A stretch of DNA of 64,000 bases, from assembly GCA_019347575.1 (NCBI GenBank), contig JAHWKY010000010.1:1-64000 (forward strand). The letters run 5' to 3'. Origin of the DNA: Actinomycetota bacterium. Its GTDB lineage: Bacteria > Actinomycetota > Nitriliruptoria > Nitriliruptorales > Nitriliruptoraceae. Positions 1 through 64,000 of this stretch are shown here, piece after piece (the first letter of the stretch is position 1; every line of letters starts with the position of its first letter). Under the pieces are notes generated by a model. That model was not told where the DNA came from. It searched no databases and saw nothing but the letters and a program-made list of their open reading frames with translations. The translations under genes were made by a program, and so were the position numbers.

Positions 1-175
1 GGCTGAAGCCAGGGCCATCCCGATCCATGACAACTGCACAGCGACCGACCGACGCCGACGGGGCGCGTGTCCCGACGACGAACGAACACGCCGCCGGCAT
101 CCGCCCCGCCGACGTCGGTCACCCAGCACCCCGCCGACCGACGCACCCGTCCCCACATCCGGGGAGGCGCTGCCC
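1..175. other. Left-edge stretch with no supported gene
   Basis: No convincing coding region is seen here. The 3' end of the leftward flippase-like gene lies at 176. A possible leftward ATG near 28 could open a gene that leaves the window, but too few codons are visible to judge it. Confidence 0.4.
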
Positions 176-1414
176 TCAACGGGGGACGGCGGCGCGGAAC
201 TCGCGCCACCACAGGAGCAGGGCGATGGCGGCACCGGCGGCGAAGCCCCACGCGGCGCCGGTCGCGTCGTCCCACGCCGCCCCGGCGACGGTGAGGCCGA
301 GGAACGGGACCAAGGCGAGCAGCCGCGCGCGCAGGTTGCGCTGCGGGACGTTGAGCGCGCGCAGGCCGTAGCCGGTGGCGAACGCCGCCCCGTTCAGCGC
401 CATGCCGATCGCGACGGGCATGGCGACCGGCTGGGCATCGCTCCACGTGTCCCCCAACAGCGCCTCGCCGATCGTCTCCGGCAGGATCCACACGATGACA
501 CCGAGGGCGATACCGAGCGCGGCGAGGCCCGCCGCCAGCCCCGCCGTCGCGCGCACGAGGCGCTGGGGGGAATCCCGCACGATGCGAACACCCTCGGGGA
601 CGGCGAAGAGGCCCGCACCCATGACGAGCACGTGGAAGGGGCCCATGATGACCTGCACGCCCCGGACCGCCGCGACCGCGACCGTCGTGGAGACGATGGC
701 GATTCCGAATAAGGCCAGGTGGGTGCCGGAGGAGTGGGCCAGGAACTCCGCGGCGAAGCGCCACCCGTGTCCCCCGTGCGATCGCCACCACTGCGCGGCG
801 CCCCGGAGGGATGGGATGACACGCAGGCGCAGCAGCTCCCCGGCGACCGCTACCGCCGCGGCGGTCCCCCAGCCGAGGACGAACCAGACGATGGCCAGGT
901 CGGCCACCACCATAACCACGACCGCGACGCCTTGTCCGGTGAGCCACGCGAGGTCGAGCATCGCCGCCGACCGCGGCCGACCACGCGCCACGTGCACGTG
1001 GCGCAGGGCGTCCTCGAGGAGCAGGAACGGCAGGGTCGCCGCGAACGCGAGCACGATCGGCCCGACGAAGCCGCCGACGGCCAGACCGACCGCGGCGAAC
1101 GCCGCCCCGATGGCGGCGCCGATCGTGAGTGACAGCCCCAGCACGGACCTGGCAGTCTCGGCCGGTCCCAGGACCAGCAGCGGCTCGCCGAGGAGCCCCC
1201 GTGCCACGCCGACGGACAGCAGGTAGACCGCGAACACGAGGCTGATCTCGCCGAAGCCCGCCGCCGAGGTCTCGCGCGCGGTGACGACGGCGAAGAGGAA
1301 GTTGCCCGCGCTGACGACCGCCTGTGACGTGACGCTCCAGCCCGCTCGTCCGGCGAGACGTCGCAGGGCATCCACGCGACCGGCGGGTGAAGGCGTGGGC
1401 GAAGGACGTTCCAC
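176..1414 (-). CDS. Polysaccharide flippase-like integral membrane protein
   Basis: This 412-residue protein is almost entirely hydrophobic, with about a dozen membrane segments and short arginine-rich loops. That is the layout of MATE/Wzx-type lipid-linked sugar flippases. No motif pins down the subfamily, so the assignment rests on topology and context. It diverges from a glycosyltransferase operon beginning at 1498 and lies near dTDP-rhamnose genes, so export of an undecaprenyl-linked sugar chain is a reasonable inference. The start is GTG at 1414; the first 20 or so residues are Pro/Arg-rich and precede the first helix. It could instead be an uncharacterised membrane protein unrelated to flippases. 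Confidence 0.6.
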   Translation of the reverse strand: MERPSPTPSPAGRVDALRRLAGRAGWSVTSQAVVSAGNFLFAVVTARETSAAGFGEISLVFAVYLLSVGVARGLLGEPLLVLGPAETARSVLGLSLTIGAAIGAAFAAVGLAVGGFVGPIVLAFAATLPFLLLEDALRHVHVARGRPRSAAMLDLAWLTGQGVAVVVMVVADLAIVWFVLGWGTAAAVAVAGELLRLRVIPSLRGAAQWWRSHGGHGWRFAAEFLAHSSGTHLALFGIAIVSTTVAVAAVRGVQVIMGPFHVLVMGAGLFAVPEGVRIVRDSPQRLVRATAGLAAGLAALGIALGVIVWILPETIGEALLGDTWSDAQPVAMPVAIGMALNGAAFATGYGLRALNVPQRNLRARLLALVPFLGLTVAGAAWDDATGAAWGFAAGAAIALLLWWREFRAAVPR

Positions 1415-1497
1415 CCGGGAGCTCCCGACGACGGCGCGGGCGGGGCGGAGGGTAGCCTGCCGCCCACTCCCGCCCCCGCGACCGGTCCTGACCTGCG

Positions 1498-2475
1498 ATG
1501 CCTGTGAGTCCCACTCTCGACGCCCTCCCGGAGGCCGAGCTCGACGTCACCGTCGTGCTGCCGGTCCACAACGAGGCCGGCCACCTCGTGGCCGAAGTGG
1601 AACGCATCCGCACCGCCCTGGACGGATCGTCGTACACCTACGAGGTCATCGTGGTGGACGACGGATCGAGCGACGGCAGCGAGCATCTCGTCCACGAGCT
1701 CGAGGGCGTCCGGGTCATCCAGATGAAGCAGAACCGGGGCTCGGGCGCAGCCCGGAGGATCGGCACGGCGAGCGCGCGGGGCGAGGTCGTCGTCTGGACC
1801 GACGTCGACATGACCTACCCCAACGAGCGCATCCCCGAGCTCGTCGACGCGGTCGAGGGCTACGACCACGTCGTCGGGGCGCGCCGGACGGAGCAGGGCA
1901 GCCACAAGCTGCTGCGGACCCCGGCCAAGTGGTTGATCCGGCGTCTCGCGATGCTGCTGACGGACTCGCGCATCCCGGACCTCAACTCCGGGTTCCGCGC
2001 CTTCCGCCGTGACGTGGCCATGCAGTACCTGCACCTGCTGCCGGAGGGCTTCAGTTGCGTGACGACGATCACGCTGGCCTTCCTGACGAACGGGTACTCG
2101 GTGCGGTTCGTGGACATCGACTACTTCCCCCGTGCGGGCGAGTCGAAGTTCCACTGGTGGAAGGACACGCGCCGCTACCTCGTCCAGGTCGTGCGCATGT
2201 CGCTGATGTTCAACCCACTGCGGATCTTCGCGCCGGTCGGTGTCCTGCTCCTCCTGGTCGGGATCGGCAAGACCATCTACGACGTCGTCTCCGACCCGGT
2301 CACGATCGCGATCAACACCGTGGTGCTGCTGCTCGTTGCGGTGGTGACCCTCGTCGTCGCGTTCCTCAGCGACCTCGTGGTCCAGCTGACCAAGCCCCCG
2401 ACCAAGATCCTTCCCGCGGCGACGTACGTGTCCGAGCCGGCTGCCGACGGGGTGGGCGTGCGTGCCGACAGCTGA
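1498..2475 (+). CDS. Family 2 glycosyltransferase, polyprenyl-phosphate sugar synthase type
   Basis: 325 residues. The N-terminal GT-A domain (about residues 15-235) begins with TVVLPVHNEAGH, has the nucleotide-sugar motif VIVVDDGSSDGS near residue 50 and an acidic TDVDM metal-binding site near 100. This pattern is typical of dolichol/polyprenyl-phosphate mannosyl or glucosyl transferases. Two C-terminal membrane helices (about 245-265 and 272-295) place it on the inner membrane face. It probably moves a sugar from a nucleotide donor to a polyprenyl phosphate, supplying GT-C enzymes such as those that follow. It starts at ATG 1498 and its last 14 bases overlap the next gene, so the genes are probably cotranscribed. 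The exact sugar cannot be read from sequence. Confidence 0.8.
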   Translation: MPVSPTLDALPEAELDVTVVLPVHNEAGHLVAEVERIRTALDGSSYTYEVIVVDDGSSDGSEHLVHELEGVRVIQMKQNRGSGAARRIGTASARGEVVVWTDVDMTYPNERIPELVDAVEGYDHVVGARRTEQGSHKLLRTPAKWLIRRLAMLLTDSRIPDLNSGFRAFRRDVAMQYLHLLPEGFSCVTTITLAFLTNGYSVRFVDIDYFPRAGESKFHWWKDTRRYLVQVVRMSLMFNPLRIFAPVGVLLLLVGIGKTIYDVVSDPVTIAINTVVLLLVAVVTLVVAFLSDLVVQLTKPPTKILPAATYVSEPAADGVGVRADS

Positions 2476-4093
2476 GCGCACCGCCCTGTGGGTGGGCCTG
2501 CTCTGGTTCGTCGTCGCCTTCGTCGCGCTGATCGTGGTGTGGGGCTCACCTTGGCGCCTCCCGCACCAGTCCCCCGACGAGGCCGCTGCCGCTCACGCGA
2601 TGCAGCTCGTCGCCGACACCGGCCGTCCCCTGCTGGCGGTTCCGTTCGATGACCCCGGGGGGCTCAGCCACCAGCGGCTGTGGGTGCGGATCGACGGCGC
2701 GTACACCCCGGCGTACCCGGCCGGCGCCTTCTACCTCTACGGACTGCCGCGGGTCGTGCCCGGCGGGGCGTGGCTACTTTTCCTGCTGCCCGCCGCCGGG
2801 TTGGCGGCGTACGCAGCCGGCACCGCTCTCGTGCTGCCGCGGTCACGCTGGCTCGCCGCACTCGTGCCGCTCCTCGCGTTCCCCGGCACCTACTGGGTGC
2901 TCCGCCCTTGGCACAACGTCTCGGCGGCGATCGCCCTGACGGGTCTGGGGCTCCTGGCCGCCACCTGGGCGTGGCGCCGGAACCGGACGCGCTGGTCGTG
3001 GGCGACGGTCGCCGCGGCGATCCTCGCGAGCGTGGTGCGCCCCGACCAGATCCACGTCTGGTTCGGCATCGCGCTGCTCGCCACGCTCGCCGGTGTCACC
3101 GATCGCCGCCGCGCGGCGCGGTGGACCCTGATCCACCTCGGCGCCGCTGCGCTCGCGTTCGGCCTGGTGATGCTCGGCAACGTCGCCGTGACCGGTGACC
3201 CGTTGACCACGCCGATCGCCTTCCTCGACTTCCCCACCAACATCCAGCCTGCCGCTCTGGGTCTGCCGACGCCGTGGGCCGAGCTCGCGCTGATCGTCGC
3301 GCCCCGCGGCTGGCCCGACTGGTCCAACGTCGCCACCCAGTTCGGCAAGTACGGCCTGGCGTTCGGACCCATGGCCGGCGTCACCGTCGCCGCCATCGTG
3401 GCCGCGGGGCTGGGACTGCGACGCCTGCGCCGGGACCGTCGAGGTCTGCTGCTCGCCATCGCGGGCGGGGCGCTGCTGCTGTGGTTCGCGATCTCGCGCG
3501 TGAGCGCGACCGACTACGGCGCCGCGTTCCCCGATCCGGGGTTGTCGCACACCTACCCCCGGTACACCGCCCTCGTGTTCCTCGCGGTCGCCGTCCTCGC
3601 CGTCACGGGGGTCGCGCTCGTCCGTCACCGCACCGCACGTGGGATCGCCGCTGCAGCGGTGGCGATCCTGGCGCTGCTCGGCGCCGGGTACGCCGTGACC
3701 GCACCACCGAACGAGGAGGGGCTGGCGTGGCTGCGAGGTCACCTGCGTGGAGCCGACCGGCTCGCCCACGCCGTCGACGTGGAGGCACCGGCCGATGCGT
3801 TCGTGTACTCGCTGCGAGCGGACAAGCACCTGTGGGGCGTACGCCCCGTCGGCCTGCTCCAGGTCGAACGCCCCGCCGCTCCCGGCCGCATCGCGACCGC
3901 TCGCGTCATCGCATCCCTGCTCGCCGCCGAGGCCGCGGGCTACCGTCCCGTCGTCCTCGAGCTGATCGGCGACGAACCCCAGGTGCTGATGGAACTCCTC
4001 ACGCCGCACGGGCTGACGCTGCGTCGCACCTTCGAACCGCCCCAACTCGAGGGCGTCAACGACGCCCCGGCGTGGGAGGTCGTGCGTGGCTGA
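2462..4093 (+). CDS. GT-C-like multi-spanning membrane glycosyltransferase candidate
   Basis: 543 residues with an N-terminal membrane helix, an acidic loop (HQSPDEAAAAHAM, about residues 36-48) and then many hydrophobic segments ending in a soluble tail of about 110 residues. An acidic pair in the first extracytoplasmic loop is the usual mark of GT-C enzymes that use polyprenyl-phosphate sugars, so a role in glycan extension on the outer membrane face is inferred. The GTG start at 2462 overlaps the previous gene by 14 bases, and the stop overlaps the next gene start by 8. Overall similarity to a named family is weak, and a plain membrane protein remains possible. Confidence 0.55.
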   Translation: MPTAERTALWVGLLWFVVAFVALIVVWGSPWRLPHQSPDEAAAAHAMQLVADTGRPLLAVPFDDPGGLSHQRLWVRIDGAYTPAYPAGAFYLYGLPRVVPGGAWLLFLLPAAGLAAYAAGTALVLPRSRWLAALVPLLAFPGTYWVLRPWHNVSAAIALTGLGLLAATWAWRRNRTRWSWATVAAAILASVVRPDQIHVWFGIALLATLAGVTDRRRAARWTLIHLGAAALAFGLVMLGNVAVTGDPLTTPIAFLDFPTNIQPAALGLPTPWAELALIVAPRGWPDWSNVATQFGKYGLAFGPMAGVTVAAIVAAGLGLRRLRRDRRGLLLAIAGGALLLWFAISRVSATDYGAAFPDPGLSHTYPRYTALVFLAVAVLAVTGVALVRHRTARGIAAAAVAILALLGAGYAVTAPPNEEGLAWLRGHLRGADRLAHAVDVEAPADAFVYSLRADKHLWGVRPVGLLQVERPAAPGRIATARVIASLLAAEAAGYRPVVLELIGDEPQVLMELLTPHGLTLRRTFEPPQLEGVNDAPAWEVVRG

Positions 4094-5267
4094 TCGACCA
4101 CGGGTGCTGGTCGTCACCACGAACTGGCCGCTGCGCCGGCGCGGCGACCGCACCGGCGTGTTCGTGTACGACCCCGTCAAGGCGCTCGAGGACGAGGTCG
4201 ACTTCACCGTCGTGATGCCGCTCGACGCCCAGGTCGCGGCGCGGTCCGAGCGGGACGGGACCGTGGCCGTCCACCGGTTCGGCTACTGGTGGCCGCGTCG
4301 CAGCCAGCGGCTGGCTCACGGTGACGGCATCCCGAGCAACCTCCGACAGAGCCGGCTGGCGTGGGTGCAGCTGATCGGGCTGGTCCTCGCCACGATCGTC
4401 ACGACGCTACGCCGCTCCCAGGGCACCGATCTGATCCACGCGCACTGGCTCCCGGTCGCGGTGCTCGCCTGGCCCGCCGCCAAGCTGCGCGGGGTTCCTC
4501 TGGTCGTCACCCTCCACGGCACCGACGTCACCCAGTTCCCCGACCGCATCGTCGCGTGGTCGCTGCGACGCGTGGACGTGGTCGTATCGGCCCACGACGA
4601 CCTGCTCGCCGAGGCGGAGCGGCTGGCCCCGAGGACACCGCGGCTCCGCATCCGCCACCTCGTCGAGCCACAGGAGGCCGACCCGGAGGCGGTGCGCGCC
4701 GTCCTCGGCGATGGCCCCATCGTGCTGTTCGTGGCGCGGCTGTCTCCCGAGCGTGATCCGGTCACGTTCGTCCGTGCCGCCCGACACGTGCTCGACGCGG
4801 TCCCCGCGGCTCGGTTCGCGGTGGTCGGCGAGGGACCGGAGCGCCCCGCCGTCGAGGCCGAGATCGCCCGCCTCGACCTCGGGGACGCGGTCACGGTGTT
4901 CGGCCACCGGCCCGACGTGTGGAGCTTCCTGCGCGCGGCGACGGCGTTCGGGGCGCTCAGCGATCGCAACAACGCGTGGGTCACCGCGATGGTCGAGGCG
5001 ATGGTCGCCGGCGTCCCGGTGGTGGCCACGACGGCGGGCGCGACGGCCGAGGCGCTGCACGACGGGGAGGACGCGCTGCTGGTCCCTGTCGGCAACCCCG
5101 AGGCCGTCGGGGCGGCGTTCGCCAGGCTGCTGACCGATCCCGGTCTCGCGCAGCGCATCGCGGCCGGGGCGCGGCGCACGCTCGAAGACGAAGGGTTCGA
5201 CCCGGCCCACGTCCGCCGCCAGATGTCACAGCTGTATCGCGACCTCGCGGACGGGACGCTTCCGTGA
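4086..5267 (+). CDS. Family 4 (GT-B) glycosyltransferase
   Basis: 393-residue cytoplasmic or membrane-associated retaining glycosyltransferase. The N-terminal Rossmann half carries IHAHWLPVAVLA (about 115-126) and VVTLHGTDVTQFP, common in GT4 enzymes. The C-terminal half has LFVARLSPERDP (about 218), then VVGEGPERP and an E-x7-E-like region (EAMVAGVPVVAT), which contacts the nucleotide diphosphate. It likely adds one sugar of an envelope glycan. The GTG start at 4086 overlaps the upstream stop, and GTGA at 5264-5267 couples it to the next gene. Donor and acceptor are unknown. Confidence 0.85.
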   Translation: MADRPRVLVVTTNWPLRRRGDRTGVFVYDPVKALEDEVDFTVVMPLDAQVAARSERDGTVAVHRFGYWWPRRSQRLAHGDGIPSNLRQSRLAWVQLIGLVLATIVTTLRRSQGTDLIHAHWLPVAVLAWPAAKLRGVPLVVTLHGTDVTQFPDRIVAWSLRRVDVVVSAHDDLLAEAERLAPRTPRLRIRHLVEPQEADPEAVRAVLGDGPIVLFVARLSPERDPVTFVRAARHVLDAVPAARFAVVGEGPERPAVEAEIARLDLGDAVTVFGHRPDVWSFLRAATAFGALSDRNNAWVTAMVEAMVAGVPVVATTAGATAEALHDGEDALLVPVGNPEAVGAAFARLLTDPGLAQRIAAGARRTLEDEGFDPAHVRRQMSQLYRDLADGTLP

Positions 5268-6889
5268 CGCCGCTGTCGTGGCGCGAGCTGGTCCGAGGCG
5301 CCCCGCGCGTCATCTGGCTGCTCGGCGCCTTGCACGTCTTCATCGCGGTGTTCTACGCGTTCGCTGTGCCGCTGTGGCACGCCCCCGACGAGCAGGGGCA
5401 CGTCGACCTGGTCCGCACCGTCGGAGAGGACCTGGGGTTCCCCGAGCACGACGGGCTGCAAGTCAACCGCCAGATCCTGGCGTCGCTGCCGATCGTCGCG
5501 CTCGTGCCGGTCGAGTGGCGTGTCGCCTTCGAGGATCCGTGGACGGGGCTGGCAGCCGACGACGCCCTGCCACGGTCGGCGCGGCCGTCGTTCGACGAGC
5601 TCGCCCCGGACGGACCCTCCGGCACACCGAACCACGTCGTGAACCACCCGCCCCTGTACTACGGAGGGCTGTCCGCGGTCGCCACCGTGACGGCGTCGCT
5701 CGTGCCCGGTTCCGGGGGATGGTCCTGGGATCAGCAGGTGAGCTGGCTCCGCCTGCTGAACACGCTGCTCGTGCTGCCGCTGCCGCTGCTGGTGTGGGGG
5801 ACGGCGATGCGCCTGACCGAGCGCCGTCGCATCGCGGTCTCGGCGGCGGTCGTGACGCTCGCGGTCCCGATGTTCCACCACATCACGGCGTCGGTGAACA
5901 ACGACAACCTGCTCAACCTCGCGACCGCGGCCCTGCTGTTCACCCTGAGCTACGTGTGGACGGGCGACCTGACCCGCCGGACAGCAGGGTGGGTCGGCCT
6001 AGTGGCCGGCGTCGCGTTGCTCGCCAAGGCGTTCGCGCTGGGGTTCCTGGTCTGGGTCGCACTGGCCTACCACGTCGGGACCTACCGGGCCCGGGTGCGA
6101 GGCGCGACGTCGACGGCCCAGGGCGCCGGGGCGCTGAGCGTCGCCGGGGTCGTGACGCTGGTGGCGGGGGGCTGGTGGTACGTCGTGCAGCTGATCACCG
6201 AGGGCACGCCGGTGCCCAGATTGCGGCTTGACGCCGTCGCGCAGGGCTTCGACCCCGACGAGGGCTGGTGGGCGTGGTTCTTCGTCCGCCAGATGACGCG
6301 CAAGTTCTGGGGCTACTTCGGCATCGAGCAGTTCCAGATCCCGTGGGCGCTCATCCTGCTGGGTGTCGCGGTCGTCGTGGTCGGCGTCGCGGCCTCGTTC
6401 GGCGGCCGGTGGGTGGTGCAGCGGTGGCGTTGGGCGGAGCCGCTGCTGCTGCTGACGCCGTTCGTCACCACCCTGGCCATCGTCGTGTACGGAGCCTGGG
6501 ACGGCTACGCGACCACCGGGTTCACCACCGGCGTGCAGGGCCGCTACCTGTTCACCGCCTTGCCGGGTGCGGCCGTCGCCGTCGCCGTCGGCTGGGACCG
6601 GCTAGCGGCACGTTGGACGCCCCTCGCGCTGCTGGTCCTGGTCGCGACCCTCCAGACCGCCGGAGCGGTGACGGTGGTGTCGGGCTACTGGGCTGGTGAC
6701 GACCTTCTGGCCAACCTGCGCTCGCTGCTGGCGTGGTCGCCGTGGGAACCGGAGCTGATCGTGCTGTCCTGGCTGGTCCTGGTCGCGCTCGCCGTCGGCG
6801 TGGCGCGCGACGTGCTCGTCACGACCCGGGAGGCCATCAGTGGAAGCGACGGACCTCCACCCGGTGCTCACCCACCTCGACGAGCGTGA
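5264..6889 (+). CDS. Multi-spanning membrane protein, GT39-like
   Basis: 541 residues from the GTG at 5264, which overlaps the preceding TGA as GTGA. After a first helix the loop WHAPDEQGHVDLVRT (about residues 35-49) provides the Asp-Glu pair seen in protein-O-mannosyltransferase/ArnT-type enzymes. About ten more hydrophobic segments follow. As the last gene of the rightward glycosyltransferase chain it is inferred to use a polyprenyl-phosphate sugar. An apparent upstream extension to 4919 is only open frame antisense in character and duplicates coding space of the GT4 gene. Its 3' end runs 53 bases into the convergent gene ending at 6837. Confidence 0.65.
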   Translation: MTPLSWRELVRGAPRVIWLLGALHVFIAVFYAFAVPLWHAPDEQGHVDLVRTVGEDLGFPEHDGLQVNRQILASLPIVALVPVEWRVAFEDPWTGLAADDALPRSARPSFDELAPDGPSGTPNHVVNHPPLYYGGLSAVATVTASLVPGSGGWSWDQQVSWLRLLNTLLVLPLPLLVWGTAMRLTERRRIAVSAAVVTLAVPMFHHITASVNNDNLLNLATAALLFTLSYVWTGDLTRRTAGWVGLVAGVALLAKAFALGFLVWVALAYHVGTYRARVRGATSTAQGAGALSVAGVVTLVAGGWWYVVQLITEGTPVPRLRLDAVAQGFDPDEGWWAWFFVRQMTRKFWGYFGIEQFQIPWALILLGVAVVVVGVAASFGGRWVVQRWRWAEPLLLLTPFVTTLAIVVYGAWDGYATTGFTTGVQGRYLFTALPGAAVAVAVGWDRLAARWTPLALLVLVATLQTAGAVTVVSGYWAGDDLLANLRSLLAWSPWEPELIVLSWLVLVALAVGVARDVLVTTREAISGSDGPPPGAHPPRRA

Positions 6890-8258
6890 GGTGCTCCGAC
6901 GCCTCGAGGTAAGAGCTGAGCAGCGCCCCCTGCGGCTGGTCACGACCGCCCTCGACGAGCAGCAGGTAGCGGCGCCCCGCCGGTAACACGTCCTGGCGGT
7001 CCGGTGCAGGCGGGGCGCCGAAGTGCTCGGTCGTGCACCCCGAGTACCACGTGACGATGGGCACCGGCCAGGCGAGGACGCCGCAGGGCTCGTCGTCCGC
7101 GTCGGCGGCCACCGCCTCAGCCGCAGCCACGATCGCGGTGCGGTCCTGGGCCACAACGATCACCCGGTGCCGCGCCTGCAGGTAGCCGGTTCCGGCTGCA
7201 CCGACCACCAGCAGCGCCACAGCCACCGCGACGACCCGGCGACCGGACGTCGCCTCGGCGAAGGCGACGGCGGTCGCGATGCTGAGCAGCGTCACCGTGT
7301 GGATCAGGAAGCGGGGATCGGGTCCGCTCGCGAACGCGACGAGGACCGCCCCGCCGACCGCCGGCACGAGGAGGAACAGCGCCAACCGGCGGCGCGCCCC
7401 ACCGGCCCAGCCGATCCAGCTGACCGCCGCAGCGGCGCCGACGAGCACCGCCACGAGCCCGGCGATCCCCGCGAGCGTCCACGGGATCCAGCCCAGGTAC
7501 GTCGCGAGTGTCTCCCCTGGCACCGAGGGCGGGGCGAGCTGGTCGGCGAGACGGAGCACACCGAGTGCCTCACCCGTCCGGGCACGGGACCACAGAAGGT
7601 GCGCGCCGAAGCCCACCAGTCCCAACGCGGCGGCGGCTGCGGTCACGGCGGGGGCGCCGACCAGACGCCGCCACCAGAGGGCGGCGGCCGTGGCGACGGT
7701 CACGAGGATGTAGACGAGCGCGCCGTAGCGCACGACGAACGCGCTCGTCAGCAGCAGCGGGGCGGCCAGGAGCCCCCATCCGGGGGTCGCGCGAACCTCG
7801 AGCTCTCGCCACAGCACCCACGCGCCCGCGAGCAGCAGCGCCGCCGCCGGGACGTCGGTCAGCAGCTGCGACGAGCGCACGAGAACGGATGGCGATGCCG
7901 CGACGAGCGCGGCGGCAAGGGCCGCCGCTCGCCCACGCCACGGTGACGAGTTGGTGACCGTCGCCGTGAAGCCTGCAACGACCAGGAGCAGCGCCACGCC
8001 TCCGAGCAGCCCGACGACCCGGACGGCGGCGGCCACACCGGTCACCGTGAGCGGCGCGGACAGGAGCGGCAGGCCCGGCGGACGGTGCAGACCCCAACCG
8101 GTCTGCGGGAAGTCGGCCAGCAACCCGCGACCGCGGAGGGCGTAGACGGTCTCGTCCCACTCCAGCGGCGCACCTATCGCGATGAGCGAGGTGGCCGCGA
8201 TCGCGAACACGAGGACGACGGCGAGTGTGACCGGACGCCGGAGGTCAGCCCCCGGCAT
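6837..8258 (-). CDS. GT39-like glycosyltransferase of the ArnT/PMT type
   Basis: 473 residues. An N-terminal helix is followed by the loop APLEWDETVYALRGRG (about 27-42) and then GLHRPPGLPLLSAP, both typical of dolichyl/polyprenyl-phosphate mannosyltransferase-like GT-C proteins. Ten or more further helices follow, then a soluble C-terminal region of about 100 residues. The ATG at 8258 lies 14 bases inside the end of the upstream spoIID-like gene, indicating translational coupling at the tail of the long leftward operon. It is probably a transferase acting outside the membrane on cell-wall glycan or secreted protein; the substrate is unknown. Confidence 0.7.
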   Translation of the reverse strand: MPGADLRRPVTLAVVLVFAIAATSLIAIGAPLEWDETVYALRGRGLLADFPQTGWGLHRPPGLPLLSAPLTVTGVAAAVRVVGLLGGVALLLVVAGFTATVTNSSPWRGRAAALAAALVAASPSVLVRSSQLLTDVPAAALLLAGAWVLWRELEVRATPGWGLLAAPLLLTSAFVVRYGALVYILVTVATAAALWWRRLVGAPAVTAAAAALGLVGFGAHLLWSRARTGEALGVLRLADQLAPPSVPGETLATYLGWIPWTLAGIAGLVAVLVGAAAAVSWIGWAGGARRRLALFLLVPAVGGAVLVAFASGPDPRFLIHTVTLLSIATAVAFAEATSGRRVVAVAVALLVVGAAGTGYLQARHRVIVVAQDRTAIVAAAEAVAADADDEPCGVLAWPVPIVTWYSGCTTEHFGAPPAPDRQDVLPAGRRYLLLVEGGRDQPQGALLSSYLEASEHLTLVEVGEHRVEVRRFH

Positions 8259-10737
8259 CGGTCGGGCTGGGCTCCGGGGACGCCGTCGGCTCTGCCTCCT
8301 CCGCGGCCGCATCACGCGCGGCAGCGGCACCCTCGACCATCGCGACCCGGACCGCGTCCACGACCGTGTCACGGATCGCGACCGGCCCGCCGGAGACGAG
8401 CAGCTGCGGGTGCTCCCAGCCGAGTTGCACGAGCCAGTCGGGGTGTTGGCCCGAGTCCCACGGGGAGCGGGCGCCGTCGTACTCGCTGGGTACGAGCAGG
8501 AGCCGACCTCCCAGCCGGGCCGCCAGCGGTCCGGCCGACAACCCGTCGGGGTAGTTCGTGCCGGTCGCGAGGACGACGATCTGCTCCTCGGACGCGTCGA
8601 TCGACGCCACCTGGCGGCTCGTGCCGTAGCGGTCATCGCCGGCGAGACGGGAGGTCGTGTAACCAGCGGATGCGAGCTCCTCCTCGACCGACGGAGGGAT
8701 AGTCGCCGGGCCGCCGACGATGGCGACGTTGGCGGGCTGCCAGGCCTCGAGTGCGGCCCAGGTCTCCGCAGGGACCACGTCGGTCACGATGAAGACCGGG
8801 AGCGGGGCGCCCGAGCCGCCGCTGCGCGCGGCCAGGCTCGCCACCGCCAGCGCATCGGCCCACTCGCGGGTGGGGTGCTCGGGGAACTGACCACGCACGA
8901 TGAGCGCACCCGTCTCGCCCTCCGCGGGGCGAGGCAGCAGCTCGGCGATGAGCGCCGCGGTCTCGAAGCGGTTGGCGCCATCCAGCCGTCGCACCTCGGC
9001 GACGTCGGACAGCTCCTCGAGCGCCTCCTCGACCTGCTGCGACAGCGCCGCCTCTCCGCCCAGCATCACGACCTGCGTGGCGCCGAGCCGGTCGATCTCG
9101 GCCGCGGTCGCGGCGGCCAACGCGTCGGAGGGCGTGATCAGCAGTGGGGCGTCGAACGTGCCAGCCAACGTGCTGCCGGCCAGCGCGTCGGCCGGGTTGT
9201 CAGAGCGCGCCACGACGACAGTCGCCGCGTCGGACCAACCTCGCTGTGACAGCGCGACGCTCGTCGCGACCCGCTCATCTCCCGCGAGGCGCTGGGGGAC
9301 GAGGTGGGCATCGGGGATGTACTCACCGACGTGGACGAGTCCCGACCGCAGACCGAGGACCGACCGGATGCGCTCGCCCGAGTAGCGCTTCTCGACCCGT
9401 TGCCCGGACCCATCCGTGCCGACGGCGAGCACACCACCGCCGTCGAGGGCTGAGGGTCGTCCGCCGGGTCCTCGACGGTCGACCTCGATGGAGGTGAACG
9501 TCTCCAGGCCGAACGCCTCGGCGAGTTCGGCGTGGCTGAAGCCACGGGACCAGCGCTGGTAGGGGTTCAGGGGGTCCTCGGGATCGGCGGCGATCTCCCA
9601 GCGGGAGACGTCGACCGCCTGGAGGTAGGGGATCGCGCTGCCCCAGACGTGCTGGACGTTCTCGCTCCAGCCGCCGTGGCTCGAGGAGTAGAACGCCGAA
9701 ACGGTGCTGGTCGTATCCGTCTCCGGATCGGTGTAGGTCAGGACCTGACCGGCGGTCGCGTCGACCGCATCCCCCCACCGCCGCTCCGTGTCGGCCTCCT
9801 CCTTGTCGAAGCCGGCGTAGTACTGGTCGGTCGTGTCGGGGCGCAGGTCGCAGCGGCAGGAGGGCACGCCGTTGGGGCCGTAGACCGCCGCGCGTTGATC
9901 GATCTGCGCCAGCGCGTAGCTGCGCGCCGCGATCGCCTGCGCCCGCAGGGCAGCGGGCTCCCAGGAAGACGGCACCTCGGCGAGTCCCCACAGGTAGCGG
10001 TCCATCGCCTCGTGGTCATCCGTGGGGGTGATGTGCTGCACGACGAAGACCGTCCCACCGCCCTCCGACGTGTAGTCGAACTCGGTGAAGCCCCACTTGA
10101 CCCGTCGCCCCGACTCGACGATACGCACGACCGTGCCGTCGTGCATGGCACGCAGCCGGTCGTAGATCACATCGCCGCCGCGCCAGCGCTCGTTCCCGTT
10201 GCCGTCGCGCAGGACGAAGTCCGTCGAGTCACCATCCGCCTCGACGATCCACTCCTCGCCGGCGGGGATCACGACCTCGGTAGGCGAGCACGAGGTTGCT
10301 TGCTCGTTGCAGAGGTGGATCGGGACATCGGCGCCACCGGAACCGGCGGCGGTCGTGCGGTAGACCGTGGTGAGGTCGGTGGTCGCGCGCAGGCCGATGC
10401 GGATAACCGCTGGCATCGCGGCGGAGTCGATCCGGCTACCGGGGTAGGACGTCGCGAGGATGGTGCCGTGGGTGCAACCCAGGAGCGCCGCTCCCTGCGT
10501 CGCGTACTGGCTCATCCCGACGCCGTGGCCGAAGCCACCCCCGTTGAGCACCACGTCGGGATCCTCGGCCGCTACGGCCTCGCTGGTGAGGAAGGCGAGA
10601 TCCATCCCGCCGGCGGGGAGGCAGTCGGGGCCGTCGGCGGGAGCCGCGGCGACCGGTGTCGGGACCCCAACCGGTACGAGCACGAGCGCCAGCAGGGCCG
10701 CCAACATCGGCCACGCGGGGTGCCGGGGAGTGCTCAC
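8245..10737 (-). CDS. SpoIID/LytB-domain cell-wall protein with cell-wall-binding type 2 repeats
   Basis: 830 residues from the GTG at 10737, chosen because it leaves a normal signal peptide (charged start, hydrophobic core, VAAAP) while an alternative GTG at 10773 adds an atypical leader. The SpoIID domain spans roughly 45-390, with GFGHGVGMSQYATQG, RAQAIAARSYALAQ and SAFYSSSHGGWSENV. SpoIID proteins are lytic transglycosylases acting on peptidoglycan strands lacking stem peptides. About 480-800 holds three cell-wall-binding type 2 repeats (for example PQRLAGDERVATSVALS, ANRFETAALIAELL, RLAGDDRYGTSRQVA), thought to bind wall polymers. This is a secreted wall-remodelling enzyme inside a sugar-polymer operon. 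The C-terminal tail is Ala/Glu/Pro-rich. Confidence 0.85.
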   Translation of the reverse strand: MSTPRHPAWPMLAALLALVLVPVGVPTPVAAAPADGPDCLPAGGMDLAFLTSEAVAAEDPDVVLNGGGFGHGVGMSQYATQGAALLGCTHGTILATSYPGSRIDSAAMPAVIRIGLRATTDLTTVYRTTAAGSGGADVPIHLCNEQATSCSPTEVVIPAGEEWIVEADGDSTDFVLRDGNGNERWRGGDVIYDRLRAMHDGTVVRIVESGRRVKWGFTEFDYTSEGGGTVFVVQHITPTDDHEAMDRYLWGLAEVPSSWEPAALRAQAIAARSYALAQIDQRAAVYGPNGVPSCRCDLRPDTTDQYYAGFDKEEADTERRWGDAVDATAGQVLTYTDPETDTTSTVSAFYSSSHGGWSENVQHVWGSAIPYLQAVDVSRWEIAADPEDPLNPYQRWSRGFSHAELAEAFGLETFTSIEVDRRGPGGRPSALDGGGVLAVGTDGSGQRVEKRYSGERIRSVLGLRSGLVHVGEYIPDAHLVPQRLAGDERVATSVALSQRGWSDAATVVVARSDNPADALAGSTLAGTFDAPLLITPSDALAAATAAEIDRLGATQVVMLGGEAALSQQVEEALEELSDVAEVRRLDGANRFETAALIAELLPRPAEGETGALIVRGQFPEHPTREWADALAVASLAARSGGSGAPLPVFIVTDVVPAETWAALEAWQPANVAIVGGPATIPPSVEEELASAGYTTSRLAGDDRYGTSRQVASIDASEEQIVVLATGTNYPDGLSAGPLAARLGGRLLLVPSEYDGARSPWDSGQHPDWLVQLGWEHPQLLVSGGPVAIRDTVVDAVRVAMVEGAAAARDAAAEEAEPTASPEPSPTDAGG

Positions 10738-10821
10738 AAGCCTCAGTACCTCACAGGAGTTGACAACCACCACCCGCCTAGGGTAACGCTGGAACCCATC
10801 GCTGCGGTTCCGGGGGCGCGC

Positions 10822-11943
10822 TCAGCCGGCAGCGGGCGGGTGTCGCGCCCCGTCGTCGAGGCGCTCGCCGGCGGCGACGGTCTGCCCTGATCCGAGGACC
10901 ACGTTGGTCCCCAGCCGGGCACCCGACTCGATCCGGCACCCGCGGCCCGCGATCAGGCCCTCGGCGACGACCGCCGGACCGACGTGCACGTCCTCGTGCA
11001 GGATGCACGACCCGAGACGGACGCGCTCACCGACGTCGCAGGCTCGGCCGACCACCGTGCCTGGACCGACCACGGCACCCGGGCGGATGCGCGCCTGCTC
11101 CAGCACCAGAGCGGGGGCGTGGAGCGTGGCCTCCGGCGCCACGTCGGCGCCGTCGGCGATCCGCAGACCGGGCTCCCGCTCTGGCACGCGGGTCACCGAC
11201 GGCCAGCGGAGCTCACCGTTGAGGGCGAGCCGGTGCCCCTCGCGGTAGCGCCGGGGCGTGCCGAGGTCGGCCCACACCCCCTCCCACACCACTCCCTCGA
11301 GGTGGCCACCTCGTCGGATCAGGCCAGGGAACACGTCGCGCTCGAAGCTGAGCGGACCTTCGGGGTGGGGCTGCAGGACGTGCGGTTCCAGCAGGTACGT
11401 GCCCGCGTTGATGGCGTCCTGACCCGGCAGCGTCCCCTCTGGCGGCTTCTCGACGAACCGCGTGATACGCGTGCCGTCGCGAACGGCCACGCCGTAGCTC
11501 GAGGTGTCCTCGACGCGGGTGAGGACCATGGTCGCGTCGGCACCGGAGCGCGCGTGCGCCGCAGCGACGCTGGCGAGGTCGACGTCCGTGAGGATGTCCC
11601 CGTTGAGCACGAGGAAGCGGTCATCGAACTGGTCGATGACGCTGCGGACGCCCCCGGCGGTATCCAGCGGTTCGGGCTCGGGGACCGAGGAGAGCTCGAT
11701 GCCGAGCTGCGCGGCCGGCCCGCGGAGGCGGTCGAACGGCTCGGTGATCGCGCCGACGACCAGCAGGACCCGGGCGACGCTCGCCGCTGACAGTCGCCGC
11801 AGCACGCCGAGCAGGAACGGCTCGCCGCAGAAGTCGAGCAGCGGCTTCGGGGTGTCGTAGGTCAGCGGCTGCAGGCGGGTACCACGCCCGCCAGCGACGA
11901 TGAGCGCGACCCTCGGAAGGTGGCTCGAGCCCGCGTCACTCAC
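10822..11943 (-). CDS. Sugar-1-phosphate nucleotidyltransferase, mannose-1-phosphate guanylyltransferase type
   Basis: 373 residues. The N-terminal nucleotidyltransferase domain (about 10-235) opens with VAGGRGTRLQPLTYDTPKP, the GxGxRLxPLT...KP signature, and has LNGDILTDVD near 115 for metal and nucleotide binding. The C-terminal part (about 255-355) is a left-handed beta-helix-like region of hexapeptide character. This is the architecture of GDP-mannose pyrophosphorylase-like enzymes, which activate a hexose 1-phosphate. Sugar and base specificity are not certain; a dTDP- or UDP-glucose enzyme is possible. It overlaps the upstream glycosyltransferase by 8 bases and precedes the spoIID-like gene by 84 bases. 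Confidence 0.75.
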   Translation of the reverse strand: MSDAGSSHLPRVALIVAGGRGTRLQPLTYDTPKPLLDFCGEPFLLGVLRRLSAASVARVLLVVGAITEPFDRLRGPAAQLGIELSSVPEPEPLDTAGGVRSVIDQFDDRFLVLNGDILTDVDLASVAAAHARSGADATMVLTRVEDTSSYGVAVRDGTRITRFVEKPPEGTLPGQDAINAGTYLLEPHVLQPHPEGPLSFERDVFPGLIRRGGHLEGVVWEGVWADLGTPRRYREGHRLALNGELRWPSVTRVPEREPGLRIADGADVAPEATLHAPALVLEQARIRPGAVVGPGTVVGRACDVGERVRLGSCILHEDVHVGPAVVAEGLIAGRGCRIESGARLGTNVVLGSGQTVAAGERLDDGARHPPAAG

Positions 11944-12823
11944 CGGTCGTGCTCCGTCCCGTCCGAACCCGGACGAAGGCGTCCCAGGCGAGGACGAGGA
12001 CGATCCACGCGCCCAGTCCCAGCCGGATCAACGGACGCAACACCCGACCAACGCCCCGGGCGTACGCACGGCCGTAGAACCGATCCAGGCTCTTGGCGTG
12101 TTCCACGACCATCTTCGCGCGTCGTCCTTGGGTGGACGCGCCCACCGAGTGCACGACCTCGGCGCTGGGCTCCCAGCGGACCCGCCAACCCTCCTGGCGC
12201 AGGCGGTACCCGAGGTCGACGTCCTCGACGTACATGAAGTAGGCAGGGTCGAACCCGCCGACCTGTTCGAAAGCGGCGCGTCGGAGCGCGACCGCGCAGC
12301 CGGACAGCCAGTCCACCTCCTTCGGGGCCGACGGGTCCTCGTCGGTCATGCGGTACGTGCGGGTCCAGCGGTTGTCGGGCCACCACAGCCCGAGGAGCGC
12401 GTGGCCAGCCGCCTGGCCCAGCGACGGGAAGCGGCGGGCGCTCGCCTGTCGCCGTCCATCGGGGTAGCGCACGAGCGGACCCACCGCGCCGACGCCCGGA
12501 TCGGACTCGAGGACGTCGGCCAGCGCCGACAGCGACCCCGCGGTGAAGCGCGTGTCGGCGTTCGCGACGACGACCACGGGGGCCCGCGTCCGTGCCACCC
12601 CGGCGTTGGCTGCCCGTCCGTAGCCGATGTTGTCGAGCGCGAGCACCGTGGCTTCGGGGTAGCGGGAGCGGACCGCTTCGGCGGTGTCGTCCGTCGAGCC
12701 GGTGTCGACGAGGACGACCTCGTCCGCGCCGGCGTCGGTCAGGGTCGCCAGGCACGCGAGCGCCTCGTCCCGCGTCTCGTGCGAGACGATGACGACGGCG
12801 ATCCGCGGCTCGGGAGGAGGCAC
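11936..12823 (-). CDS. Family 2 glycosyltransferase, rhamnosyltransferase-like
   Basis: 295 residues. The GT-A domain has VVIVSHETRDEALACL at the start, VVLVDTGSTDDTAEAV near 36, ANADTRF near 88 (acidic metal site), SGCAVALRRAAFEQVGGFD near 178 and the catalytic-base region YFMYVEDVDLGYRLR near 200. This pattern matches WbbL-type rhamnosyltransferases. One C-terminal hydrophobic helix (about 265-283) may hold it at the membrane. Sitting beside rmlB, rmlD and rmlA, it may use dTDP-L-rhamnose, for instance for a linker sugar. It starts at GTG with a one-base overlap with the upstream stop. Confidence 0.8.
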   Translation of the reverse strand: MPPPEPRIAVVIVSHETRDEALACLATLTDAGADEVVLVDTGSTDDTAEAVRSRYPEATVLALDNIGYGRAANAGVARTRAPVVVVANADTRFTAGSLSALADVLESDPGVGAVGPLVRYPDGRRQASARRFPSLGQAAGHALLGLWWPDNRWTRTYRMTDEDPSAPKEVDWLSGCAVALRRAAFEQVGGFDPAYFMYVEDVDLGYRLRQEGWRVRWEPSAEVVHSVGASTQGRRAKMVVEHAKSLDRFYGRAYARGVGRVLRPLIRLGLGAWIVLVLAWDAFVRVRTGRSTTGE

Positions 12824-13197
12824 TAGGACTGACCGATGCCGATGAGCGCGATGCCGGCCATGATCAGCACGCCGCCGACCCAGACGGTCACGCCGGGGCG
12901 CTCACCGAGGACGATGACGCTGAACAGCAGGATCAACACGTAGCTGAGGCTGACCACCGGGTACGCGGTGGACAGGGGCAGTCGCGACAGGGTGATCAAC
13001 CAGAACACCGCCGACAGCGCGAACGCGATCAGACCGAACGGGACCTGCCACGTGACGATGACCTTGCCGATCAACGTCCCGAGTGCACCGGCTCCCAGCT
13101 CGTCGATGCGGCCGATGCGCTCCATCCCCGCCTTCAGGAACAGCTGACCCGCCGTGGCGAGCGCGACCGAGGTGAGCAGGATCGCCACCGTGCCCAT
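12823..13197 (-). CDS. Small EamA/SMR-type four-helix membrane transporter
   Basis: 124 residues with four membrane helices (about 3-20, 45-65, 72-92, 98-118). The pattern resembles half-size EamA and small multidrug resistance proteins, including the ArnE/ArnF pair that flips undecaprenyl-phosphate sugars. Motifs include GQLFLKAGMERIG near 17 and LPLSTAYPVVSLSYVL near 72. Located between a rhamnosyltransferase-like gene and rmlD, it probably helps flip a lipid-linked sugar. That is inference, and a drug-efflux role is possible. Its ATG overlaps the rmlD stop by one base. Confidence 0.75.
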   Translation of the reverse strand: MGTVAILLTSVALATAGQLFLKAGMERIGRIDELGAGALGTLIGKVIVTWQVPFGLIAFALSAVFWLITLSRLPLSTAYPVVSLSYVLILLFSVIVLGERPGVTVWVGGVLIMAGIALIGIGQS

Positions 13198-14042
13198 CAG
13201 GCGGCCTCCCCCAACTCGTCCACCAGCGCGGCGAGGCCGTCGCGCCAGTGGGGCAGCTGCGCCAACCCCGAGCCGATCGCGTGGCGGTTGTCGAGCACGG
13301 AGTACGCGGGGCGGGGAGCGGGACGATCAAGCTCGTCGGACTTCATCGGAGACAGAGCGACGTCGAGCCCCGCGAGCTCGAAGGTCGCGGCGGCGAGCTC
13401 GAACCAGCTGCACGTGCCGCTGTTGGTGCGGTGGTAGGTGCCGTAGCGGCCACTGACCGACAGCTCGCGGATCGCCGCCGCGAGGTCGCGGGTGAAGGTG
13501 GGGGAACCGGTCTGGTCGTCGACGACACGGGCCTCCCCCCGATCCCGTCCGACACGGAGCATGGTCCGGACGAAGTTGTTGCCGCGCGCCCCGCACACCC
13601 ACGACGTCCGAACGATGTAGTGCGCCGGCAGGGTCTGGCGCACGAGCATCTCCCCGGCCGCCTTGGAGCGCCCGTACTCGCTGGCCGGACAAGGAGCGTC
13701 GATCTCGCGGTACGGCCGATCAGCGACCCCACCGAAGACGTAGTCGGTGGACAGGTGCACCATCGCAGCGTCCATCAGGTCGGCCGCACGGGCGAGCCAC
13801 CACGGGCCGAGCGCGTTGTCACGGTGGGCGCGGTCGGGGTCGGACTCACAGCCGTCCACGTCGGTCCACGCCGCGCAGTTCACGATCAGCTCGGGGCGGA
13901 GGTCGCGGACCGCAGCGACCACATCCGGTTCGACCGCGATGTCGAGGTCGGCGTGTGTGAGGGGCGCGACATCGTGATCGTCGAACGCATCGACCACGTC
14001 CAGGCCGAGCTGGCCGCCGGCTCCGGTGACGAGCACCCTCAC
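13197..14042 (-). CDS. rmlD: dTDP-4-dehydrorhamnose reductase
   Basis: 281 residues from GTG 14042, which overlaps the rmlB stop as GTGA and starts exactly at the Rossmann motif VRVLVTGAGGQLG. Further upstream codons in this frame are Arg/Pro-rich and lie within rmlB. Family landmarks are NCAAWTDVDGCE near 62, HLSTDYVFGG near 98 with the catalytic Tyr, SEYGRSKAAGE near 127 with the YxxxK pair, and RTSWVCGARGNNFV near 150. It performs the last NADPH-dependent step to dTDP-L-rhamnose. It forms an overlapping chain with rmlB; rmlA is 10 bases further up. The epimerase gene rmlC is not in the window. Confidence 0.92.
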   Translation of the reverse strand: MRVLVTGAGGQLGLDVVDAFDDHDVAPLTHADLDIAVEPDVVAAVRDLRPELIVNCAAWTDVDGCESDPDRAHRDNALGPWWLARAADLMDAAMVHLSTDYVFGGVADRPYREIDAPCPASEYGRSKAAGEMLVRQTLPAHYIVRTSWVCGARGNNFVRTMLRVGRDRGEARVVDDQTGSPTFTRDLAAAIRELSVSGRYGTYHRTNSGTCSWFELAAATFELAGLDVALSPMKSDELDRPAPRPAYSVLDNRHAIGSGLAQLPHWRDGLAALVDELGEAA

Positions 14043-15052
14043 TCGGCATCCTCGCCGTTGGCAGAGGGCGCGAGGCCGCGCCGAGCTGACGCGCCGTGCT
14101 GCTTCAGGGGACGCCACCACCACTCGTTGTCGCGGTACCAGGCGATGGTCCGGTCGAGCGCCTCCTCGAAGCCCTGTTCCGGCTTCCACCCCAGCTCGCG
14201 GATCCTGGTGGCGTCGACCGAGTACCGCAGGTCGTGACCGGGGCGGTCCGGGACGAACTCGATCATCTCCTCGCCGAGCCCGAAGCGATCGAGGATGGTG
14301 AGCGTGAGCTCGCGGTTGCTGAGCTCGTTGCCCGCCCCGACGTTGTAGATCGCGCCCGGCTCACCGTCGGTGAGAACGAGCCACTGTGCCGCGGCGTTGT
14401 CGACCACGTAGGTCCAGTCACGCACGTTGCGACCGTCGCCGTAGAGGGGGACCTTCAACCCGTCGATGAGGTTGGTCACGAACAGCGGGATGACCTTCTC
14501 GGGGTAGTGGTAGGGCCCGAAGTTGTTCGTCGTGCGCGTGACGGTGATCGGGAACCCGTAGGTCTCGAAGTACGCGCGGGCCAGCAGGTCGGCACCGGCC
14601 TTGGACGACGAATAGGGGCTGTTGGGGAAGAGGCCGTCGTTCTCGTGGAAGGAGCCGTCGTCGATCGAGCCGTACACCTCGTCGGTGCTGATGTGCAGCA
14701 CACGGTCGACCTGGTGGCGGCGCGCCACCTCGAACACGACACCTGCCCCGGTCACGTTGGTGTGCAGGAACTCGACCGGACCCTCGATCGAGCGGTCGAC
14801 GTGCGACTCGGCGGCGAAGTTCACGACCGCGTCGTGACCCTCCATCGCGTCGGTCACGTGATCGAGATCGCAGATGTCCCCCTGAACGAACGCGTACCGC
14901 GGGTCGTCGCTGTGGTCCTGCAGCGAGGCGAGGTTGCCGGCGTAGGTCAGTTTGTCGAAGTTCGTGATCCGCACGTCGTCGGTGGTGGCGAGGACGTGGC
15001 GGATGAAGTTGGCGCCGATGAAGCCAGCACCACCAGTGACGAAGACGCGCAC
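14039..15052 (-). CDS. rmlB: dTDP-glucose 4,6-dehydratase
   Basis: 337 residues, the usual length for the family. It starts MRVFVTGGAGFIGANF, the NAD-binding GxxGxxG. HISTDEVYGS near 121 carries the Asp-Glu catalytic pair after Thr, and SPYSSSKAGADLL near 145 carries the YxxxK. TRTTNNFGPYHYPEKVIP near 170 and GDGRNVRDWTYV near 204 are strongly conserved in RmlB. It converts dTDP-glucose to dTDP-4-keto-6-deoxyglucose. The last 15 or so residues (ASARRGLAPSANGEDAE) form an unusual extra tail. It is coupled to rmlD by a 4-base overlap. Confidence 0.95.
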   Translation of the reverse strand: MRVFVTGGAGFIGANFIRHVLATTDDVRITNFDKLTYAGNLASLQDHSDDPRYAFVQGDICDLDHVTDAMEGHDAVVNFAAESHVDRSIEGPVEFLHTNVTGAGVVFEVARRHQVDRVLHISTDEVYGSIDDGSFHENDGLFPNSPYSSSKAGADLLARAYFETYGFPITVTRTTNNFGPYHYPEKVIPLFVTNLIDGLKVPLYGDGRNVRDWTYVVDNAAAQWLVLTDGEPGAIYNVGAGNELSNRELTLTILDRFGLGEEMIEFVPDRPGHDLRYSVDATRIRELGWKPEQGFEEALDRTIAWYRDNEWWWRPLKQHGASARRGLAPSANGEDAE

Positions 15053-15061
15053 GCGGACCTC

Positions 15062-16135
15062 CTAGCTCTGACCCGGGACCTCGACCTGGCTGTGATCGCC
15101 GAGCATGAACCGGTATGCCGCCGGCTTGCGCGCGCCTCGCTCGATCGCGACCTCGCGCCCGAGCAACGACCCCTCGATCCGGGGGATGTGGCGCACCACA
15201 CAGCGTTCGAGCAACACCGAGTGCTCGATCTCGGTGTGGAGGAGGTAGCAGTCGGCTCCGATCGAGGTGAAGGGCCCGACGTAGCTGTCCTCGAGGATCG
15301 TCCCCCGCCCGATCGCCGCGGGGCCACGCACACGTGAGTTGATCAGGCGGGCGCCTTGCTCGATGACGACCTCGCCCACGACCTCGGACGAGCTGTCGAC
15401 GTCGCCGTCGATGCGCCGGGGCAGCGTCCCGAGGACGATGCGGTTGGCCTCGAGCAGCTCGTCCTTCTTGCCGGTGTCCAGCCACCACCCGGTCACGATC
15501 GAGGCCCGCACGGTGCTGCCGTCGTCGATGAGCTGCTGGATCGCGTCCGTGATCTCGAGCTCGCCGCGCGCGGACGGCTCGATGCGCTTGGCGGCATCGA
15601 AGATGGCGGGGGTGAACAGGTAGACGCCGATGAGCGCGAGGTCGCTGGGCGGGCGCTCGGGCTTCTCGACCAGACGCACGATGTTGCCCTCGTCGTCGAG
15701 CTCCGCGACCCCGAAGCGCTCCGGGTCGCCGACGTGCTTGAGCAGGATCTGCGCGTCGGGGCGTCGCTCCTCGAAGTCGGCGACGAGCGGGGCGATCCCG
15801 CCCTCGATGAGGTTGTCCCCCAGGAACATGACGAAGTCATCGTCGCCCAGGAAGTCCGCGCCGGTCAGGAGCGCGTGCGCGAGCCCCAAGGGGGCGTCCT
15901 GGGGGATGAAGGTCGCCTTGATGCCCAGGTCGGAGCCGTCCCCGACCGCCGAGCGGATCTCGTCCGCGGTGTCACCGACGATGATCCCCACGTCGGTGAT
16001 GCCCGCATCGCGGATCTGTTCGAGACCGTAGAAGAGGATCGGCTTGTTGGCCACGGGCACGAGCTGCTTGGCGCTCGTGTGCGTGATGGGGCGCAGGCGC
16101 GTCCCTGCGCCACCAGCCAGGACGAGTGCCTTCAC
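15062..16135 (-). CDS. rmlA: Glucose-1-phosphate thymidylyltransferase, long form
   Basis: 357 residues. The nucleotidyltransferase domain starts MKALVLAGGAGTRLRPITH and has KQLVPVANKPILFYGLEQI near 24, FLGDNLIE near 106 and LVEKPERPPSD near 150. After about 240 a left-handed beta-helix follows (VVGEVVIEQGARLINSRV, AIGRGTILEDSYVGP). This is the longer StrD-like RmlA seen in actinobacteria and archaea, rather than the roughly 290-residue enterobacterial form. It makes dTDP-glucose for RmlB. It starts the rml block 10 bases before rmlB. The LytR-family gene ends 18 bases further upstream. Confidence 0.9.
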   Translation of the reverse strand: MKALVLAGGAGTRLRPITHTSAKQLVPVANKPILFYGLEQIRDAGITDVGIIVGDTADEIRSAVGDGSDLGIKATFIPQDAPLGLAHALLTGADFLGDDDFVMFLGDNLIEGGIAPLVADFEERRPDAQILLKHVGDPERFGVAELDDEGNIVRLVEKPERPPSDLALIGVYLFTPAIFDAAKRIEPSARGELEITDAIQQLIDDGSTVRASIVTGWWLDTGKKDELLEANRIVLGTLPRRIDGDVDSSSEVVGEVVIEQGARLINSRVRGPAAIGRGTILEDSYVGPFTSIGADCYLLHTEIEHSVLLERCVVRHIPRIEGSLLGREVAIERGARKPAAYRFMLGDHSQVEVPGQS

Positions 16136-16153
16136 ATCGAACTCCTCGGGTCC

Positions 16154-17542
16154 TCAGTCGACAGCCGCGGGCGCAGCTCCGCCGGCGGGCTCGGTGGCAC
16201 GGTCCCGCGCCGACGCATCCTGACCGCTGCCGTGTGCGTCCACCCAATCGGCCCCGACGACGACGACCACGTCGACTCCGGGAGGGACCTCGCCTTCCTC
16301 CACGCTGGCGCCGGGGAACGCCCCGGCAACGAGATCGGCCTTCGCTCGCTCGCCGGCGGCGTGACGGATCACGGTCGTGGCGACGTCGAAGCTGTCAGCG
16401 TTGCCCACGCTCGAGACGACGAAGCCCCGGTCCTCGAGCCACTGCTCGACCTCCGCCGCGAGCCCGCTGGTACCGACACCGTTGAGGATCTCGAGCTCGA
16501 CATCTGCGGGAGCGAGGTCTTCGACCTCGTCCTGGCCGACATCGGGCATCGGGCCGCCCTCGCGGAGTGCCTGGAACAGCGCCTCCGCTCGTTCGGGGTG
16601 GGCGTACACGAACGGGCTCTGCCAGTACCCCGGGACCGAGCGTGTCTCGAGCTGCTCCGGCGTCAGATCACGGAGGGAGTTGGCCAAGCGCAGCATGTCG
16701 CGGGCGCCGAGATCGCGATCGGTCGTGATGGCAGCCGCGACCGCATCGATGAGCCCCTTCAGCTTGAACGGGTTCAGCAGGGTGCCGGCGGACGTGAGCT
16801 TGTCCATCGCCTGGCGGATGAAGTACTGCTGCCGCGCGATGCGTCCGAAGTCCCCGCTGCCGAACTCGTCACTTGCCTGCCGGGCACGGACGAAGCCGAC
16901 CGCTTGCTCGCCGTCCAGCTCGTGGCAGCCGGGCGGGATGTTGGCACCCGCGTAGGCGTCGACGAGGCCGTTCTCGGTGCACACCTCCACACCGCCGATG
17001 GCGTCGGTCAGGCGGAGGAAGCCGGCGAGGTCGACCTCGACGTAGTGGTCGATCTCGACCCCCGTGTAGTCCTGCACCGTCGCGACGAGCGCGTCCGCAC
17101 CCCCGCGTGACTTGATCGAGTTGAGCTTGACGGGCTCGCCCTCGTAGGCCACGCGCAGGTCGCGCGGGAACGACACGATCGCGACCTGCTCGCGAGCTGG
17201 ACTGACCTGGACGATCATGATGGTGTCGGTGAGGTCGGTGCCGACGTCCTCGGTGCCCAGGCGTTCGAGCTGCTCGTCGGTCAGGCCCTCGCGGCTGTCG
17301 GCGCCGACCAGCAGCACCGTCAGCGTGCCCTGCAGCGGCTGGCCCGCGAGGTCGTCCTCGAGCGCAGGGAGTTCGACCGTCTTGATCCGGCTGTTGGCGT
17401 ACTTCCAGAGTCCCAGCCCGACGGCGACGAGCAGGATGCTGAGCGCGGCGACGGCGATCGCGACCACGCGCACGGTCCGCCCCCAGTCGCGCTTCTTGGC
17501 GACGCGGACGGACTTGAACAGCGGCGCGCTCGGTCCGGTCAC
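16154..17542 (-). CDS. LytR-CpsA-Psr family cell-wall glycopolymer ligase
   Basis: 462 residues. A short basic cytoplasmic start is followed by one membrane helix (about 24-47). The extracellular LCP domain (about 70-235) has LLVGADSREG, the conserved arginine region VSFPRDLRVAY, KLNSIKSRGGADALV and GEQAVGFVRARQ. A LytR_C domain (about 355-435) begins DVELEILNGVGTSGLA. LCP enzymes move lipid-linked glycopolymers onto peptidoglycan. Placed directly upstream of the rhamnose genes, it is a good candidate for attaching the polymer made by this cluster. The C-terminal 25 residues are Ala/Gly/Asp-rich and probably disordered. GTG start at 17542. Confidence 0.9.
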   Translation of the reverse strand: MTGPSAPLFKSVRVAKKRDWGRTVRVVAIAVAALSILLVAVGLGLWKYANSRIKTVELPALEDDLAGQPLQGTLTVLLVGADSREGLTDEQLERLGTEDVGTDLTDTIMIVQVSPAREQVAIVSFPRDLRVAYEGEPVKLNSIKSRGGADALVATVQDYTGVEIDHYVEVDLAGFLRLTDAIGGVEVCTENGLVDAYAGANIPPGCHELDGEQAVGFVRARQASDEFGSGDFGRIARQQYFIRQAMDKLTSAGTLLNPFKLKGLIDAVAAAITTDRDLGARDMLRLANSLRDLTPEQLETRSVPGYWQSPFVYAHPERAEALFQALREGGPMPDVGQDEVEDLAPADVELEILNGVGTSGLAAEVEQWLEDRGFVVSSVGNADSFDVATTVIRHAAGERAKADLVAGAFPGASVEEGEVPPGVDVVVVVGADWVDAHGSGQDASARDRATEPAGGAAPAAVD

Positions 17543-17735
17543 AGGTCGGTGGCTCCGGGTCGGCGTCCCCGGCCTCGGGGTTGGAGGTGGTGCGGGCGGG
17601 ACGGGTCCTGATCGTGCCCCGGGAGCGGTCCCGTCGCGCCGGCGGTGACGGAGGGACCGAGGCCGGAGCGTAGCATCGCGCTTCGACCCTTCCTCTGTGC
17701 TACCGCTTCGCTACTTGAGCACTTCCCTTACTGTC
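17543..17735. promoter_or_regulatory. Divergent intergenic region
   Basis: This 193-bp gap separates two divergently transcribed genes (LCP leftward, TIGR03089-like rightward) and must hold both start signals. A single copy of the dispersed stem-loop repeat is at 17697-17722, just 13 bases before the rightward ATG. No clear -10/-35 pair was recognised. Confidence 0.5.
17697..17722 (-). repeat. Stem-loop repeat, type A, single copy
   Basis: 26-bp imperfect palindrome with arms GTGCT...AGCAC and an inner GC-GAA-GC turn, read here on the minus strand. The same unit occurs as tandem pairs at 29159-29218 and 34319-34378, and a stem-covarying version at 45855-45924. Confidence 0.85.
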
Positions 17736-18452
17736 ATGGAAGGCAATCCCCTGCGTCTCGGAACCCGCCCCGGACAGCTCGATGCCGCCGCCGACCTCGC
17801 TGCCGCGCTGCGGGCGGCAGCCGCACAGCTGGGACACCGCCCCGCCGTCACCGTGCTAACGCCCGACCGTCGTGAGGAGCAGGGCTTCACGTCGCTGGCG
17901 CAGTGGGCGTCCAAGGGCGCGCACCTCCTGGAGTACGAGTTCGGGTTCGACGTGGGTGCGCGCGTCGCCCTGGCCCCCGCGCCCGGCTGGCCGCTCGTCG
18001 CGGTGTGCCTCGCGTGCTGGTGGTCGGGCGTGACGGTCGTGTTCGACGGGCCCGGCGATCTCGTGGTCGCACACCTCGACCATCCCGTGCCGGACGGCTC
18101 CGACGTGCTGTGGATCGGCGACGCGGTCGATGGCACGCCGGTGTCGGACACGACTGGCGAACCGTGGTCCGTGGCCGTGCAGGCCTTCCCCGATCAGCCG
18201 CCACCGGCGCGCGCCGGTTCCGACGTGCTCGCGCTGCAGGTCGGGGACCGGACGTGGTCGCACGCGGAGCTGATCGCGGCCGCGGGGCGCTGGGACCAGC
18301 CGGGCCCGCTCGGCGTCACCGCCAACCTCGACCCGCTCGACCTGGTCGTGGCGATGGCGGTCCGACCGCTGGCGACCGGCAACCCGTCGGTGCTCGTGCG
18401 GGGCGTGGACACATCCGCCGCGAGCGGTGAGGGTGTGACCGACTGGGCGTGA
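17736..18452 (+). CDS. TIGR03089-like protein related to AMP-binding enzymes
   Basis: 238 residues from ATG 17736. The open frame extends to a GTG at 17697, but that codon lies inside a dispersed repeat, so it is rejected. The protein resembles the actinobacterial TIGR03089 family, short proteins similar to the N-terminal part of acyl-CoA synthetase/AMP-binding enzymes but without their P-loop-like TSGTTGxPK motif. Visible points are FTSLAQWASKGAHLLEYEF near 48 and a long central region with WWSGVTVVFDGPGDLVVAH. The biochemical role is not known for the family. The next gene starts 43 bases downstream, but it encodes an unrelated transporter. Confidence 0.65.
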   Translation: MEGNPLRLGTRPGQLDAAADLAAALRAAAAQLGHRPAVTVLTPDRREEQGFTSLAQWASKGAHLLEYEFGFDVGARVALAPAPGWPLVAVCLACWWSGVTVVFDGPGDLVVAHLDHPVPDGSDVLWIGDAVDGTPVSDTTGEPWSVAVQAFPDQPPPARAGSDVLALQVGDRTWSHAELIAAAGRWDQPGPLGVTANLDPLDLVVAMAVRPLATGNPSVLVRGVDTSAASGEGVTDWA

Positions 18453-18495
18453 GTCCAGAGGACCTGCGTCGTCCCGGCCCCTAGGCTCCGGCTCC

Positions 18496-19773
18496 GTGGC
18501 CCGCCGGATCCCGACCCGTCTCCCCGCACCTGTGCTCGGCCTGGTGCGGGCCTTCGGACTGCCCGTCACCGAGGTCACGAGGTACTGGCGGCAGGAACGG
18601 GTCGCCCTGGGGCGTGGGTTGCTCGCGCTGTTCCTCGCCGCCAACGCCGACCTCGCCGCGGGGATCGTGCTCGGGAAGGCCGAGTCCCAGGTGGAGGATC
18701 TGCCCGGTCTGCTCGTGCTGATCCCCGCCGCGATCGCCATGCGCGGCGCGACCTTCGGGGCGCTCGGGGCGCGCCTCGGCACCGCCATCCACACCGGCGA
18801 GTTCGAGCCGGACCTCGAGCGGGGCGGCTACCTGTGGCGCCAGCTCGAAGCGATCGCGGTCCTCACGCTCGTGACATCGGTCGAAGCGGCCCTGTTGGCC
18901 AAGGCGCTGAGCGTCGCTACCGGACTCGAGTCCGTGACGGTCTGGGACCTCGTCGCGGTGTCCGTCATCGGCGGCGTGCTGGCGTCGCTCGTGCTCGTCG
19001 TCGTGACGATCAGCCTCGCGCGCGCAGCGCAGCGGCGCGGCTGGAACATGGACGACGTCGGGGCCCCCGCGATCACCGCGACCGGCGATCTGTTCGCGGT
19101 GCCCGCCCTGCTCGTCGCCACCGTCCTGGCCCAGCGGGGCGCGATCACCCTGGCCGTCGGGATCGGCCTGGTCGTGGCCGGCGTCGTCGGCACCGCCTAC
19201 GGATGGCGACACCGAGCCGCGGATGTCCGCCGCATCGTCAGGGAGTCGTTCATCGTCCTGACTTTCGCGGCAGCCGTATCGGTGTTGGCCGGGATCGTGC
19301 TCGAGTCGCGGAGCGAGCTGTTCACCGCCATCCCCGCCCTCCTCGTGCTGTTCCCGCCGTTCGTCGCGATGTTCGGATCGCTTGGCGGGATCCTGTCGAG
19401 TCGGCTCACGAGCAAGCTGCACCTCGGCCTGCTCTCACCCCGGACCTTCCCGGGCAAGATCGCGGCGCTGGACTTCTCCGTGACGTACCTGTTCACCGCC
19501 GTGATCTTCGCCTTCGTCGGGGCGGCGACGTGGGTCCTGGCATCGGTCCTCGGTCTCGATGCACCGTCGCTGGGACAGCTCGTGGGGGTCTCACTGGTCG
19601 GTGGGTTCTTCGGGACCACCCTGCTGTCGGCGGTCGCGTACACGGCCGCCACCGCGACGTTCCGGTTCGGCCTCGATCCGGACAACCACGCCATCCCGAT
19701 CGTGACATCGGTGATGGATTTCCTGGGCATGTTGTGTCTCGTCGCCGCGATGGCGATGCTGGGAGTCGGATGA
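18496..19773 (+). CDS. SLC41/MgtE-type divalent cation transporter, two MgtE membrane domains
   Basis: 425 residues with two repeated membrane modules. The first has IPAAIAMRGATFGALGARLG (about 77-96) and ATGDLFAVPALL; the second has LLVLFPPFVAMFGSLGGILS (about 282-301) and LDPDNHAIPIVTSVMDFLG. Duplicated MgtE membrane domains without the cytosolic CBS sensor of bacterial MgtE are the hallmark of SLC41-like transporters, so Mg2+ (possibly Co2+ or other divalent ion) transport is inferred. Regulation may come from the next gene, whose ATG overlaps this stop as ATGA and which encodes PhoU and RCK_C-like domains. GTG start at 18496. Confidence 0.8.
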   Translation: MARRIPTRLPAPVLGLVRAFGLPVTEVTRYWRQERVALGRGLLALFLAANADLAAGIVLGKAESQVEDLPGLLVLIPAAIAMRGATFGALGARLGTAIHTGEFEPDLERGGYLWRQLEAIAVLTLVTSVEAALLAKALSVATGLESVTVWDLVAVSVIGGVLASLVLVVVTISLARAAQRRGWNMDDVGAPAITATGDLFAVPALLVATVLAQRGAITLAVGIGLVVAGVVGTAYGWRHRAADVRRIVRESFIVLTFAAAVSVLAGIVLESRSELFTAIPALLVLFPPFVAMFGSLGGILSSRLTSKLHLGLLSPRTFPGKIAALDFSVTYLFTAVIFAFVGAATWVLASVLGLDAPSLGQLVGVSLVGGFFGTTLLSAVAYTAATATFRFGLDPDNHAIPIVTSVMDFLGMLCLVAAMAMLGVG

Positions 19774-20993
19774 CCATGCGAACACCACGACGCACCGTCA
19801 AGGAACTGCTCGTCGGGGCGAAGGACGCCGCCGAGTTGATGGTCGACCTCGCGTACGCGGCTGTCTTCTTCGGCGACGACGACCTCGCCTCCGAGGTGCT
19901 GCGCCTCGAGGAGAGGGTCGACGAGGAGCTGGTGGAGCTGCGCCACGTGTGCATGCTCGCCGCCCGGACGCCGGAGGACGCCGAGTCGCTCGCCGGCGTG
20001 CTCTCGATGGCGGTCAGCATCGAGGGCATCGCGGACGCCGCCGAGGACATCGCCCGGGTGGTGCTCAAGAAGCTCGGGGTCCCGCCCGAGCTCCGCGACG
20101 ACCTCCGTCACGCGGCGGAGACGGTCGCTCGCGTGAAGATCCGGGAGGAGAACCAGCTCGAAGGTCGGCCGCTGCGGGAGCTGGAGCTCCCGGCCCACAC
20201 CGGCATGTGGGTCATCGCGATCCGCCGCGACGTCGACTGGGTCTACGGCCCCGGCGGCGACGAGACCCTCCGCGAGGGTGACGTGCTGTTCCTGCAAGGG
20301 CCTTCCGAGGGCATCGACCTCGTCCGCCAGCTCGCTGGCGGGACCCCCCACGAGCTCCCGCCACCTTCGGAGTCCTCGAAGCTGTCGAACCTCGACCGTG
20401 CCGTCGACCTGCTCGTCGAGCTCAAGAACGCGAGCGAGGTTGCCGTCGGTCTGGCGTACTCGTCGATCCTCCTGCGTGACCCCAACCTCGCCGCCGAGGT
20501 GAGCGTCATCGAGGACAAGAGCGACGACCTCTACCACGAGCTCGAAGGGTGGGTGCTGCGGGCGGCGGCTGAGGTCGACGATCCCGAGGTCCTCCGCGGC
20601 CTGATCCACATCTCCTCGGCCTCCGAGCGCATCGTCGACTCGGCGCAGTCGATGACGCGGATCATCGAGGGCGACGAGGAGCCCCACCCGATCATCGCCC
20701 AGGCCCTGAGCCAGGCCGACGAGATCGTCGCCGACGCCATCGTCCACGCGGGGTCGGAGGTCGAGGGCCACTCGCTCGGGGAGCTGCGCATCCACACGGA
20801 GACCGGCATGGAGATCCTGGCGATCGAGAAGGCCGACAAGTGGGTCTACCGCCCGCGGTCCACACGCAAGCTCCAGACCGGCGATCGGCTGCTCGCCATC
20901 GGCCCCGAGGAGGGCGCCCCGCGGCTGCGCCAGCTCTGCGGCGATCCCCGCCCCCAGGGCGAGGAGGGCTGGACCGACCCTGACCCCGATTAG
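19770..20993 (+). CDS. Duplicated PhoU/TrkA-C (RCK_C) regulatory protein
   Basis: 407 residues built from two similar halves. Each has a helical PhoU-like domain (about 10-100 and 207-295; compare KDAAELMVDLAYAAVFFGDD with NASEVAVGLAYSSILLRDP) and then a TrkA_C/RCK_C-like domain (about 112-195 and 300-385; ELPAHTGMWVIAIRRDVDW and IHTETGMEILAIEKADKW). RCK_C domains bind small ligands or ions and gate channels; PhoU domains act as helical regulators. The start-stop overlap with the SLC41-like gene suggests it is that transporter's cytoplasmic regulator; this partnership is inferred. A second in-frame ATG at 19776 is an alternative start. Open frame upstream to 18834 is a shadow of the transporter gene. 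Confidence 0.8.
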   Translation: MTMRTPRRTVKELLVGAKDAAELMVDLAYAAVFFGDDDLASEVLRLEERVDEELVELRHVCMLAARTPEDAESLAGVLSMAVSIEGIADAAEDIARVVLKKLGVPPELRDDLRHAAETVARVKIREENQLEGRPLRELELPAHTGMWVIAIRRDVDWVYGPGGDETLREGDVLFLQGPSEGIDLVRQLAGGTPHELPPPSESSKLSNLDRAVDLLVELKNASEVAVGLAYSSILLRDPNLAAEVSVIEDKSDDLYHELEGWVLRAAAEVDDPEVLRGLIHISSASERIVDSAQSMTRIIEGDEEPHPIIAQALSQADEIVADAIVHAGSEVEGHSLGELRIHTETGMEILAIEKADKWVYRPRSTRKLQTGDRLLAIGPEEGAPRLRQLCGDPRPQGEEGWTDPDPD

Positions 20994-21001
20994 GAGGCCT
21001 G

Positions 21002-21730
21002 TCAGCCTGCGGGGGTGAACGTGCCCTCGAGGTGCCACACGCCGGTGAAGTTGTCGAACGGGCCACCGACGATCTGGCTGGTCCAGTTGAGGGTGTACGC
21101 GCCCATGGCGGTGTCGTAGTCACCGATCACTGGTGTGGTGTTGCCGGGCAGGTCGCCTCCCGGCTTGGGGCTGCCCTGGTTGAAGAACTGTCCGTTCCAC
21201 GCCGCCGACAGCGCGCTGAGGTCGCCCTCCAGGTGGCCGTCAGCGCTCACCGAGAGCGTCGGCGGCGGTACCTCGATGCCGGTCTGGGGATCGACCGGGT
21301 TGGTGCCGACCGCGAAGTCGACCGCGAACCACCTCGCGGGTGCGGTGAGGGCGGCGGCCACCGCGTTGCCGGCATCGTCGAACACGGGGTCGGGGAAGGG
21401 CTGGTGCCGACCGGTAGCGAGGCCGCCGTCGCTGCCCGGCTCGAGCGGCACCCAGGTCTGGTCACCGCACGGTGAATCGCCGTTGGGTACGAACGGGCCG
21501 TCAGCGGGGTTGCCGCCGGACTGCACCATGCGGAAGTACGACCCGGCCGTGACCCCGGCGTCGGCGCACACCCCGGGATCGATCGCGAAGACGCCGACGA
21601 GCTCACCACCGGCGGCGGCTGCGGTCGGTGCGTCCGTCTGTCCACCCGCGGCGGGCGTGACGTCATCCCCACCACAGGCCACGGCTGCCAGGACGAGGGC
21701 GGTGAGGAAGGCGGCGAGACGGCGGATCAC
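21002..21730 (-). CDS. Secreted lipoprotein, paralogue of the gene at 22710-23648
   Basis: 242 residues from GTG 21730, which overlaps the neighbour's stop as GTGA. A signal peptide ends in LAAVACGGDD, a likely lipobox with Cys19, so the protein is probably lipid-anchored outside the cell. The single domain (about 44-240) shares GVF-I--G-C, GSYFRMV, the GSDGGL-TG block, TNPVDPQTGIEVP, FFNQGSPKP and IVGGPFDNFTGVWHLEGTF with the paralogue two genes away. Conserved Cys pairs suggest a disulfide-bonded beta-rich fold. I do not recognise a named family or activity. The three genes 21002-23648 overlap and probably form one operon. Confidence 0.75.
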   Translation of the reverse strand: MIRRLAAFLTALVLAAVACGGDDVTPAAGGQTDAPTAAAAGGELVGVFAIDPGVCADAGVTAGSYFRMVQSGGNPADGPFVPNGDSPCGDQTWVPLEPGSDGGLATGRHQPFPDPVFDDAGNAVAAALTAPARWFAVDFAVGTNPVDPQTGIEVPPPTLSVSADGHLEGDLSALSAAWNGQFFNQGSPKPGGDLPGNTTPVIGDYDTAMGAYTLNWTSQIVGGPFDNFTGVWHLEGTFTPAG

Positions 21731-22713
21731 GGGACGGTCTCCTGCTCGGCGGAGCGGCGCGGCGTTCGGGCGGGCTCCGTGCCCGTCTCCCCCCCGCCCC
21801 GCGACCACCACGCCAGAGCGGCGACGAGGACGCCGGGCACGACGAAGAACCACGGGAACAGGGGGAACGGCGGCAGCGCGTCGATGCCCGCGAACTCCTC
21901 CACGTTGTCGGCCATCGCCCCGATCATGGGTGCCATGTCGGCGGCGATAGCCGGCCAGGCTGCCAGGAAGTCGTCGGTCGCGGGCAGATCTGCGGCCAGG
22001 GCGGTCGATCCCGGCACGTAGCCCGCCTCGGGGAGCAAGCACGTGCGCACCTCGCCCTCGAACGAACCGATGGTGACGAAGTAGCCCTGGATCGACGCGA
22101 CGCGATCGCTCGTCATGAGCGGCCGGAGGTCGTCGATCATCTCGCCGCCGAGCGGGGCGCGCGTGAACATCTGGAAGGTCGCCGGAGCGGCGACGAGCGC
22201 GACGCCGAGACCGACGAGTCCCAGGACCGGACCACGAGCGGAGGATCCCGCACGCACACGACGCAGCGCGATCCAGCCGACCACGGCGATGGCGAGGCCC
22301 GGCAGGACGAAGAACCAGGGGAACAGGGCGAACGGCGGCAGCGCAGCCACGGCCGCGTAGTTGTCGACGTTGGCCTCGATGTCGGCGATCATCGCAGCCA
22401 TGTCGGACTCGATGTCCGGCCACCGCTGCACCATCGCGTCGGTCGCGGGCAGCGGCTGCGACGCGGTCTGCGCCAACGCGTTGATCTCGCCGGTCGCGCG
22501 GCCGATCCGATCGAGGTGGCCGCTGAACCCGTCGAGGCGCTGCTCGGTCATGAAGGGCGCGAAGTCGGCGAGCATGCGCCCACCGCCCGGGGCGCGTGTG
22601 AACATCTGGAACACGACCGGCGCGGCCACGAGGCCCAGACCGATCGCGACGATGACGGCGAGGGCCGAACGGCGTCGGCGGTCGGTCCCGCCCCGATCCC
22701 GCCTGGAGGTCAC
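21727..22713 (-). CDS. Membrane protein with an internally duplicated extracytoplasmic module
   Basis: 328 residues from GTG 22713, overlapping the upstream stop as GTGA. The protein is two copies of one unit: a helix ending AAPVVFQMFTRAPGGGRM or AAPATFQMFTRAPLGGEM, a helical loop of about 90 residues, then ALPPFALFPWFFVLPGLAIA or ALPPFPLFPWFFVVPGVLVA. This gives four membrane helices with two similar extracytoplasmic loops. It lies between two paralogous secreted proteins and may form a complex with them. The function is unknown. An extra Arg-rich tail and Gly/Glu-rich end are likely cytoplasmic. Confidence 0.75.
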   Translation of the reverse strand: MTSRRDRGGTDRRRRSALAVIVAIGLGLVAAPVVFQMFTRAPGGGRMLADFAPFMTEQRLDGFSGHLDRIGRATGEINALAQTASQPLPATDAMVQRWPDIESDMAAMIADIEANVDNYAAVAALPPFALFPWFFVLPGLAIAVVGWIALRRVRAGSSARGPVLGLVGLGVALVAAPATFQMFTRAPLGGEMIDDLRPLMTSDRVASIQGYFVTIGSFEGEVRTCLLPEAGYVPGSTALAADLPATDDFLAAWPAIAADMAPMIGAMADNVEEFAGIDALPPFPLFPWFFVVPGVLVAALAWWSRGGGETGTEPARTPRRSAEQETVP

Positions 22714-23648
22714 GCGGCACCGCCACGCCGCCACGCGCCGAGCAGCGCCAGGGCCAGCGCCAGCGGGGCGATGAGCAGCGGGGCACCGGTGTCGGGCATC
22801 GAGTCGGCCTGGCGCGAGGTCGCGGCCTCGTTCGGTGTCGCAGCCGTGGACGGCGGGGCGTCCGACGTCGAGGAGGTGGTCGGGGCGGTCGTCGAGGTGG
22901 TGCAGGCGTCAGGGCCCGTGCCACGGAAGGTCCCCTCCAGGTGCCACACCCCCGTGAAGTTGTCGAACGGGCCACCCTGGATGCGGCTGCTCCAGGTGAG
23001 CGTGTACGCGCCGGTGGCGGGGTGGAAGGTCCCTGTGGGTCCCGACGTGCCGGACGGCGTCGAGCCGTCGGGCTTGGGCGCGCCCTGGTTGAAGTGCTGG
23101 CGGTTCCATGCCGCCGCGAAGGCACGGACGTCGCCGGTCAGCGACGCATCGCAGTCGAACGTGACGGTCGGCGCCGGCACGTCCACTCCGGTCTGCGGAT
23201 CGGTCGGGTTCGTGGCGGTGGAGAAGTCGACCCCGAAGAAACCTTCGGGGCGCGTGATGCGGTCGGCCAGACCGCCACCGTTGGTACCGAACGCCGGCTG
23301 GGGGTGCGGCTGGTAGGTGCCGGTGAGGAGCCCACCATCGCTCCCCGGCGTCAACGGTGTGTAGGTATCGTCCCCGCAGTCCGAGTCGCCGTTGCTGACG
23401 TACGGCCCCGACTCGGGGCTGCCGCCGGGGTTGACCATCCGGAAGTACGACCCGGACGTCACCGCCCCGCCCGCACACTCGCCCGCGGCGATGCCGAAGA
23501 CCCCCTCGAGCGCCGGGCTCCCGGACTGCGCGGTGGCGGCCGCTCCGGCATCAGCACGGTCCCGTGACTCGGGCAACTCCGGGAGAGGCGGGAGCGAAGG
23601 CGCCGCGCCGATCGCGAGCACGGCGAGCAACAGCAGCATCCGTGGCAC
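22710..23648 (-). CDS. Secreted surface protein with sortase-like MPDTG anchor
   Basis: 312 residues. It has a signal peptide (about 1-16) and the same extracellular domain as the 21002-21730 product (about 44-240: GSYFRMV, TNPTDPQTGVDVP, HFNQGAPKP, GGPFDNFTGVWHLEGTF). A Thr/Ser/Pro-rich linker follows, then SMPDTG, a hydrophobic stretch and RRGG at the extreme C terminus. MPDTG is a variant of the LPxTG sortase signal, so covalent wall attachment is inferred. This paralogue is wall-anchored while the other appears lipid-anchored, with a membrane protein encoded between them. No known activity is recognised. GTG start at 23648. Confidence 0.75.
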   Translation of the reverse strand: MPRMLLLLAVLAIGAAPSLPPLPELPESRDRADAGAAATAQSGSPALEGVFGIAAGECAGGAVTSGSYFRMVNPGGSPESGPYVSNGDSDCGDDTYTPLTPGSDGGLLTGTYQPHPQPAFGTNGGGLADRITRPEGFFGVDFSTATNPTDPQTGVDVPAPTVTFDCDASLTGDVRAFAAAWNRQHFNQGAPKPDGSTPSGTSGPTGTFHPATGAYTLTWSSRIQGGPFDNFTGVWHLEGTFRGTGPDACTTSTTAPTTSSTSDAPPSTAATPNEAATSRQADSMPDTGAPLLIAPLALALALLGAWRRGGAA

Positions 23649-23750
23649 GTCCCCTCCTCGTGGCCGACGTCGGTACGCCGCGGGACCAGTCTGGGGCGCG
23701 CGAGGGCCCCGCCGCGAAGCCGAAGGTGGGAACGGTCCGAACCCGCACCG

Positions 23751-24539
23751 TCAGAGCGCGTCGAGGACGCCTTCGAGGTCCTTCTTGTAGCGGCCGAAGC
23801 GTGGCTTGTGGAGCACGGACAGGGTCGCGCGGGGGCCGTCGAGGCCACGGCCGCGATCGACGCCGGCCTTGCCCACGCCGGGCCAGTCGAGCGGCACATG
23901 CTGCCACGCATCGAGGACGGGGACGAGGTAGAGCGGGGTCCCGTCGGGCAGCGACAGGTCCGTCTTCAGCCCCTTGTCGAGCAGCTGGCTGTGGATGTGG
24001 CGCAGCGCTTCCTGGGCGGGCTCGACCTTGCCCTTCGACAGCCCGTACAGCTCGAGGTCGGGGACATCGAACCGGGCCGCCCCGTGGGTGTAGACCCACC
24101 AGGTCCCCTCACCCTCGGCGTTGCTGCTGATCGCATCGGGCTGCTCCACCGCCCCGACCGCGATGCGGTTGAGCCACGCGAGGTCGCGGTCGACCTGCGC
24201 GGACAGGTCCCGCACCGCACGTACGCGGCCCTCGAGCTGTCTGGCCAGCGCCTGAACGAGCTGGGCCTGTCGCTTCATGCCCTGCTTCAGCCCGTCCCCA
24301 CCGATGTAGGTCTCGGTGCGCAGCAACGGAGCCTCGTCGATGGCGTCGACGACGTTGCGCACGACCGCCTTCTGCATCCTCCCGCCCCAGTTCACCTCCT
24401 GGGCTTGCGCACCCTCGGTGCCGACCGGTGCGTGACGGTCCAGATCGCCCGCCTGGACCGCGGCGCGGATCACCTCCGCGACATCCTCGACGGCACGGTC
24501 GAGGACGAGGGCGATCCGACTCGTGTAGCGATCAGCCAC
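23751..24539 (-). CDS. Conserved-looking protein of unknown function
   Basis: 262 residues with no signal peptide or membrane helix, so probably cytoplasmic. The N-terminal half (about 1-125) is helical and rich in Ala, Arg and Val; after about 140 come segments with hydrophobic/aromatic periodicity such as GTWWVYTHGAARFDVPDLEL and DLSLPDGTPLYLVPVLDAW. I do not recognise a family. The reading frame has ordinary high-GC codon use and an ATG start, and ends one base before the acyl-CoA dehydrogenase stop region (24541), so the acyl-CoA dehydrogenase gene lies just upstream and the two may be cotranscribed. Confidence 0.6.
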   Translation of the reverse strand: MADRYTSRIALVLDRAVEDVAEVIRAAVQAGDLDRHAPVGTEGAQAQEVNWGGRMQKAVVRNVVDAIDEAPLLRTETYIGGDGLKQGMKRQAQLVQALARQLEGRVRAVRDLSAQVDRDLAWLNRIAVGAVEQPDAISSNAEGEGTWWVYTHGAARFDVPDLELYGLSKGKVEPAQEALRHIHSQLLDKGLKTDLSLPDGTPLYLVPVLDAWQHVPLDWPGVGKAGVDRGRGLDGPRATLSVLHKPRFGRYKKDLEGVLDAL

Positions 24540-24540
24540 G

Positions 24541-25689
24541 TCAGATGCTCAGCCCGAGTTCACGAGCGATGAGGATGCGCTGCACCTCCGATGTGCCCTC
24601 GCCGATCTCGAGGATCTTGGCGTCCTGGTAGAAGCGCGAGACCCGGAACTCGGTCATGAAGCCGTAGCCACCGAAGACCTGCGTCGCCTGCCGTGCAGCC
24701 TCGACGGCGCGCTCGGAGGAGTACAGCTTGGCGATCGCTGCTTCCTTCTTGTACGGCAGGCCCTCTCTCTTGCGCCAGGCGGCGTCGTAGTACATGAACC
24801 GTGCGGTCTGGGCCGACACCTCGAGATCGGCGATCTTGAACGCCACCGCCTGCTTGGCCGAGATCGGCTCGCCGAACGCCTCACGCTCGTTGGCGTAGCG
24901 CACGCACTCGTCGACGCAGCCCTGGATCAGGCCGACGGCGAGCGCACTGATCGCGATGCGGCCATCATCGAGGATCGACAGGAACTGGTGGAAGCCCTTG
25001 CCACGCTCGCCGAGCAGGTTCGCGGTCGGGACACGGACCCCGTCGAAGCTCAGCTCGCGGGTATCGGAGCCGTGCCAGCCGACCTTGCGGTACGGCGGGG
25101 CGACGGTGAAGCCTGGGGTGTCGACCGGGACGATGATCGAGCTCATCTCGTTCTCGCCGGTCCACGCCGTCAGCGTGCACACCGAGGTCATCTCGGTGCC
25201 GACGTTGGTGATGAACACCTTGCCACCGTCGATGACGAACTCGCCGCCCTCCTCCTTCGCGCGCGTCCGCGTGCCCCCCCACACGTCGCTGCCACCGCCT
25301 GGCTCGGTCAGCCCGAACGCGGCGAGCCGTTCGCCCTTGCACAGCTCGGGGAGCCAGGTCTGCTTCTGCTCCTCGGTGCCGAAGCGGTAGATGGGCTCGG
25401 AACCGAGCCCGACCGCCGCCTCGAGCGTGATACCCAGCGACTGATCGACCCGTCCGATCTCCTCGATCGCGAGGCACAGCGTGAGGAAATCGCCGCCCAT
25501 CCCCCCGTACTCCTCGGGGTAGGGGATCCCGAACAGTCCCATGGCGCCCATCTGGCGCACGATCTGCACCGGGAAACGCTCGGCGGCGTTGAACTCATCG
25601 GCGGCAGGCGCGATCACGTCGTCCGCGAACGCGCGCACGACCTTGCGGAACTCGTCCTGTTCCGGAGCCAGCGCGAAGGACAGACTCAC
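24541..25689 (-). CDS. Acyl-CoA dehydrogenase
   Basis: 382 residues from GTG 25689, preceded by AGGAG at a 6-base spacing; longer readings to 25749 add a non-conserved leader. Landmarks are AAFGLTEPGGGSD near 122 (FAD and substrate contact), a middle beta-domain with FITNVGTEMTSV, and the C-terminal ATQVFGGYGFMTEFRVSRFY followed by EIGEGTSEVQRILIARELGL. The Glu before Gly-Thr is the usual catalytic base position. It oxidises an acyl-CoA to the 2-enoyl-CoA and passes electrons to ETF. Chain-length preference (short-chain, isovaleryl or glutaryl type) is not assignable. Lying near carboxylase and mutase genes, it may act in branched-chain or odd-chain catabolism. Confidence 0.9.
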   Translation of the reverse strand: MSLSFALAPEQDEFRKVVRAFADDVIAPAADEFNAAERFPVQIVRQMGAMGLFGIPYPEEYGGMGGDFLTLCLAIEEIGRVDQSLGITLEAAVGLGSEPIYRFGTEEQKQTWLPELCKGERLAAFGLTEPGGGSDVWGGTRTRAKEEGGEFVIDGGKVFITNVGTEMTSVCTLTAWTGENEMSSIIVPVDTPGFTVAPPYRKVGWHGSDTRELSFDGVRVPTANLLGERGKGFHQFLSILDDGRIAISALAVGLIQGCVDECVRYANEREAFGEPISAKQAVAFKIADLEVSAQTARFMYYDAAWRKREGLPYKKEAAIAKLYSSERAVEAARQATQVFGGYGFMTEFRVSRFYQDAKILEIGEGTSEVQRILIARELGLSI

Positions 25690-25717
25690 CGATGCTCCTC
25701 GGGGATGGGGGAGCGAT

Positions 25718-25772
25718 GGTAGTGGCGACGAGTTGGTCCTCCGGAGCACGGACCTTCGCGCCTACCACTACC
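25718..25772 (-). terminator. Hairpin between birA and the acyl-CoA dehydrogenase gene
   Basis: Outer arms GGTAGTGG (25718-25725) and CCACTACC (25765-25772) enclose an inner GGTCC/GGACC pair. Both flanking genes run leftward, so this could terminate birA or act as a leader element for the next gene. There is no T-run. Confidence 0.5.
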
Positions 25773-25824
25773 TGTCAGGACGAGCTGACCCGCGAAGACA
25801 AGGATCAGTCGTGCGCGGTCGTGA

Positions 25825-26598
25825 TCAACTGACGTCGCCTGATGTCACGCGCACGAGCCCGTCAGGTGTCTGTACGACCAGCGCCCCGTCGGGGTCGACC
25901 GATCGAGCCACACCCTCGACCACGTCGCTGCCGGTCTCGACCCGGACCTGGTTCCGCAAGGTCACGCACCGAGCCTCGTAGGAGGCGAGCAGGATGCGGG
26001 GGTCGCGGCCGACGTCGAGGAGCCACGACGAGAACGCGGCCAACACGTCAGCCAGCACCTCCCAACGATCGACGTCCCTACCGGTGTGCTCGGCGATGCT
26101 CGTCCACCCTGAAGCCTCGCCGGACCGGTCCTCGCCACGCCAGTCGAGGTCGATCCCGGTACCCACGACCAGCACGCCACCTCCGGGGTTCTCGACCAAC
26201 ACGCCACCGCACTTGGCGCCGTCGATGAGGACGTCGTTGGGCCACTTGAGCTCGGCGCGACTGCCCTGGCGGCGGACGGCATGGTGCACAGCGAGCCCCG
26301 CGGCGAGCGGGACCAGCGTGGGGACGCTCGGCGTCTCGACGAGGCAGCTGCAGAGCAACGACCCCCCGGGCCGATCCACCCACGTCCGCCCCGCACGCCC
26401 GCGCCCCGCGGTCTGCCGGTCGGCGACGACGACCAGGCCCGGCGCGGCACCTGTGGCCGCGAGCTCGGCGGCCACGTCGTTGGTGGACGCGACCTCCTCG
26501 CGGTGATCGACGCGGTACCACGGCGAGGGCCCCTCGAGCAGGGCCTGAAGGCGGGGCGTGGGCAAGCCAGCTCCTCCGTCCGACGCGCCTGGCGCCAC
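25825..26598 (-). CDS. birA: Biotin-[acetyl-CoA-carboxylase] ligase
   Basis: 257 residues without the N-terminal helix-turn-helix of enterobacterial BirA, so a ligase only. EVASTNDVAAELA near 34, the biotinyl-AMP loop GRGRAGRTWVDRPGGSLL near 64 and ELKWPNDVLIDGAKCGGVL near 116 (catalytic Lys) are clear. The last 50 residues form the small SH3-like C-terminal domain. It attaches biotin to the lysine of the biotin carboxyl carrier domain, here most likely the EAMKMEN site of the carboxylase at 29305-31086. It diverges from the carboxyltransferase gene, so partner and substrate are adjacent. Confidence 0.92.
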   Translation of the reverse strand: MAPGASDGGAGLPTPRLQALLEGPSPWYRVDHREEVASTNDVAAELAATGAAPGLVVVADRQTAGRGRAGRTWVDRPGGSLLCSCLVETPSVPTLVPLAAGLAVHHAVRRQGSRAELKWPNDVLIDGAKCGGVLVENPGGGVLVVGTGIDLDWRGEDRSGEASGWTSIAEHTGRDVDRWEVLADVLAAFSSWLLDVGRDPRILLASYEARCVTLRNQVRVETGSDVVEGVARSVDPDGALVVQTPDGLVRVTSGDVS

Positions 26599-26677
26599 GC
26601 GGAGGCGCTCCTCGGCCCACCGCTAGGCTCGCGCCCCGCACACGCTAGTGCTCCCTTTCCCGGACGAGAGGTGCACC

Positions 26678-28237
26678 GTGGCCCAACCTACGACTGAGGA
26701 GAACCTCGCCGAGCTGCAGCGCCGGCGCGAGGAGGCGCTCGCGGGCGGCGGAGACGAGGCCATCGACAAGCAGCACGAGAAGGGCAAGCTGACCGCCCGG
26801 GAGCGTCTCGCGGAACTGCTCGACGACGACTCGTTCGTGGAGACCGACCGCTACGCCGTGCACCGCGCGACCGGTTTCGGACTCGACGAGAAGAAGGTCC
26901 TCGGTGACGGGGTCGTGACCGGTTACGGCACGATCGACGGCCGCCAGGTGTGCGTGTTCAGCCAGGACTTCACCGTCTTCGGCGGGTCGCTCGGGGAGGT
27001 GTTCGCCGAGAAGGTCGTCAAGATCATGGACATGGCCGCCAAGGTCGGCGTGCCGGTGATCGGCCTGAACGACTCGGGTGGGGCCCGCATCCAGGAAGGT
27101 GTGGTCTCGTTGGGAGGCTACGGCGACATCTTCCTTCGCAACGTGCGCTCGTCCGGGGTGATCCCTCAGATCAGCGCGATCATGGGACCGTGCGCCGGCG
27201 GTGCCGTCTACTCCCCCGCCATCACCGACTTCGTGTTCATGGTCAAGGACACGTCGCACATGTTCATCACGGGACCCAACGTGATCAAGACCGTCACCGG
27301 TGAGGATGTGACCTTCGAGCAGCTCGGCGGGGCCATGACGCACGCCGGCAAGTCCGGTGTCGCGCACTTCGCCGCCGAGGACGAGAAGGCGTGCCTGGAC
27401 GACATCAAGTACCTGCTCAGCTTCCTGCCCCCGAACAACCTCGAGCAGCCGCCCCACGTCGACGTCGGCGACGACCCTGACCGGACCGTGCCGGAGCTGG
27501 ACACGTTCATCCCCGACTCCAGCAACGTGCCCTACGACATGCGTGATGTCATGCGTCACGTCGTCGACGCGGCCGAGTTCTTCGAGGTGCACGAGCACTA
27601 CGCCGAGAACATCGTCTGCGGCTTCGCACGGCTCGATGGGCATCCCGTCGGTGTCGTCGGGAACCAGCCGCAGTACCTCGCGGGCGTGCTCGACATCCAC
27701 TCAGCCGAGAAGGCGGCGCGCTTCGTCCGCACGTGCGACGCGTTCAACGTCCCGCTGCTGACCTTCGTCGACGTGCCCGGGTTCCTGCCGGGCACCGATC
27801 AGGAGTTCGGTGGCATCATCCGCCACGGAGCCAAGCTGCTGTACGCCTACGCCGAGGCGACCGTCCCGAAGCTGACCGTCATCACCCGCAAGGCCTACGG
27901 CGGGGCCTACGACGTCATGGGCTCCAAGCACCTCGGAGCGGACGTGAACCTGGCGTGGCCGACCGCCGAGATCGCCGTGATGGGGGCGAGCGGGGCGGTC
28001 AACATCCTCTACCGGCGCGAGCTGGCAGAGGCGGAGGACCAGGAGGCGCTCCACGCTGAGTTCGAGGAGCGCTACCTGCGCGATCTCGCCAACCCCTGGC
28101 GTGCCGCCGAACGCGGCTACATCGACGACGTCATCGAGCCGGCCCAGACCCGAAGGGAGCTGATCCGCGCGCTGCACCTGACGCGTACGAAGCGCGAGAA
28201 GGGCCCGGCGCGCAAGCACGGGAACATCCCGCTGTGA
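26678..28237 (+). CDS. pccB: Acyl-CoA (propionyl-CoA) carboxylase carboxyltransferase beta subunit
   Basis: 519 residues from GTG 26678, preceded by GAGAGG. The N half holds [16 protein letters not shown] near 40 and [19 protein letters not shown] near 102, and [19 protein letters not shown] near 130 forms an oxyanion hole. The C half has [20 protein letters not shown] near 365, the second oxyanion region, and [17 protein letters not shown]. This two-crotonase-fold protein moves carboxyl from biotin to propionyl- or acetyl-CoA; overall it reads like PccB. It is followed by the epsilon subunit (GTGA overlap) and, after the cupredoxin gene, the alpha subunit. Confidence 0.92.
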
Positions 28238-28446
28238 CGGGGACCTCCCAAGAACACGCCCGGATCGAGGTGGTTGGCGGCGGCGAGCCCACCGCCGAGC
28301 AGGTCGCGGCGCTGGCCATCGCGCTCACGCCCGTCGGGGTCCCGGAGCTGCCGCGGTCGCACGCGTCCGGGTGGCAGCGCGCCGCGCTCCACGAGGGGGT
28401 CGGGGCGCGCCCCGTCAGCTGCCGTGCCGACGTCGAGCTGCTTTGA
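28234..28446 (+). CDS. Acyl-CoA carboxylase epsilon subunit
   Basis: 70 residues. [21 protein letters not shown] near the start and a C-terminal [13 protein letters not shown] are characteristic of the small actinobacterial AccE/PccE epsilon subunit, which stabilises the alpha-beta complex. The GTG start at 28234 overlaps the beta-subunit stop as GTGA. The family is restricted to actinobacteria, which supports the taxonomic guess. A strong hairpin follows at 28515. Confidence 0.85.
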
Positions 28447-28514
28447 CGAGTGGAACACCGTCGTGGCTGGCTGCGCTCGTCCAGGCCACGACCGGCCACC
28501 GATCCGCCCGTCCG

Positions 28515-28554
28515 TGTACGCGTTCCGGTGCCAACTGGCACCGAAGTGCGTACA
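28515..28554. terminator. Bidirectional hairpin between convergent genes
   Basis: Arms TGTACGC (28515-28521) and GCGTACA (28548-28554) enclose a second perfect stem CGGTGCCA/TGGCACCG at 28525-28542. It lies between the ends of the epsilon subunit and the cupredoxin gene and could terminate both. There is no obvious U-tract, as is common in high-GC genomes. Confidence 0.65.
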
Positions 28555-28573
28555 TCGACCCGATCTTAGGCGT

Positions 28574-29119
28574 CTAGGCCGTCTCGGTGGGGGTCGGCTC
28601 CGCGGTCTCGGTGCTCGTGGGCTCGGTCGGCGACTCGGTCCCGGCTCCCCCCTCCTCGAGCTGATCGGCCTCGGCCGCAGGCACCACGATCAGGCTGCCC
28701 TCCATGCCGGCAGCACGGTGCCCGGGGATGTCGCAGTAGAAGACGTAGTCCCCTGAGAACAGGGCCAGCGTCCCGGTCTCGGTGTTGCCGCCCGATGCCT
28801 CGACCTTCTTGGTCTCGCCCATGGCCGCGTCCACGCGGAAGTTGTGTAGCGCTGCGCCGATGTTCTCGACCGTGACCTCGATCTCGCCCTCGGCCGTCTC
28901 GATGGTGATCTCTTCGTTCTGGGTGCTGGTGCCCTGGTAGACGAAGAACAGGTCGCCCGTCTCGATCTCGATGCTGCCACCCGGACCGACGGGGACGGGC
29001 TCGTCGGACAGCGTGTCCGCGGCGAGGCCCTCCGCTTCGATCGCGTCCTGGTTGGCCGTCTGGCAGGCGCCGAGGACGAGCGCGAGGATGACGAGCGCCG
29101 TGCCCACGCGTGGTCGCAT
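28574..29119 (-). CDS. Cupredoxin (plastocyanin/sulfocyanin-like) lipoprotein
   Basis: 181 residues. A signal peptide ends in VLGAC with Cys19 as the probable lipidated residue. The cupredoxin domain (about 48-147) has all type-1 copper ligands: His92 (LHNFRV), Cys129 and His134 (YVFYCDIPGHRAAGM) and Met139. A Thr/Glu/Pro-rich tail of about 30 residues ends the protein. It is probably a membrane-tethered electron carrier outside the cell, such as a donor to a terminal oxidase. No oxidase is encoded in this window. It stands alone between two hairpin or repeat elements, so it is probably monocistronic. Confidence 0.88.
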   Translation of the reverse strand: MRPRVGTALVILALVLGACQTANQDAIEAEGLAADTLSDEPVPVGPGGSIEIETGDLFFVYQGTSTQNEEITIETAEGEIEVTVENIGAALHNFRVDAAMGETKKVEASGGNTETGTLALFSGDYVFYCDIPGHRAAGMEGSLIVVPAAEADQLEEGGAGTESPTEPTSTETAEPTPTETA

Positions 29120-29158
29120 CGAGCGGTTCTCCTGTCGGATGGGGGCTGAGGCGGACGA

Positions 29159-29218
29159 GTGCTCTAGTAGCGAAGCGGTAGCACAGAGGCGAGTGCTCTA
29201 GTAGCGAAGCGGTAGCAC
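29159..29218. repeat. Stem-loop repeat, type A, tandem pair
   Basis: Two identical 26-bp copies at 29159-29184 and 29193-29218, spaced 34 bp start to start, with matching flanks. Each has arms GTGCT/AGCAC and an inner GC-GAA-GC turn. The pair lies between the divergent cupredoxin and carboxylase alpha genes. Confidence 0.9.
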
Positions 29219-29304
29219 AGAGGCGAAGGCTACTCGACGCCGACGGGGGGCTCACATCCGCCGACTACGCTGCCAGCCGCCCACATCCGGAAGGCCACCG
29301 CCCC

Positions 29305-31086
<1,782 letters not shown>

Positions 31087-31140
31087 GCGGATGTTGACCT
31101 CACCGGTCTACTTCCACCTACACGGATGTGGCGGACGTGG

Positions 31141-32529
31141 CTACCGCGGCATGAGCAGGCGGGTCGCCTCGGTGACCGAGCCGGCCATCGAGGGGTAGAC
31201 GGTCAAGGTCTGGGCCATCTGGGTCACGGACAGGCGGTTCTGCACCGCGACCGCGAGCGGTTGGATGAGGTCGGAGGCCTGGCTCGAGACGATCACGCCG
31301 CCGAGGACGATGCCGCTGCCGGGCATGGCGTGGACCTTGACGAACCCGTCTTGGGCAGCGCGCATCTTGGCCCGAGGGTTGCCCTTGAAGTCGAGGCGGA
31401 CGGTCTGCACGGGCATGCCCAGCGTCTCGGCGTCCTGCGCCGACATCCCCACCGTCGCGACCTCGGGGTCGGTGAAGATGGTCGCGGCCACGGCGTCCCA
31501 GTTGATCGGGGTGACCGCGCGACCGAGGGCGTGCCACATCGCGGTACGTCCCTGCATCGCGGCGATGTTGGCCAGCATCATGCGTCCGACGACGTCACCG
31601 GCGGCGTAGATCCAACGACACGCCGTCCGTCCGACGCCGTCGACGTCGATGCCGCCCCACTCGTTCAGCTCGACGTCCGCGAGCTCCAGCCCGATCCCGG
31701 TGCCCTGTGGGACCTGGCCGACCGTGAAGAGCACGTGGGTGCCCTCGACGGTGGAGCCGTCGTTCAGGCCCACGGCCACGCCGGCGTCCGTGCGCTCACA
31801 CGAGACCGCGCGGACCTTGCGGAGGATGGTCATGCCGCGGCGCTCGAAGACCTCCTCGAGCAGGCTCGCGGCGTCGGGGTCCTCGGTGGGCAGGATCAGC
31901 TCACGGGAGCTGACGAGCGTGACGTCGGATCCGAAGCGAACGAACGCGTGGGCGAACTCGGCACCGGTGGCACCAGATCCCACGACGACCAGTCGCTCCG
32001 GCACCTCGGAGAGGTCGTAGACGTGCTTGCCGAGCAGGACGCGCTCGCCGTCGGGCTCGAAGAACGGCAGCACCCGGGGCGCCGATCCCGTGGCCACCAG
32101 CACGTAGTCGGCGGCGAGGGTCTCCGATCCACCGTCGAGTAGGTCGGTCGTCACCTCGTGGTAACCGGAGATGCGTCCTCGACCACGGAGCAGACGGACG
32201 CCGGCGGCCGTGACCTTGCGCTCGATGTCCGCGGACTGGTTGCGCCCGAGTTCGAGGACCCGCCGCGCGACCGCGGGGAAGTCCACGACGGTGCGGTCGA
32301 GGTGTTCGAGGTCGGGGATGCGAACGCCCAGGTCGTTGGCCGTGTGGACCCACCCCATCGCCTCGGCGGCCACGATGAGCGCCTTCGAGGGCACACAGTC
32401 CCACAGCACGCAGTTGCCGCCCAGCCCCTCGTCGGTGACGAGCGTGACATCGGCGCCGAGTTCCGCGGCGACGAGCGCCGCCTCGTAGCCGGCCGGCCCG
32501 CCGCCGAGGATGACGACGCGCTGGTCCAC
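31141..32529 (-). CDS. lpdA: NAD(P)H-quinone dehydrogenase of the LpdA/dihydrolipoamide dehydrogenase-like family
   Basis: 462 residues from GTG 32529, preceded by GGAGGAGAG; upstream codons are not conserved. VVILGGGPAGYEAALVAAEL binds FAD, GGNCVLWDCVPSK near 40 keeps two Cys with CxxxxC spacing, VVVGSGATGAEFAHAF near 180 binds NAD(P), and AAGDVVGRMMLANIAAMQG near 315 is the second FAD motif. The overall pattern matches mycobacterial LpdA (Rv3303c type), annotated as a quinone reductase. That protein lacks the first Cys, so here a disulfide is possible and a pyridine-nucleotide disulfide reductase activity cannot be excluded. Confidence 0.82.
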   Translation of the reverse strand: MDQRVVILGGGPAGYEAALVAAELGADVTLVTDEGLGGNCVLWDCVPSKALIVAAEAMGWVHTANDLGVRIPDLEHLDRTVVDFPAVARRVLELGRNQSADIERKVTAAGVRLLRGRGRISGYHEVTTDLLDGGSETLAADYVLVATGSAPRVLPFFEPDGERVLLGKHVYDLSEVPERLVVVGSGATGAEFAHAFVRFGSDVTLVSSRELILPTEDPDAASLLEEVFERRGMTILRKVRAVSCERTDAGVAVGLNDGSTVEGTHVLFTVGQVPQGTGIGLELADVELNEWGGIDVDGVGRTACRWIYAAGDVVGRMMLANIAAMQGRTAMWHALGRAVTPINWDAVAATIFTDPEVATVGMSAQDAETLGMPVQTVRLDFKGNPRAKMRAAQDGFVKVHAMPGSGIVLGGVIVSSQASDLIQPLAVAVQNRLSVTQMAQTLTVYPSMAGSVTEATRLLMPR

Positions 32530-32689
32530 CTGCTCTCCTCCGGTGCCGGGACCTCGGACGGTACTGGCCGGGCCTGGTCTGACCCAGCGCGGGAGGCGGC
32601 TCATGGACACGGCGCGAAGGCTCTGGACGCGGGTGGAGCCCTAGTTCCAGGGGACGCGACCCGTGCCCGGGCTCGCTACCAGCTGACCG
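32530..32689. other. Intergenic region between mutase end and lpdA start
   Basis: This 160-bp stretch lies downstream of lpdA's start (leftward) and upstream of nothing on the plus strand. It presumably holds the lpdA promoter. No clear element was recognised. Confidence 0.35.
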
Positions 32690-34276
32690 CTACATCGTCT
32701 CGGGCGCGACGTAGGTGCCGAAGACCTGGCGGAGGACGTCGCAGACCTCCTGCAGCGTGGCGCGAGCGCGCAGCGCCTCACGCATCGGCACGAGCAGGTT
32801 CGTGTCGCCTTCCGCGGCAGCGCGGACCTCGGAGAGCGTCGCCTCCACGGCCTCCTGGTCCCGCGCCGCCTTGACCTGGTCGATGCGCGCCATCTGCTGA
32901 TCGCGTACCGCCTCGTCCACACGCTGCAGCTCGACCGGTTGCTCCTCATCGGTGGTGAACCGGTTCACGCCGACGACGACCTCGTCGCCGGACTCGACCC
33001 GCCGAGCGAAATCGTAACTGGATCGCTCGATCTCGCCCTTCTGCAACCCCTGTTCGATGGCGGAGACCGCCCCGCCCATCTCGTCGATCCGCTCGATATA
33101 GGCCGTCACATCACGCTCGATCTGCTCCGTCAGCGACTCGACGAAGTAGCTACCGGCCAGCGGATCGGCCGTGCGGGGCACGTCGGTCTCGTGCGCGATC
33201 ACCTGCTGGGTCCGGAGCGCCAGGGTCGCGGAGTGCTCGGTCGGGAGCGCGAGCGCCTCGTCGAAGCTGTTGGTGTGCAGCGACTGCGTCCCTCCCAGGA
33301 CGGCGGCGAGCGCCTGGATCGTCACGCGGACGAGGTTGACCTCGGGCTGCTGCGCCGTGAGCTGGACGCCCGCGGTCTGGGTGTGGAAGCGCATCATCAT
33401 CGACTTGGGGTCCTGCGCCCCGAACCTCTCCTTCATGATGCGCGCCCACATCCGTCGGGCTGCACGGAACTTGGCCACCTCCTCGAGCAGCGTGGAGCGC
33501 GCCACGAAGAAGAAGCTGAGACGTGGCGCGAAGCTGTCGACGTCGAGCCCCGCGTCCACGGCGGCCTCGACGTAGGAGATGCCGTTGGCGAGGGTGAACG
33601 CGACCTCCTCGACCGGCGTCGCCCCAGCCTCCCCCATGTGGTAGCCGGAGATCGAGATGGTGTTGAAGTTGGGCAGGTGCTCGGCGCAGTAGGCGAACGT
33701 GTCGCTGACGATGCGCAGGCTCGGACCCGGCGGGTAGATGTAGGTGCCGCGGGCGATGTACTCCTTGAGCACGTCGTTCTGGATCGTGCCACGGAGCCTG
33801 GAGGGGTCGACCCCCTGCTCCTCGCCGACGAGCTGGTACATGAGCAGCAGGAGCGATGCCGGAGCGTTGATCGTCATCGACGTCGACACCTGGTCGAGGG
33901 GGATGCCGTCGAACAACCGCTTCATGTCCTCGACGGTGTCGATCGCGACGCCGACCTTGCCCACCTCGCCCTCGGCGAGCTCGGCCGAGCTGTCGTAGCC
34001 CATCTGGGTCGGGAGATCGAACGCGACCGACAGGCCGGTCGAGCCCTGAGCTAGCAGATGCTTGTAGCGTTCGTTGGATTCGTCGGCGGTCGCCATACCC
34101 GCGTACTGACGCATGGTCCACAGCCGACCCCGGTACATCGTCGGGTAGACCCCGCGCGTGTAGGGGTAGTCGCCCGGCGCCCCGAGGTCACGCTCGGGAT
34201 CGACCGTGGTGGTGTCAGGGCCGTAGACGGGGGCGATGGCCTCGCCGCTCACGGTACGGAACTCGGGTTCGCTCAT
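32690..34276 (-). CDS. Acyl-CoA (methylmalonyl-CoA type) mutase large catalytic subunit
   Basis: 528 residues forming the TIM-barrel substrate domain only. [20 protein letters not shown] near 38, the [20 protein letters not shown] block, [19 protein letters not shown] near 130, [17 protein letters not shown] near 178 and [20 protein letters not shown] near 207 match methylmalonyl-CoA mutase closely. The C-terminal cobalamin domain with DxHxxG is absent, so a separate small B12-binding subunit must be encoded elsewhere, as for Icm and archaeal mutases. With propionyl-CoA carboxylase nearby, methylmalonyl-CoA to succinyl-CoA is the likeliest reaction; isobutyryl- or another acyl-CoA substrate remains possible. 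Confidence 0.85.
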
Positions 34277-34318
34277 GGGCGCAGGCTACGACCTGGCTGC
34301 GGCCGGCTCGCGGTCCGA

Positions 34319-34378
34319 GTGCTCAAGTAGCGAAGCGATAGCACCCTCCAAAGTGCTCAAGTAGCGAAGCGATAGCAC
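34319..34378. repeat. Stem-loop repeat, type A, tandem pair
   Basis: Two 26-bp copies at 34319-34344 and 34353-34378, again 34 bp apart. They differ from the 29159 pair by a few bases in the loop side (CTCAAG for CTCTAG, GATAGC for GGTAGC) while keeping the GTGCT/AGCAC arms. They lie between sdhB (upstream, leftward) and the mutase gene. Confidence 0.9.
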
Positions 34379-34406
34379 CGTCCAAGATGTCCGAGGGCGG
34401 CCCTGC

Positions 34407-35159
34407 TCACCCGCCCCGACGGTTGCGCAGCTTGGCCTTGAGGTAGTCGCGGTTCATCAGCGCGATGAAGTCGATCGAGATCTCCTTCGGGCACGCCGCC
34501 TCGCACTCGGCGTAGTTGGTGCACGAGCCGAAGTAGTTCTCCATCGTCTCGACCATGGCCTCGGCGCGGTCGGAGCGCTCGGCCACACCCTGGGGGAGCA
34601 GGTTGAGGTGGGCGATCTTGGCAGCGGTGAAGAGCTGCGCCGCGCCGTTGGGGCAGGCCGCCACGCACGCGCCGCAACCGATGCACGCGGCCGCGTCCAT
34701 CGCGAGGTCGGCGGTCTCCTTCGGGATCGGGATGAGGTTGGCGTCCGGCGCCCCACCGGTGTCCACCGAGATGTACCCGCCAGCCGCGATGATGTCGTCG
34801 AACGCGGTGCGGTTGACCACGAGGTCCTTGACGATCGGGAACCCTGCAGCGCGGAACGGCTCGATGGTGATGACGTCACCGTCGCTGAACTTGCGCATGT
34901 GGAGCTGGCACGTCGCGGTGCCCTTCTGCGGCCCGTGCGGGATGCCGTTGATCATCACACCGCAGGTACCGCAGATCCCCTCACGGCAGTCGGAGTCGAA
35001 GGCGACCGGCTCCTCGCCATCGTTGATGAGCTTCTCGTTGAGCTGGTCGAGCATCTCGAGGAACGACATGTCGGGGTTGACGTCTTCGACCACGTAGGTG
35101 CGGAACTCGCCTCTGGCCTGGGGGCGGGGCTGGCGCCAGATGTGCAGCGTCAGGTTCAT
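34407..35159 (-). CDS. sdhB: Succinate dehydrogenase/fumarate reductase iron-sulfur subunit
   Basis: 250 residues from ATG 35159, the first codon of the conserved [10 protein letters not shown]; longer readings lie in sdhA. The [2Fe-2S] domain has [20 protein letters not shown] near 66. The C-terminal domain has [14 protein letters not shown] near 152 and [15 protein letters not shown] near 215 for the [4Fe-4S] and [3Fe-4S] centres. It carries electrons from SdhA flavin to the membrane quinone site. It is the last gene of sdhCAB, 13 bases after sdhA. The form resembles the type B enzymes with a single cytochrome b558 anchor. Confidence 0.94.
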
Positions 35160-35172
35160 CCGTCGACTCCGG

Positions 35173-37197
35173 TCACTTGTAGCTGCGGGTCTTGAGCTCG
35201 ACGTTGTCGAACGTGAGTTGCTCACGGTGGAGCGTGGCGGGCTCACCCTCGCCCTGGAACTCCCACGCCGCGACGTAGGCGAAGCCCTCGTCGTCACGCA
35301 TCGCCTCGCCCTCTTCGGTCTGGTGTTCCTCACGGAAGTGACCACCGCAGGACTCCTCGCGGTGGAGCGCGTCCTGGCACATCAGCTCGGCGAGCTCGAA
35401 GAAATCGGCCACACGCCCCGCCTTCTCGAGCGACTGGTTGAGGGTGTCGCCGGTGCCGAGGATGCGCACGTCCTTGTAGTACTCCTCACGCAAGGCCGGG
35501 ATCTCGCTCAGCGCCTTCTCGAGGCTGGCCTGGCTGCGTGACATGCCGCAGTTGTCCCAGACGATCTTGCCCAGTTCGCGGTGGAACCAGTCGACCGAGC
35601 GCGTCCCGCGGATGTTGAGCAGCATGCTGACCTGGTCGCGCACGCCCCGCTCGGCGTGGCGGAACGCGGGGTGTTCGGTCGCTGGTGGCTTGGAACCGAG
35701 GTGATCGGCGAGGTAGTCGCCGATCGTGTACGGCAGGACGAAGTAGCCGTCCGCCAGGCCCTGCATGAGCGCGGAGGCGCCGAGCCGGTTGGCGCCGTGG
35801 TCGCTGAAGTTCGCCTCCCCGATGCAGTACAGCCCGGGGATGGTCGTCATCAGGTTGTAGTCCACCCAGGTGCCGCCCATCGTGTAGTGCGGTGCGGGGT
35901 AGATGCGCATCGGGACCTTGTAGGGGTTCTCGCCCGTGATGCGCTCGTACATGTCGAACAGGTTGCCGTAACGGTCCTCGATGACGTCCGCCCCGAGGCG
36001 GTCCACGGCGTGCCTGAAGTCGAGGTAGACGCCGTTCTCGAGCGGTCCCACACCCTGGCCGGAGTCGACCATCCGCTTCGCGGCGCGCGACGCCACGTCG
36101 CGGGGAACGAGGTTGCCGAACGCGGGGTACATGCGCTCGAGGTAGTAGTCGCGGTCACCCTCGGGGATCTCGTCCGGTGCGCGCTTGTCCGCCGGATCCT
36201 CCGGTACCCAGATGCGGCCGTCGTTGCGCAGCGACTCCGACATCAGGGTGAGCTTGGACTGGAACTCCTCGGACTGCGGGATCGCGGTAGGGTGGATCTG
36301 GGTGTAGCAGGCGTTGGCGAAGAACGCCCCCTTCTTGTAGGCGCGCCAAGCGGCCGTCACGTTGCACGCCACCGCGTTGGTGGACAGGTAGAAGACGTTG
36401 GAGTAGCCGCCGGTCGCGAGCACGACCGCGTGGGCGCTGTGCGAGCTGACCTCGCCGGTGAGCAGGTCACGGACGACGACGCCACGGGCGTGACCGTCGA
36501 CGAGCACGACGTCGAGCATCTCGGCGCGGGTGTGGAGCTTGACCGTCCCCAGGTGCACCTGTCGCATGAGCGCCTGGTAGGCACCGAGGAGCAGCTGCTG
36601 CCCGGTCTGGCCGCGCGCGTAGAAGGTGCGACTGACCTGCACACCGCCGAAGCTGCGGTTGTCCAGCAGCCCCCCGTACTCGCGTGCGAACGGCACACCC
36701 TGGGCGGCTGCCTGGTCGATGATGTTCACCGAGACCTCGGCGAGGCGGTAGACGTTGGCCTCGCGCGAGCGGTAGTCGCCACCCTTGATCGTGTCGTAGA
36801 ACAGCCGGTGGATCGAGTCGCCGTCGCCCTTGTAGTTCTTCGCGGCGTTGATGCCTCCCTGGGCGGCGATGGAGTGGGCACGGCGGGGCGAGTCGTGGAA
36901 GGTGAACACCTCGACGTCGTAGCCGAGCTCGCCGAGCGTCGCGGCGGCGGAACCGCCCGCGAGCCCGGTGCCGATGACGATGATCTTGAACTTGCGCTTG
37001 TTGTTGGGCGCGACCAGCCGGAGATCGTCCTTGTACTGCGTCCACAGGGTCGCCAGGTCACCGCCCGGGATGCGGCTGTCGAGCGCGGGTGAGCTCGGGT
37101 TGGAACGCTGCTCGGCCACCTCGGCCTGCTCGCGGGCACTGGTCGCCTTGGCGCGTGCCTTGCGGACGGGGCTCGTCGTCTTCTTCTTCTCGGCCAT
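35173..37197 (-). CDS. sdhA: Succinate dehydrogenase/fumarate reductase flavoprotein subunit
   Basis: 674 residues from ATG 37197. [20 protein letters not shown] near 75 binds [23 protein letters not shown] carries the His for covalent FAD; HPTAIP near 300 and the region around [20 protein letters not shown] are active-site landmarks; [20 protein letters not shown] near 480 closes the FAD site. An N-terminal tail of about 45 residues, Lys/Arg/Ala-rich ([18 protein letters not shown]), precedes the conserved part and is unusual. It oxidises succinate to fumarate in the TCA cycle, facing the cytoplasm. Gaps of 11 and 13 bases to sdhC and sdhB indicate one operon. Confidence 0.95.
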
Positions 37198-37208
37198 CGG
37201 GGGCTCCG

Positions 37209-37979
37209 TCAGTCGATGATGCCGGCGAGCGCCGCGATCGGGACGGCGATGAAGCCGCCGATCACGACGACGGTGAACCCGATCGCGAGTGCCTTGCGGA
37301 GGTGGTTGAAGCGGCGGTTGTTGATGCCCAGGCTCTGGAACATGCTCCAGATGCCGTGGTAGAGGTGCACGCCGAGCAGGACGTTGGCGACGATGTAGGT
37401 GAGCGAGACCGGCCACTGCTCGAAGCTCGCCACCAGGTTGCGGTAGACCTCGCCGCGCTGGAACCCGGGGTTGGCGACGCCCCAGGTGAAGTCGGCGAGG
37501 TGGTAGATGATGAACGCGAACACGATGACGCCGGTCCACCTCATCGTCCGTGCGGCGAAGTTCGCGGCCAGGTAGTCGCGCTTGGACTGGTAGCGCTCGG
37601 GGCGCGCGGCCATGTTGATCCGGGTCAGGCCGTACGCGGAGTGGATGTGCAGGACGACGGCGACGATGAGGACGATGCGCGTCCCCCACAGTGCCCACGT
37701 GTGCGGCAGGATCGGGTAGAGCAGGCTCTCGCGCAGCCAGTGGCCGTACTCGTCCAGTGCCGTCGGGCCGAAGAACGCCTTCAGGTTGCCGATCATGTGG
37801 GCGAAGATGTAGCCCAGTCCGATGATGCCGGTGATGGCCATCACGTACTTCTTGCCCACCGCGGTGGAGTACAGCTCGAGCAGCCACGGCTTGCGTCGGC
37901 GGGTCACCGGCGTGGGCGCGATGCGTTCCGGTTCCGGCCGCTCCTCGATGTCGGAGGGCGCTGGCGTCTGCGTGGACAT
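37209..37979 (-). CDS. sdhC: Succinate dehydrogenase cytochrome b558 membrane anchor
   Basis: 256 residues with five membrane helices (about 48-68, 95-115, 140-160, 185-205, 225-248), as in type B succinate:quinone oxidoreductases with one anchor protein carrying two hemes. Histidines lie in [34 protein letters not shown] and [18 protein letters not shown], the last a family hallmark. The first 40 residues are Pro/Glu/Arg-rich. It anchors SdhAB and passes electrons to menaquinone. It is the first gene of sdhCAB and diverges from glutamate dehydrogenase across about 150 bp. Confidence 0.93.
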
Positions 37980-38132
37980 CAGGAGTGCTCCCTGGGATCC
38001 GCGGCGACCCGGCTCGCAGCGTCCGGGAACGCGACCCTAGCAGCGGCGTCTCCCCGTTCCTCCGTCCCGCACAGCCGCGCACACCGCCGGAGCGGGTGCT
38101 TGGATGCGCCCCGAGCGAGCGAGGATCAGACG

Positions 38133-39389
38133 GTGGAGCTGCGCGATGATCTGTCGCCCTTCGAGGCGGTCAACTACTTCTTCCTCAAGGCCGCCGACAT
38201 CGACGACCTCAGCGACGCGGCGATCGCGGTGCTGTCCGGCACCTACCGCGAGCTGCGGGTCCAGGTGCCCGTCCGCCGCGACGACGGCGGCCTCGACGTC
38301 TATATCGGCTACCGCGTGCAGCACAACGGGGCGCGAGGCCCCTACAAGGGGGGCATCCGCTACCACCCCGCGGCCGATCTCGACGAGGTCCGCGCGCTCG
38401 CGTCGCTGATGACGTGGAAGACCGCGCTCGTGAACATCCCGTTCGGAGGCGCCAAGGGCGGCATCCAGGTCGACCCCTCCGACATGTCGAAGGCGGAGCT
38501 GGAGCGGATGTCGCGGCGCTACTTCGGCCAGATCGGCCACATCATCGGCCCCAACCGCGACATCCCCGCCCCGGACATGAACACCAACGCCCAGATCATG
38601 TCGTGGTTCATGGACGAGTACGGGAGCCGTCACGGGCACACCACCCAGATCGTCACCGGCAAGCCGATCGCGCTGGGGGGCTCGTTGGGGCGCGAGGCCG
38701 CGACAGGGCGGGGGTGCGTCGATGTGATGAACGAGGCGTGTCGCGACGCCGGCCTGCCGCCACCGGAGGAGCTGTCGGTCGTGATCCAGGGCTTCGGCAA
38801 CGTCGGATCGTGGGCTGCCCGCATCGCCGCCGAGCAGGGCTACAAGGTGATCGCGGTGTCGGACGTCAAGGGCGGCATCGTCGACGAGCGCGGCTTGGAC
38901 CTGCCCGCGCTCCTCGAGTACGTCGACGAGTCCGGCACCGTCGTGGACTTCCCGGGCTCCGAGACCATCACCAACGATCAGCTACTGGCGCTGAAGTGCG
39001 ACGTGCTGATGCCGGCCGCGCTCGGAGAGGTCATCACGCACCGCAACGTCGACCAGATCGACACGCGGATCGTCATCGAGGCAGCCAACCACCCGGTGAC
39101 CCCCGTCGCCGACGCGGCGCTGTTCGAGCGGGGTGTGGTGGTCGTCCCCGACATCCTCGCGAACGCGGGCGGGGTGACGGTCAGCTACTTCGAGTGGGTC
39201 CAGAACAACCAGGAGATCGCCTGGGACGAGGCGGATGTGAACTCGCGCCTCGCCGCGCGCTTGCAGACGGCCTACAGCCAGTGCCGCGGGTTCCAGGGCG
39301 ACAACGGCGACATCTCGCTGCGCGAGGCGGCGTTCGCGCTCGCGGTCAAGCGCGTCGTCGAGGCCGCCACCCTCCGCGGCTACCTGTAG
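38133..39389 (+). CDS. gdhA: Glutamate dehydrogenase (Glu/Leu/Phe/Val dehydrogenase family)
   Basis: 418 residues from GTG 38133, preceded by GAGG; a TTG at 38100 would add 11 residues of no conserved character. The catalytic segment [11 protein letters not shown] near 103 carries the Lys, with [11 protein letters not shown] near 70. [20 protein letters not shown] near 217 is the NAD(P)-binding turn. EAANHPVTP near 315 and [17 protein letters not shown] are family signatures. It interconverts glutamate and 2-oxoglutarate plus ammonia. The length fits hexameric catabolic-type enzymes; coenzyme preference is not assigned. Its end overlaps the convergent trpS by 10 bases. Confidence 0.93.
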
Positions 39390-40375
39390 CCGGGGAGGAA
39401 GCCGACGGCGTCCTTGGCCCTGGCGAGCGTGACCGAGGCGACCGCGGCCGCCTTGTCGGCACCCTTGGCGAGCAACTCCGACACCGCCCCGGGGTCGGCC
39501 GCGAGCTCGTGGTAGCGCTCCTGGACCGGCCGGACGAACTCGACGACGGCCTCGGCGACATCGGCCTTGAACGTGCCGTACATCTGGCCGGCGTAGCGAG
39601 CCTCGATGGTGTCGATCTCGTCACCGGTCACGGCGGCGAGCAACTCGATCAGGTTGGTGATCCCGGCCTTGGTCTCGCGGTCGGCCGCGACCTCGGTCCC
39701 GCTGTCGGTGACGGCCGACTTGATCTTCTTGGCGATGCGGTCGGGGTCGTCGAGGAGCAGCACCGTGCCCTTCGGTGAGTCGATCGACTTGCTCATCTTG
39801 CTGGTCGGCGACTGCAGGTCCATGACCCTCGCCGCGACGGGCGGGTGGGTCGCCTCCGGCAGGTTGAAGGTCTCGCCGAAGCGATGGTTGAAGCGCTGTG
39901 CGATGTCGCGGGTCAGTTCGACGTGCTGTCGCTGGTCCTCGCCGACCGGGACCTCATCGGCCTGGTAGAGCAGGATGTCGGCGGCCTGCAGGACGGGGTA
40001 GTCGAACAGGCCGACGCTGACGTGCTCGCCCTTGTCGGCGGACTTCTCCTTCCACTGCACCATGCGGTTTAGCTCACCCATCGAAGCCACGCAGTTCAGG
40101 ATCCAGGCCAGCTCGCTGTGCTCGTGGACGTGGCTCTGGACGAACAGGGTCGAGCGGTCGGGATCGATACCGGCGGCGAAGAGGGTGGTCGCGAGCTCCA
40201 AGGTGCGCTGCCGCAGCTCGGCCGGAACCTGCGGGAGCGTGATGGCGTGCAGGTCGACGATGCAGAAGTAGCCGTCGACCCGGTCCTGCTCATCGGCCCA
40301 ACGCCGGATCGCCCCGAGGTAGTTGCCGAGGTGCACCTCGCCAGATGGCTGGATGCCGGACAGCACACGGGTCAC
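39380..40375 (-). CDS. trpS: Tryptophanyl-tRNA synthetase
   Basis: 331 residues. The class I HIGH-type motif is PSGEVHLGNYLGA near 10, the KMSKS motif is SKMSKSIDSPKG near 195, and the tryptophan-site region around YPVLQAADILLYQADEVPVG is intact. The protein has the normal bacterial TrpRS length and charges tRNA-Trp. It starts ATG at 40375. It converges with gdhA, and the overlap of 10 bases leaves no room for a spacer terminator. No amino-acid-responsive leader was seen upstream, though the 87 bases to the divergent acetyltransferase gene are short. Confidence 0.95.
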   Translation of the reverse strand: MTRVLSGIQPSGEVHLGNYLGAIRRWADEQDRVDGYFCIVDLHAITLPQVPAELRQRTLELATTLFAAGIDPDRSTLFVQSHVHEHSELAWILNCVASMGELNRMVQWKEKSADKGEHVSVGLFDYPVLQAADILLYQADEVPVGEDQRQHVELTRDIAQRFNHRFGETFNLPEATHPPVAARVMDLQSPTSKMSKSIDSPKGTVLLLDDPDRIAKKIKSAVTDSGTEVAADRETKAGITNLIELLAAVTGDEIDTIEARYAGQMYGTFKADVAEAVVEFVRPVQERYHELAADPGAVSELLAKGADKAAAVASVTLARAKDAVGFLPGYR

Positions 40376-40462
40376 GACGCGTTCTCCTGCAGTAGGGACG
40401 TTCGGTGCGCCTGGCCGCCGAGGCTACCGTCGAGCGCCCCCGACACTTCACCGAGACGACCC

Positions 40463-41023
40463 GTGACGATCCCGCCCGTACCGGACCCCGGCGAGCTCAC
40501 CGACGGGGTGGTCGTCGTCCGTCGTTACCGCGACGACGACGTCGCCTCTGCCGTCGAGGCGATCCGCGACGCCGACATCGCACGCTGGACACGGGTCCCG
40601 CTGGAACCCTCCGAGGGATCGTTCCGCGACGAGTTCCTGGCACGCCACGACGACTGGTTCGAACAGGGCATCGAGGCGCCCCTGGCGGTCGTGGAGGTCA
40701 GGACCGGTGAGCTGGTCGGATCCAACGGGTTCGTGCAGTTCGGGTGGGACCGCGGCTTCGGCGAGATCGGCTACTGGGGCGCAGCTTCACACCGAGGCCG
40801 CGGGTACGTCGTACGGGCGTGCCGGCTGGTGGCGACGTGGGGCTTCGAGGTGCTCGGGTTGGTCCGCGTCGAGCTACGCATCCACCCCGACAACGCCCCG
40901 TCGCACCGCGTGGCCGCGGCGCTCGGGGCGACCCGCGAGGGCGTCCTGCGCAACGGGGCGCGTGACCGCTCCGGCGCCCCGTTCGACACCGTCGTCTACT
41001 CCCTCATCCCCTCTGACCTCTGA
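40463..41023 (+). CDS. GNAT-family N-acetyltransferase, RimJ/RimL-like
   Basis: 186 residues from GTG 40463. The pattern FGEIGYWGAASHRGRGYVV near 94 includes the acetyl-CoA-binding R-x-x-G-x-G/A type loop, followed by LVRVELRIHPDNAPSHRVAA and LGATREGVLRNG, all typical of RimJ/RimL-like enzymes that acetylate protein N termini or small molecules. The substrate cannot be told. It stands alone, diverging from trpS and converging with the membrane-protein gene at 41086, with a strong hairpin right after its stop. Confidence 0.82.
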   Translation: MTIPPVPDPGELTDGVVVVRRYRDDDVASAVEAIRDADIARWTRVPLEPSEGSFRDEFLARHDDWFEQGIEAPLAVVEVRTGELVGSNGFVQFGWDRGFGEIGYWGAASHRGRGYVVRACRLVATWGFEVLGLVRVELRIHPDNAPSHRVAAALGATREGVLRNGARDRSGAPFDTVVYSLIPSDL

Positions 41024-41025
41024 TC

Positions 41026-41063
41026 GATGTGGTTGACGCGGCATGCCGTGTCAACCACACATC
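41026..41063. terminator. Strong bidirectional hairpin between convergent genes
   Basis: The stem GTGGTTGAC (41029-41037) with GTCAACCAC (41050-41058) continues as a G-U wobble and CGGCA/TGCCG, so nearly the whole 30 bases pair. GAT/ATC outer bases extend it. It begins three bases after the acetyltransferase stop and precedes the leftward gene's end at 41086, fitting a shared terminator. Confidence 0.75.
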
Positions 41064-41085
41064 GCTGTGGCGGGTTGCGGGTTGG

Positions 41086-42900
41086 TCAGCGCCAGCGCGC
41101 GCGCCCCGCCCGGTAGTCGGTCGGGGCGAGGAAGGCGGCACCGACGACCTCGGCTCCTAGCCGCTGCAGGAATGGGATGCGTGCGTGGAGCAGCCGAGCC
41201 GGCGTGACGACCGTCGCATCGTCCTCGAAGCGGACCTGCGCGAGCTGACCGGCACGGTCGAGGATCGCGCGCCCCGTCCCCAGATCCGCCGTGGGTGGGA
41301 CGGCGTCGGCATCGGCGACGAGGTCCACCTCAACGGACCCCGCAGCGCCCCGCACGCTCCAGCGATCGGCGGTGCTGGCGAGCTCGAGCTCGACCCGGGA
41401 CAGCTCGAAGCCGGTCGTCCAGTGCACGCACGCGGCGGTGAGCGTCGACTCGGACCAGCCGCGTAGGAACGCGACGGCAGGCTCGCCGTCGCGGTCGAGG
41501 ATCGGGACGCGGAGGCTGACGATCGGGGTCGTCGGCAGACCGAGCGCGCGGGGGACGAAGGCGAACCGAGCCGCTCCGATGCGGGCTCCGATGACGACGA
41601 CGTGTGCCCGCCCATCGACCAGCTGGGGTCGCGTTCCCGGCGGGAGGAGCGGGGCCAACGCGCTCGGATCGAGCGCGAGGTCGATCGCGGCGACGTCGGT
41701 GGCGCGGGCGGTCATCGGGGCGGGGTGGACGGGCACCAGCGCACGGGCCGCCTGCCGCACCGACGCCTCGAGTGCCGGCTGCAGCCGCCGGGAGACGGCG
41801 AGCTGCCAGCCGAGGCCCAACGCGAAGAGCGTGAACGCCAGGACGCTCAGGGCGACGGTGGGCGCCACCGCGCTCGGGGCGAGTGGCAGCAGCACCGCGT
41901 TGACGAGCACGAGCCCGAACGCGATCCGGCCGATGACGCGCAGCAGCGGGTGCAACGCACGTCCCGCAGCTCCGACGAGTGCCACTCCGAGGACGCCGTA
42001 GAGCGTGTTCGCCACGGGCCCAGACAGTGCCAGCGCGAGCCGCTCCAGGCTCACGAACAGCATCTCGCTCGCCGGGGCGGTGATGGGGGCGGCTGCCGGG
42101 AGGGCGGCCGCGAACAGCGCGGTGGCCAGGAGGTCAGCCGCGATGGCGACCGCGGCGACGGTGACCGCGAGGGTGCGCCACGCTGGTCCGGCACGCTCGA
42201 TGAGCAGGACGAGGACGGCGAGCAGACCGAGGCTGGCCAACCCCCACAGCGCCCAACCCACGGTCCAGGATGCCCCGGCGTCGACGATCGCCGCGCCCCG
42301 TTCGGCGACGGACCCACCACCGGGTGCCCCGGCAGCCAGCGTGAGTCCGCCTACGGTGGCGGCGACGACGGTGACGAGTGCCGCCAACCAGGCGATGTGC
42401 GCGGGCCAGCCGGCGTAGCGCACGAGTCGGCCGAAGGCCGTGGCCGCGTCCGGGTGCCGCACCGACGCCCACCCCACCAGGCCCAGGACACCCCCAGCGA
42501 CCGCCGCTGACGGCAGCACCCACACGAGCTCGTCGAGCAGCAGCTCGGGGATGCCACGGCCGACGTTCACGTGGATGGGCGCCAGGACGTCCGGGAAGAG
42601 GCTGACACCCATGAAGGCGATGATCGTCGCGATAAGGCCGGTGACCGCCCCGGAGGTGACGGGGCGGAGGCGTCGGCCGCGCGCCACGGCGCCGGAGGCG
42701 GTGCGCCGCGCCAGCGGAAGCAGCGCCGGACCGACGGTCGCGGTCGCGATGCCACCGAGTGCCGCGACGAGACCGACCCCACTCCAGCGCAGGTCGGTGG
42801 CATCGGGGGCCGCGGCAGCCCCCACGAGGAGCGCCAGACACATCCCGACCGTTCCAGCCGCGAGCCACCACAAGCTCGAACGGACGCGAGTTCCGGTCAC
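41086..42900 (-). CDS. Large membrane protein with C-terminal soluble DUF2071/acetoacetate-decarboxylase-like region
   Basis: 604 residues. About residues 1-375 hold ten or so membrane helices with Ala/Gly/Val-rich sequence and no transporter motif I recognise. Residues about 395-600 are soluble: LLPPGTRPQLVDGRAHVVV, then RALGLPTTPIVSLRVPILD and FLRGWSESTLTAACVHW. The order of these blocks recalls DUF2071/YqjF-like and acetoacetate-decarboxylase-fold proteins, but the likeness is moderate. A fusion of this kind to a membrane domain is unusual. GTG or ATG choice gives start 42900. It lies 22 bases downstream of nothing known (mdh ends at 42923 and is also leftward), so mdh may be cotranscribed ahead of it. 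Confidence 0.55.
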   Translation of the reverse strand: MTGTRVRSSLWWLAAGTVGMCLALLVGAAAAPDATDLRWSGVGLVAALGGIATATVGPALLPLARRTASGAVARGRRLRPVTSGAVTGLIATIIAFMGVSLFPDVLAPIHVNVGRGIPELLLDELVWVLPSAAVAGGVLGLVGWASVRHPDAATAFGRLVRYAGWPAHIAWLAALVTVVAATVGGLTLAAGAPGGGSVAERGAAIVDAGASWTVGWALWGLASLGLLAVLVLLIERAGPAWRTLAVTVAAVAIAADLLATALFAAALPAAAPITAPASEMLFVSLERLALALSGPVANTLYGVLGVALVGAAGRALHPLLRVIGRIAFGLVLVNAVLLPLAPSAVAPTVALSVLAFTLFALGLGWQLAVSRRLQPALEASVRQAARALVPVHPAPMTARATDVAAIDLALDPSALAPLLPPGTRPQLVDGRAHVVVIGARIGAARFAFVPRALGLPTTPIVSLRVPILDRDGEPAVAFLRGWSESTLTAACVHWTTGFELSRVELELASTADRWSVRGAAGSVEVDLVADADAVPPTADLGTGRAILDRAGQLAQVRFEDDATVVTPARLLHARIPFLQRLGAEVVGAAFLAPTDYRAGRARWR

Positions 42901-42922
42901 GACGCCTCCGTGGTGATCCAGG

Positions 42923-43912
42923 TCAGTCGAGCAGGTCGGCGATGACCTCGCGTTCCTCGATCAGCTCCTGCGCGCTCGTGTCGATCATGCCGCGCGCGTA
43001 GTCGCTGAGCTCGAGGTCTGCGACGATCCGGTGGTTCCCGGCCCCGTCGGTGCGGACCGGGAAGCTGCTGATGATGCCCTCGGGGACACCGTACGAGCCG
43101 TCGCTGGGGACCGCCATCGAGACCCAACCGTCCTCGGGCGTCGGCTTCACCCCGAGCCAGTCGTGGACGTGGTCGATAAGCGCGTTGGCGGCCGAAGCCG
43201 CGGACGACTGACCGCGGGCATCGATGATCGCCTTCCCTCGTTGTTGCACGATCGTGAGGAACTCCCCCTCGAGCCAGTCGCGGTCGACCACATCGGCGGC
43301 GGGCTTGCCTCCGATGAGGGCGTGTTCGAAGTCGGGGAACATCGTCGGGCTGTGGTTGCCCCAGATCGCGAGCCTGGTCACGTCCGTGACGGGCACGCCC
43401 GCCCGGGTGGCGAGCTGGCTCTTCGCCCGGTTCTCGTCGAGCCGGGTCATGGCCGTGAAGCGCTCGTGAGGCACGCCCGAGGCGTTGGCCATCGCGATCA
43501 GCGCGTTGGTGTTGGCCGGATTGCCGACGACCACGATGCGCACGTCATCTGCGGCGACCTCACCGATAGCGGCACCCTGTCCGGTGAAGATCGGGCCGTT
43601 CTCCTTGATGAGGTCCGCGCGTTCCTGGCCGGGTCCGCGTGGCTTCGCGCCGACGAGGCACGCGATGTTCGCGTCCCGGAACCCGACCTTGGGGTCGTCG
43701 GTCAGCACCATGTCCGCGAGCAACGGGAAGGCGCAGTCCTCGAGTTCCATCGCCACACCGCGGAGGGCGTCCATCGCGGGAGGGATCTCGAGCAACTGCA
43801 GGATCACCGGGGTGTCGGGCCCGAGCATGGCTCCCGACGCGATGCGAGGCAGCAGCGCGTACCCGATCTGTCCGGCAGGTCCGGTCACGGCGATGCGCAC
43901 GGGGTTCGCCAT
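42923..43912 (-). CDS. mdh: Malate dehydrogenase
   Basis: 329 residues from ATG 43912, with GGAG upstream; the longer frame to 44083 is Arg-rich leader of no similarity. [20 protein letters not shown] near 5 binds [18 protein letters not shown] near 92 carries the substrate arginine loop; [14 protein letters not shown] near 128, [13 protein letters not shown] near 157 and [14 protein letters not shown] near 183 with the catalytic His complete the site. It is the long cytosolic-type MDH (GPAGQIGY) common in actinobacteria and converts malate and oxaloacetate. A 472-bp structured gap lies upstream. Confidence 0.95.
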
Positions 43913-44384
43913 CAGCAGGCTCCAGCGCGAGGTCGAGGACGGCACGACCGAGCGTACCTTTGGCGACGCCGCATCCGCGTCGTCGATCCACGCGATCGCG
44001 GTCCACCCGCGGCCGAGAGCGCGGTCTCGGCCGCTGCGTCGCAGGGGGTCAGTGGCGTTCTCTCCCATCTGGCGACGCCGCATCCGGGGCGTCGCAGAAG
44101 GAAAGGAAGGAGCCGGCGGCCCGGGAGATGCGAGAGGGTGCTCGGCCGCACGGAGTGCGGTCCCGGGCCGCCGGCCGAGCTGCCCCGACTCCGGGGGATC
44201 GGGCTGCGGTAGCCGTGGGGGGCGTTCCGCGGGGCAGCTCTGCCGTCGCTGGTGGGGGGATCAGCGAGCAGCGTGGTCCAGGCAACCCCTGATGTCGCGG
44301 ATGCGCAAGACGCCCGACCTGGCCGTTTGGCAGGGCGTCACCACCGGCGAAGGTCCCGAACCGGCGCTCGTGCGGTCCCGCGGC
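43913..44384. other. 472-bp gene-free region with four consecutive strong hairpins
   Basis: No coding region is credible here. Perfect or near-perfect stems occur at 44009-44034 (10 bp), 44072-44096 (8 bp), 44112-44175 (15 bp, with an inner CCGCAC/GTGCGG hairpin) and 44177-44240 (10 bp GAGCTGCCCC/GGGGCAGCTC). It separates mdh (start 43912, leftward) from the leftward lipoprotein gene whose stop is at 44385. On the minus strand it could be an mdh leader RNA, a 3' region of the lipoprotein mRNA, or a separate small RNA. No known riboswitch, RNase P, tmRNA or SRP RNA signature was recognised. Confidence 0.55.
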
Positions 44385-44864
44385 TCACGCGGCGCCGTCC
44401 ACGATCTGACGATCACCGAGTTCGCGGTCGAGCTCGACCTGGACCGCCTTGTACTCCGCCAGGGCGATGCAGGCGGTCTCCGGGCCGGCCTTCGACCCGA
44501 TGAAGAGCGTGATGACCACCTGGTCCGCACCTTCCTCGACCTCGACCCGGTCGAGGACCGAACACGGCTCGACGCCTGCGTAGTAGAAGACCGTCGCGCT
44601 GCGATCAGAGACCTCGACGTGGTCGTAGGTACTGGGCCGAGCGTCGGTCGTGCCACCCTCGGGCTTCACCAGGCGCGCGGCCATGCCGTTGGTGTCGGTC
44701 ACGGTCTCGCCGTTCCCCGTCGGCGGTGCATCGCGGTCCGTGGGCGCTGGCACCGCGGTCGGGGCGGGGGTGGGCTCATCGACGACATCGTTGGCGACGT
44801 CGCCTCCACACGAGGCCAACGCGATGGCGGCAACGGCGAGCACGGCAGCGAGCTTGCGGGTCAC
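44385..44864 (-). CDS. Small lipoprotein of unknown function
   Basis: 159 residues. A signal peptide ends in IALASCGGD, with Cys19 the probable lipidated residue. A Pro/Ala/Thr-rich linker (about 28-55) leads to a compact domain (about 60-155) with YDHVEVSDRSATVFYYAGVE, two Cys (about 101 and 131) that could pair, and QVVITLFIGSKAG. No family is recognised. It is probably attached to the outer face of the membrane. It lies between folD (upstream) and the structured gap. Confidence 0.7.
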   Translation of the reverse strand: MTRKLAAVLAVAAIALASCGGDVANDVVDEPTPAPTAVPAPTDRDAPPTGNGETVTDTNGMAARLVKPEGGTTDARPSTYDHVEVSDRSATVFYYAGVEPCSVLDRVEVEEGADQVVITLFIGSKAGPETACIALAEYKAVQVELDRELGDRQIVDGAA

Positions 44865-44927
44865 GGTTGGTTCCTCGGTCGGTTGCGGCTCGAGGTCTGA
44901 CGCCGGCGCGCCCCGGTCGGTTCCAGC

Positions 44928-45800
44928 TCAGAGCCGCGGCAGGCCGTGGCGGACCCGTGCGGCCTCGAGGGCGTTCTGCAGCAGCATGGTCACGGTCATG
45001 GGTCCCACTCCGCCCGGTACCGGCGTGATGGCGCCGGCGACCTCCTTCGTGGACTCGAAGTCGACGTCGCCGACCAGCTTGCCGTCCTCGTCCCGGTTGG
45101 TGCCCACGTCGATCACTACCGACCCCGGCCGGACCATGTCCGCGGTGACCAGGCCACGGCGCCCCGCCGCGACCACGAGGACGTCGGCACGTCGGCACAC
45201 CGCGGCGAGGTCGCGGGTCCGCGAGTGAGCCACGGTGACCGTGGCGTCGATCCCCTTCAGGCTGAGGAGGTTGCTGAGCGGCCGACCGACGAGGTTGGAT
45301 CGTCCGACGATGACGACCTCGGCACCCGAGACGTCGATATCGTGGGCCTCGAGGATCTCGAGGACCCCGTAGGGCGTCGCGGCTCGGAACGTGGGGTCGC
45401 CCACCGCGAGGCGACCTGCGGTGTAGGGGTTGAGCGCGTCGACGTCCTTCGAGGGCGCGATCAGCTCCTGGACAGGCTGGGGATCGAGACCCTCGGGGAG
45501 CGGGAGCTGCACGAGGATCCCGTCGATGGTGTCATCCTCGTTGAGGTCGCGGATGAGCGCCTCGAGGTGATCCTGGCCGGTGTCGGCGGGGAGCTTGTGC
45601 TGGCGCGAGTACATCCCCGCCGCCTCGCACGCCTTGTGCTTCATGTTGACGTAGACCTCGGACGCCGGGTCCTCGCCGACGAGCACCGCCGCCAGTCCGG
45701 GGATGATCCCGTGCTCGGACCGGAGCTTGGCGACGTCCTCGGCGATGCGCCCCCGCACCTGCTGCGCGAGCGCTTTGCCGTCCAGGATGCGTGCGGTCAC
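44928..45800 (-). CDS. folD: Bifunctional methylenetetrahydrofolate dehydrogenase/cyclohydrolase
   Basis: 290 residues from GTG 45800, preceded by GAGGGAG. SEVYVNMKHKACEAAGM near 47 has the Tyr and Lys of the active site, GILVQLPLPEGLD near 95 and PSKDVDALNPYTAGRLAVG near 117 are the FolD signatures, VVIVGRSNLVGRPLSNLLS near 162 binds NADP, and TPVPGGVGPMTVTMLLQNAL near 262 closes the fold. It converts 5,10-methylene-THF to 10-formyl-THF, the donor used by PurN and PurH encoded a few kb away. The frame upstream of 45800 is not conserved. Confidence 0.95.
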   Translation of the reverse strand: MTARILDGKALAQQVRGRIAEDVAKLRSEHGIIPGLAAVLVGEDPASEVYVNMKHKACEAAGMYSRQHKLPADTGQDHLEALIRDLNEDDTIDGILVQLPLPEGLDPQPVQELIAPSKDVDALNPYTAGRLAVGDPTFRAATPYGVLEILEAHDIDVSGAEVVIVGRSNLVGRPLSNLLSLKGIDATVTVAHSRTRDLAAVCRRADVLVVAAGRRGLVTADMVRPGSVVIDVGTNRDEDGKLVGDVDFESTKEVAGAITPVPGGVGPMTVTMLLQNALEAARVRHGLPRL

Positions 45801-45854
45801 TCGACTCCCTCGCTCGTCGGCGGCTCGGTTCAGCTTAGGTTGTGCACCCGACCC

Positions 45855-45924
45855 GTCCTCAAGTAGCCCGGAGGGCGGTAGGACAACCTGACCCGTCCTC
45901 AAGTAGCCCGGAGGGCGGTAGGAC
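45855..45924. repeat. Stem-loop repeat, type B, tandem pair
   Basis: Two identical 30-bp copies at 45855-45884 and 45895-45924, 40 bp apart. Arms GTCCT/AGGAC and an inner GCCC-GGA-GGGC stem replace GTGCT/AGCAC and GC-GAA-GC of type A, keeping pairing while changing sequence, and share the CAAGTAGC core. The pair lies between the divergent folD and HIT genes. Confidence 0.88.
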
Positions 45925-45959
45925 AACCCGGACCGTCCGAGCGTGCCGGAGGTGGCTGC

Positions 45960-46370
45960 GTGCCGTGTGTGTTCTGCGACATCGTCGCGGGCGAGTCCCC
46001 CGCCCACGTCGTCCTCGACGACGACACGACCGTGGCGTTCCTCGACATCCGCCCGCTGTTCCACGGCCACACGCTGGTGGTGCCGCGCGAGCACGTGGTG
46101 ACGCTGCCCGAGCTCGACGGAAACCTCGTGGGCCCCTTCTTCGAGCGTGTCCAGCGACTGTCGATCGCGGTGAAGGAGGGCTGCGGGGCGCAGGGCACGC
46201 TCATCGCGATCAACAACACGGTCAGCCAGTCGGTGGCGCACCTCCACGCGCACGTGGTCCCACGCACGAAGGGCGACGGGCTCCGCGGGTTCTTCTGGCC
46301 GCGTCACCCCTACGACGGCCCCGAGCACGCCGAGGAGGTCGCGGGGCGCATCCGTGCCGCCCTCCCCTGA
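45960..46370 (+). CDS. HIT-family nucleotide-binding hydrolase
   Basis: 136 residues. The family motif is VAHLHAHVVPR near 94 (His-x-His-x-His type, with the nucleophilic His). It begins VPCVFCDIVAGESPAHVV with two Cys in CxxC spacing, which in many HIT proteins with HxxxH elsewhere bind zinc. HGHTLVVPREHVVTLPEL near 38 is also typical. Such proteins hydrolyse or transfer nucleoside phosphates (Hint or Ap4A-type). The natural substrate is unknown. It starts at GTG 45960, diverges from folD and is followed by a 10-bp stem hairpin. Confidence 0.9.
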   Translation: MPCVFCDIVAGESPAHVVLDDDTTVAFLDIRPLFHGHTLVVPREHVVTLPELDGNLVGPFFERVQRLSIAVKEGCGAQGTLIAINNTVSQSVAHLHAHVVPRTKGDGLRGFFWPRHPYDGPEHAEEVAGRIRAALP

Positions 46371-46380
46371 CCCCGATCCC

Positions 46381-46406
46381 GGTAACCACCGGATGCGGTG
46401 GTTACC
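46381..46406 (+). terminator. Rho-independent-like hairpin after the HIT gene
   Basis: Perfect 10-bp stem GGTAACCACC/GGTGGTTACC with a 6-base loop, 10 bases after the stop at 46370. A related element with the same CCACCGGATRCGGTGG core follows at 46451-46474. Confidence 0.75.
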
Positions 46407-46450
46407 GCGCACGAGCGCGCCGCGTCAGGCCTTCGAGCCTCTGGAACCCG

Positions 46451-46474
46451 CGGTGGTTCCACCGGATACGGTGG
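46451..46474 (+). promoter_or_regulatory. Three-arm sequence able to form two alternative hairpins
   Basis: CGGTGG (46451-46456), CCACCG (46459-46464) and CGGTGG (46469-46474) allow the middle arm to pair with either side. The core copies that of the 46381 hairpin. It lies just before the decayed gene and might be a leftover duplicate or a switch; no function is established. Confidence 0.4.
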
Positions 46475-46515
46475 TTGTTGTCCGCGCCGAGAGGGCGGGG
46501 GCGTGAGAACGGGGG

Positions 46516-47246
46516 ATGAGGTTGCGGCGGAGTGCAGTCCGTGTCGCCGCCATCTGCCTCGCCGCGGTGGTCGGGCGGCGTGTAGTGCCAACTCCGACTC
46601 CACGCCCCGCATCCTCGCGATGTCCGACCTCGAGCAGCGGCTCCTGGACGCGGAGGAGCTGCTATCGGACGATCGCTTCCTGAGCGATATCCTCGTCGCG
46701 ACCGATCCCGAGGAACTCGACCGCGTCGCGATCGCCCTCGGCTTCTCGGACGGACCGCGCATCGACACGGATGACGTGATCGCGGTTGGCTTCGGTCTCG
46801 TCAACCCGCAGTTCTGTCCGCCCATCTTCCAGGAGGTCGTGCGTGACGGTGACACGATCGCGTTCCGGTTCCACGACCAGAACTGCGGTCCAGATACGCC
46901 GCTGACGTACGGCTACCTCGCCGTCGCCGGTGTCGTCGACGCCCGCCCCGCCTCGGTGCGAACTTGGATACTTGGGGGCACGAGAACGACCCCGAGTATC
47001 CGAGTTCGCGATGCCAGCGGGTCAGTGGCGGAAGTGGCGGCGCCCCGTCATCACCATGACCAGTCCGTGCTCGTCGGCGGCGGCGACGACCTCGTCGTCT
47101 CGCACGGAACCGCCCGGCTGCACGATGGCGCGGACACCCGCGGCGGCCGCCGCGTCGGGGCCGTCGCGGAAGGGGAAGAACGCGTCGGAGGCGAGCACCG
47201 CCCCGTCGCAGCGACCGTCGGACTTCTTCACCGCGAGCTCGACTGA
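46516..47246 (+). pseudogene. Probable decayed lipoprotein gene with frameshift and lost 3' end
   Basis: An ATG at 46516 opens a signal-peptide-like MRLRRSAVRVAAICLAAVVG, but the sequence CSANSDSTPRILAMSDLEQ that would naturally follow a lipobox lies in another frame from 46581. That second frame gives about 125 plausible residues (ATG 46620 is its first start), ending near GYLAVAGVVDARP with two Cys in NPQFCPPIF and DQNCGPDTP. It then runs without a stop through the 46958 hairpin and into the antisense of purH until 47246. This suggests a frameshift near 46575 and loss of the original end. An intact short protein from 46620 is the alternative. Confidence 0.5.
46958..47009. terminator. 20-bp stem hairpin at the end of purH
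   Basis: GCGAACT, GGATACT and GGGG on the left (46958-46977) pair with CCCC, AGTATCC and AGTTCGC on the right (46990-47009), separated by two U-G wobbles; loop of 12 bases. It lies 13 bases beyond the purH stop (47022) and is oriented to act as its terminator, and possibly for the opposing gene. Confidence 0.75.
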
Positions 47247-48560
47247 GTCGACACGACTCATCTGTCCCGCCCCGACTCCCACGATCTGCCGGTCGCGGGT
47301 CAGGACGATGGCGTTGGATTTGACGTGCTTGGCGACGATCCACCCGAATCGGAGCTCGGCCATCAGGTCGTCGTCCGGCTGCGCCGACGTGACGACCTTC
47401 CACTCGTCGAAGGGCTCGTCCCCGACGTCGCTGTGCTGGACCAGCAGGCCGCCCGCGACGGATCGCAGGGACCACCCGAACTGGGGTCGGGGCGCATCCG
47501 GCATCTGCAGGATGCGCAGGTTCTTCTTCCCTCGCAGGGTCTCGAGCGCCCCATCGTCGTAGCCCGGCGCGATGACCACCTCGGTGAAGACGTCGATGAT
47601 CCGCGAGGCGGTCTCGGCGTCGACGGGCCGGTTCGCCGCGACGATGCCACCGAACGCGGAGACGGGGTCGCCTTCGAGCGCCCGTGCGTACGCCGTCGGC
47701 AGGTCGTAGGCGATGGCGAGGCCGGCCGGGTTGGTGTGCTTGATGATCGCGACGCACGGCTCGTCGAAGTCGATCGCCATCCCCCAGGCGGCGTCGGTGT
47801 CGAGCCAGTTGTTGTACGACATCTCTTTGCCGTGCAGCTGCTCGGCAGCCAGCAGTCCCCCCCGGCCCCCTGGGCCGCCGTACAGCACCGCGGCCTGGTG
47901 GGGGTTCTCGCCGTACCGCAGCTCCTGCTCCAGCGGGAGCGCCATGCCAAGCTGGCTCGGCCACGGTTCCTCGCGCTGGAACCACGCCGCGACATCGGCG
48001 TCGTAGGCCGCCGTGTGCTTGAACGCCGTCGTCGCGAGCGTGACGCGAAGGTCGCGGGTTAGGCCCCCGTGCTCGCGCAGCTCGGCGACGATGATCTCGT
48101 AGTCGCCGGGGTCGACGACGACCCCGACGCCGGCGTGGTTCTTCGCGGCAGCGCGGATCATCGTCGGTCCCCCGATGTCGATCATCTCGACTATCTCGTC
48201 CTCGGACGCCCCGCTGTGCACGGTCTGGCGGAACGGGTAGAGGTTGACGACGACGAGATCGATCGGCGCGACGTCGAGCTCGTCGAGCTGCTCGAGGTGC
48301 TCCGCCTTGGCACGGTCGGCGAGGATGCCCGCATGCACCTTCGGGTGCAGCGTCTTGACCCGCCCGTCGAGGCCCTCGGGGAACCCGGTGAGATCAGCCA
48401 CCTCGGTGACCGGTGTCCCCGAAGTGGCGATCAACGCGGCGGTCGACCCGGTCGAGACGATCTCGATGCCGAGCTCGTGCAGCGATCGGGCCAGATCCTC
48501 GACCCCGGACTTGTCGTACGTGCTCACCAGAGCACGACGGACCTCGACGACGTCACTCAC
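47022..48560 (-). CDS. purH: Bifunctional AICAR formyltransferase/IMP cyclohydrolase
   Basis: 512 residues from GTG 48560, which overlaps the purN stop as GTGA. The N-terminal cyclohydrolase/MGS-like domain (about 8-200) has ALVSTYDKSGVEDLARSL, GRVKTLHPKVHAGIL near 68 and IDIGGPTMIRAAAKNH. The formyltransferase domain follows with RYGENPHQAAVLYG near 215, IIKHTNPAGLA with the catalytic Lys-His near 270, and KHVKSNAIVL near 410. It carries out the last two steps to IMP using 10-formyl-THF. Frames running on upstream to 49709 are shadows of purN. Confidence 0.95.
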   Translation of the reverse strand: MSDVVEVRRALVSTYDKSGVEDLARSLHELGIEIVSTGSTAALIATSGTPVTEVADLTGFPEGLDGRVKTLHPKVHAGILADRAKAEHLEQLDELDVAPIDLVVVNLYPFRQTVHSGASEDEIVEMIDIGGPTMIRAAAKNHAGVGVVVDPGDYEIIVAELREHGGLTRDLRVTLATTAFKHTAAYDADVAAWFQREEPWPSQLGMALPLEQELRYGENPHQAAVLYGGPGGRGGLLAAEQLHGKEMSYNNWLDTDAAWGMAIDFDEPCVAIIKHTNPAGLAIAYDLPTAYARALEGDPVSAFGGIVAANRPVDAETASRIIDVFTEVVIAPGYDDGALETLRGKKNLRILQMPDAPRPQFGWSLRSVAGGLLVQHSDVGDEPFDEWKVVTSAQPDDDLMAELRFGWIVAKHVKSNAIVLTRDRQIVGVGAGQMSRVDSVELAVKKSDGRCDGAVLASDAFFPFRDGPDAAAAAGVRAIVQPGGSVRDDEVVAAADEHGLVMVMTGRRHFRH

Positions 48561-49174
48561 GACGTGGACTCCTCGGTGATGTGAACATGGCGTCCCTCGA
48601 CCCGGAGACGACCGTGGCACAGAAGCTTCACGCACCGGGGCAGCAGCTCGTGCTCGACCGCCTTCACCCGCTCGTGGAGCGACCCCTCGGTGTCGTCCTC
48701 GCGGATCTCGACCGCTCGCTGACCGATGATCGGCCCGTGGTCGACCTGTTCGTCGACGAGGTGGACCGTGCAGCCGGTCACCTTGACCCCGTAGTCCAGG
48801 GCGTCCCGGACCGCGTGGGCGCCCCGGAACGCCGGCAGCAGCGACGGGTGGGTGTTCACGACGCGGCCCGGCCAAGTCCCCAGGAACTCGCCCGAGACCA
48901 GCTTCATGAACCCGGCGAGGACGACCGCCTCGGGCTGGTGCTCCTGGAGTGCCGCGACGAGGGACTTCTCCCAGGTCGGACGGTCGGGGTGGTCGGCCAG
49001 ATCGACGGCGACGGTGGCGATGCCGCGCTGACGTGCCCGTTCGAGGCCGTAGGCGTCGCGTTTGTCGCTGCCGACGACCACGACCTCGCCGCCGAAGTCG
49101 GGGTCGGCATCGATGGCGTCGAGCAGCGCCTGCAGGTTGGTGCCGGAACCCGAGATCAGGACGGCGAGCCGCAC
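48557..49174 (-). CDS. purN: Phosphoribosylglycinamide formyltransferase
   Basis: 205 residues, the typical PurN length. LAVLISGSGTNLQALLDAI near 3 binds the phosphoribosyl group; LAGFMKLVSGEFL near 85 and GRVVNTHPSLLPAFRG near 103 carry the Asn-x-His of the active site; CTVHLVDEQVDHGPII near 135 holds the catalytic Asp. It formylates GAR using 10-formyl-THF in purine synthesis. It forms a two-gene operon with purH and diverges from the cell-wall protein gene at 49302. Confidence 0.95.
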   Translation of the reverse strand: MRLAVLISGSGTNLQALLDAIDADPDFGGEVVVVGSDKRDAYGLERARQRGIATVAVDLADHPDRPTWEKSLVAALQEHQPEAVVLAGFMKLVSGEFLGTWPGRVVNTHPSLLPAFRGAHAVRDALDYGVKVTGCTVHLVDEQVDHGPIIGQRAVEIREDDTEGSLHERVKAVEHELLPRCVKLLCHGRLRVEGRHVHITEESTS

Positions 49175-49301
49175 GCGTCCTCCTCGACATCGACCTGAGC
49201 CAGCGGTACGAGGAGGCTAGTCGAGGGGGTAGCGCGCGGAACGGCGGCCAGCGTGGCAACCTCACCCCTCCTCGACGCCGACCACAGCGGGGGATCACGA
49301 C

Positions 49302-51608
49302 GTGAGGATCAGGTTCATCGGGGCTGCGACCGCCGCCATGCTCGTCGCCGGGGTGCCGCTGACGCTGCAGGGCGCGGGTCCGGGCACGGAGACGCTCGCA
49401 GCCGTCCCAGCCGCCGAGACGACCGCGTCGGCAGTCGCCGTGGAGTCCGCGACGACCCCCGCCGGAGATGAGCCGACCGCGGCTGCGGTCACGCCTGACC
49501 CGGTCGAGGTCCCCGGTCAGCCGCCCGCCTGCGTCACAACGGCCTCGCAGAAGCACGACATCGTGCGCCTGTCCGGGGACGACCGCTTCGCGACCGCAGC
49601 CTGTGCCTCGCAGCTCACTTACCCCGAGGGCGCCGCCACGGTCCTGCTCGCCCGGGGCGACGAGGCAGGCGGGTACGCCGACGCGCTCGCGGGGACGGTG
49701 CTCGCGCACGCCGAGTCCGCGCCGGTGCTGATGACCCGCCCCGACGAGCTGCCCTCGGCCACCCGGACCGAGCTCGAGAGGCTCGACCCCGAACGCGTGC
49801 TGGTGCTCGGCGGAACGAAGGCGGTGAGCAACGCGGTCGTGCGTCAGGTCGAGGGACTCGGCGTCACGGCCGAGCGTGTGGCCGGCGACGACCGCGCCGG
49901 CACTGCGGCGGCGATCGCGGACCGGGTCGGTGCGAGCGGCACCGCGTTCGTCGTCAACGGCTTCCGTCCTCCCGATGCGCTCGTCGCCGGCGCGGTCGCG
50001 GCCCGGGCTGGCGCCGCCCTGCTGCTGGTGGACGACGATCGCGTGCCCCCCAGCACGGCAGCTGCCCTGGAGGGCGTCGGCGAGGTGGTGATCATCGGTG
50101 GCTACGGCGTCGTCAGCGAGTCAGCGGAGGCGGCACTCGTCGGGCTCGTGCCGAAGGTCCGGCGCGTCTCGGGAGCCAGCCGCGACGAGACCGCCGCCTC
50201 GGTCGCGCGCACGTTCCCCGCGGACGCCACGCTCCACGTCGTGGCCGGAGCCGACCGCAGCCTCGTCGACGCGATCGCAGCCGGGTGGCTCGCTGCGCTC
50301 CCCGGCGGTGGGCCGGTGCTCTACGCCGAGCGGGACGCGCCCGGACACGGCAGCGACCGCTACCTGCGCCTCGGTGGGCTTGCCGACCGTCCTCCTGCGC
50401 GTCTCCTCGGAGGCACGAGCGTGCTGAGCGACGACCTCGTCGCGACCCTCGAGCAACGCTACGACGAGGCCACGGCGGGCGGCCCGCAGCCCGAGCTGCG
50501 AGCCTTCTGGGTCCACCTGTTCGACTCGGCGCTCAAGTCGCCAGCCGGGATCGATCGCGTGCTCGACGCGGCGACACGTGCGAACCTCAACACCGTGGTC
50601 GTGCAGGTCGTGCGACGTCACGACGCCTACTACGCCAGCGACGTGCTGCCCCGTACCTCCGACCCGGCGATGCCACGCGACCTCGACCTGCTGGGGCGCC
50701 TGATCCCGGCGGCCAAGGCGCGCGGGCTCGACGTCCACGCCTGGTTCGTGCTCGCGCCGGCCTACCACGGCGCCTACGACGAGGTGGGACTACCCCCCGG
50801 TCACGTCTACCGCGACCACGGCCCGGCCAGCTCCGACCCGTGGACCACCGTCTCCCACGACGGCAGGACCAGCGACTACCTCGACCTCGGGGTGCCCGCC
50901 GTACAGGACCACGTCGTCGCGATGATCACCGAGGTAGCGTCGCGCTACGACGTCGCCGCCATCCACCTCGACTACCTGCGCTACGACGGCACCGCGTGGG
51001 GCTACCACCCTGCCGTGCTGGCTCGCTTCCGCGACGCCACCGGCCGCAGCGACCGCCCCGCCACCACCGATGGCCAGTGGAGCGACTTCCGACGGGGCCT
51101 GATGAGCGAGCTCGCGCAACGCATCCACGATGCCGTCGACGCGATCGACCCGGACATCCGCATCAGCATGGCGGCGATCGCTCAGGGGCGTGGCCCAACG
51201 GAGCTCGGCGGCTTCGCCAGGACAAGGGCGTACGCCGAGAAGTTCCAGGACTGGCCGATGTGGCTGCAGCGCGGGTGGATCGACGACGTGATGCCGATGA
51301 TCTACTTCCGCGAGAACCACTCCGACCACCGCGCCTGGCACCGGGACTGGATCGGCTTCGCGGATGGGTTGGTCGACGGGCCGGGAGAGGTCGCCTACGG
51401 TCACGCCGCGTACCTCAACAACGTGGCGGAGTCGATGGCCCAGCTCGAGGCAGGTCTCGCCGCGACCTCGGGAGCGGTGCTGTTCAGCTACCAGCAGGAC
51501 ACGTGCCAGCCGGCATCGGACGTCGTGTGCTCGTCGGTCGACCCGATCGGGTCGCTGCTCGGTCACCTCCGCGCCGGCCGCTTCGCCGCTCCCGCTCCGG
51601 CGCCGTAG
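49302..51608 (+). CDS. Cell-wall-binding repeat protein with a family-10-like glycoside hydrolase domain
   Basis: 768 residues. A signal peptide (about 1-25) and an Ala/Thr-rich spacer lead to three cell-wall-binding type 2 repeats (about 85-395: RLSGDDRFATAACASQL, RVAGDDRAGTAAAIADRV, RVSGASRDETAASVAR). From about 404 a GHL10/DUF187-like domain starts ELRAFWVHLFDSALKSPAGI, with VDVHAWFVL-type strands, AAIHLDYLRYDG near 552 and a conserved DDVMPMIYFRE near 662. Such domains are barrel-fold glycoside-hydrolase-like proteins of wall-associated enzymes. It is secreted and probably binds wall polymer while cutting or sensing a glycan; substrate unknown. GTG start. Confidence 0.82.
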   Translation: MRIRFIGAATAAMLVAGVPLTLQGAGPGTETLAAVPAAETTASAVAVESATTPAGDEPTAAAVTPDPVEVPGQPPACVTTASQKHDIVRLSGDDRFATAACASQLTYPEGAATVLLARGDEAGGYADALAGTVLAHAESAPVLMTRPDELPSATRTELERLDPERVLVLGGTKAVSNAVVRQVEGLGVTAERVAGDDRAGTAAAIADRVGASGTAFVVNGFRPPDALVAGAVAARAGAALLLVDDDRVPPSTAAALEGVGEVVIIGGYGVVSESAEAALVGLVPKVRRVSGASRDETAASVARTFPADATLHVVAGADRSLVDAIAAGWLAALPGGGPVLYAERDAPGHGSDRYLRLGGLADRPPARLLGGTSVLSDDLVATLEQRYDEATAGGPQPELRAFWVHLFDSALKSPAGIDRVLDAATRANLNTVVVQVVRRHDAYYASDVLPRTSDPAMPRDLDLLGRLIPAAKARGLDVHAWFVLAPAYHGAYDEVGLPPGHVYRDHGPASSDPWTTVSHDGRTSDYLDLGVPAVQDHVVAMITEVASRYDVAAIHLDYLRYDGTAWGYHPAVLARFRDATGRSDRPATTDGQWSDFRRGLMSELAQRIHDAVDAIDPDIRISMAAIAQGRGPTELGGFARTRAYAEKFQDWPMWLQRGWIDDVMPMIYFRENHSDHRAWHRDWIGFADGLVDGPGEVAYGHAAYLNNVAESMAQLEAGLAATSGAVLFSYQQDTCQPASDVVCSSVDPIGSLLGHLRAGRFAAPAPAP

Positions 51609-51615
51609 ACCGCCG

Positions 51616-52143
51616 ATGCGAGGGGACCTCGCGATCCACGCACGGCTGCTGCTGCGGCCGCGGGGCATCATCGGGCTCGTGGGGACCACGGCAGCGGCGA
51701 GTGCCCTGGCAGCCACTTACCTGGCGTGGTACGAGGTCCGGGCCGATGTCGCCATGCTGGGCTCGAGCCAGGACACCGCGGTGGCATCGCTCGCCGGCTG
51801 GCAGGCGCACCCCTGGGGCTGGCTCGCCCCGGCCGTCTCGATCGTGGCGATCATCGCCGCGATCGGGGTCGCCATCGACCGCCCCGCACGCTCGGCAGGA
51901 CGCATCCAGCTCGCGTGCGGCAGCGTCCTGGCCCTGATCGCGGCGCTCGGGGCGCTCGTGCTCCCGCCGGTCTCCCGCTTCGACGTGGCCGGGAGCCGGT
52001 TACGGGAGCTCGCCGGCCTCGCGGAGCGGCTGCCCAGCGACGTCGAGATGACGTTCACGACGACCACCGCCGCCGGGCTGTGGGTCATGCTCGCCGCAGC
52101 CGCGCTGCTCGTGGCCTCGGGGCTGGCTGAACGCCAGCTGTGA
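51616..52143 (+). CDS. Four-helix membrane protein of unknown function
   Basis: 175 residues from ATG 51616, only 7 bases after the preceding stop. Four hydrophobic segments (about 16-35, 62-82, 98-115, 148-168) with an extracytoplasmic loop between the first two and another before the last that contains an LPSDVEMTFTTT stretch. No family is recognised; there is no charged transport motif. Its tight spacing to the wall-binding gene suggests cotranscription. Confidence 0.65.
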   Translation: MRGDLAIHARLLLRPRGIIGLVGTTAAASALAATYLAWYEVRADVAMLGSSQDTAVASLAGWQAHPWGWLAPAVSIVAIIAAIGVAIDRPARSAGRIQLACGSVLALIAALGALVLPPVSRFDVAGSRLRELAGLAERLPSDVEMTFTTTTAAGLWVMLAAAALLVASGLAERQL

Positions 52144-52475
52144 TCAGCGCCTCGCGCGACGACCGTGGTCCTCGCATCCCCGAGGCGGGCACCGGTGACG
52201 GAAACGCGCGTGGACGCGTGTTGTGGTCAGGCCGGCAGCTCCGCTCGCGTCGCCCGTGACGGAAACGCGCGTGGACGCGCGTTGTGGTCAGGCCGGCAGC
52301 TCCGCTCCGCGTCGCCCGTGACGGAAACGCGCGTGGACGCGCGTTGTGGTCAGGCCGGCAGCTCCGCTCGCGTCGCCCGTGACGGAGACGCGCGTGGACG
52401 CGCGTTCCCGTCGGGGCGCGCCGGCGTCCTAGGGTTGGCGCCGCTGGCGACCCGATCGATGGGGAGGGATCGACC
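52144..52475. repeat. Gene-free region with 61-bp tandem palindromic repeat (3.5 copies)
   Basis: Units begin at 52195, 52256, 52318 and (partial) 52379 to about 52412, with lengths 61, 62 and 61. Each starts GTGACGGAAACGCGCG and contains the palindrome ACGCGCGT-GG-ACGCGCGT (one base changed in unit 1), followed by GGTCAGGCCGGCAGCTCCGC. The palindrome can form a hairpin or act as a protein-binding dyad. The region ends before DoxX (52476). Elsewhere in this gap I see no gene. Confidence 0.85.
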
Positions 52476-53009
52476 GTGGGGGACACCGACGCCGTCAACC
52501 TCGCGCTGCTCGTCCTGCGCCTGACGCTCGCCGTCGTGATGTTCGCGCACGGCTGGGCGCACCTCTTCAGCGGGGGACGCATCCCGGGCGTCGCCAAGTG
52601 GTTCGAGAGCCTCGGCATGCGGCCCGGCCGGCTCCACGCGTGGCTCGCGAGCCTCACCGAGGTCGGCGTGGCGCCACTCCTCGCGCTGGGGTTGCTGACG
52701 CCGGTCGCGATGGCAGCCACCGCGGGGCTGCTCATCGTCGCGTGGATCACCAACCACCGGGACGCGGGGTTCTTCGTCTACAACCGGCCCACCGAGGGCT
52801 ACGAGTACGTGATGTCGCTGATCGCGATGACCTTCGTCGGAGCCGTGCTCGGTGCGGGCGAGTGGTCGCTGGACCGGGCGCTCGACCTCGGCGGGGACCT
52901 CAGCGGCTGGGTCGGCGCGGTGATCTTCCTCGTGGTCGGGGTCGGCGGGGCTGCCGGGCTGCTCCTGGTCTTCTGGCGCCCCCCGGAGCCGGAGGCAGCC
53001 GAGGACTAG
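52476..53009 (+). CDS. DoxX-family membrane protein
   Basis: 177 residues with four membrane helices (about 6-27, 62-85, 97-117, 130-155). MFAHGWAHLFSGGRIPG near 27 and the second-helix TEVGVAPLLALGLLTPVAMA near 60 match the DoxX group, which is linked in some bacteria to thiol or redox stress membrane complexes. The C terminus is acidic. Its role here is unknown; it follows the tandem palindromic repeat and precedes hyuA by 47 bases. Confidence 0.85.
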   Translation: MGDTDAVNLALLVLRLTLAVVMFAHGWAHLFSGGRIPGVAKWFESLGMRPGRLHAWLASLTEVGVAPLLALGLLTPVAMAATAGLLIVAWITNHRDAGFFVYNRPTEGYEYVMSLIAMTFVGAVLGAGEWSLDRALDLGGDLSGWVGAVIFLVVGVGGAAGLLLVFWRPPEPEAAED

Positions 53010-53056
53010 CGCCGTCCCGCGGTTAGGGTCGTCGCGGCTCGAGGGAAGGCGGCGCC

Positions 53057-55036
53057 ATACGGCTCGGTTGCGACGTCGGCGGCACCTTCACCGACCTCGT
53101 GCTGATCGATGGCGACGAGGTCCGCGTCGCCAAGGTGCCCTCCACGCCGGGGAACCAGTCGGAGGGCGTCCTCGCGGGCCTGGCGCGGCTCGACGTCGAT
53201 GCCGCGGCCATCACGCGCTTCGCGCACGGCACGACCGCCGCCACCAACGCGGTGCTCGAACGGCGTCTCGCCCGGACGGTCCTCGTCACGACCCGAGGCT
53301 TCCGTGACCTGCTCGAGATCGGTCGGCAGGATCGCCCCGACCTCTACGACCTGACCGTCGACCGCCCCGCCCCGCTCGTCACCCGCGACCTCGTGGTCGA
53401 GGTGCAAGAACGGATCAGCGCCGACGGGACCGTGCTCGTCGCGCTCGATGACCCCGGAGCCGTCGCCGCGGCGGTCCGGGACCTGCGGCCGGAAGCGGTC
53501 GCGATCTGCCTGCTGTTCGCGTTCGTCGACGACCGCCACGAGCGCGCCATCGCGGATCTGCTCGACGACGTCCCGGTATCGCGCTCGAGCGACGTGCTGC
53601 CGGTCTTCCGCGAGTACGAACGCGCCTCGACCACCACGCTCAACGCCGCACTGGCACCCGAGATGCGCCGCTACCTCGGCAGCCTCGACGGCCGTCTCCA
53701 CGACATCGGACTGTCGGTCCCGGTGGAGGTGATGCGCTCGGGTGGCGGCACGTTCACCGGCCAGGTCGGGGCGCGCTACCCGGTCCACACGCTGCTGTCG
53801 GGACCTGCAGCCGGGGCCTGGGGCGCAGCGGCGGTGGGACGCGCTACGGGGTTCGACGACGTCATCGCCTTCGACATGGGGGGCACCTCCACCGACGTCA
53901 CCCTCGTGGAGGGCGGCGTGCCCGCGACCACGGCCGAGGGCACGATCGACGGACTGCCGTTCGCGGTCCGGACCACCGACATCCACACGGTCGGTGCCGG
54001 CGGCGGCAGCATCGCGTGGCGCGACGCGGGCGGGGCGCTACGGGTGGGCCCGCGCTCGGCCGGGGCCGATCCGGGGCCGGCTTGCTACGGCCGGGGCGGT
54101 ACGGAGCCCACGGTCACGGATGCCAACGTCGTGCTGGGGCGTCTGCCGTCGGACGTGCTCCTCGGCGGTCACCTCGCGCTCGATCATCAGGCCGGCACGG
54201 ATGCGGTCGGACGGCTGGCCGACGACGTGGGTCTCGGGCTCACGCAGACCGCTCTCGGGATCGTGCAGGTCGTCGAGGCGCACATGGTGAAGGCGCTGCG
54301 GGTCGTGTCGGTCGAGCGCGGCAAGGATCCGCGCGACTTCACGCTCGTCCCCTTCGGCGGAGCCGGGGCGCTGCACCAGGCGGCTCTCGCCCGGCAACTG
54401 GGCTGTCGTCGGGTGCTCGTGCCGCCGAACCCCGGCGTGTTGTCCGCTCTGGGTCTGCTCACCGCGCCGCTCACGGTCGACGCGGTGCGGACCCACCTCG
54501 TGGACGCCGCGAGCGTCGCGAGGTCCGAGATCGAGAAGATGTGGAGCGAGCTGGCCGACGAGTGCCAGCGGCTGCTGGCGGAACAGGGCGTGGCTGACCC
54601 CACCATCACGCGCACGGCGGACCTGCGGTACCGCGGACAGGCGTTCGAACTCGAGATCCCAGCTGAGGACGCCAGTCCCGATCACCTCTCCGCGTTGTTC
54701 CACGAGGCGCACCGCGAGCGCTACGGGTACGACCAACCCGGCGAGGAGGTCGAGATCGTCAACCTGCGCGCACGGGGCGAGGGCCCCCGCCCCGACGTCG
54801 TCCTGCCTCCTGTAGCGCCGGGGCGGGGCGCCGCGGAGGCTCGGACGGGGACGGTCCGTCTCTGGGAGGATGACGGTGCGGTGGATGCCGCGCGCTACCG
54901 ACGCGACCGGCTCGGCGCGGGCGACGCCATCGAAGGTCCTGCCGTCGTCGAGGGGATCGATGCGACCGTGCTGATCGCACCGGGACAGGCCGCGACGGTG
55001 GACGACCTCGGCAGCCTGCTCATCGAGGAGCAGTGA
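53057..55036 (+). CDS. hyuA: Hydantoinase/oxoprolinase subunit A, apparent ATA start
   Basis: About 659 residues if it starts at ATA 53057. The conserved N-terminal nucleotide-binding segment RLGCDVGGTFTDLVLIDG is encoded from 53060 and the first standard start, GTG 53099, would remove it. The in-frame TAG at 53024 leaves no ATG, GTG or TTG between. Later landmarks are TTAATNAVLERR, SGPAAGAWGAAAVG, FDMGGTSTDVTLVEGG near 275 and GSIAWRDAGGALRVGPRSAG. This ATP-dependent amidohydrolase subunit cleaves 5-oxoproline or hydantoin rings. It overlaps hyuB as GTGATG. A sequencing error hiding a usual start is the alternative. Confidence 0.9.
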   Translation: MRLGCDVGGTFTDLVLIDGDEVRVAKVPSTPGNQSEGVLAGLARLDVDAAAITRFAHGTTAATNAVLERRLARTVLVTTRGFRDLLEIGRQDRPDLYDLTVDRPAPLVTRDLVVEVQERISADGTVLVALDDPGAVAAAVRDLRPEAVAICLLFAFVDDRHERAIADLLDDVPVSRSSDVLPVFREYERASTTTLNAALAPEMRRYLGSLDGRLHDIGLSVPVEVMRSGGGTFTGQVGARYPVHTLLSGPAAGAWGAAAVGRATGFDDVIAFDMGGTSTDVTLVEGGVPATTAEGTIDGLPFAVRTTDIHTVGAGGGSIAWRDAGGALRVGPRSAGADPGPACYGRGGTEPTVTDANVVLGRLPSDVLLGGHLALDHQAGTDAVGRLADDVGLGLTQTALGIVQVVEAHMVKALRVVSVERGKDPRDFTLVPFGGAGALHQAALARQLGCRRVLVPPNPGVLSALGLLTAPLTVDAVRTHLVDAASVARSEIEKMWSELADECQRLLAEQGVADPTITRTADLRYRGQAFELEIPAEDASPDHLSALFHEAHRERYGYDQPGEEVEIVNLRARGEGPRPDVVLPPVAPGRGAAEARTGTVRLWEDDGAVDAARYRRDRLGAGDAIEGPAVVEGIDATVLIAPGQAATVDDLGSLLIEEQ

Positions 55037-56637
55037 TGGACCCGCGCGGCGATCCTGACCTCGATGTGCGCGGTGTCGACCCCATCACGCTCGAGGTGAC
55101 CAGGAACGCCCTGGTCGGCATCGCGGAGGAGGCCGGGGCAGCGCTGCGCCGCACGGCGTACTCACCCAACATCAAGGAGCGCATCGACTGCTCGACCGCG
55201 CTGTTCGATGCCGATGCGCAGCTGGTGGCTCAGGCCGAGCACATCCCGGTGCACCTGGGATCGATGCCCGCGTCGGTGGCTGCCGCGTTGGACGTGTTCG
55301 GCGCGCTGGCACCTGGCGACCAGGTGCTCGTGTCCGACCCGTACGCCGGTGGAACGCACCTACCGGACTGGACCCTGGTCGCACCGGTCCACCTCGACGG
55401 GGCGCTCGTCGGCTACGCCGCCAACCGCGCCCACCACGCCGACGTGGGCGGATCCGCCCCCGGCTCGATGCCCGCCGATGCGACCGAGATCTTCGCCGAG
55501 GGACTGCGCATCCCCCCGGTTCGGCTGTGGCGCGACGGCAGCGAGGATCCCGACCTCCTGCGCATGTTGATGCACAACACGCGTACGCCTCGCGAACGCA
55601 TCGGTGATCTGCGGGCTCAGGCCGGCGCCAACCACCTCGCACAGCGGCGCCTGACGGAGCTGTGTGACCGGTTGGGAGCTGATCGCCTCGCGGAGGTGAT
55701 GGCCGCGACGCAGGATCACGCCGAGCGAGCCGTGCGCGCCGCCATCCTCGGCATCCCCGATGGCCGCTACAGCTTCGAGGACTTCCTCGACGGCGACGGC
55801 TTCACGGACGAGCCGGTACCGATCCGGGTGAGCATCACGGTCGACTCCGACACGCTGCACATCGACTTCGCCGGCTCCGCCCCCCAGGTCGAGGGCAGCG
55901 TGAACGCCCCGTTCGCCGTGACGCTGTCGTGCTGCTACTTCGTCCTCCGCGCCGTGACCGACCCCACGATCCCCGCGAACGCCGGGGCGTACCGGCCGCT
56001 GGAGGTGGTCGCGCCAGCCGGTTGCGTCGTCAGCCCCGTGGCGCCCGCCGCGGTCGCGGCCGGCAACGTCGAGACGTCACAGCGCATCGTCGACGTGCTC
56101 CTCGGGGCGTTCGCGCAGGCGCTCCCCGACCGCGTCCCCGCGGCGTCCCAGGGAACGATGAACAACACCCTGATCGGCGGGATCGATCCGCAGACCGCGG
56201 AGCCCTTCAGCTACTACGAGACGCTCGCCGGTGGCCAGGGTGCACGCCCCGACGCGCCCGGGATGAACGGGGTGCACACCCACATGACCAACACCAAGAA
56301 CACGCCGGTCGAGGCGTTCGAGCTCGCTTACCCGATGCGCGTGCTCGAGTACCGGCTCCGCGACGGCTCCGGTGGGGTCGGGGCGCACCGGGGCGGTGAC
56401 GGGATCCGTCGGGTGCTCGAGGTGCTCGCCGACCGCGCCACCCTGTCGCTGCTGACCGAACGGCGCCGGCGCGGACCGTGGGGTCGCGAGGGTGGGCAGG
56501 ATGGGGCGCCGGGTCGTAACGCGCTCATCCGCGACGGCGAGGAACGCGAGCTGCCGGGCAAGGTCACGCTGCGGCTGCAGCGGGGCGATCGGATCGTCGT
56601 CGAGACCCCCGGCGGCGGCGGCTTCGGGGCGCCGTAA
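55036..56637 (+). CDS. hyuB: Hydantoinase/oxoprolinase subunit B
   Basis: 533 residues from ATG 55036 (GAGGAG five bases before); a GTG at 55033 overlapping the hyuA stop is an alternative. It carries DPITLEVTRNALVGIAEEAG near 16, IKERIDCSTALFDA near 46, DPYAGGTHLPDW near 100, and HHADVGGSAPGS near 133, which match HyuB. The C-terminal part has TMTNTKNTPVEAFEL-like HMTNTKNTPVE near 415 and GGGGFGAP at the end. It pairs with HyuA in ATP-dependent cleavage of 5-oxoproline or hydantoins. A gamma-glutamyltransferase gene lies 1.2 kb downstream on the other strand. Confidence 0.92.
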   Translation: MDPRGDPDLDVRGVDPITLEVTRNALVGIAEEAGAALRRTAYSPNIKERIDCSTALFDADAQLVAQAEHIPVHLGSMPASVAAALDVFGALAPGDQVLVSDPYAGGTHLPDWTLVAPVHLDGALVGYAANRAHHADVGGSAPGSMPADATEIFAEGLRIPPVRLWRDGSEDPDLLRMLMHNTRTPRERIGDLRAQAGANHLAQRRLTELCDRLGADRLAEVMAATQDHAERAVRAAILGIPDGRYSFEDFLDGDGFTDEPVPIRVSITVDSDTLHIDFAGSAPQVEGSVNAPFAVTLSCCYFVLRAVTDPTIPANAGAYRPLEVVAPAGCVVSPVAPAAVAAGNVETSQRIVDVLLGAFAQALPDRVPAASQGTMNNTLIGGIDPQTAEPFSYYETLAGGQGARPDAPGMNGVHTHMTNTKNTPVEAFELAYPMRVLEYRLRDGSGGVGAHRGGDGIRRVLEVLADRATLSLLTERRRRGPWGREGGQDGAPGRNALIRDGEERELPGKVTLRLQRGDRIVVETPGGGGFGAP

Positions 56638-56674
56638 CAGGTGACCGGCGTCTGCGGTTGCGCCGAGGGTTCTT

Positions 56675-56740
56675 CAGAAACCCGCGTGCGGGCGGTGGTT
56701 TCCGCGACTTCCGGAAACCACCGCGTCACGCGGGTTTCTG
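56675..56740. terminator. Very long bidirectional hairpin between convergent genes
   Basis: Outer arms CAGAAACCCGCGTG (56675-56688) and CACGCGGGTTTCTG (56727-56740) are perfect 14-mers; inner arms GCGGTGGTTTCCG (56692-56704) and CGGAAACCACCGC (56712-56724) are perfect 13-mers. Only short bulges separate them. It lies between the hyuB stop and the next leftward gene's end. Confidence 0.8.
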
Positions 56741-56780
56741 AGAGACGGCCAGCGCTACCGCCGACGTCGTGACGCCGCCA

Positions 56781-57065
56781 TCAGATCATGCGGAAGGCCT
56801 CGGGGGGGATGTCGTAGTGGCGGCGGATCCAGCGGAGGTTGTCGCAGCGGAAGCCGACGCACTCACGCTGGACGATGAGCGCCCACGCGGCATCGCGGAC
56901 CCGCACGAGCGCGGCCTCACGCTCCGCCGGGTCGCCGTCGACCGCGACGCGCCAGGCGGAGAGCGCCTCCTCGAGCCGGTCTCCCACGCGCCCCAGCGCG
57001 TTCGCACGTTCCTCGATCAGCGCCACCTCGACCTGCTCGTGCTGCCCGACCGACCCGCTCGTCAC
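56781..57065 (-). CDS. Small helical protein of unknown function
   Basis: 94 residues, cytoplasmic, with a likely amphipathic helix region (ALGRVGDRLEEALSAWRVAV) and a conserved-looking C terminus, VQRECVGFRCDNLRWIRRHY followed by DIPPEAFRM. The C-terminal pattern resembles a small actinobacterial DUF family but I cannot name it with confidence. It overlaps the next gene by 4 bases (GTGA), suggesting coexpression. Confidence 0.6.
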   Translation of the reverse strand: MTSGSVGQHEQVEVALIEERANALGRVGDRLEEALSAWRVAVDGDPAEREAALVRVRDAAWALIVQRECVGFRCDNLRWIRRHYDIPPEAFRMI

Positions 57066-57304
57066 TCCCCCTCCGATCCCGCGTCGTCAACGGCCGTCAC
57101 CCGCTCGGCGATCTGCTTCGCGTCGTCGAGGCGGAGCTCCTCGACGAACAGCCGCACTCCCCAGTCGCCAGCGAACAGGAACTGTGCCAGCCGCCCCGAC
57201 TGCTTGTAGTACCAGCCGATGCCGGCCTTCTCGAGCTCCTCGGCGATGCGCTCGGCGTTGGCGTGCTCGTACTGGCCGAGGTAGGTGCTGCGTGGTGCGG
57301 TCAC
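57062..57304 (-). CDS. Small protein of unknown function, DUF2007-like pattern
   Basis: 80 residues. YEHANAERIAEELEKAGIGWY near 12 and the strand-rich VRLFVEELRLDDAKQIAERV near 50 resemble short signal-transducing DUF2007-type proteins, but the likeness is weak. The C terminus is acidic. Its start lies 40 bases before the ArsI/CadI-like gene end, so all three small genes may be transcribed together from the promoter at 57793-57821. Confidence 0.55.
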   Translation of the reverse strand: MTAPRSTYLGQYEHANAERIAEELEKAGIGWYYKQSGRLAQFLFAGDWGVRLFVEELRLDDAKQIAERVTAVDDAGSEGE

Positions 57305-57344
57305 GGTGGCTCCCGGTCCGAGGACGAGGATGCCAGATGCGTGC

Positions 57345-57746
57345 TCAGCAGCAGGCGGCCACGGACGTGCCGGCCTCGGCGGGGACGTCGCCGGTCACCG
57401 TGTAGACCTCCCACTCGGCTCCGTCGGGGTCGTTGACCCAGACCTTGTCCTGGAAGGCGTAGCAGCACGAGACCTGGTCCTCGACCAGCGTGGGCAGCCC
57501 CTTCTGGGCGAGCCGATCGGTCGCCGCCCGAACGAGGTCGGTGTCCTCGACCTCCACACCGAGGTGGTTCAGGCGCTCGTCGGCATCGGGCTTCTCGATG
57601 AGCACCAGCTTGAGCGGCGGGTCGGTGATGGCGAAGTTGGCGTAGCCGGGGCGGCGCTTGGCGGGCTGCGCGTCGAAGAGCTTGCCGTAGAACTCCACCG
57701 CCGCGTCCACGTCGCGGACGTTGAGGGCCAGCTGGATCCGGGACAT
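57345..57746 (-). CDS. CadI/ArsI-like glyoxalase-fold protein
   Basis: 133 residues. A single VOC fold with IQLALNVRDVDAAVEFYGKL at the start and RRPGYANFAITDPPLKLVLI near 31, strongly like mycobacterial CadI. The vicinal Cys94-Cys95 pair in VSCCYAFQDKVWVNDPDG, His61 (LNHLGVEVED) and the C-terminal Cys132-Cys133 are the thiols expected for arsenic- or cadmium-linked enzymes; ArsI cleaves carbon-arsenic bonds. AGGAGG lies 7 bases before the ATG. It is controlled by a canonical -35/-10 promoter with an adjoining AT-rich dyad, probably an ArsR-family operator. No arsR is in the window. Confidence 0.85.
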   Translation of the reverse strand: MSRIQLALNVRDVDAAVEFYGKLFDAQPAKRRPGYANFAITDPPLKLVLIEKPDADERLNHLGVEVEDTDLVRAATDRLAQKGLPTLVEDQVSCCYAFQDKVWVNDPDGAEWEVYTVTGDVPAEAGTSVAACC

Positions 57747-57792
57747 GCGTCGTCCTCCTGTGGGACCGCGCCGAGGTGGCGCCGTCGACGTG

Positions 57793-57821
57793 AGCGTAGG
57801 CTACACATCGACGTTCGTCAA
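57793..57821 (-). promoter_or_regulatory. Promoter of the CadI/ArsI-like gene
   Basis: On the minus strand TTGACG (57816-57821) is separated by exactly 17 bases from TACGCT (57793-57798), a good -35/-10 pair. It directs leftward transcription into the gene whose ATG is at 57746, leaving a leader of about 40 bases. Confidence 0.75.
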
Positions 57822-57840
57822 TATAGATAGCTGTCTATAT
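57821..57840. promoter_or_regulatory. AT-rich dyad, candidate ArsR-family operator
   Basis: ATATAGATAGCTGTCTATAT is an interrupted palindrome (ATATAGA and TCTATAT around TAGCTG) directly beside the -35 element. It is conspicuously AT-rich within about 70% GC DNA, like SmtB/ArsR and CmtR operators. Confidence 0.7.
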
Positions 57841-57870
57841 GCGCCATGCGCCCCCACGGTTCGGGTCCGG

Positions 57871-59421
57871 TCAGTAGCCCAGGACCGCCCCTTCGGTCCG
57901 CTGGTCGGTCGCCCCGCTGTAGCCGTGACCATCGACGCTGATGGCGTGTGCGTGACCCATGAGGTGGTCGCGGCGCCCGACGACGGTGACGCGGTGTCCG
58001 AGACGTTCGAGACCCTCGGCGAGATCGGTCGATCCGGGACCGCTCTCGAGGATGACCGACGCGTCGGTCACGGCGATGACCCAGCGGGGCGAGTCGAGCG
58101 CCGTCTGCAGGTCGGTGCCATCGTCGACGATGTGTCCGAGCAGTTGCACGTGCGTTTGTGCCTGACCGTCCCCGCCCATCGTCCCGAACACCAGGTAGGG
58201 CTCGCCCGCCCGCAGGACCATCCCGGGGATGAGGGTGTGTAGCGGTCGTTTCCCCGGTCCGATGGCGTTGGGGTGGTCGGGCTCGAGCACGAACATCGCC
58301 CCGCGGTCGTGGAGGTTGATGCCCCACTGAGGAACGTGTAGACCCGAGCCGAAACCCTGGTAGTTGGACTGCAGCAGGCTGACGAGCATGCCGTCGGCAT
58401 CGGCGACGGTCATCGCCGCGGTCCCGGCGGCGGCCTCACGACCGCGCCACGGCGCAGCACGACGCGGATCGAGCGCAGCGGCGATGCGCTGGACACGACG
58501 CTCGGCGAGCAACTGCTCGGGATCGATGTCGAGGTGGTCCGGATCCCCGAGGTGCTCGTCCCGGTCGGCGAGCGCGACCTTCACCGCTTCGATCTGCAGG
58601 TGGGTGCGGGCGATCTGCTCAGTCGGGAGCGCGCCGAGCACGTCGAGCACCGCGAGCGCCGTCAAGGCGGTGATCCCCTGCGTCGGCGGGGGGTGCTCGA
58701 GCACGTCGACGTCGCGGTAGGTGCACGAGAGAGGTGTCACCCAATCGCCTCGGTGTGCCGCGAGATCGTCCTCGGTCATGAGCCCGTGCCGGGCCCGGAC
58801 CGTCTCGACGATGTCCTCCGCCACGGCCCCCGCGTAGAACGCTTCGGGGCCCTCCTCGGAGATCACCTCGAGCGTCCGCGCCAACGCCGGCTGGCGCAGC
58901 ACCTTGCCGGCGGCGGCCTCGCGGTAGACCGAGCGCCACGCCCCGTAGTCGCGCAGGTGCTCCTGCGCCGGCCCGAGGAACTCCATCGCGGCCTCGGAGA
59001 CGACGAACCCGTCGCGCGCGTACCCGATCGCCCTGGTCGCGAGCTCGCCGAACGACCGGCGGCCGAAGCGTTCCAGCAGGTCGAACCACCCACGCACGGC
59101 ACCCGGCACCGTGACGGTCATACCGCCCATCGACGGCATGGCCTCCCCGATCTCGTCACGGACCCGTTCGAGGGTGGCTGCGGCCGGGGCGCGCCCCGCC
59201 CCGGCGTAGGCGTGAGCCTCGCCATCCCAGACGGTCGCGAACAGGTCCCCACCCACGCCGCAGTGGTAGGGCGTGACGACGGCGAGGACGAGGTTCGCCG
59301 CTACCGCCGCGTCCACCGCGTTGCCGCCTTGGCTCAGCGTGGCGACACCCGCAGCGGAGGCGAGATGGTGGGGCGAGGCCACGCAGGCGCGCGGAAACCG
59401 GCGGGTACCGAGCATTGCCAC
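57871..59421 (-). CDS. ggt: Gamma-glutamyltransferase-family protein
   Basis: 516 residues. ASAAGVATLSQGGNAVDAAVAA near 21 and PYHCGVGGDLFATVW near 51 open the large subunit. The cleavage/nucleophile region is GTAAMTVADADGMLVS around Thr334, where canonical enzymes read TTHxSVVD; the Thr is kept but the second Thr-His is replaced. SNYQGFGSGLHVP near 352, the lid/oxyanion region and GTMGGDGQAQTHVQLL near 425 match GGT. It would self-cleave and transfer or hydrolyse gamma-glutamyl groups from glutathione. No signal peptide is apparent. It converges with nothing; the OsmC/LhgO group diverges from its start at 59499. Confidence 0.85.
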   Translation of the reverse strand: MAMLGTRRFPRACVASPHHLASAAGVATLSQGGNAVDAAVAANLVLAVVTPYHCGVGGDLFATVWDGEAHAYAGAGRAPAAATLERVRDEIGEAMPSMGGMTVTVPGAVRGWFDLLERFGRRSFGELATRAIGYARDGFVVSEAAMEFLGPAQEHLRDYGAWRSVYREAAAGKVLRQPALARTLEVISEEGPEAFYAGAVAEDIVETVRARHGLMTEDDLAAHRGDWVTPLSCTYRDVDVLEHPPPTQGITALTALAVLDVLGALPTEQIARTHLQIEAVKVALADRDEHLGDPDHLDIDPEQLLAERRVQRIAAALDPRRAAPWRGREAAAGTAAMTVADADGMLVSLLQSNYQGFGSGLHVPQWGINLHDRGAMFVLEPDHPNAIGPGKRPLHTLIPGMVLRAGEPYLVFGTMGGDGQAQTHVQLLGHIVDDGTDLQTALDSPRWVIAVTDASVILESGPGSTDLAEGLERLGHRVTVVGRRDHLMGHAHAISVDGHGYSGATDQRTEGAVLGY

Positions 59422-59498
59422 CTCCCCGTCCAGCGCGGCCCGGAGGGTAGGCCAGATGCGAGAGGCCGTCGTCGCGACCCCCTACGCTTCCGGACCCC

Positions 59499-60731
59499 GT
59501 GCCGGAGGCTGCTGTGCGCGACGTCGTCGTGGTGGGTGGCGGCATCATCGGTCTGGCCACGGCCTACCGCCTGCTCGAACGGCGTCCCGACCTCGACGTG
59601 ATCGTGCTCGAGAAGGAGCGCGAGGTCGGTTCGCACCAGTCGTCGCACAACTCCGGCGTCCTCCACGCTGGCCTGTACTACGCGCCGGGCTCGTTGAAAG
59701 CGCGCCTGTGTGTGAGCGGCAAGCGCGACCTGGAGAAGTTCGCCGCGACGCACGGGATCGCGGTGACCCGTCACGGCAAGGTGGTGGTGGCGGTGGACCG
59801 CGCCGAGCTCCCACGGCTCGCGCTGCTCGAGGAACGCGCGCGCGCCAACGGAGTCCCTGGTCTGCGGCGTCTGCGCGCGGCGGAACTCGCCGAGGTCGAG
59901 CCGCACGTGCACGGTCTCGCCGCACTGCACAGCCCCGCGACCGCGACGATCGACTTCGGAGCGGTCTGCCGCGCCCTCGCCGACGAGGTGCGGGCACGTG
60001 GTGGCGAGGTCCTCACACTGGTGACCGTGCAGGGGTTGCGTGAGCGTGCCCAGGAGGTCGTGGTGCGGACCACGATCGGCGCGCTCGCGGCGCGGCAGGT
60101 GATCGCCTGCGCTGGCCTGCAATCGGACCGGGTCGCACGGCTGAGCGGCGTCGAGGATCGCGAGGCCATCGTGCCGTTCCGGGGCAGCTACCTCCGCCTC
60201 GTCGGACCGGCTGCCAGCCTGGTGCGCGGTCACCTCTACCCGGTCCCGCTGCCGGGGCTGCCGTTCCTCGGAGTCCACGTCACGCAGCGACACGACGGCG
60301 AGGTGTGGGTGGGACCCAACGCGGTCGTCGCGCTCGCACGTGAGCGCTACGACCGCTGGGCGGTCGACCTGCGCGACACGCGCGATGTCATCCGCCACCC
60401 GGGGTTCTGGCGTCTCGCGGCCGACCACCTCCGCACGGGCGTCGCGGAGGTGCACCGGGACCTGTCGATCGCGGCGACCGCACGCGAGCTCCGCCGCTAC
60501 GTGCCCGGTGTGGGGGTAGCCGACCTCGAACGCGGCCCGTCGGGGATCCGCGCCCAGTCCGTACGAGCCGACGGCGAGCTCGTGGACGACTTCTCCTGGT
60601 CGTCGACCCCACGGGTGCTCCACGTCCGCAACGCCCCGTCACCCGGCGCCACCGCTAGCCTCGCCATCGGTAGGGTGATCGCTGAGCGTGCGCTCGACGG
60701 ACTCGGAGGAGGATCCCGTGCAGCAAGTTGA
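59499..60731 (+). CDS. lhgO: L-2-hydroxyglutarate oxidase
   Basis: 410 residues. VVVVGGGIIGLATAYRLLER near 8 binds FAD, HQSSHNSGVLHAGLYYAPGS near 46 (with a His close to the flavin) and IPYRGxYLRL-type GSYLRLVGP near 225 are LhgO features. It oxidises L-2-hydroxyglutarate, a metabolic waste product, to 2-oxoglutarate. The last 14 bases overlap the OsmC gene start. GTG at 59499 or nearby serves as the start. Confidence 0.88.
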   Translation: MPEAAVRDVVVVGGGIIGLATAYRLLERRPDLDVIVLEKEREVGSHQSSHNSGVLHAGLYYAPGSLKARLCVSGKRDLEKFAATHGIAVTRHGKVVVAVDRAELPRLALLEERARANGVPGLRRLRAAELAEVEPHVHGLAALHSPATATIDFGAVCRALADEVRARGGEVLTLVTVQGLRERAQEVVVRTTIGALAARQVIACAGLQSDRVARLSGVEDREAIVPFRGSYLRLVGPAASLVRGHLYPVPLPGLPFLGVHVTQRHDGEVWVGPNAVVALARERYDRWAVDLRDTRDVIRHPGFWRLAADHLRTGVAEVHRDLSIAATARELRRYVPGVGVADLERGPSGIRAQSVRADGELVDDFSWSSTPRVLHVRNAPSPGATASLAIGRVIAERALDGLGGGSRAAS

Positions 60732-61200
60732 CGACACCGTCTACCGGTCCGTGGTTGAGGTCGTGCGCGAGGGTGGGCCGATCCGCCATGCCACGATCCC
60801 CGGCCGCGACGAACCGATCTCGTTCGGCGTCCACAGCGAGATCGCCGAGCACTACGGGGTGAGCCCCGACGACTACCCGCAGGAGACGACCACGCTCGAC
60901 TACGTGGTCGCCGCAGCGGCCGGCTGACTCACCGGAACGTTCGGGGGTGCCCTGGAAGCACGCGGCATCCCCGCCGGAGACGGTCGTCTCCGATCCCGCG
61001 CCACCGGCGACATCGGTCTCGACGGCAGGACCCTCATCATCCGTCGCATCCACGTCACGTACACCCTCACCGTCGATGCTGGGGCGGACCGCGACGTGAT
61101 CGACCGGGTGCTCGACTTCCACGCGGAGCACTGCCCGGTCGCGCGGTCGATCGGCGGCTGCATCGACATCAGCACGGATGTCGAGGTCGTCAGCGGGTAG
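60718..61200 (+). CDS. OsmC-family peroxiredoxin with in-frame TGA (candidate selenocysteine) at the catalytic Cys
   Basis: 160 codons from GTG 60718, with GGAGGAGG before it. The frame is interrupted only by TGA at 60925-60927 (codon 70), inside DYVVAAAAG-U-LTGTFGGAL, exactly where OsmC/Ohr proteins carry their peroxidatic Cys. Translation continues in frame for 90 residues to the TAG at 61198-61200, including the resolving-Cys motif HCPVARS (Cys139) and Cys148. Codon use stays high-GC throughout. A SECIS-like hairpin with GGUG around the loop begins 12 bases after the TGA. OsmC proteins reduce organic peroxides; a Sec version has been reported for this family. A single nonsense mutation (TGC to TGA) is the alternative. 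Confidence 0.8.
60940..60956 (+). promoter_or_regulatory. SECIS-like hairpin in the OsmC mRNA
   Basis: In RNA, GGG (60944-60946) pairs with CCC (60950-60952); G60943-U60953, C60942-G60954, U60941-G60955 and U60940-A60956 extend the stem. The apical loop is G47-U48-G49, giving GGU across the stem-loop boundary. It sits 19 bases after the TGA, within the reported window for bacterial SECIS elements. Confidence 0.6.
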
Positions 61201-61248
61201 GGCGTGTGGGCGGGAGCGCTGGGACCCACAACGAGTAGGGTCGGCAGC

Positions 61249-64000
61249 GTGACCACCACCGACCTCGACCTCGCCGGTCTGGCGTTCCAGCTCCGCCGCG
61301 AGGTGCGGGGCGAGATCCGGTTCGACCCGGCATCCCGAGCCCTCTACGCGACCGACGCCTCGCACTACCGCCACGTGCCCCTCGGCGTGGTCGCGCCGGC
61401 GGATGTCGACGACGTCGTGGCGACGCTCGCGGTGTGCCGCGACGCGCACGTACCCGTCACCACGCGCGGCGCGGGCACGTCGCTCGCCGGCCAGGCCGCG
61501 AACGAAGCCGTCATCATCGACCTCAGTCGGCACCTCCGCCACGGCATCGAGGTCGATCCCCTCACCGCGACCGCCACGGTCGATGCGGGGGTGGTCCTCG
61601 ACGACCTCCAGCGCGTCGCGGCGTTCCACGGGCTCACGTTCGGACCTGATCCGTCGACCCAGAACCGGGCCACCATCGGCGGGATGGTCGGCAACGACGC
61701 ATGCGGCGTCCACTCCGTGATCGCGGGCCGGACGCAGGACAACGTCGAGGCGCTCGACGTGCTGCTGTACGACGGCACCCGCCTCACCGCACCCGGCCCG
61801 GCCGCTGCCCGCACCGACGGAGCGCACCCGGCGGCCCAGATCATCCGGTCGCTGGAGCACCTGCGGGATGACCACGTCGACCTCATCCGGTCCCGGTTCC
61901 CGGTGCTGCCGCGGCGCGTGTCGGGCTACAACCTCGATGCCCTGCTCCCCGAGAACGGCTTCCACGTCGCGCGGTCGTTGGTGGGCACCGAGGGGACCTG
62001 CGCGCTGGTCCTCGCCGCGACCCTGCGGCTCATCCCCCGGCCCCGTCACCGCGTCGTCGTGGTTCTGGGCTACCCCTCGCTCGCGTCCGCGGCCGAGGAC
62101 GTCGTGGACGTGCTCGCGACGGGCCCGATCGGGCTTGAAGGGATCGACGAGCACGTGGCGGCCGGGGTCGGACGCACCCGCGCGAGGGCGGAACTCGAGC
62201 TGCTCCCGGACGGATCCGCGTGGCTCCTCGTCGAGTACGGCGGCGCCAGCCGCGCCGAGGCGCAGTCGCGAGCCGACTGGCTGCGCAGCCAGCTCCGACG
62301 CGCCGGTGGCGGTCCGACGGTCCGCGTCGTGACCGAACCCCGAGCCCAGCGAGCGGTCTGGGAGGTGCGACGAGCGGGGCTCGGGGCGACCACGTTCGCA
62401 CCGGGTGGCCGGGCTCGCCTCCCGGGCTGGGAGGACGCCGCGGTCCCTCCCGAACGCCTGCCCGCGTACCTGCTCGGCCTGGCGGATCTGCTGAGCGAAC
62501 ACCGCCTCGAGGCGGCGCTCTACGGCCACCTCGGTGACGGCTGTGTCCATGCCAAGATCGACTTCGACCACACCACCCCGGAGGGTCGTGCCACGTACCG
62601 GCGGTTCGTGGAGGACGCCGCCGATCTCACCGTCGGGCTCGGAGGCTCGCTGTCGGGTGAGCACGGCGATGGCCAGTCCCGGTCGGAGCTGCTCGAGCGC
62701 ATGTACGGCGCGGAGGTGGTCGCGCTGTTCCGGCGCTTCAAGAGCATCTGGGATCCCGACGGGATGATGAACCCGGGCCGCATCGTCGACCCCGCTCCGC
62801 TCGACGCCGATCTGCGCTGGTCCGCCCAGCCCGACCTTGTCCGGCCCCAGACCGTGTTCGCGTTCGCGGACGACCACGGCTCGCTCGGGCAGGCGGCCTC
62901 ACGCTGCGTCGGCATCGGCCTGTGTCGTCGTGACGACGACCGCGCCACCATGTGCCCCAGCTACCGCGCGACCCACGACGAGCAGCACTCGCCACGGGGT
63001 CGCGCCCACCTGCTCTTCGAGATGCTGCATCCCCGTTCCGAGCTCGACGGCTTCGGTGACGAGTCGATCCGCGCAGCCCTCGACCTCTGCCTGTCGTGCA
63101 AGGCGTGCAAGGCGGAGTGCCCGACCGGTGTCGACATCGCCACGTACAAGGCCGAGTTCCTCCACCAGCACTACCACGGCCGGATCCGGCCCCGCGCGGC
63201 CTACGCACTGAGTCTCGTGCCGTGGTGGGCGCGCGCTGCTTCGCGCGCCCCGCGCCTCGCCAACCGCATCCTCGGTTCGAGCGGGGCGCGACGGCTCGCC
63301 GGCATCGCCCCCGCACGCACGCCTCCCGTCATCGCACCCGAGACCTTCCGTCGGTGGTGGAAGCGGCGCGAACTTCGCGGAGAGCCTCGTCACTCGCCGG
63401 ATGGTCGGGACGGCGGGCCGGCGGTCGTGCTCTTCCCGGACACGTTCACCGACCGGTTCGAACCCTGGGTCGGCTCGGCCGCCGTTTCGGTCCTGGAGGA
63501 CGCCGGCTTCCGTGTGGAGGTACCGCTGCCGTGGCTGTGCTGCGGCCGTCCGCTGTACGACAGCGGCATGCTCGGACTGGCCCGACGTCAGCTCGAACGT
63601 CTGGTGCGGGTGCTCGGGACCGGCGCCGCGCCGCTGGTCGTGCTCGAGCCGAGCTGCCTCGCCGTCTTCCGGGACGAGCTGCCGGCGATGCTTCCGAACG
63701 ATGAGCGGGCTCGACGTCTGTCCCGCCGTGCGGTGTCACTGGCCGAGCTGCTGGTCAGTGCCGGCTACGAACCCGCCGTTCTCCCCGACGAGGTGACGGT
63801 CCAGCCGCACTGTCAGCACGCCGCCGTCGTCGGCCACGATGCCGACGCGGCCCTGCTGGCAGCGACTCAGACACGCTTCCTCGACGCGGGCTGCTGCGGC
63901 ATGGCGGGCTCGTTCGGCTTCGAGGCAGGCGACAAGCACGCGGTGTCGGTCGCGGTCGCCGAGCGCCGCTACCTCCCCGCGCTACGCGAGCTGTCCGACG
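61249..64000 (+). CDS. Large FAD-linked oxidase/iron-sulfur protein, D-2-hydroxyglutarate dehydrogenase (YdiJ)-like, partial
   Basis: At least 917 residues from GTG 61249; no stop before the window ends, so about 50 or so C-terminal residues are missing. FAD_binding_4 (about 45-260) has TRGAGTSLAGQA and TIGGMVGNDACGVHS; the FAD-oxidase C domain follows with GHLGDGCVHAKIDFD and LSGEHGDGQSRSELL near 470. Two [4Fe-4S] motifs follow (CVGIGLCRRD...CPSY near 553-569; CLSCKACKAECP near 614-624), then two CCG domains (Cys764-765, Cys882-883). This layout matches E. coli YdiJ, a D-2-hydroxyglutarate dehydrogenase; D-lactate dehydrogenase-type oxidases are similar. It follows lhgO and OsmC in the same direction. 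Confidence 0.88.
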   Translation, partial: MTTTDLDLAGLAFQLRREVRGEIRFDPASRALYATDASHYRHVPLGVVAPADVDDVVATLAVCRDAHVPVTTRGAGTSLAGQAANEAVIIDLSRHLRHGIEVDPLTATATVDAGVVLDDLQRVAAFHGLTFGPDPSTQNRATIGGMVGNDACGVHSVIAGRTQDNVEALDVLLYDGTRLTAPGPAAARTDGAHPAAQIIRSLEHLRDDHVDLIRSRFPVLPRRVSGYNLDALLPENGFHVARSLVGTEGTCALVLAATLRLIPRPRHRVVVVLGYPSLASAAEDVVDVLATGPIGLEGIDEHVAAGVGRTRARAELELLPDGSAWLLVEYGGASRAEAQSRADWLRSQLRRAGGGPTVRVVTEPRAQRAVWEVRRAGLGATTFAPGGRARLPGWEDAAVPPERLPAYLLGLADLLSEHRLEAALYGHLGDGCVHAKIDFDHTTPEGRATYRRFVEDAADLTVGLGGSLSGEHGDGQSRSELLERMYGAEVVALFRRFKSIWDPDGMMNPGRIVDPAPLDADLRWSAQPDLVRPQTVFAFADDHGSLGQAASRCVGIGLCRRDDDRATMCPSYRATHDEQHSPRGRAHLLFEMLHPRSELDGFGDESIRAALDLCLSCKACKAECPTGVDIATYKAEFLHQHYHGRIRPRAAYALSLVPWWARAASRAPRLANRILGSSGARRLAGIAPARTPPVIAPETFRRWWKRRELRGEPRHSPDGRDGGPAVVLFPDTFTDRFEPWVGSAAVSVLEDAGFRVEVPLPWLCCGRPLYDSGMLGLARRQLERLVRVLGTGAAPLVVLEPSCLAVFRDELPAMLPNDERARRLSRRAVSLAELLVSAGYEPAVLPDEVTVQPHCQHAAVVGHDADAALLAATQTRFLDAGCCGMAGSFGFEAGDKHAVSVAVAERRYLPALRELSD

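Follow-up and report, generated by a model that had tools for sequence, protein, structure and literature searches.

Several described systems share individual features with the locus analysed here. Corynebacterial HtaA/HmuT heme relays use paired surface-anchored binding domains that feed the membrane, and YceI-like polyisoprenoid-binding proteins (YceI, TT1927b) are secreted β-barrels. SoxT/YeeE sulfur importers of sHdr organisms are encoded beside sHdr-LbpA-like genes, and the eukaryotic Tweety homologues TTYH1–3 carry two helical ectodomains between paired transmembrane (TM) helices. TTYHs are described as having a hydrophobic cavity that emerges from the outer leaflet (PMC8361169), and lipid transfer is reported to be sped up by TTYH2 together with the soluble carrier APOE (PMC12328215). 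For the Tweety/prominin fold, an account from 2021 mentions DALI searches that returned no high-confidence homologue (PMC8617170).

The locus consists of three minus-strand genes at positions 21002–23648 of the window, the whole 64 kb stretch of DNA analysed. Like the heme relays, the trio has paired surface-anchored domains and a membrane partner; unlike them, its secreted proteins match no Pfam family at E ≤ 1 (HtaA and YceI included), and no ABC importer was noticed beside the window genes. Its secreted proteins resemble the YceI barrels weakly, but are lipid- or wall-anchored and found with a membrane gene. Gene 2 shares with TTYHs two helical segments between paired TM helices, as seen in its model and TM positions. 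However, it is bacterial, has four TM helices rather than five and a clear internal sequence duplication, and its partners are anchored β-barrels, whereas that of TTYH is APOE. With SoxT/YeeE, which are unrelated proteins, the membrane gene shares a location beside sHdr-LbpA-like genes, in one genome here. Both protein families and their combination are new. The mechanism is a proposal: we put at roughly 40% the probability that gene 2 acts as an extractor in the membrane and passes a hydrophobic ligand on to anchored barrels that carry it.

Gene order and conservation of the trio

The features of the trio are as follows.

22710–23648, minus strand: gene 1, 312 aa; signal peptide, secreted β domain, Ser/Thr linker and sortase-type MPDTG tail; 57% identity with gene 3
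22926–23510, minus strand: secreted domain of gene 1 (residues 47–241), from comparison with gene 3 and the family alignment
22713–22799, minus strand: sortase-type sorting signal of gene 1 (residues 284–312), MPDTG, hydrophobic segment and Arg tail, from sequence, hydropathy and the four sortases in the genome
22710–22713, minus strand: stop of gene 1 and start of gene 2, overlapping in GTGA, from sequence
21727–22713, minus strand: gene 2, 328 aa; internally duplicated four-TM membrane protein with two loops predicted to be helical and outward; halves 45% identical, TM positions, model pLDDT 90.4
22246–22695, minus strand: unit 1 of gene 2 (residues 7–156), by unit HMM
21787–22260, minus strand: unit 2 of gene 2 (residues 152–309), by unit HMM
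21727–21730, minus strand: stop of gene 2 and start of gene 3, overlapping in GTGA, from sequence
21002–21730, minus strand: gene 3, 242 aa; lipoprotein with the secreted domain common to gene 1
21674–21685, minus strand: lipobox A-V-A-C of gene 3 (residues 16–19), from sequence, by eye
21017–21601, minus strand: secreted domain of gene 3 (residues 44–238), from comparison with gene 1 and the family alignment

The 4-base overlaps reported in the initial annotation are present as GTGA at both junctions, provided that the GTG starts are correct, and because of this overlap the start of gene 2 most likely lies at 22713 rather than at the earliest start codon, 22734. No sigma-70-like promoter was found for the trio, and the one terminator-like site is near chance expectation.

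The grouping of these genes is not peculiar to the window. In each of the eight genomes or records in which the secreted domain was found, including Tsukamurella tyrosinosolvens, a doubled membrane gene adjoins it. The outcome that the initial annotation named as refuting its module, a lack of co-occurrence in other genomes or paralogues lying apart there, did not arise, and the three-gene module proposed from the window sequence is real. Genes in the order secreted–membrane–lipoprotein are found in the window, L023, L028 and the Tsukamurella locus L126, and every membrane protein linked to secreted domains has two units. The number of secreted domains beside the membrane gene is one in L022 and L025 (the latter on a short contig), two in the window, L023, L029, L030 and L126, and three in L026 and L028; L028 reaches three through two secreted reading frames, one of them a tandem of two domains, and the G066 genome has five secreted domains altogether. 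Since the number of barrel domains per two-unit membrane protein thus varies from one to three, the suggested 2+2 symmetry of the complex has to be rejected. In Tsukamurella, an ABC transporter gene lies downstream of the module.

The secreted domain occurs in 3 of 396 genomes, a count from which G088, G189 and G333 were dropped as non-relatives, their matches, with E from 4.8e-6 to 1.2e-9, reaching no further than the first 38–112 query residues; the dropped G189 row has no profile match. Members of the membrane family also occur outside the trio: barrels are missing from 11 of the 14 genomes that match it in the phylum sample. Five of the 41 loci counted (L102–L105 and L114) were kept although their match to the membrane profile is weak and their membership uncertain, and the careful unit tree omits L096, L101, L106 and L107, which have long or broken rows. 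The window's genome is a draft (4.9 Mb in 120 contigs, 98.8% complete, 4.6% contamination), and its sole convincing trio copies lie in the window; six other rows from this genome, short signal-peptide-region or weak matches, were set aside. A phage or viral origin was rejected: no relative was found in phages, or in viral contigs by a peptide-pattern scan. Searching plasmids by tblastn with the membrane protein found none, and a Tsukamurella plasmid record holds a distant copy detected by profile only.

Secreted domains and their anchors

Genes 1 and 3 share 117 of 205 residues (57%, E 8e-77), in agreement with the initial annotation of a common domain of about 195 residues containing GSYFRMV and DPQTG. 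The two anchors it named are likewise present, the lipobox on gene 3 and the MPDTG wall anchor on gene 1. Gene 1 has the signal peptide (an N-terminal hydrophobic segment), LPXTG-like motif, hydrophobic stretch and positive tail of a sortase substrate, with a Ser/Thr linker before the MPDTG and Arg at its end. Its MPDTG is atypical; relatives carry LAHTG, LAFTG or LPNTG. Gene 3 has the features of a bacterial lipoprotein, with a hydrophobic region in residues 1–25 and the lipobox Cys at position 19. The suggested search for a sortase returned four PF04203 loci above cut-off in the window's genome, all of them on contigs other than the window's. Sortase genes adjoin relatives in L027 and L028, and there, as called, their reading frames share 4 bases with those of the barrels.

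These overlaps, together with the finding that every secreted barrel found shares its genome or record with the membrane gene (8/8), would fit gene 2 as an assembly or sorting factor that holds the barrels once secreted and hands them over for lipidation or to sortase. However, the barrels of L029 and L030, with no lipid or sortase anchor visible by eye, seemingly need neither route and yet the membrane gene is kept, and the family persists without barrels in most matching genomes of the phylum sample; we therefore regard this role as unlikely. The same L029 and L030 barrels imply that two fixed heights of anchoring are not universal. Wall- and lipid-anchored types do not separate into two old clades in the tree, which is poorly resolved.

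The structural model of the secreted domain is an all-β barrel of low confidence (pLDDT 61.5), and the most conserved barrel motif, WNGQxFNQGxPKPDG, falls largely in a low-confidence stretch. A PDB sequence search with the secreted-domain profile gave no match at E ≤ 1. With Foldseek, nothing was found at E ≤ 0.001, the top matches being PsbO and lipocalin-type PGD synthase rather than YceI. The best VIA match has a Z-score within the noise range (6.1), and the seven best rows include YceI and a polyisoprenoid-binding protein (Z 5.0–6.1). BcnA, BcnB and 7bwl, also among these seven rows, we take to belong to the YceI family, and BcnA/B are accordingly counted here with the YceI-like polyisoprenoid-binding barrels.

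The duplicated membrane protein

The internal duplication noticed earlier in gene 2 is borne out by its halves, which are 45% identical over 137 residues (E 2.9e-27). Four hydrophobic segments (residues 14–40, 119–153, 158–184 and 279–304) enclose two acidic loops, with 12 and 15 D/E against 6 and 4 K/R, and follow an R-rich N-terminus with 7 K/R against 2 D/E. Because of this charge distribution, we place both loops outside, where the secreted proteins also lie. On the same grounds we rejected a partner at the inner membrane face, and with it the initial proposal that the partners lie on opposite sides of the cell envelope.

As first stated, no family is recognised: all three proteins of the trio stay below the cut-off of every Pfam and NCBIfam model. 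NCBIfam gave sub-cut-off matches only, and so did Pfam for gene 2, with five families at E ≤ 10 and none of them Tweety. For 12 members of the gene 2 family, no Tweety entry stands among the best 25 of 31 matching Pfam families, and sequence searches of the PDB with membrane profiles gave weak matches to helical proteins (best E 0.034), with no TTYH chain among the 13 sequences at E ≤ 10.

The structural model is confident (mean pLDDT 90.4, pTM 0.77), with four TM helices and two helical bundles, and its eight best Foldseek matches are all TTYH1 or TTYH2 (best E 7.2e-4, probability 1.00), although their TM-scores are 0.24–0.34 and just one reaches E ≤ 0.001. In VIA, TTYH1–3 fill nine of the ten best rows (Z 8.9–10.2, 260–286 residues, rmsd 8.9–9.7), values at which (Z below about 13) helical bundles can simply reflect a common arrangement; the tetraspanin CD81 also scores Z 9.6. 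In the best match, 7p54 (Z 10.2, rmsd 9.0 over 267 residues), model residues 7–312 align to chain residues 88–416, which we read as TM2–TM5.

On the proposed relay, gene 2 would be a membrane receptor or extractor whose four TM helices bear two outward helical bundles and, by analogy with its Tweety-like model, these bundles may provide a greasy route that leads outwards from the outer leaflet. Genes 3 and 1 would supply one kind of β-barrel carrier at two heights, lipid-tethered and sortase-fixed to the wall, so that ligand could be handed between membrane and surface. We infer that the barrels bind ligand and dock on gene 2, and likewise the direction of transfer; the candidate cargo would be a lipid, a quinone or zero-valent sulfur.

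Two other roles can be set against the same protein. The wall and lipid anchoring of the barrels would suit a receptor/signalling or adhesion complex, with barrels as ligands or adhesins and gene 2 as sensor; the ABC transporter gene in Tsukamurella and regulators adjoining some relatives are in line with it, but the cytoplasmic part of gene 2, short tails and one short loop, has no signalling domain, which makes such a complex improbable. Alternatively, the two-bundle, TTYH-like model might indicate a membrane-shaping scaffold of the prominin/Tweety kind that induces curvature or vesicles, as Ttyh1 and prominin 1 are both reported to cause extracellular vesicles (PMC11405016). A scaffold would leave the paired anchored barrels and the sulfur and inositol contexts described below unexplained, and we consider it very unlikely.

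Genomic neighbourhoods and candidate cargo

Among single-unit relatives of family f25, myo-inositol-phosphate synthase lies within 5 kb in 10 of 12 fetched loci, accompanied by a CDP-alcohol phosphatidyltransferase in all 10 and a glycosyltransferase in nine; this context is absent from L112 and L113. Elsewhere, 10 of the 41 loci, or 9 of the 40 with a membrane gene, have sulfur-type genes (Pyr_redox_2 oxidoreductases, DrsE_2, TusA, LbpA-like GCV_H and HdrB-like CCG) no more than 5 kb away. The Pyr_redox_2 neighbours are read as SQR/FCSD-like, their sulfide-dehydrogenase Pfam matches being below cut-off. Local HMMs (SQR, DrsE2, TusA, GCVH, CCG and ArsR) were seeded from L022, L051, L052, L054, L027 and L028; a locus that served as seed matches by design, and Pfam supports these assignments. 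The non-seed matches are L097, L101, L106 and L107, together with those of TusA and DrsE2 in L027 and of DrsE2 in L028.

The sulfur context would fit surface capture of zero-valent sulfur (hydrophobic S8 or polysulfane) and its passage to the membrane, for use by cytoplasmic DsrE and TusA and by a sulfide-quinone oxidoreductase or sHdr-LbpA system. DrsE_2 is found no further than 3 kb from the membrane gene in 7 of the 20 genomes possessing it, against 0.096 expected (P 3.6e-12, uncorrected for kinship), but a single family, f45, supplies four of these seven. In G066, an sHdr-like cluster, whose genes carry NCBIfam names all below curated cut-offs, is flanked on one side by a tandem secreted gene with a sortase and on the other by a full trio, also with a sortase; it is the one case among eight genomes or records with trio-type genes beside such a cluster. 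In L097, a single-unit relative has CCG and GCV_H genes as neighbours. By single-sequence HMM, the membrane gene has an ArsR-type gene next to it in L098, L106 and L107 and, inside longer overlapping frames, in L052 and L101, and type II sHdr genomes are described as lacking SoxT importers (PMC11582611). On the other hand, only two of the nine loci that have both secreted and membrane genes are sulfur-linked, four of seven secreted-domain genomes tested (G000, G157, G656 and G658) are without DrsE_2, and the membrane gene elsewhere sits in an inositol cluster. Weighing these observations, we hold this sulfur-specific role to be unlikely. For the window's own organism it is not supported: in this draft genome, searched for some sulfur genes, no DrsE_2 was found, the one relative of the SQR-like protein is 32% identical and on another contig, and the 64 kb window contains no sHdr-type genes.

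The hydrophobic-ligand relay draws on the adjacency in all eight genomes or records, the TTYH-like model of gene 2, the barrel fold and the lipid context of f25. Against it stand the weak TTYH match, the poor barrel model, the apparently unanchored barrels of L029 and L030, and the missing inositol context of L112 and L113. A bolder version, in which a bacterial Tweety-like extractor and its barrels form a hydrophobic-cargo relay that, in sulfur-oxidising actinobacteria, provides the sulfur delivery still missing for type II sHdr organisms without SoxT, and the single-unit relatives are prokaryotic counterparts of the Tweety/prominin fold, strikes us as quite improbable.

The module is conserved from Acidimicrobiia and Thermoleophilaceae MAGs to Tsukamurella, and both of its families lie below Pfam and NCBIfam cut-offs; therefore, a conserved surface system of actinobacteria appears to have been left unannotated. 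If gene 2 is indeed Tweety-like, bacteria would offer a simple, duplicated model of the hand-off of lipids from a membrane to a soluble carrier.

The trio and its distribution

The module occupies 21002-23648 on the minus strand, where three genes are coupled via GTGA overlaps:

22710-23648, minus strand: gene 1, secreted protein with a Ser/Thr linker, then a sortase-type tail made up of MPDTG, a hydrophobic stretch and a final Arg
21727-22713, minus strand: gene 2, four-TM protein with two similar halves
21002-21730, minus strand: gene 3, lipoprotein with a secreted domain akin to that of gene 1

The halves of gene 2 align to each other at 45% identity over 137 residues (E 2.9e-27), and gene 3 matches the gene 1 domain at 57% identity over 205 residues (E 8e-77). 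No Pfam family was found at E<=1 for the secreted proteins, and all other matches of the trio to Pfam and NCBIfam were sub-cut-off. The host genome (4.9 Mb, 120 contigs) yielded no second convincing copy of either the secreted or the membrane family; its four sortases all lie on contigs other than the trio's. Convergent with gene 3, and ending 8 bases from it, are an MgtE/SLC41-like transporter gene and a PhoU/TrkA_C-like gene (18496-20993; named by eye).

Searches of 101 relatives and 396 phylum genomes for the secreted domain, with three rows left out as non-relatives (G088, G189 and G333), gave convincing relatives only in genomes G000, G066 and G157. With gene 2 as the query, 14 of the same 396 genomes were positive at E<=0.001, namely these three and 11 with distant relatives only. 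In a class sample of 269 genomes the secreted domain occurred in one and the membrane family in 29; in another class it occurred in one of 24 genomes. A scan of genome contigs recovered secreted-domain loci L022, L023, L025, L026 and L024 (the last matching the G066 contig in length and coordinates), and a plasmid search added a record from Tsukamurella tyrosinosolvens (L126).

In all eight genomes or records (8/8), a doubled membrane gene adjoins a secreted gene; the sole secreted gene lacking such a neighbor, L027, shares its contig with L028. The order wall-type/secreted, membrane, lipoprotein is found in the window, L023, L028 and L126. The Tsukamurella trio (membrane gene profile E 3.5e-36) is annotated as 'hypothetical protein' throughout, and is followed (L126:10317-12613) by an Ala/Pro-rich secreted protein of 274 residues and a gene for an ABC transporter (weak ABC-2 membrane match), possibly a partner of the module. 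In a Thermoleophilaceae MAG (L026:10548-13007), a single open frame, flanked by secreted-domain genes, joins a secreted alpha/alpha-toroid-like domain (sub-cut-off SQHop_cyclase Pfam matches) to a doubled membrane protein.

Anchors, predicted structures and duplication

Judged by eye, lipoprotein-type copies comprise window gene 3, L022, L025, L023b, one G066 copy and that of Tsukamurella, and sortase-type tails are MPDTG (window), LAHTG (L023), and LAFTG and LPNTG (G066); the L026 and L029/L030 copies are apparently plain secreted. Both G066 sortase-type proteins have tandem domains, and each has a reading frame sharing 4 bases with that of a sortase. All 18 rows of the alignment share N179, K189, W216 and W232 (gene 3 numbering); Q185 is nearly invariant. 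Of the 18 domains, 13 have a Cys pair and five lack it (one of these with a single C-terminal Cys), a pattern expected of a structural disulfide, not of a catalytic Cys.

The gene 2 model is confident (pLDDT 90.4, pTM 0.77, six sequences) and consists of two units, each a TM, an outward helical bundle and a TM. In Foldseek its first eight matches were TTYH1/TTYH2 (best E 7.2e-4, probability 1.00, TM-score about 0.3), the first other match following at 0.024. In VIA, TTYH scored Z 8.9-10.2 over 260-286 residues (rmsd 8.9-9.7), a range that includes tetraspanin CD81 (Z 9.6). The modeled likeness to TTYH is a lead, not proof. The gene 3 model, an all-beta barrel, is poor (pLDDT 61.5); Foldseek returned nothing at E<=0.001, PsbO and lipocalin-type PGD synthase ranking top. 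YceI-type barrels, to which we take BcnA, BcnB and 7bwl to belong, were among the first seven VIA rows at Z 5.0-6.1, inside the tool's noise remark.

Units of secreted-linked membrane proteins form one group apart from other relatives, with support of 98 in a quick tree and 91/97 (not starred) in a careful tree including Tsukamurella. Second units cluster in both (97 and 93/96); the first-unit clade has p-AU 0.50 in the careful tree, compatible with either its presence or its absence. We read the grouping as one old duplication predating the split of these lineages. Other relatives are single-unit or apparently doubled separately (L051, L054, L055, L056).

Gene neighborhoods of the membrane family

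In family f25, 10 of the 12 loci fetched (L046-L050, L095, L108-L111) have myo-inositol-phosphate synthase no more than 5 kb from the single-unit gene. It is accompanied by a CDP-alcohol phosphatidyltransferase in 10/10 and a glycosyltransferase in 9/10, an apparent phosphatidylinositol cluster.

In other lineages the membrane gene is found with sulfur-type genes; overall, these lie within 5 kb at 10 of 41 loci.

Sulfur-type genes near the membrane gene ('SQR-like' is our reading of Pyr_redox_2 proteins)
L022: SQR-like, DrsE_2
L051: SQR-like
L052: TusA, DrsE_2
L054: SQR-like, two DrsE_2, TusA
L097: SQR-like, CCG, two GCV_H
L101, L106: SQR-like, DrsE_2, each
L107: DrsE_2, TusA
L027/L028: sulfur-type genes also present

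DrsE_2 is present in 20 of 31 genomes tested. Seven of these 20 have it no more than 3 kb from the membrane gene, where 0.096 such genomes would be expected (P 3.6e-12, kinship ignored). Gene orders and orientations differ among these seven (four of family f45, one each of f6 and f48, and an Acidimicrobiia MAG). Against a sulfur link count the failure to find DrsE_2 in four of seven secreted-domain genomes tested (G000, G157, G656, G658) and the fact that only 2 of 9 loci with both secreted and membrane genes are sulfur-linked. ArsR-type genes (single-sequence HMM) adjoin the membrane gene in L052, L098, L101, L106 and L107, recalling the sulfane-sulfur-responsive repressors sHdrR/SoxR.

Contig 10 of G066, an uncultured actinobacterium (CALMBW010000010; L027, L122, L028), carries an sHdr-like cluster of HdrA-like, fused HdrCB-like, two lipoate-ligase-like, LipS1-like, LipS2-like, EtfA-like and EtfB-like genes, four GCV_H, TusA and DrsE, with NCBIfam names all below curated cut-offs. 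Next to it lie a sortase and a tandem secreted gene at one end and the trio with a sortase at the other; the lipoprotein gene is followed, in the same orientation, by a GCV_H gene. Because etfAB and a fused B3-like gene are type II sHdr criteria in PMC11582611, we read this cluster as probably type II. The contig's two sortases are accompanied by Rieske and NrfD-like genes.

A possible extractor-carrier system

Among the matches listed from open-licence literature, none described a bacterial Tweety-like protein or such a three-gene module. A hydrophobic cavity opens from the outer leaflet in TTYH proteins (PMC8361169), and TTYH2 speeds up lipid exchange with APOE (PMC12328215). By analogy, gene 2 could act as a membrane extractor, with the predicted, anchored beta barrels of genes 1 and 3 as carriers. 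Docking, ligand and direction of transfer in this scheme are inferred; an extractor with anchored carriers fits the anatomy of the trio and its lipid or sulfur neighborhoods.
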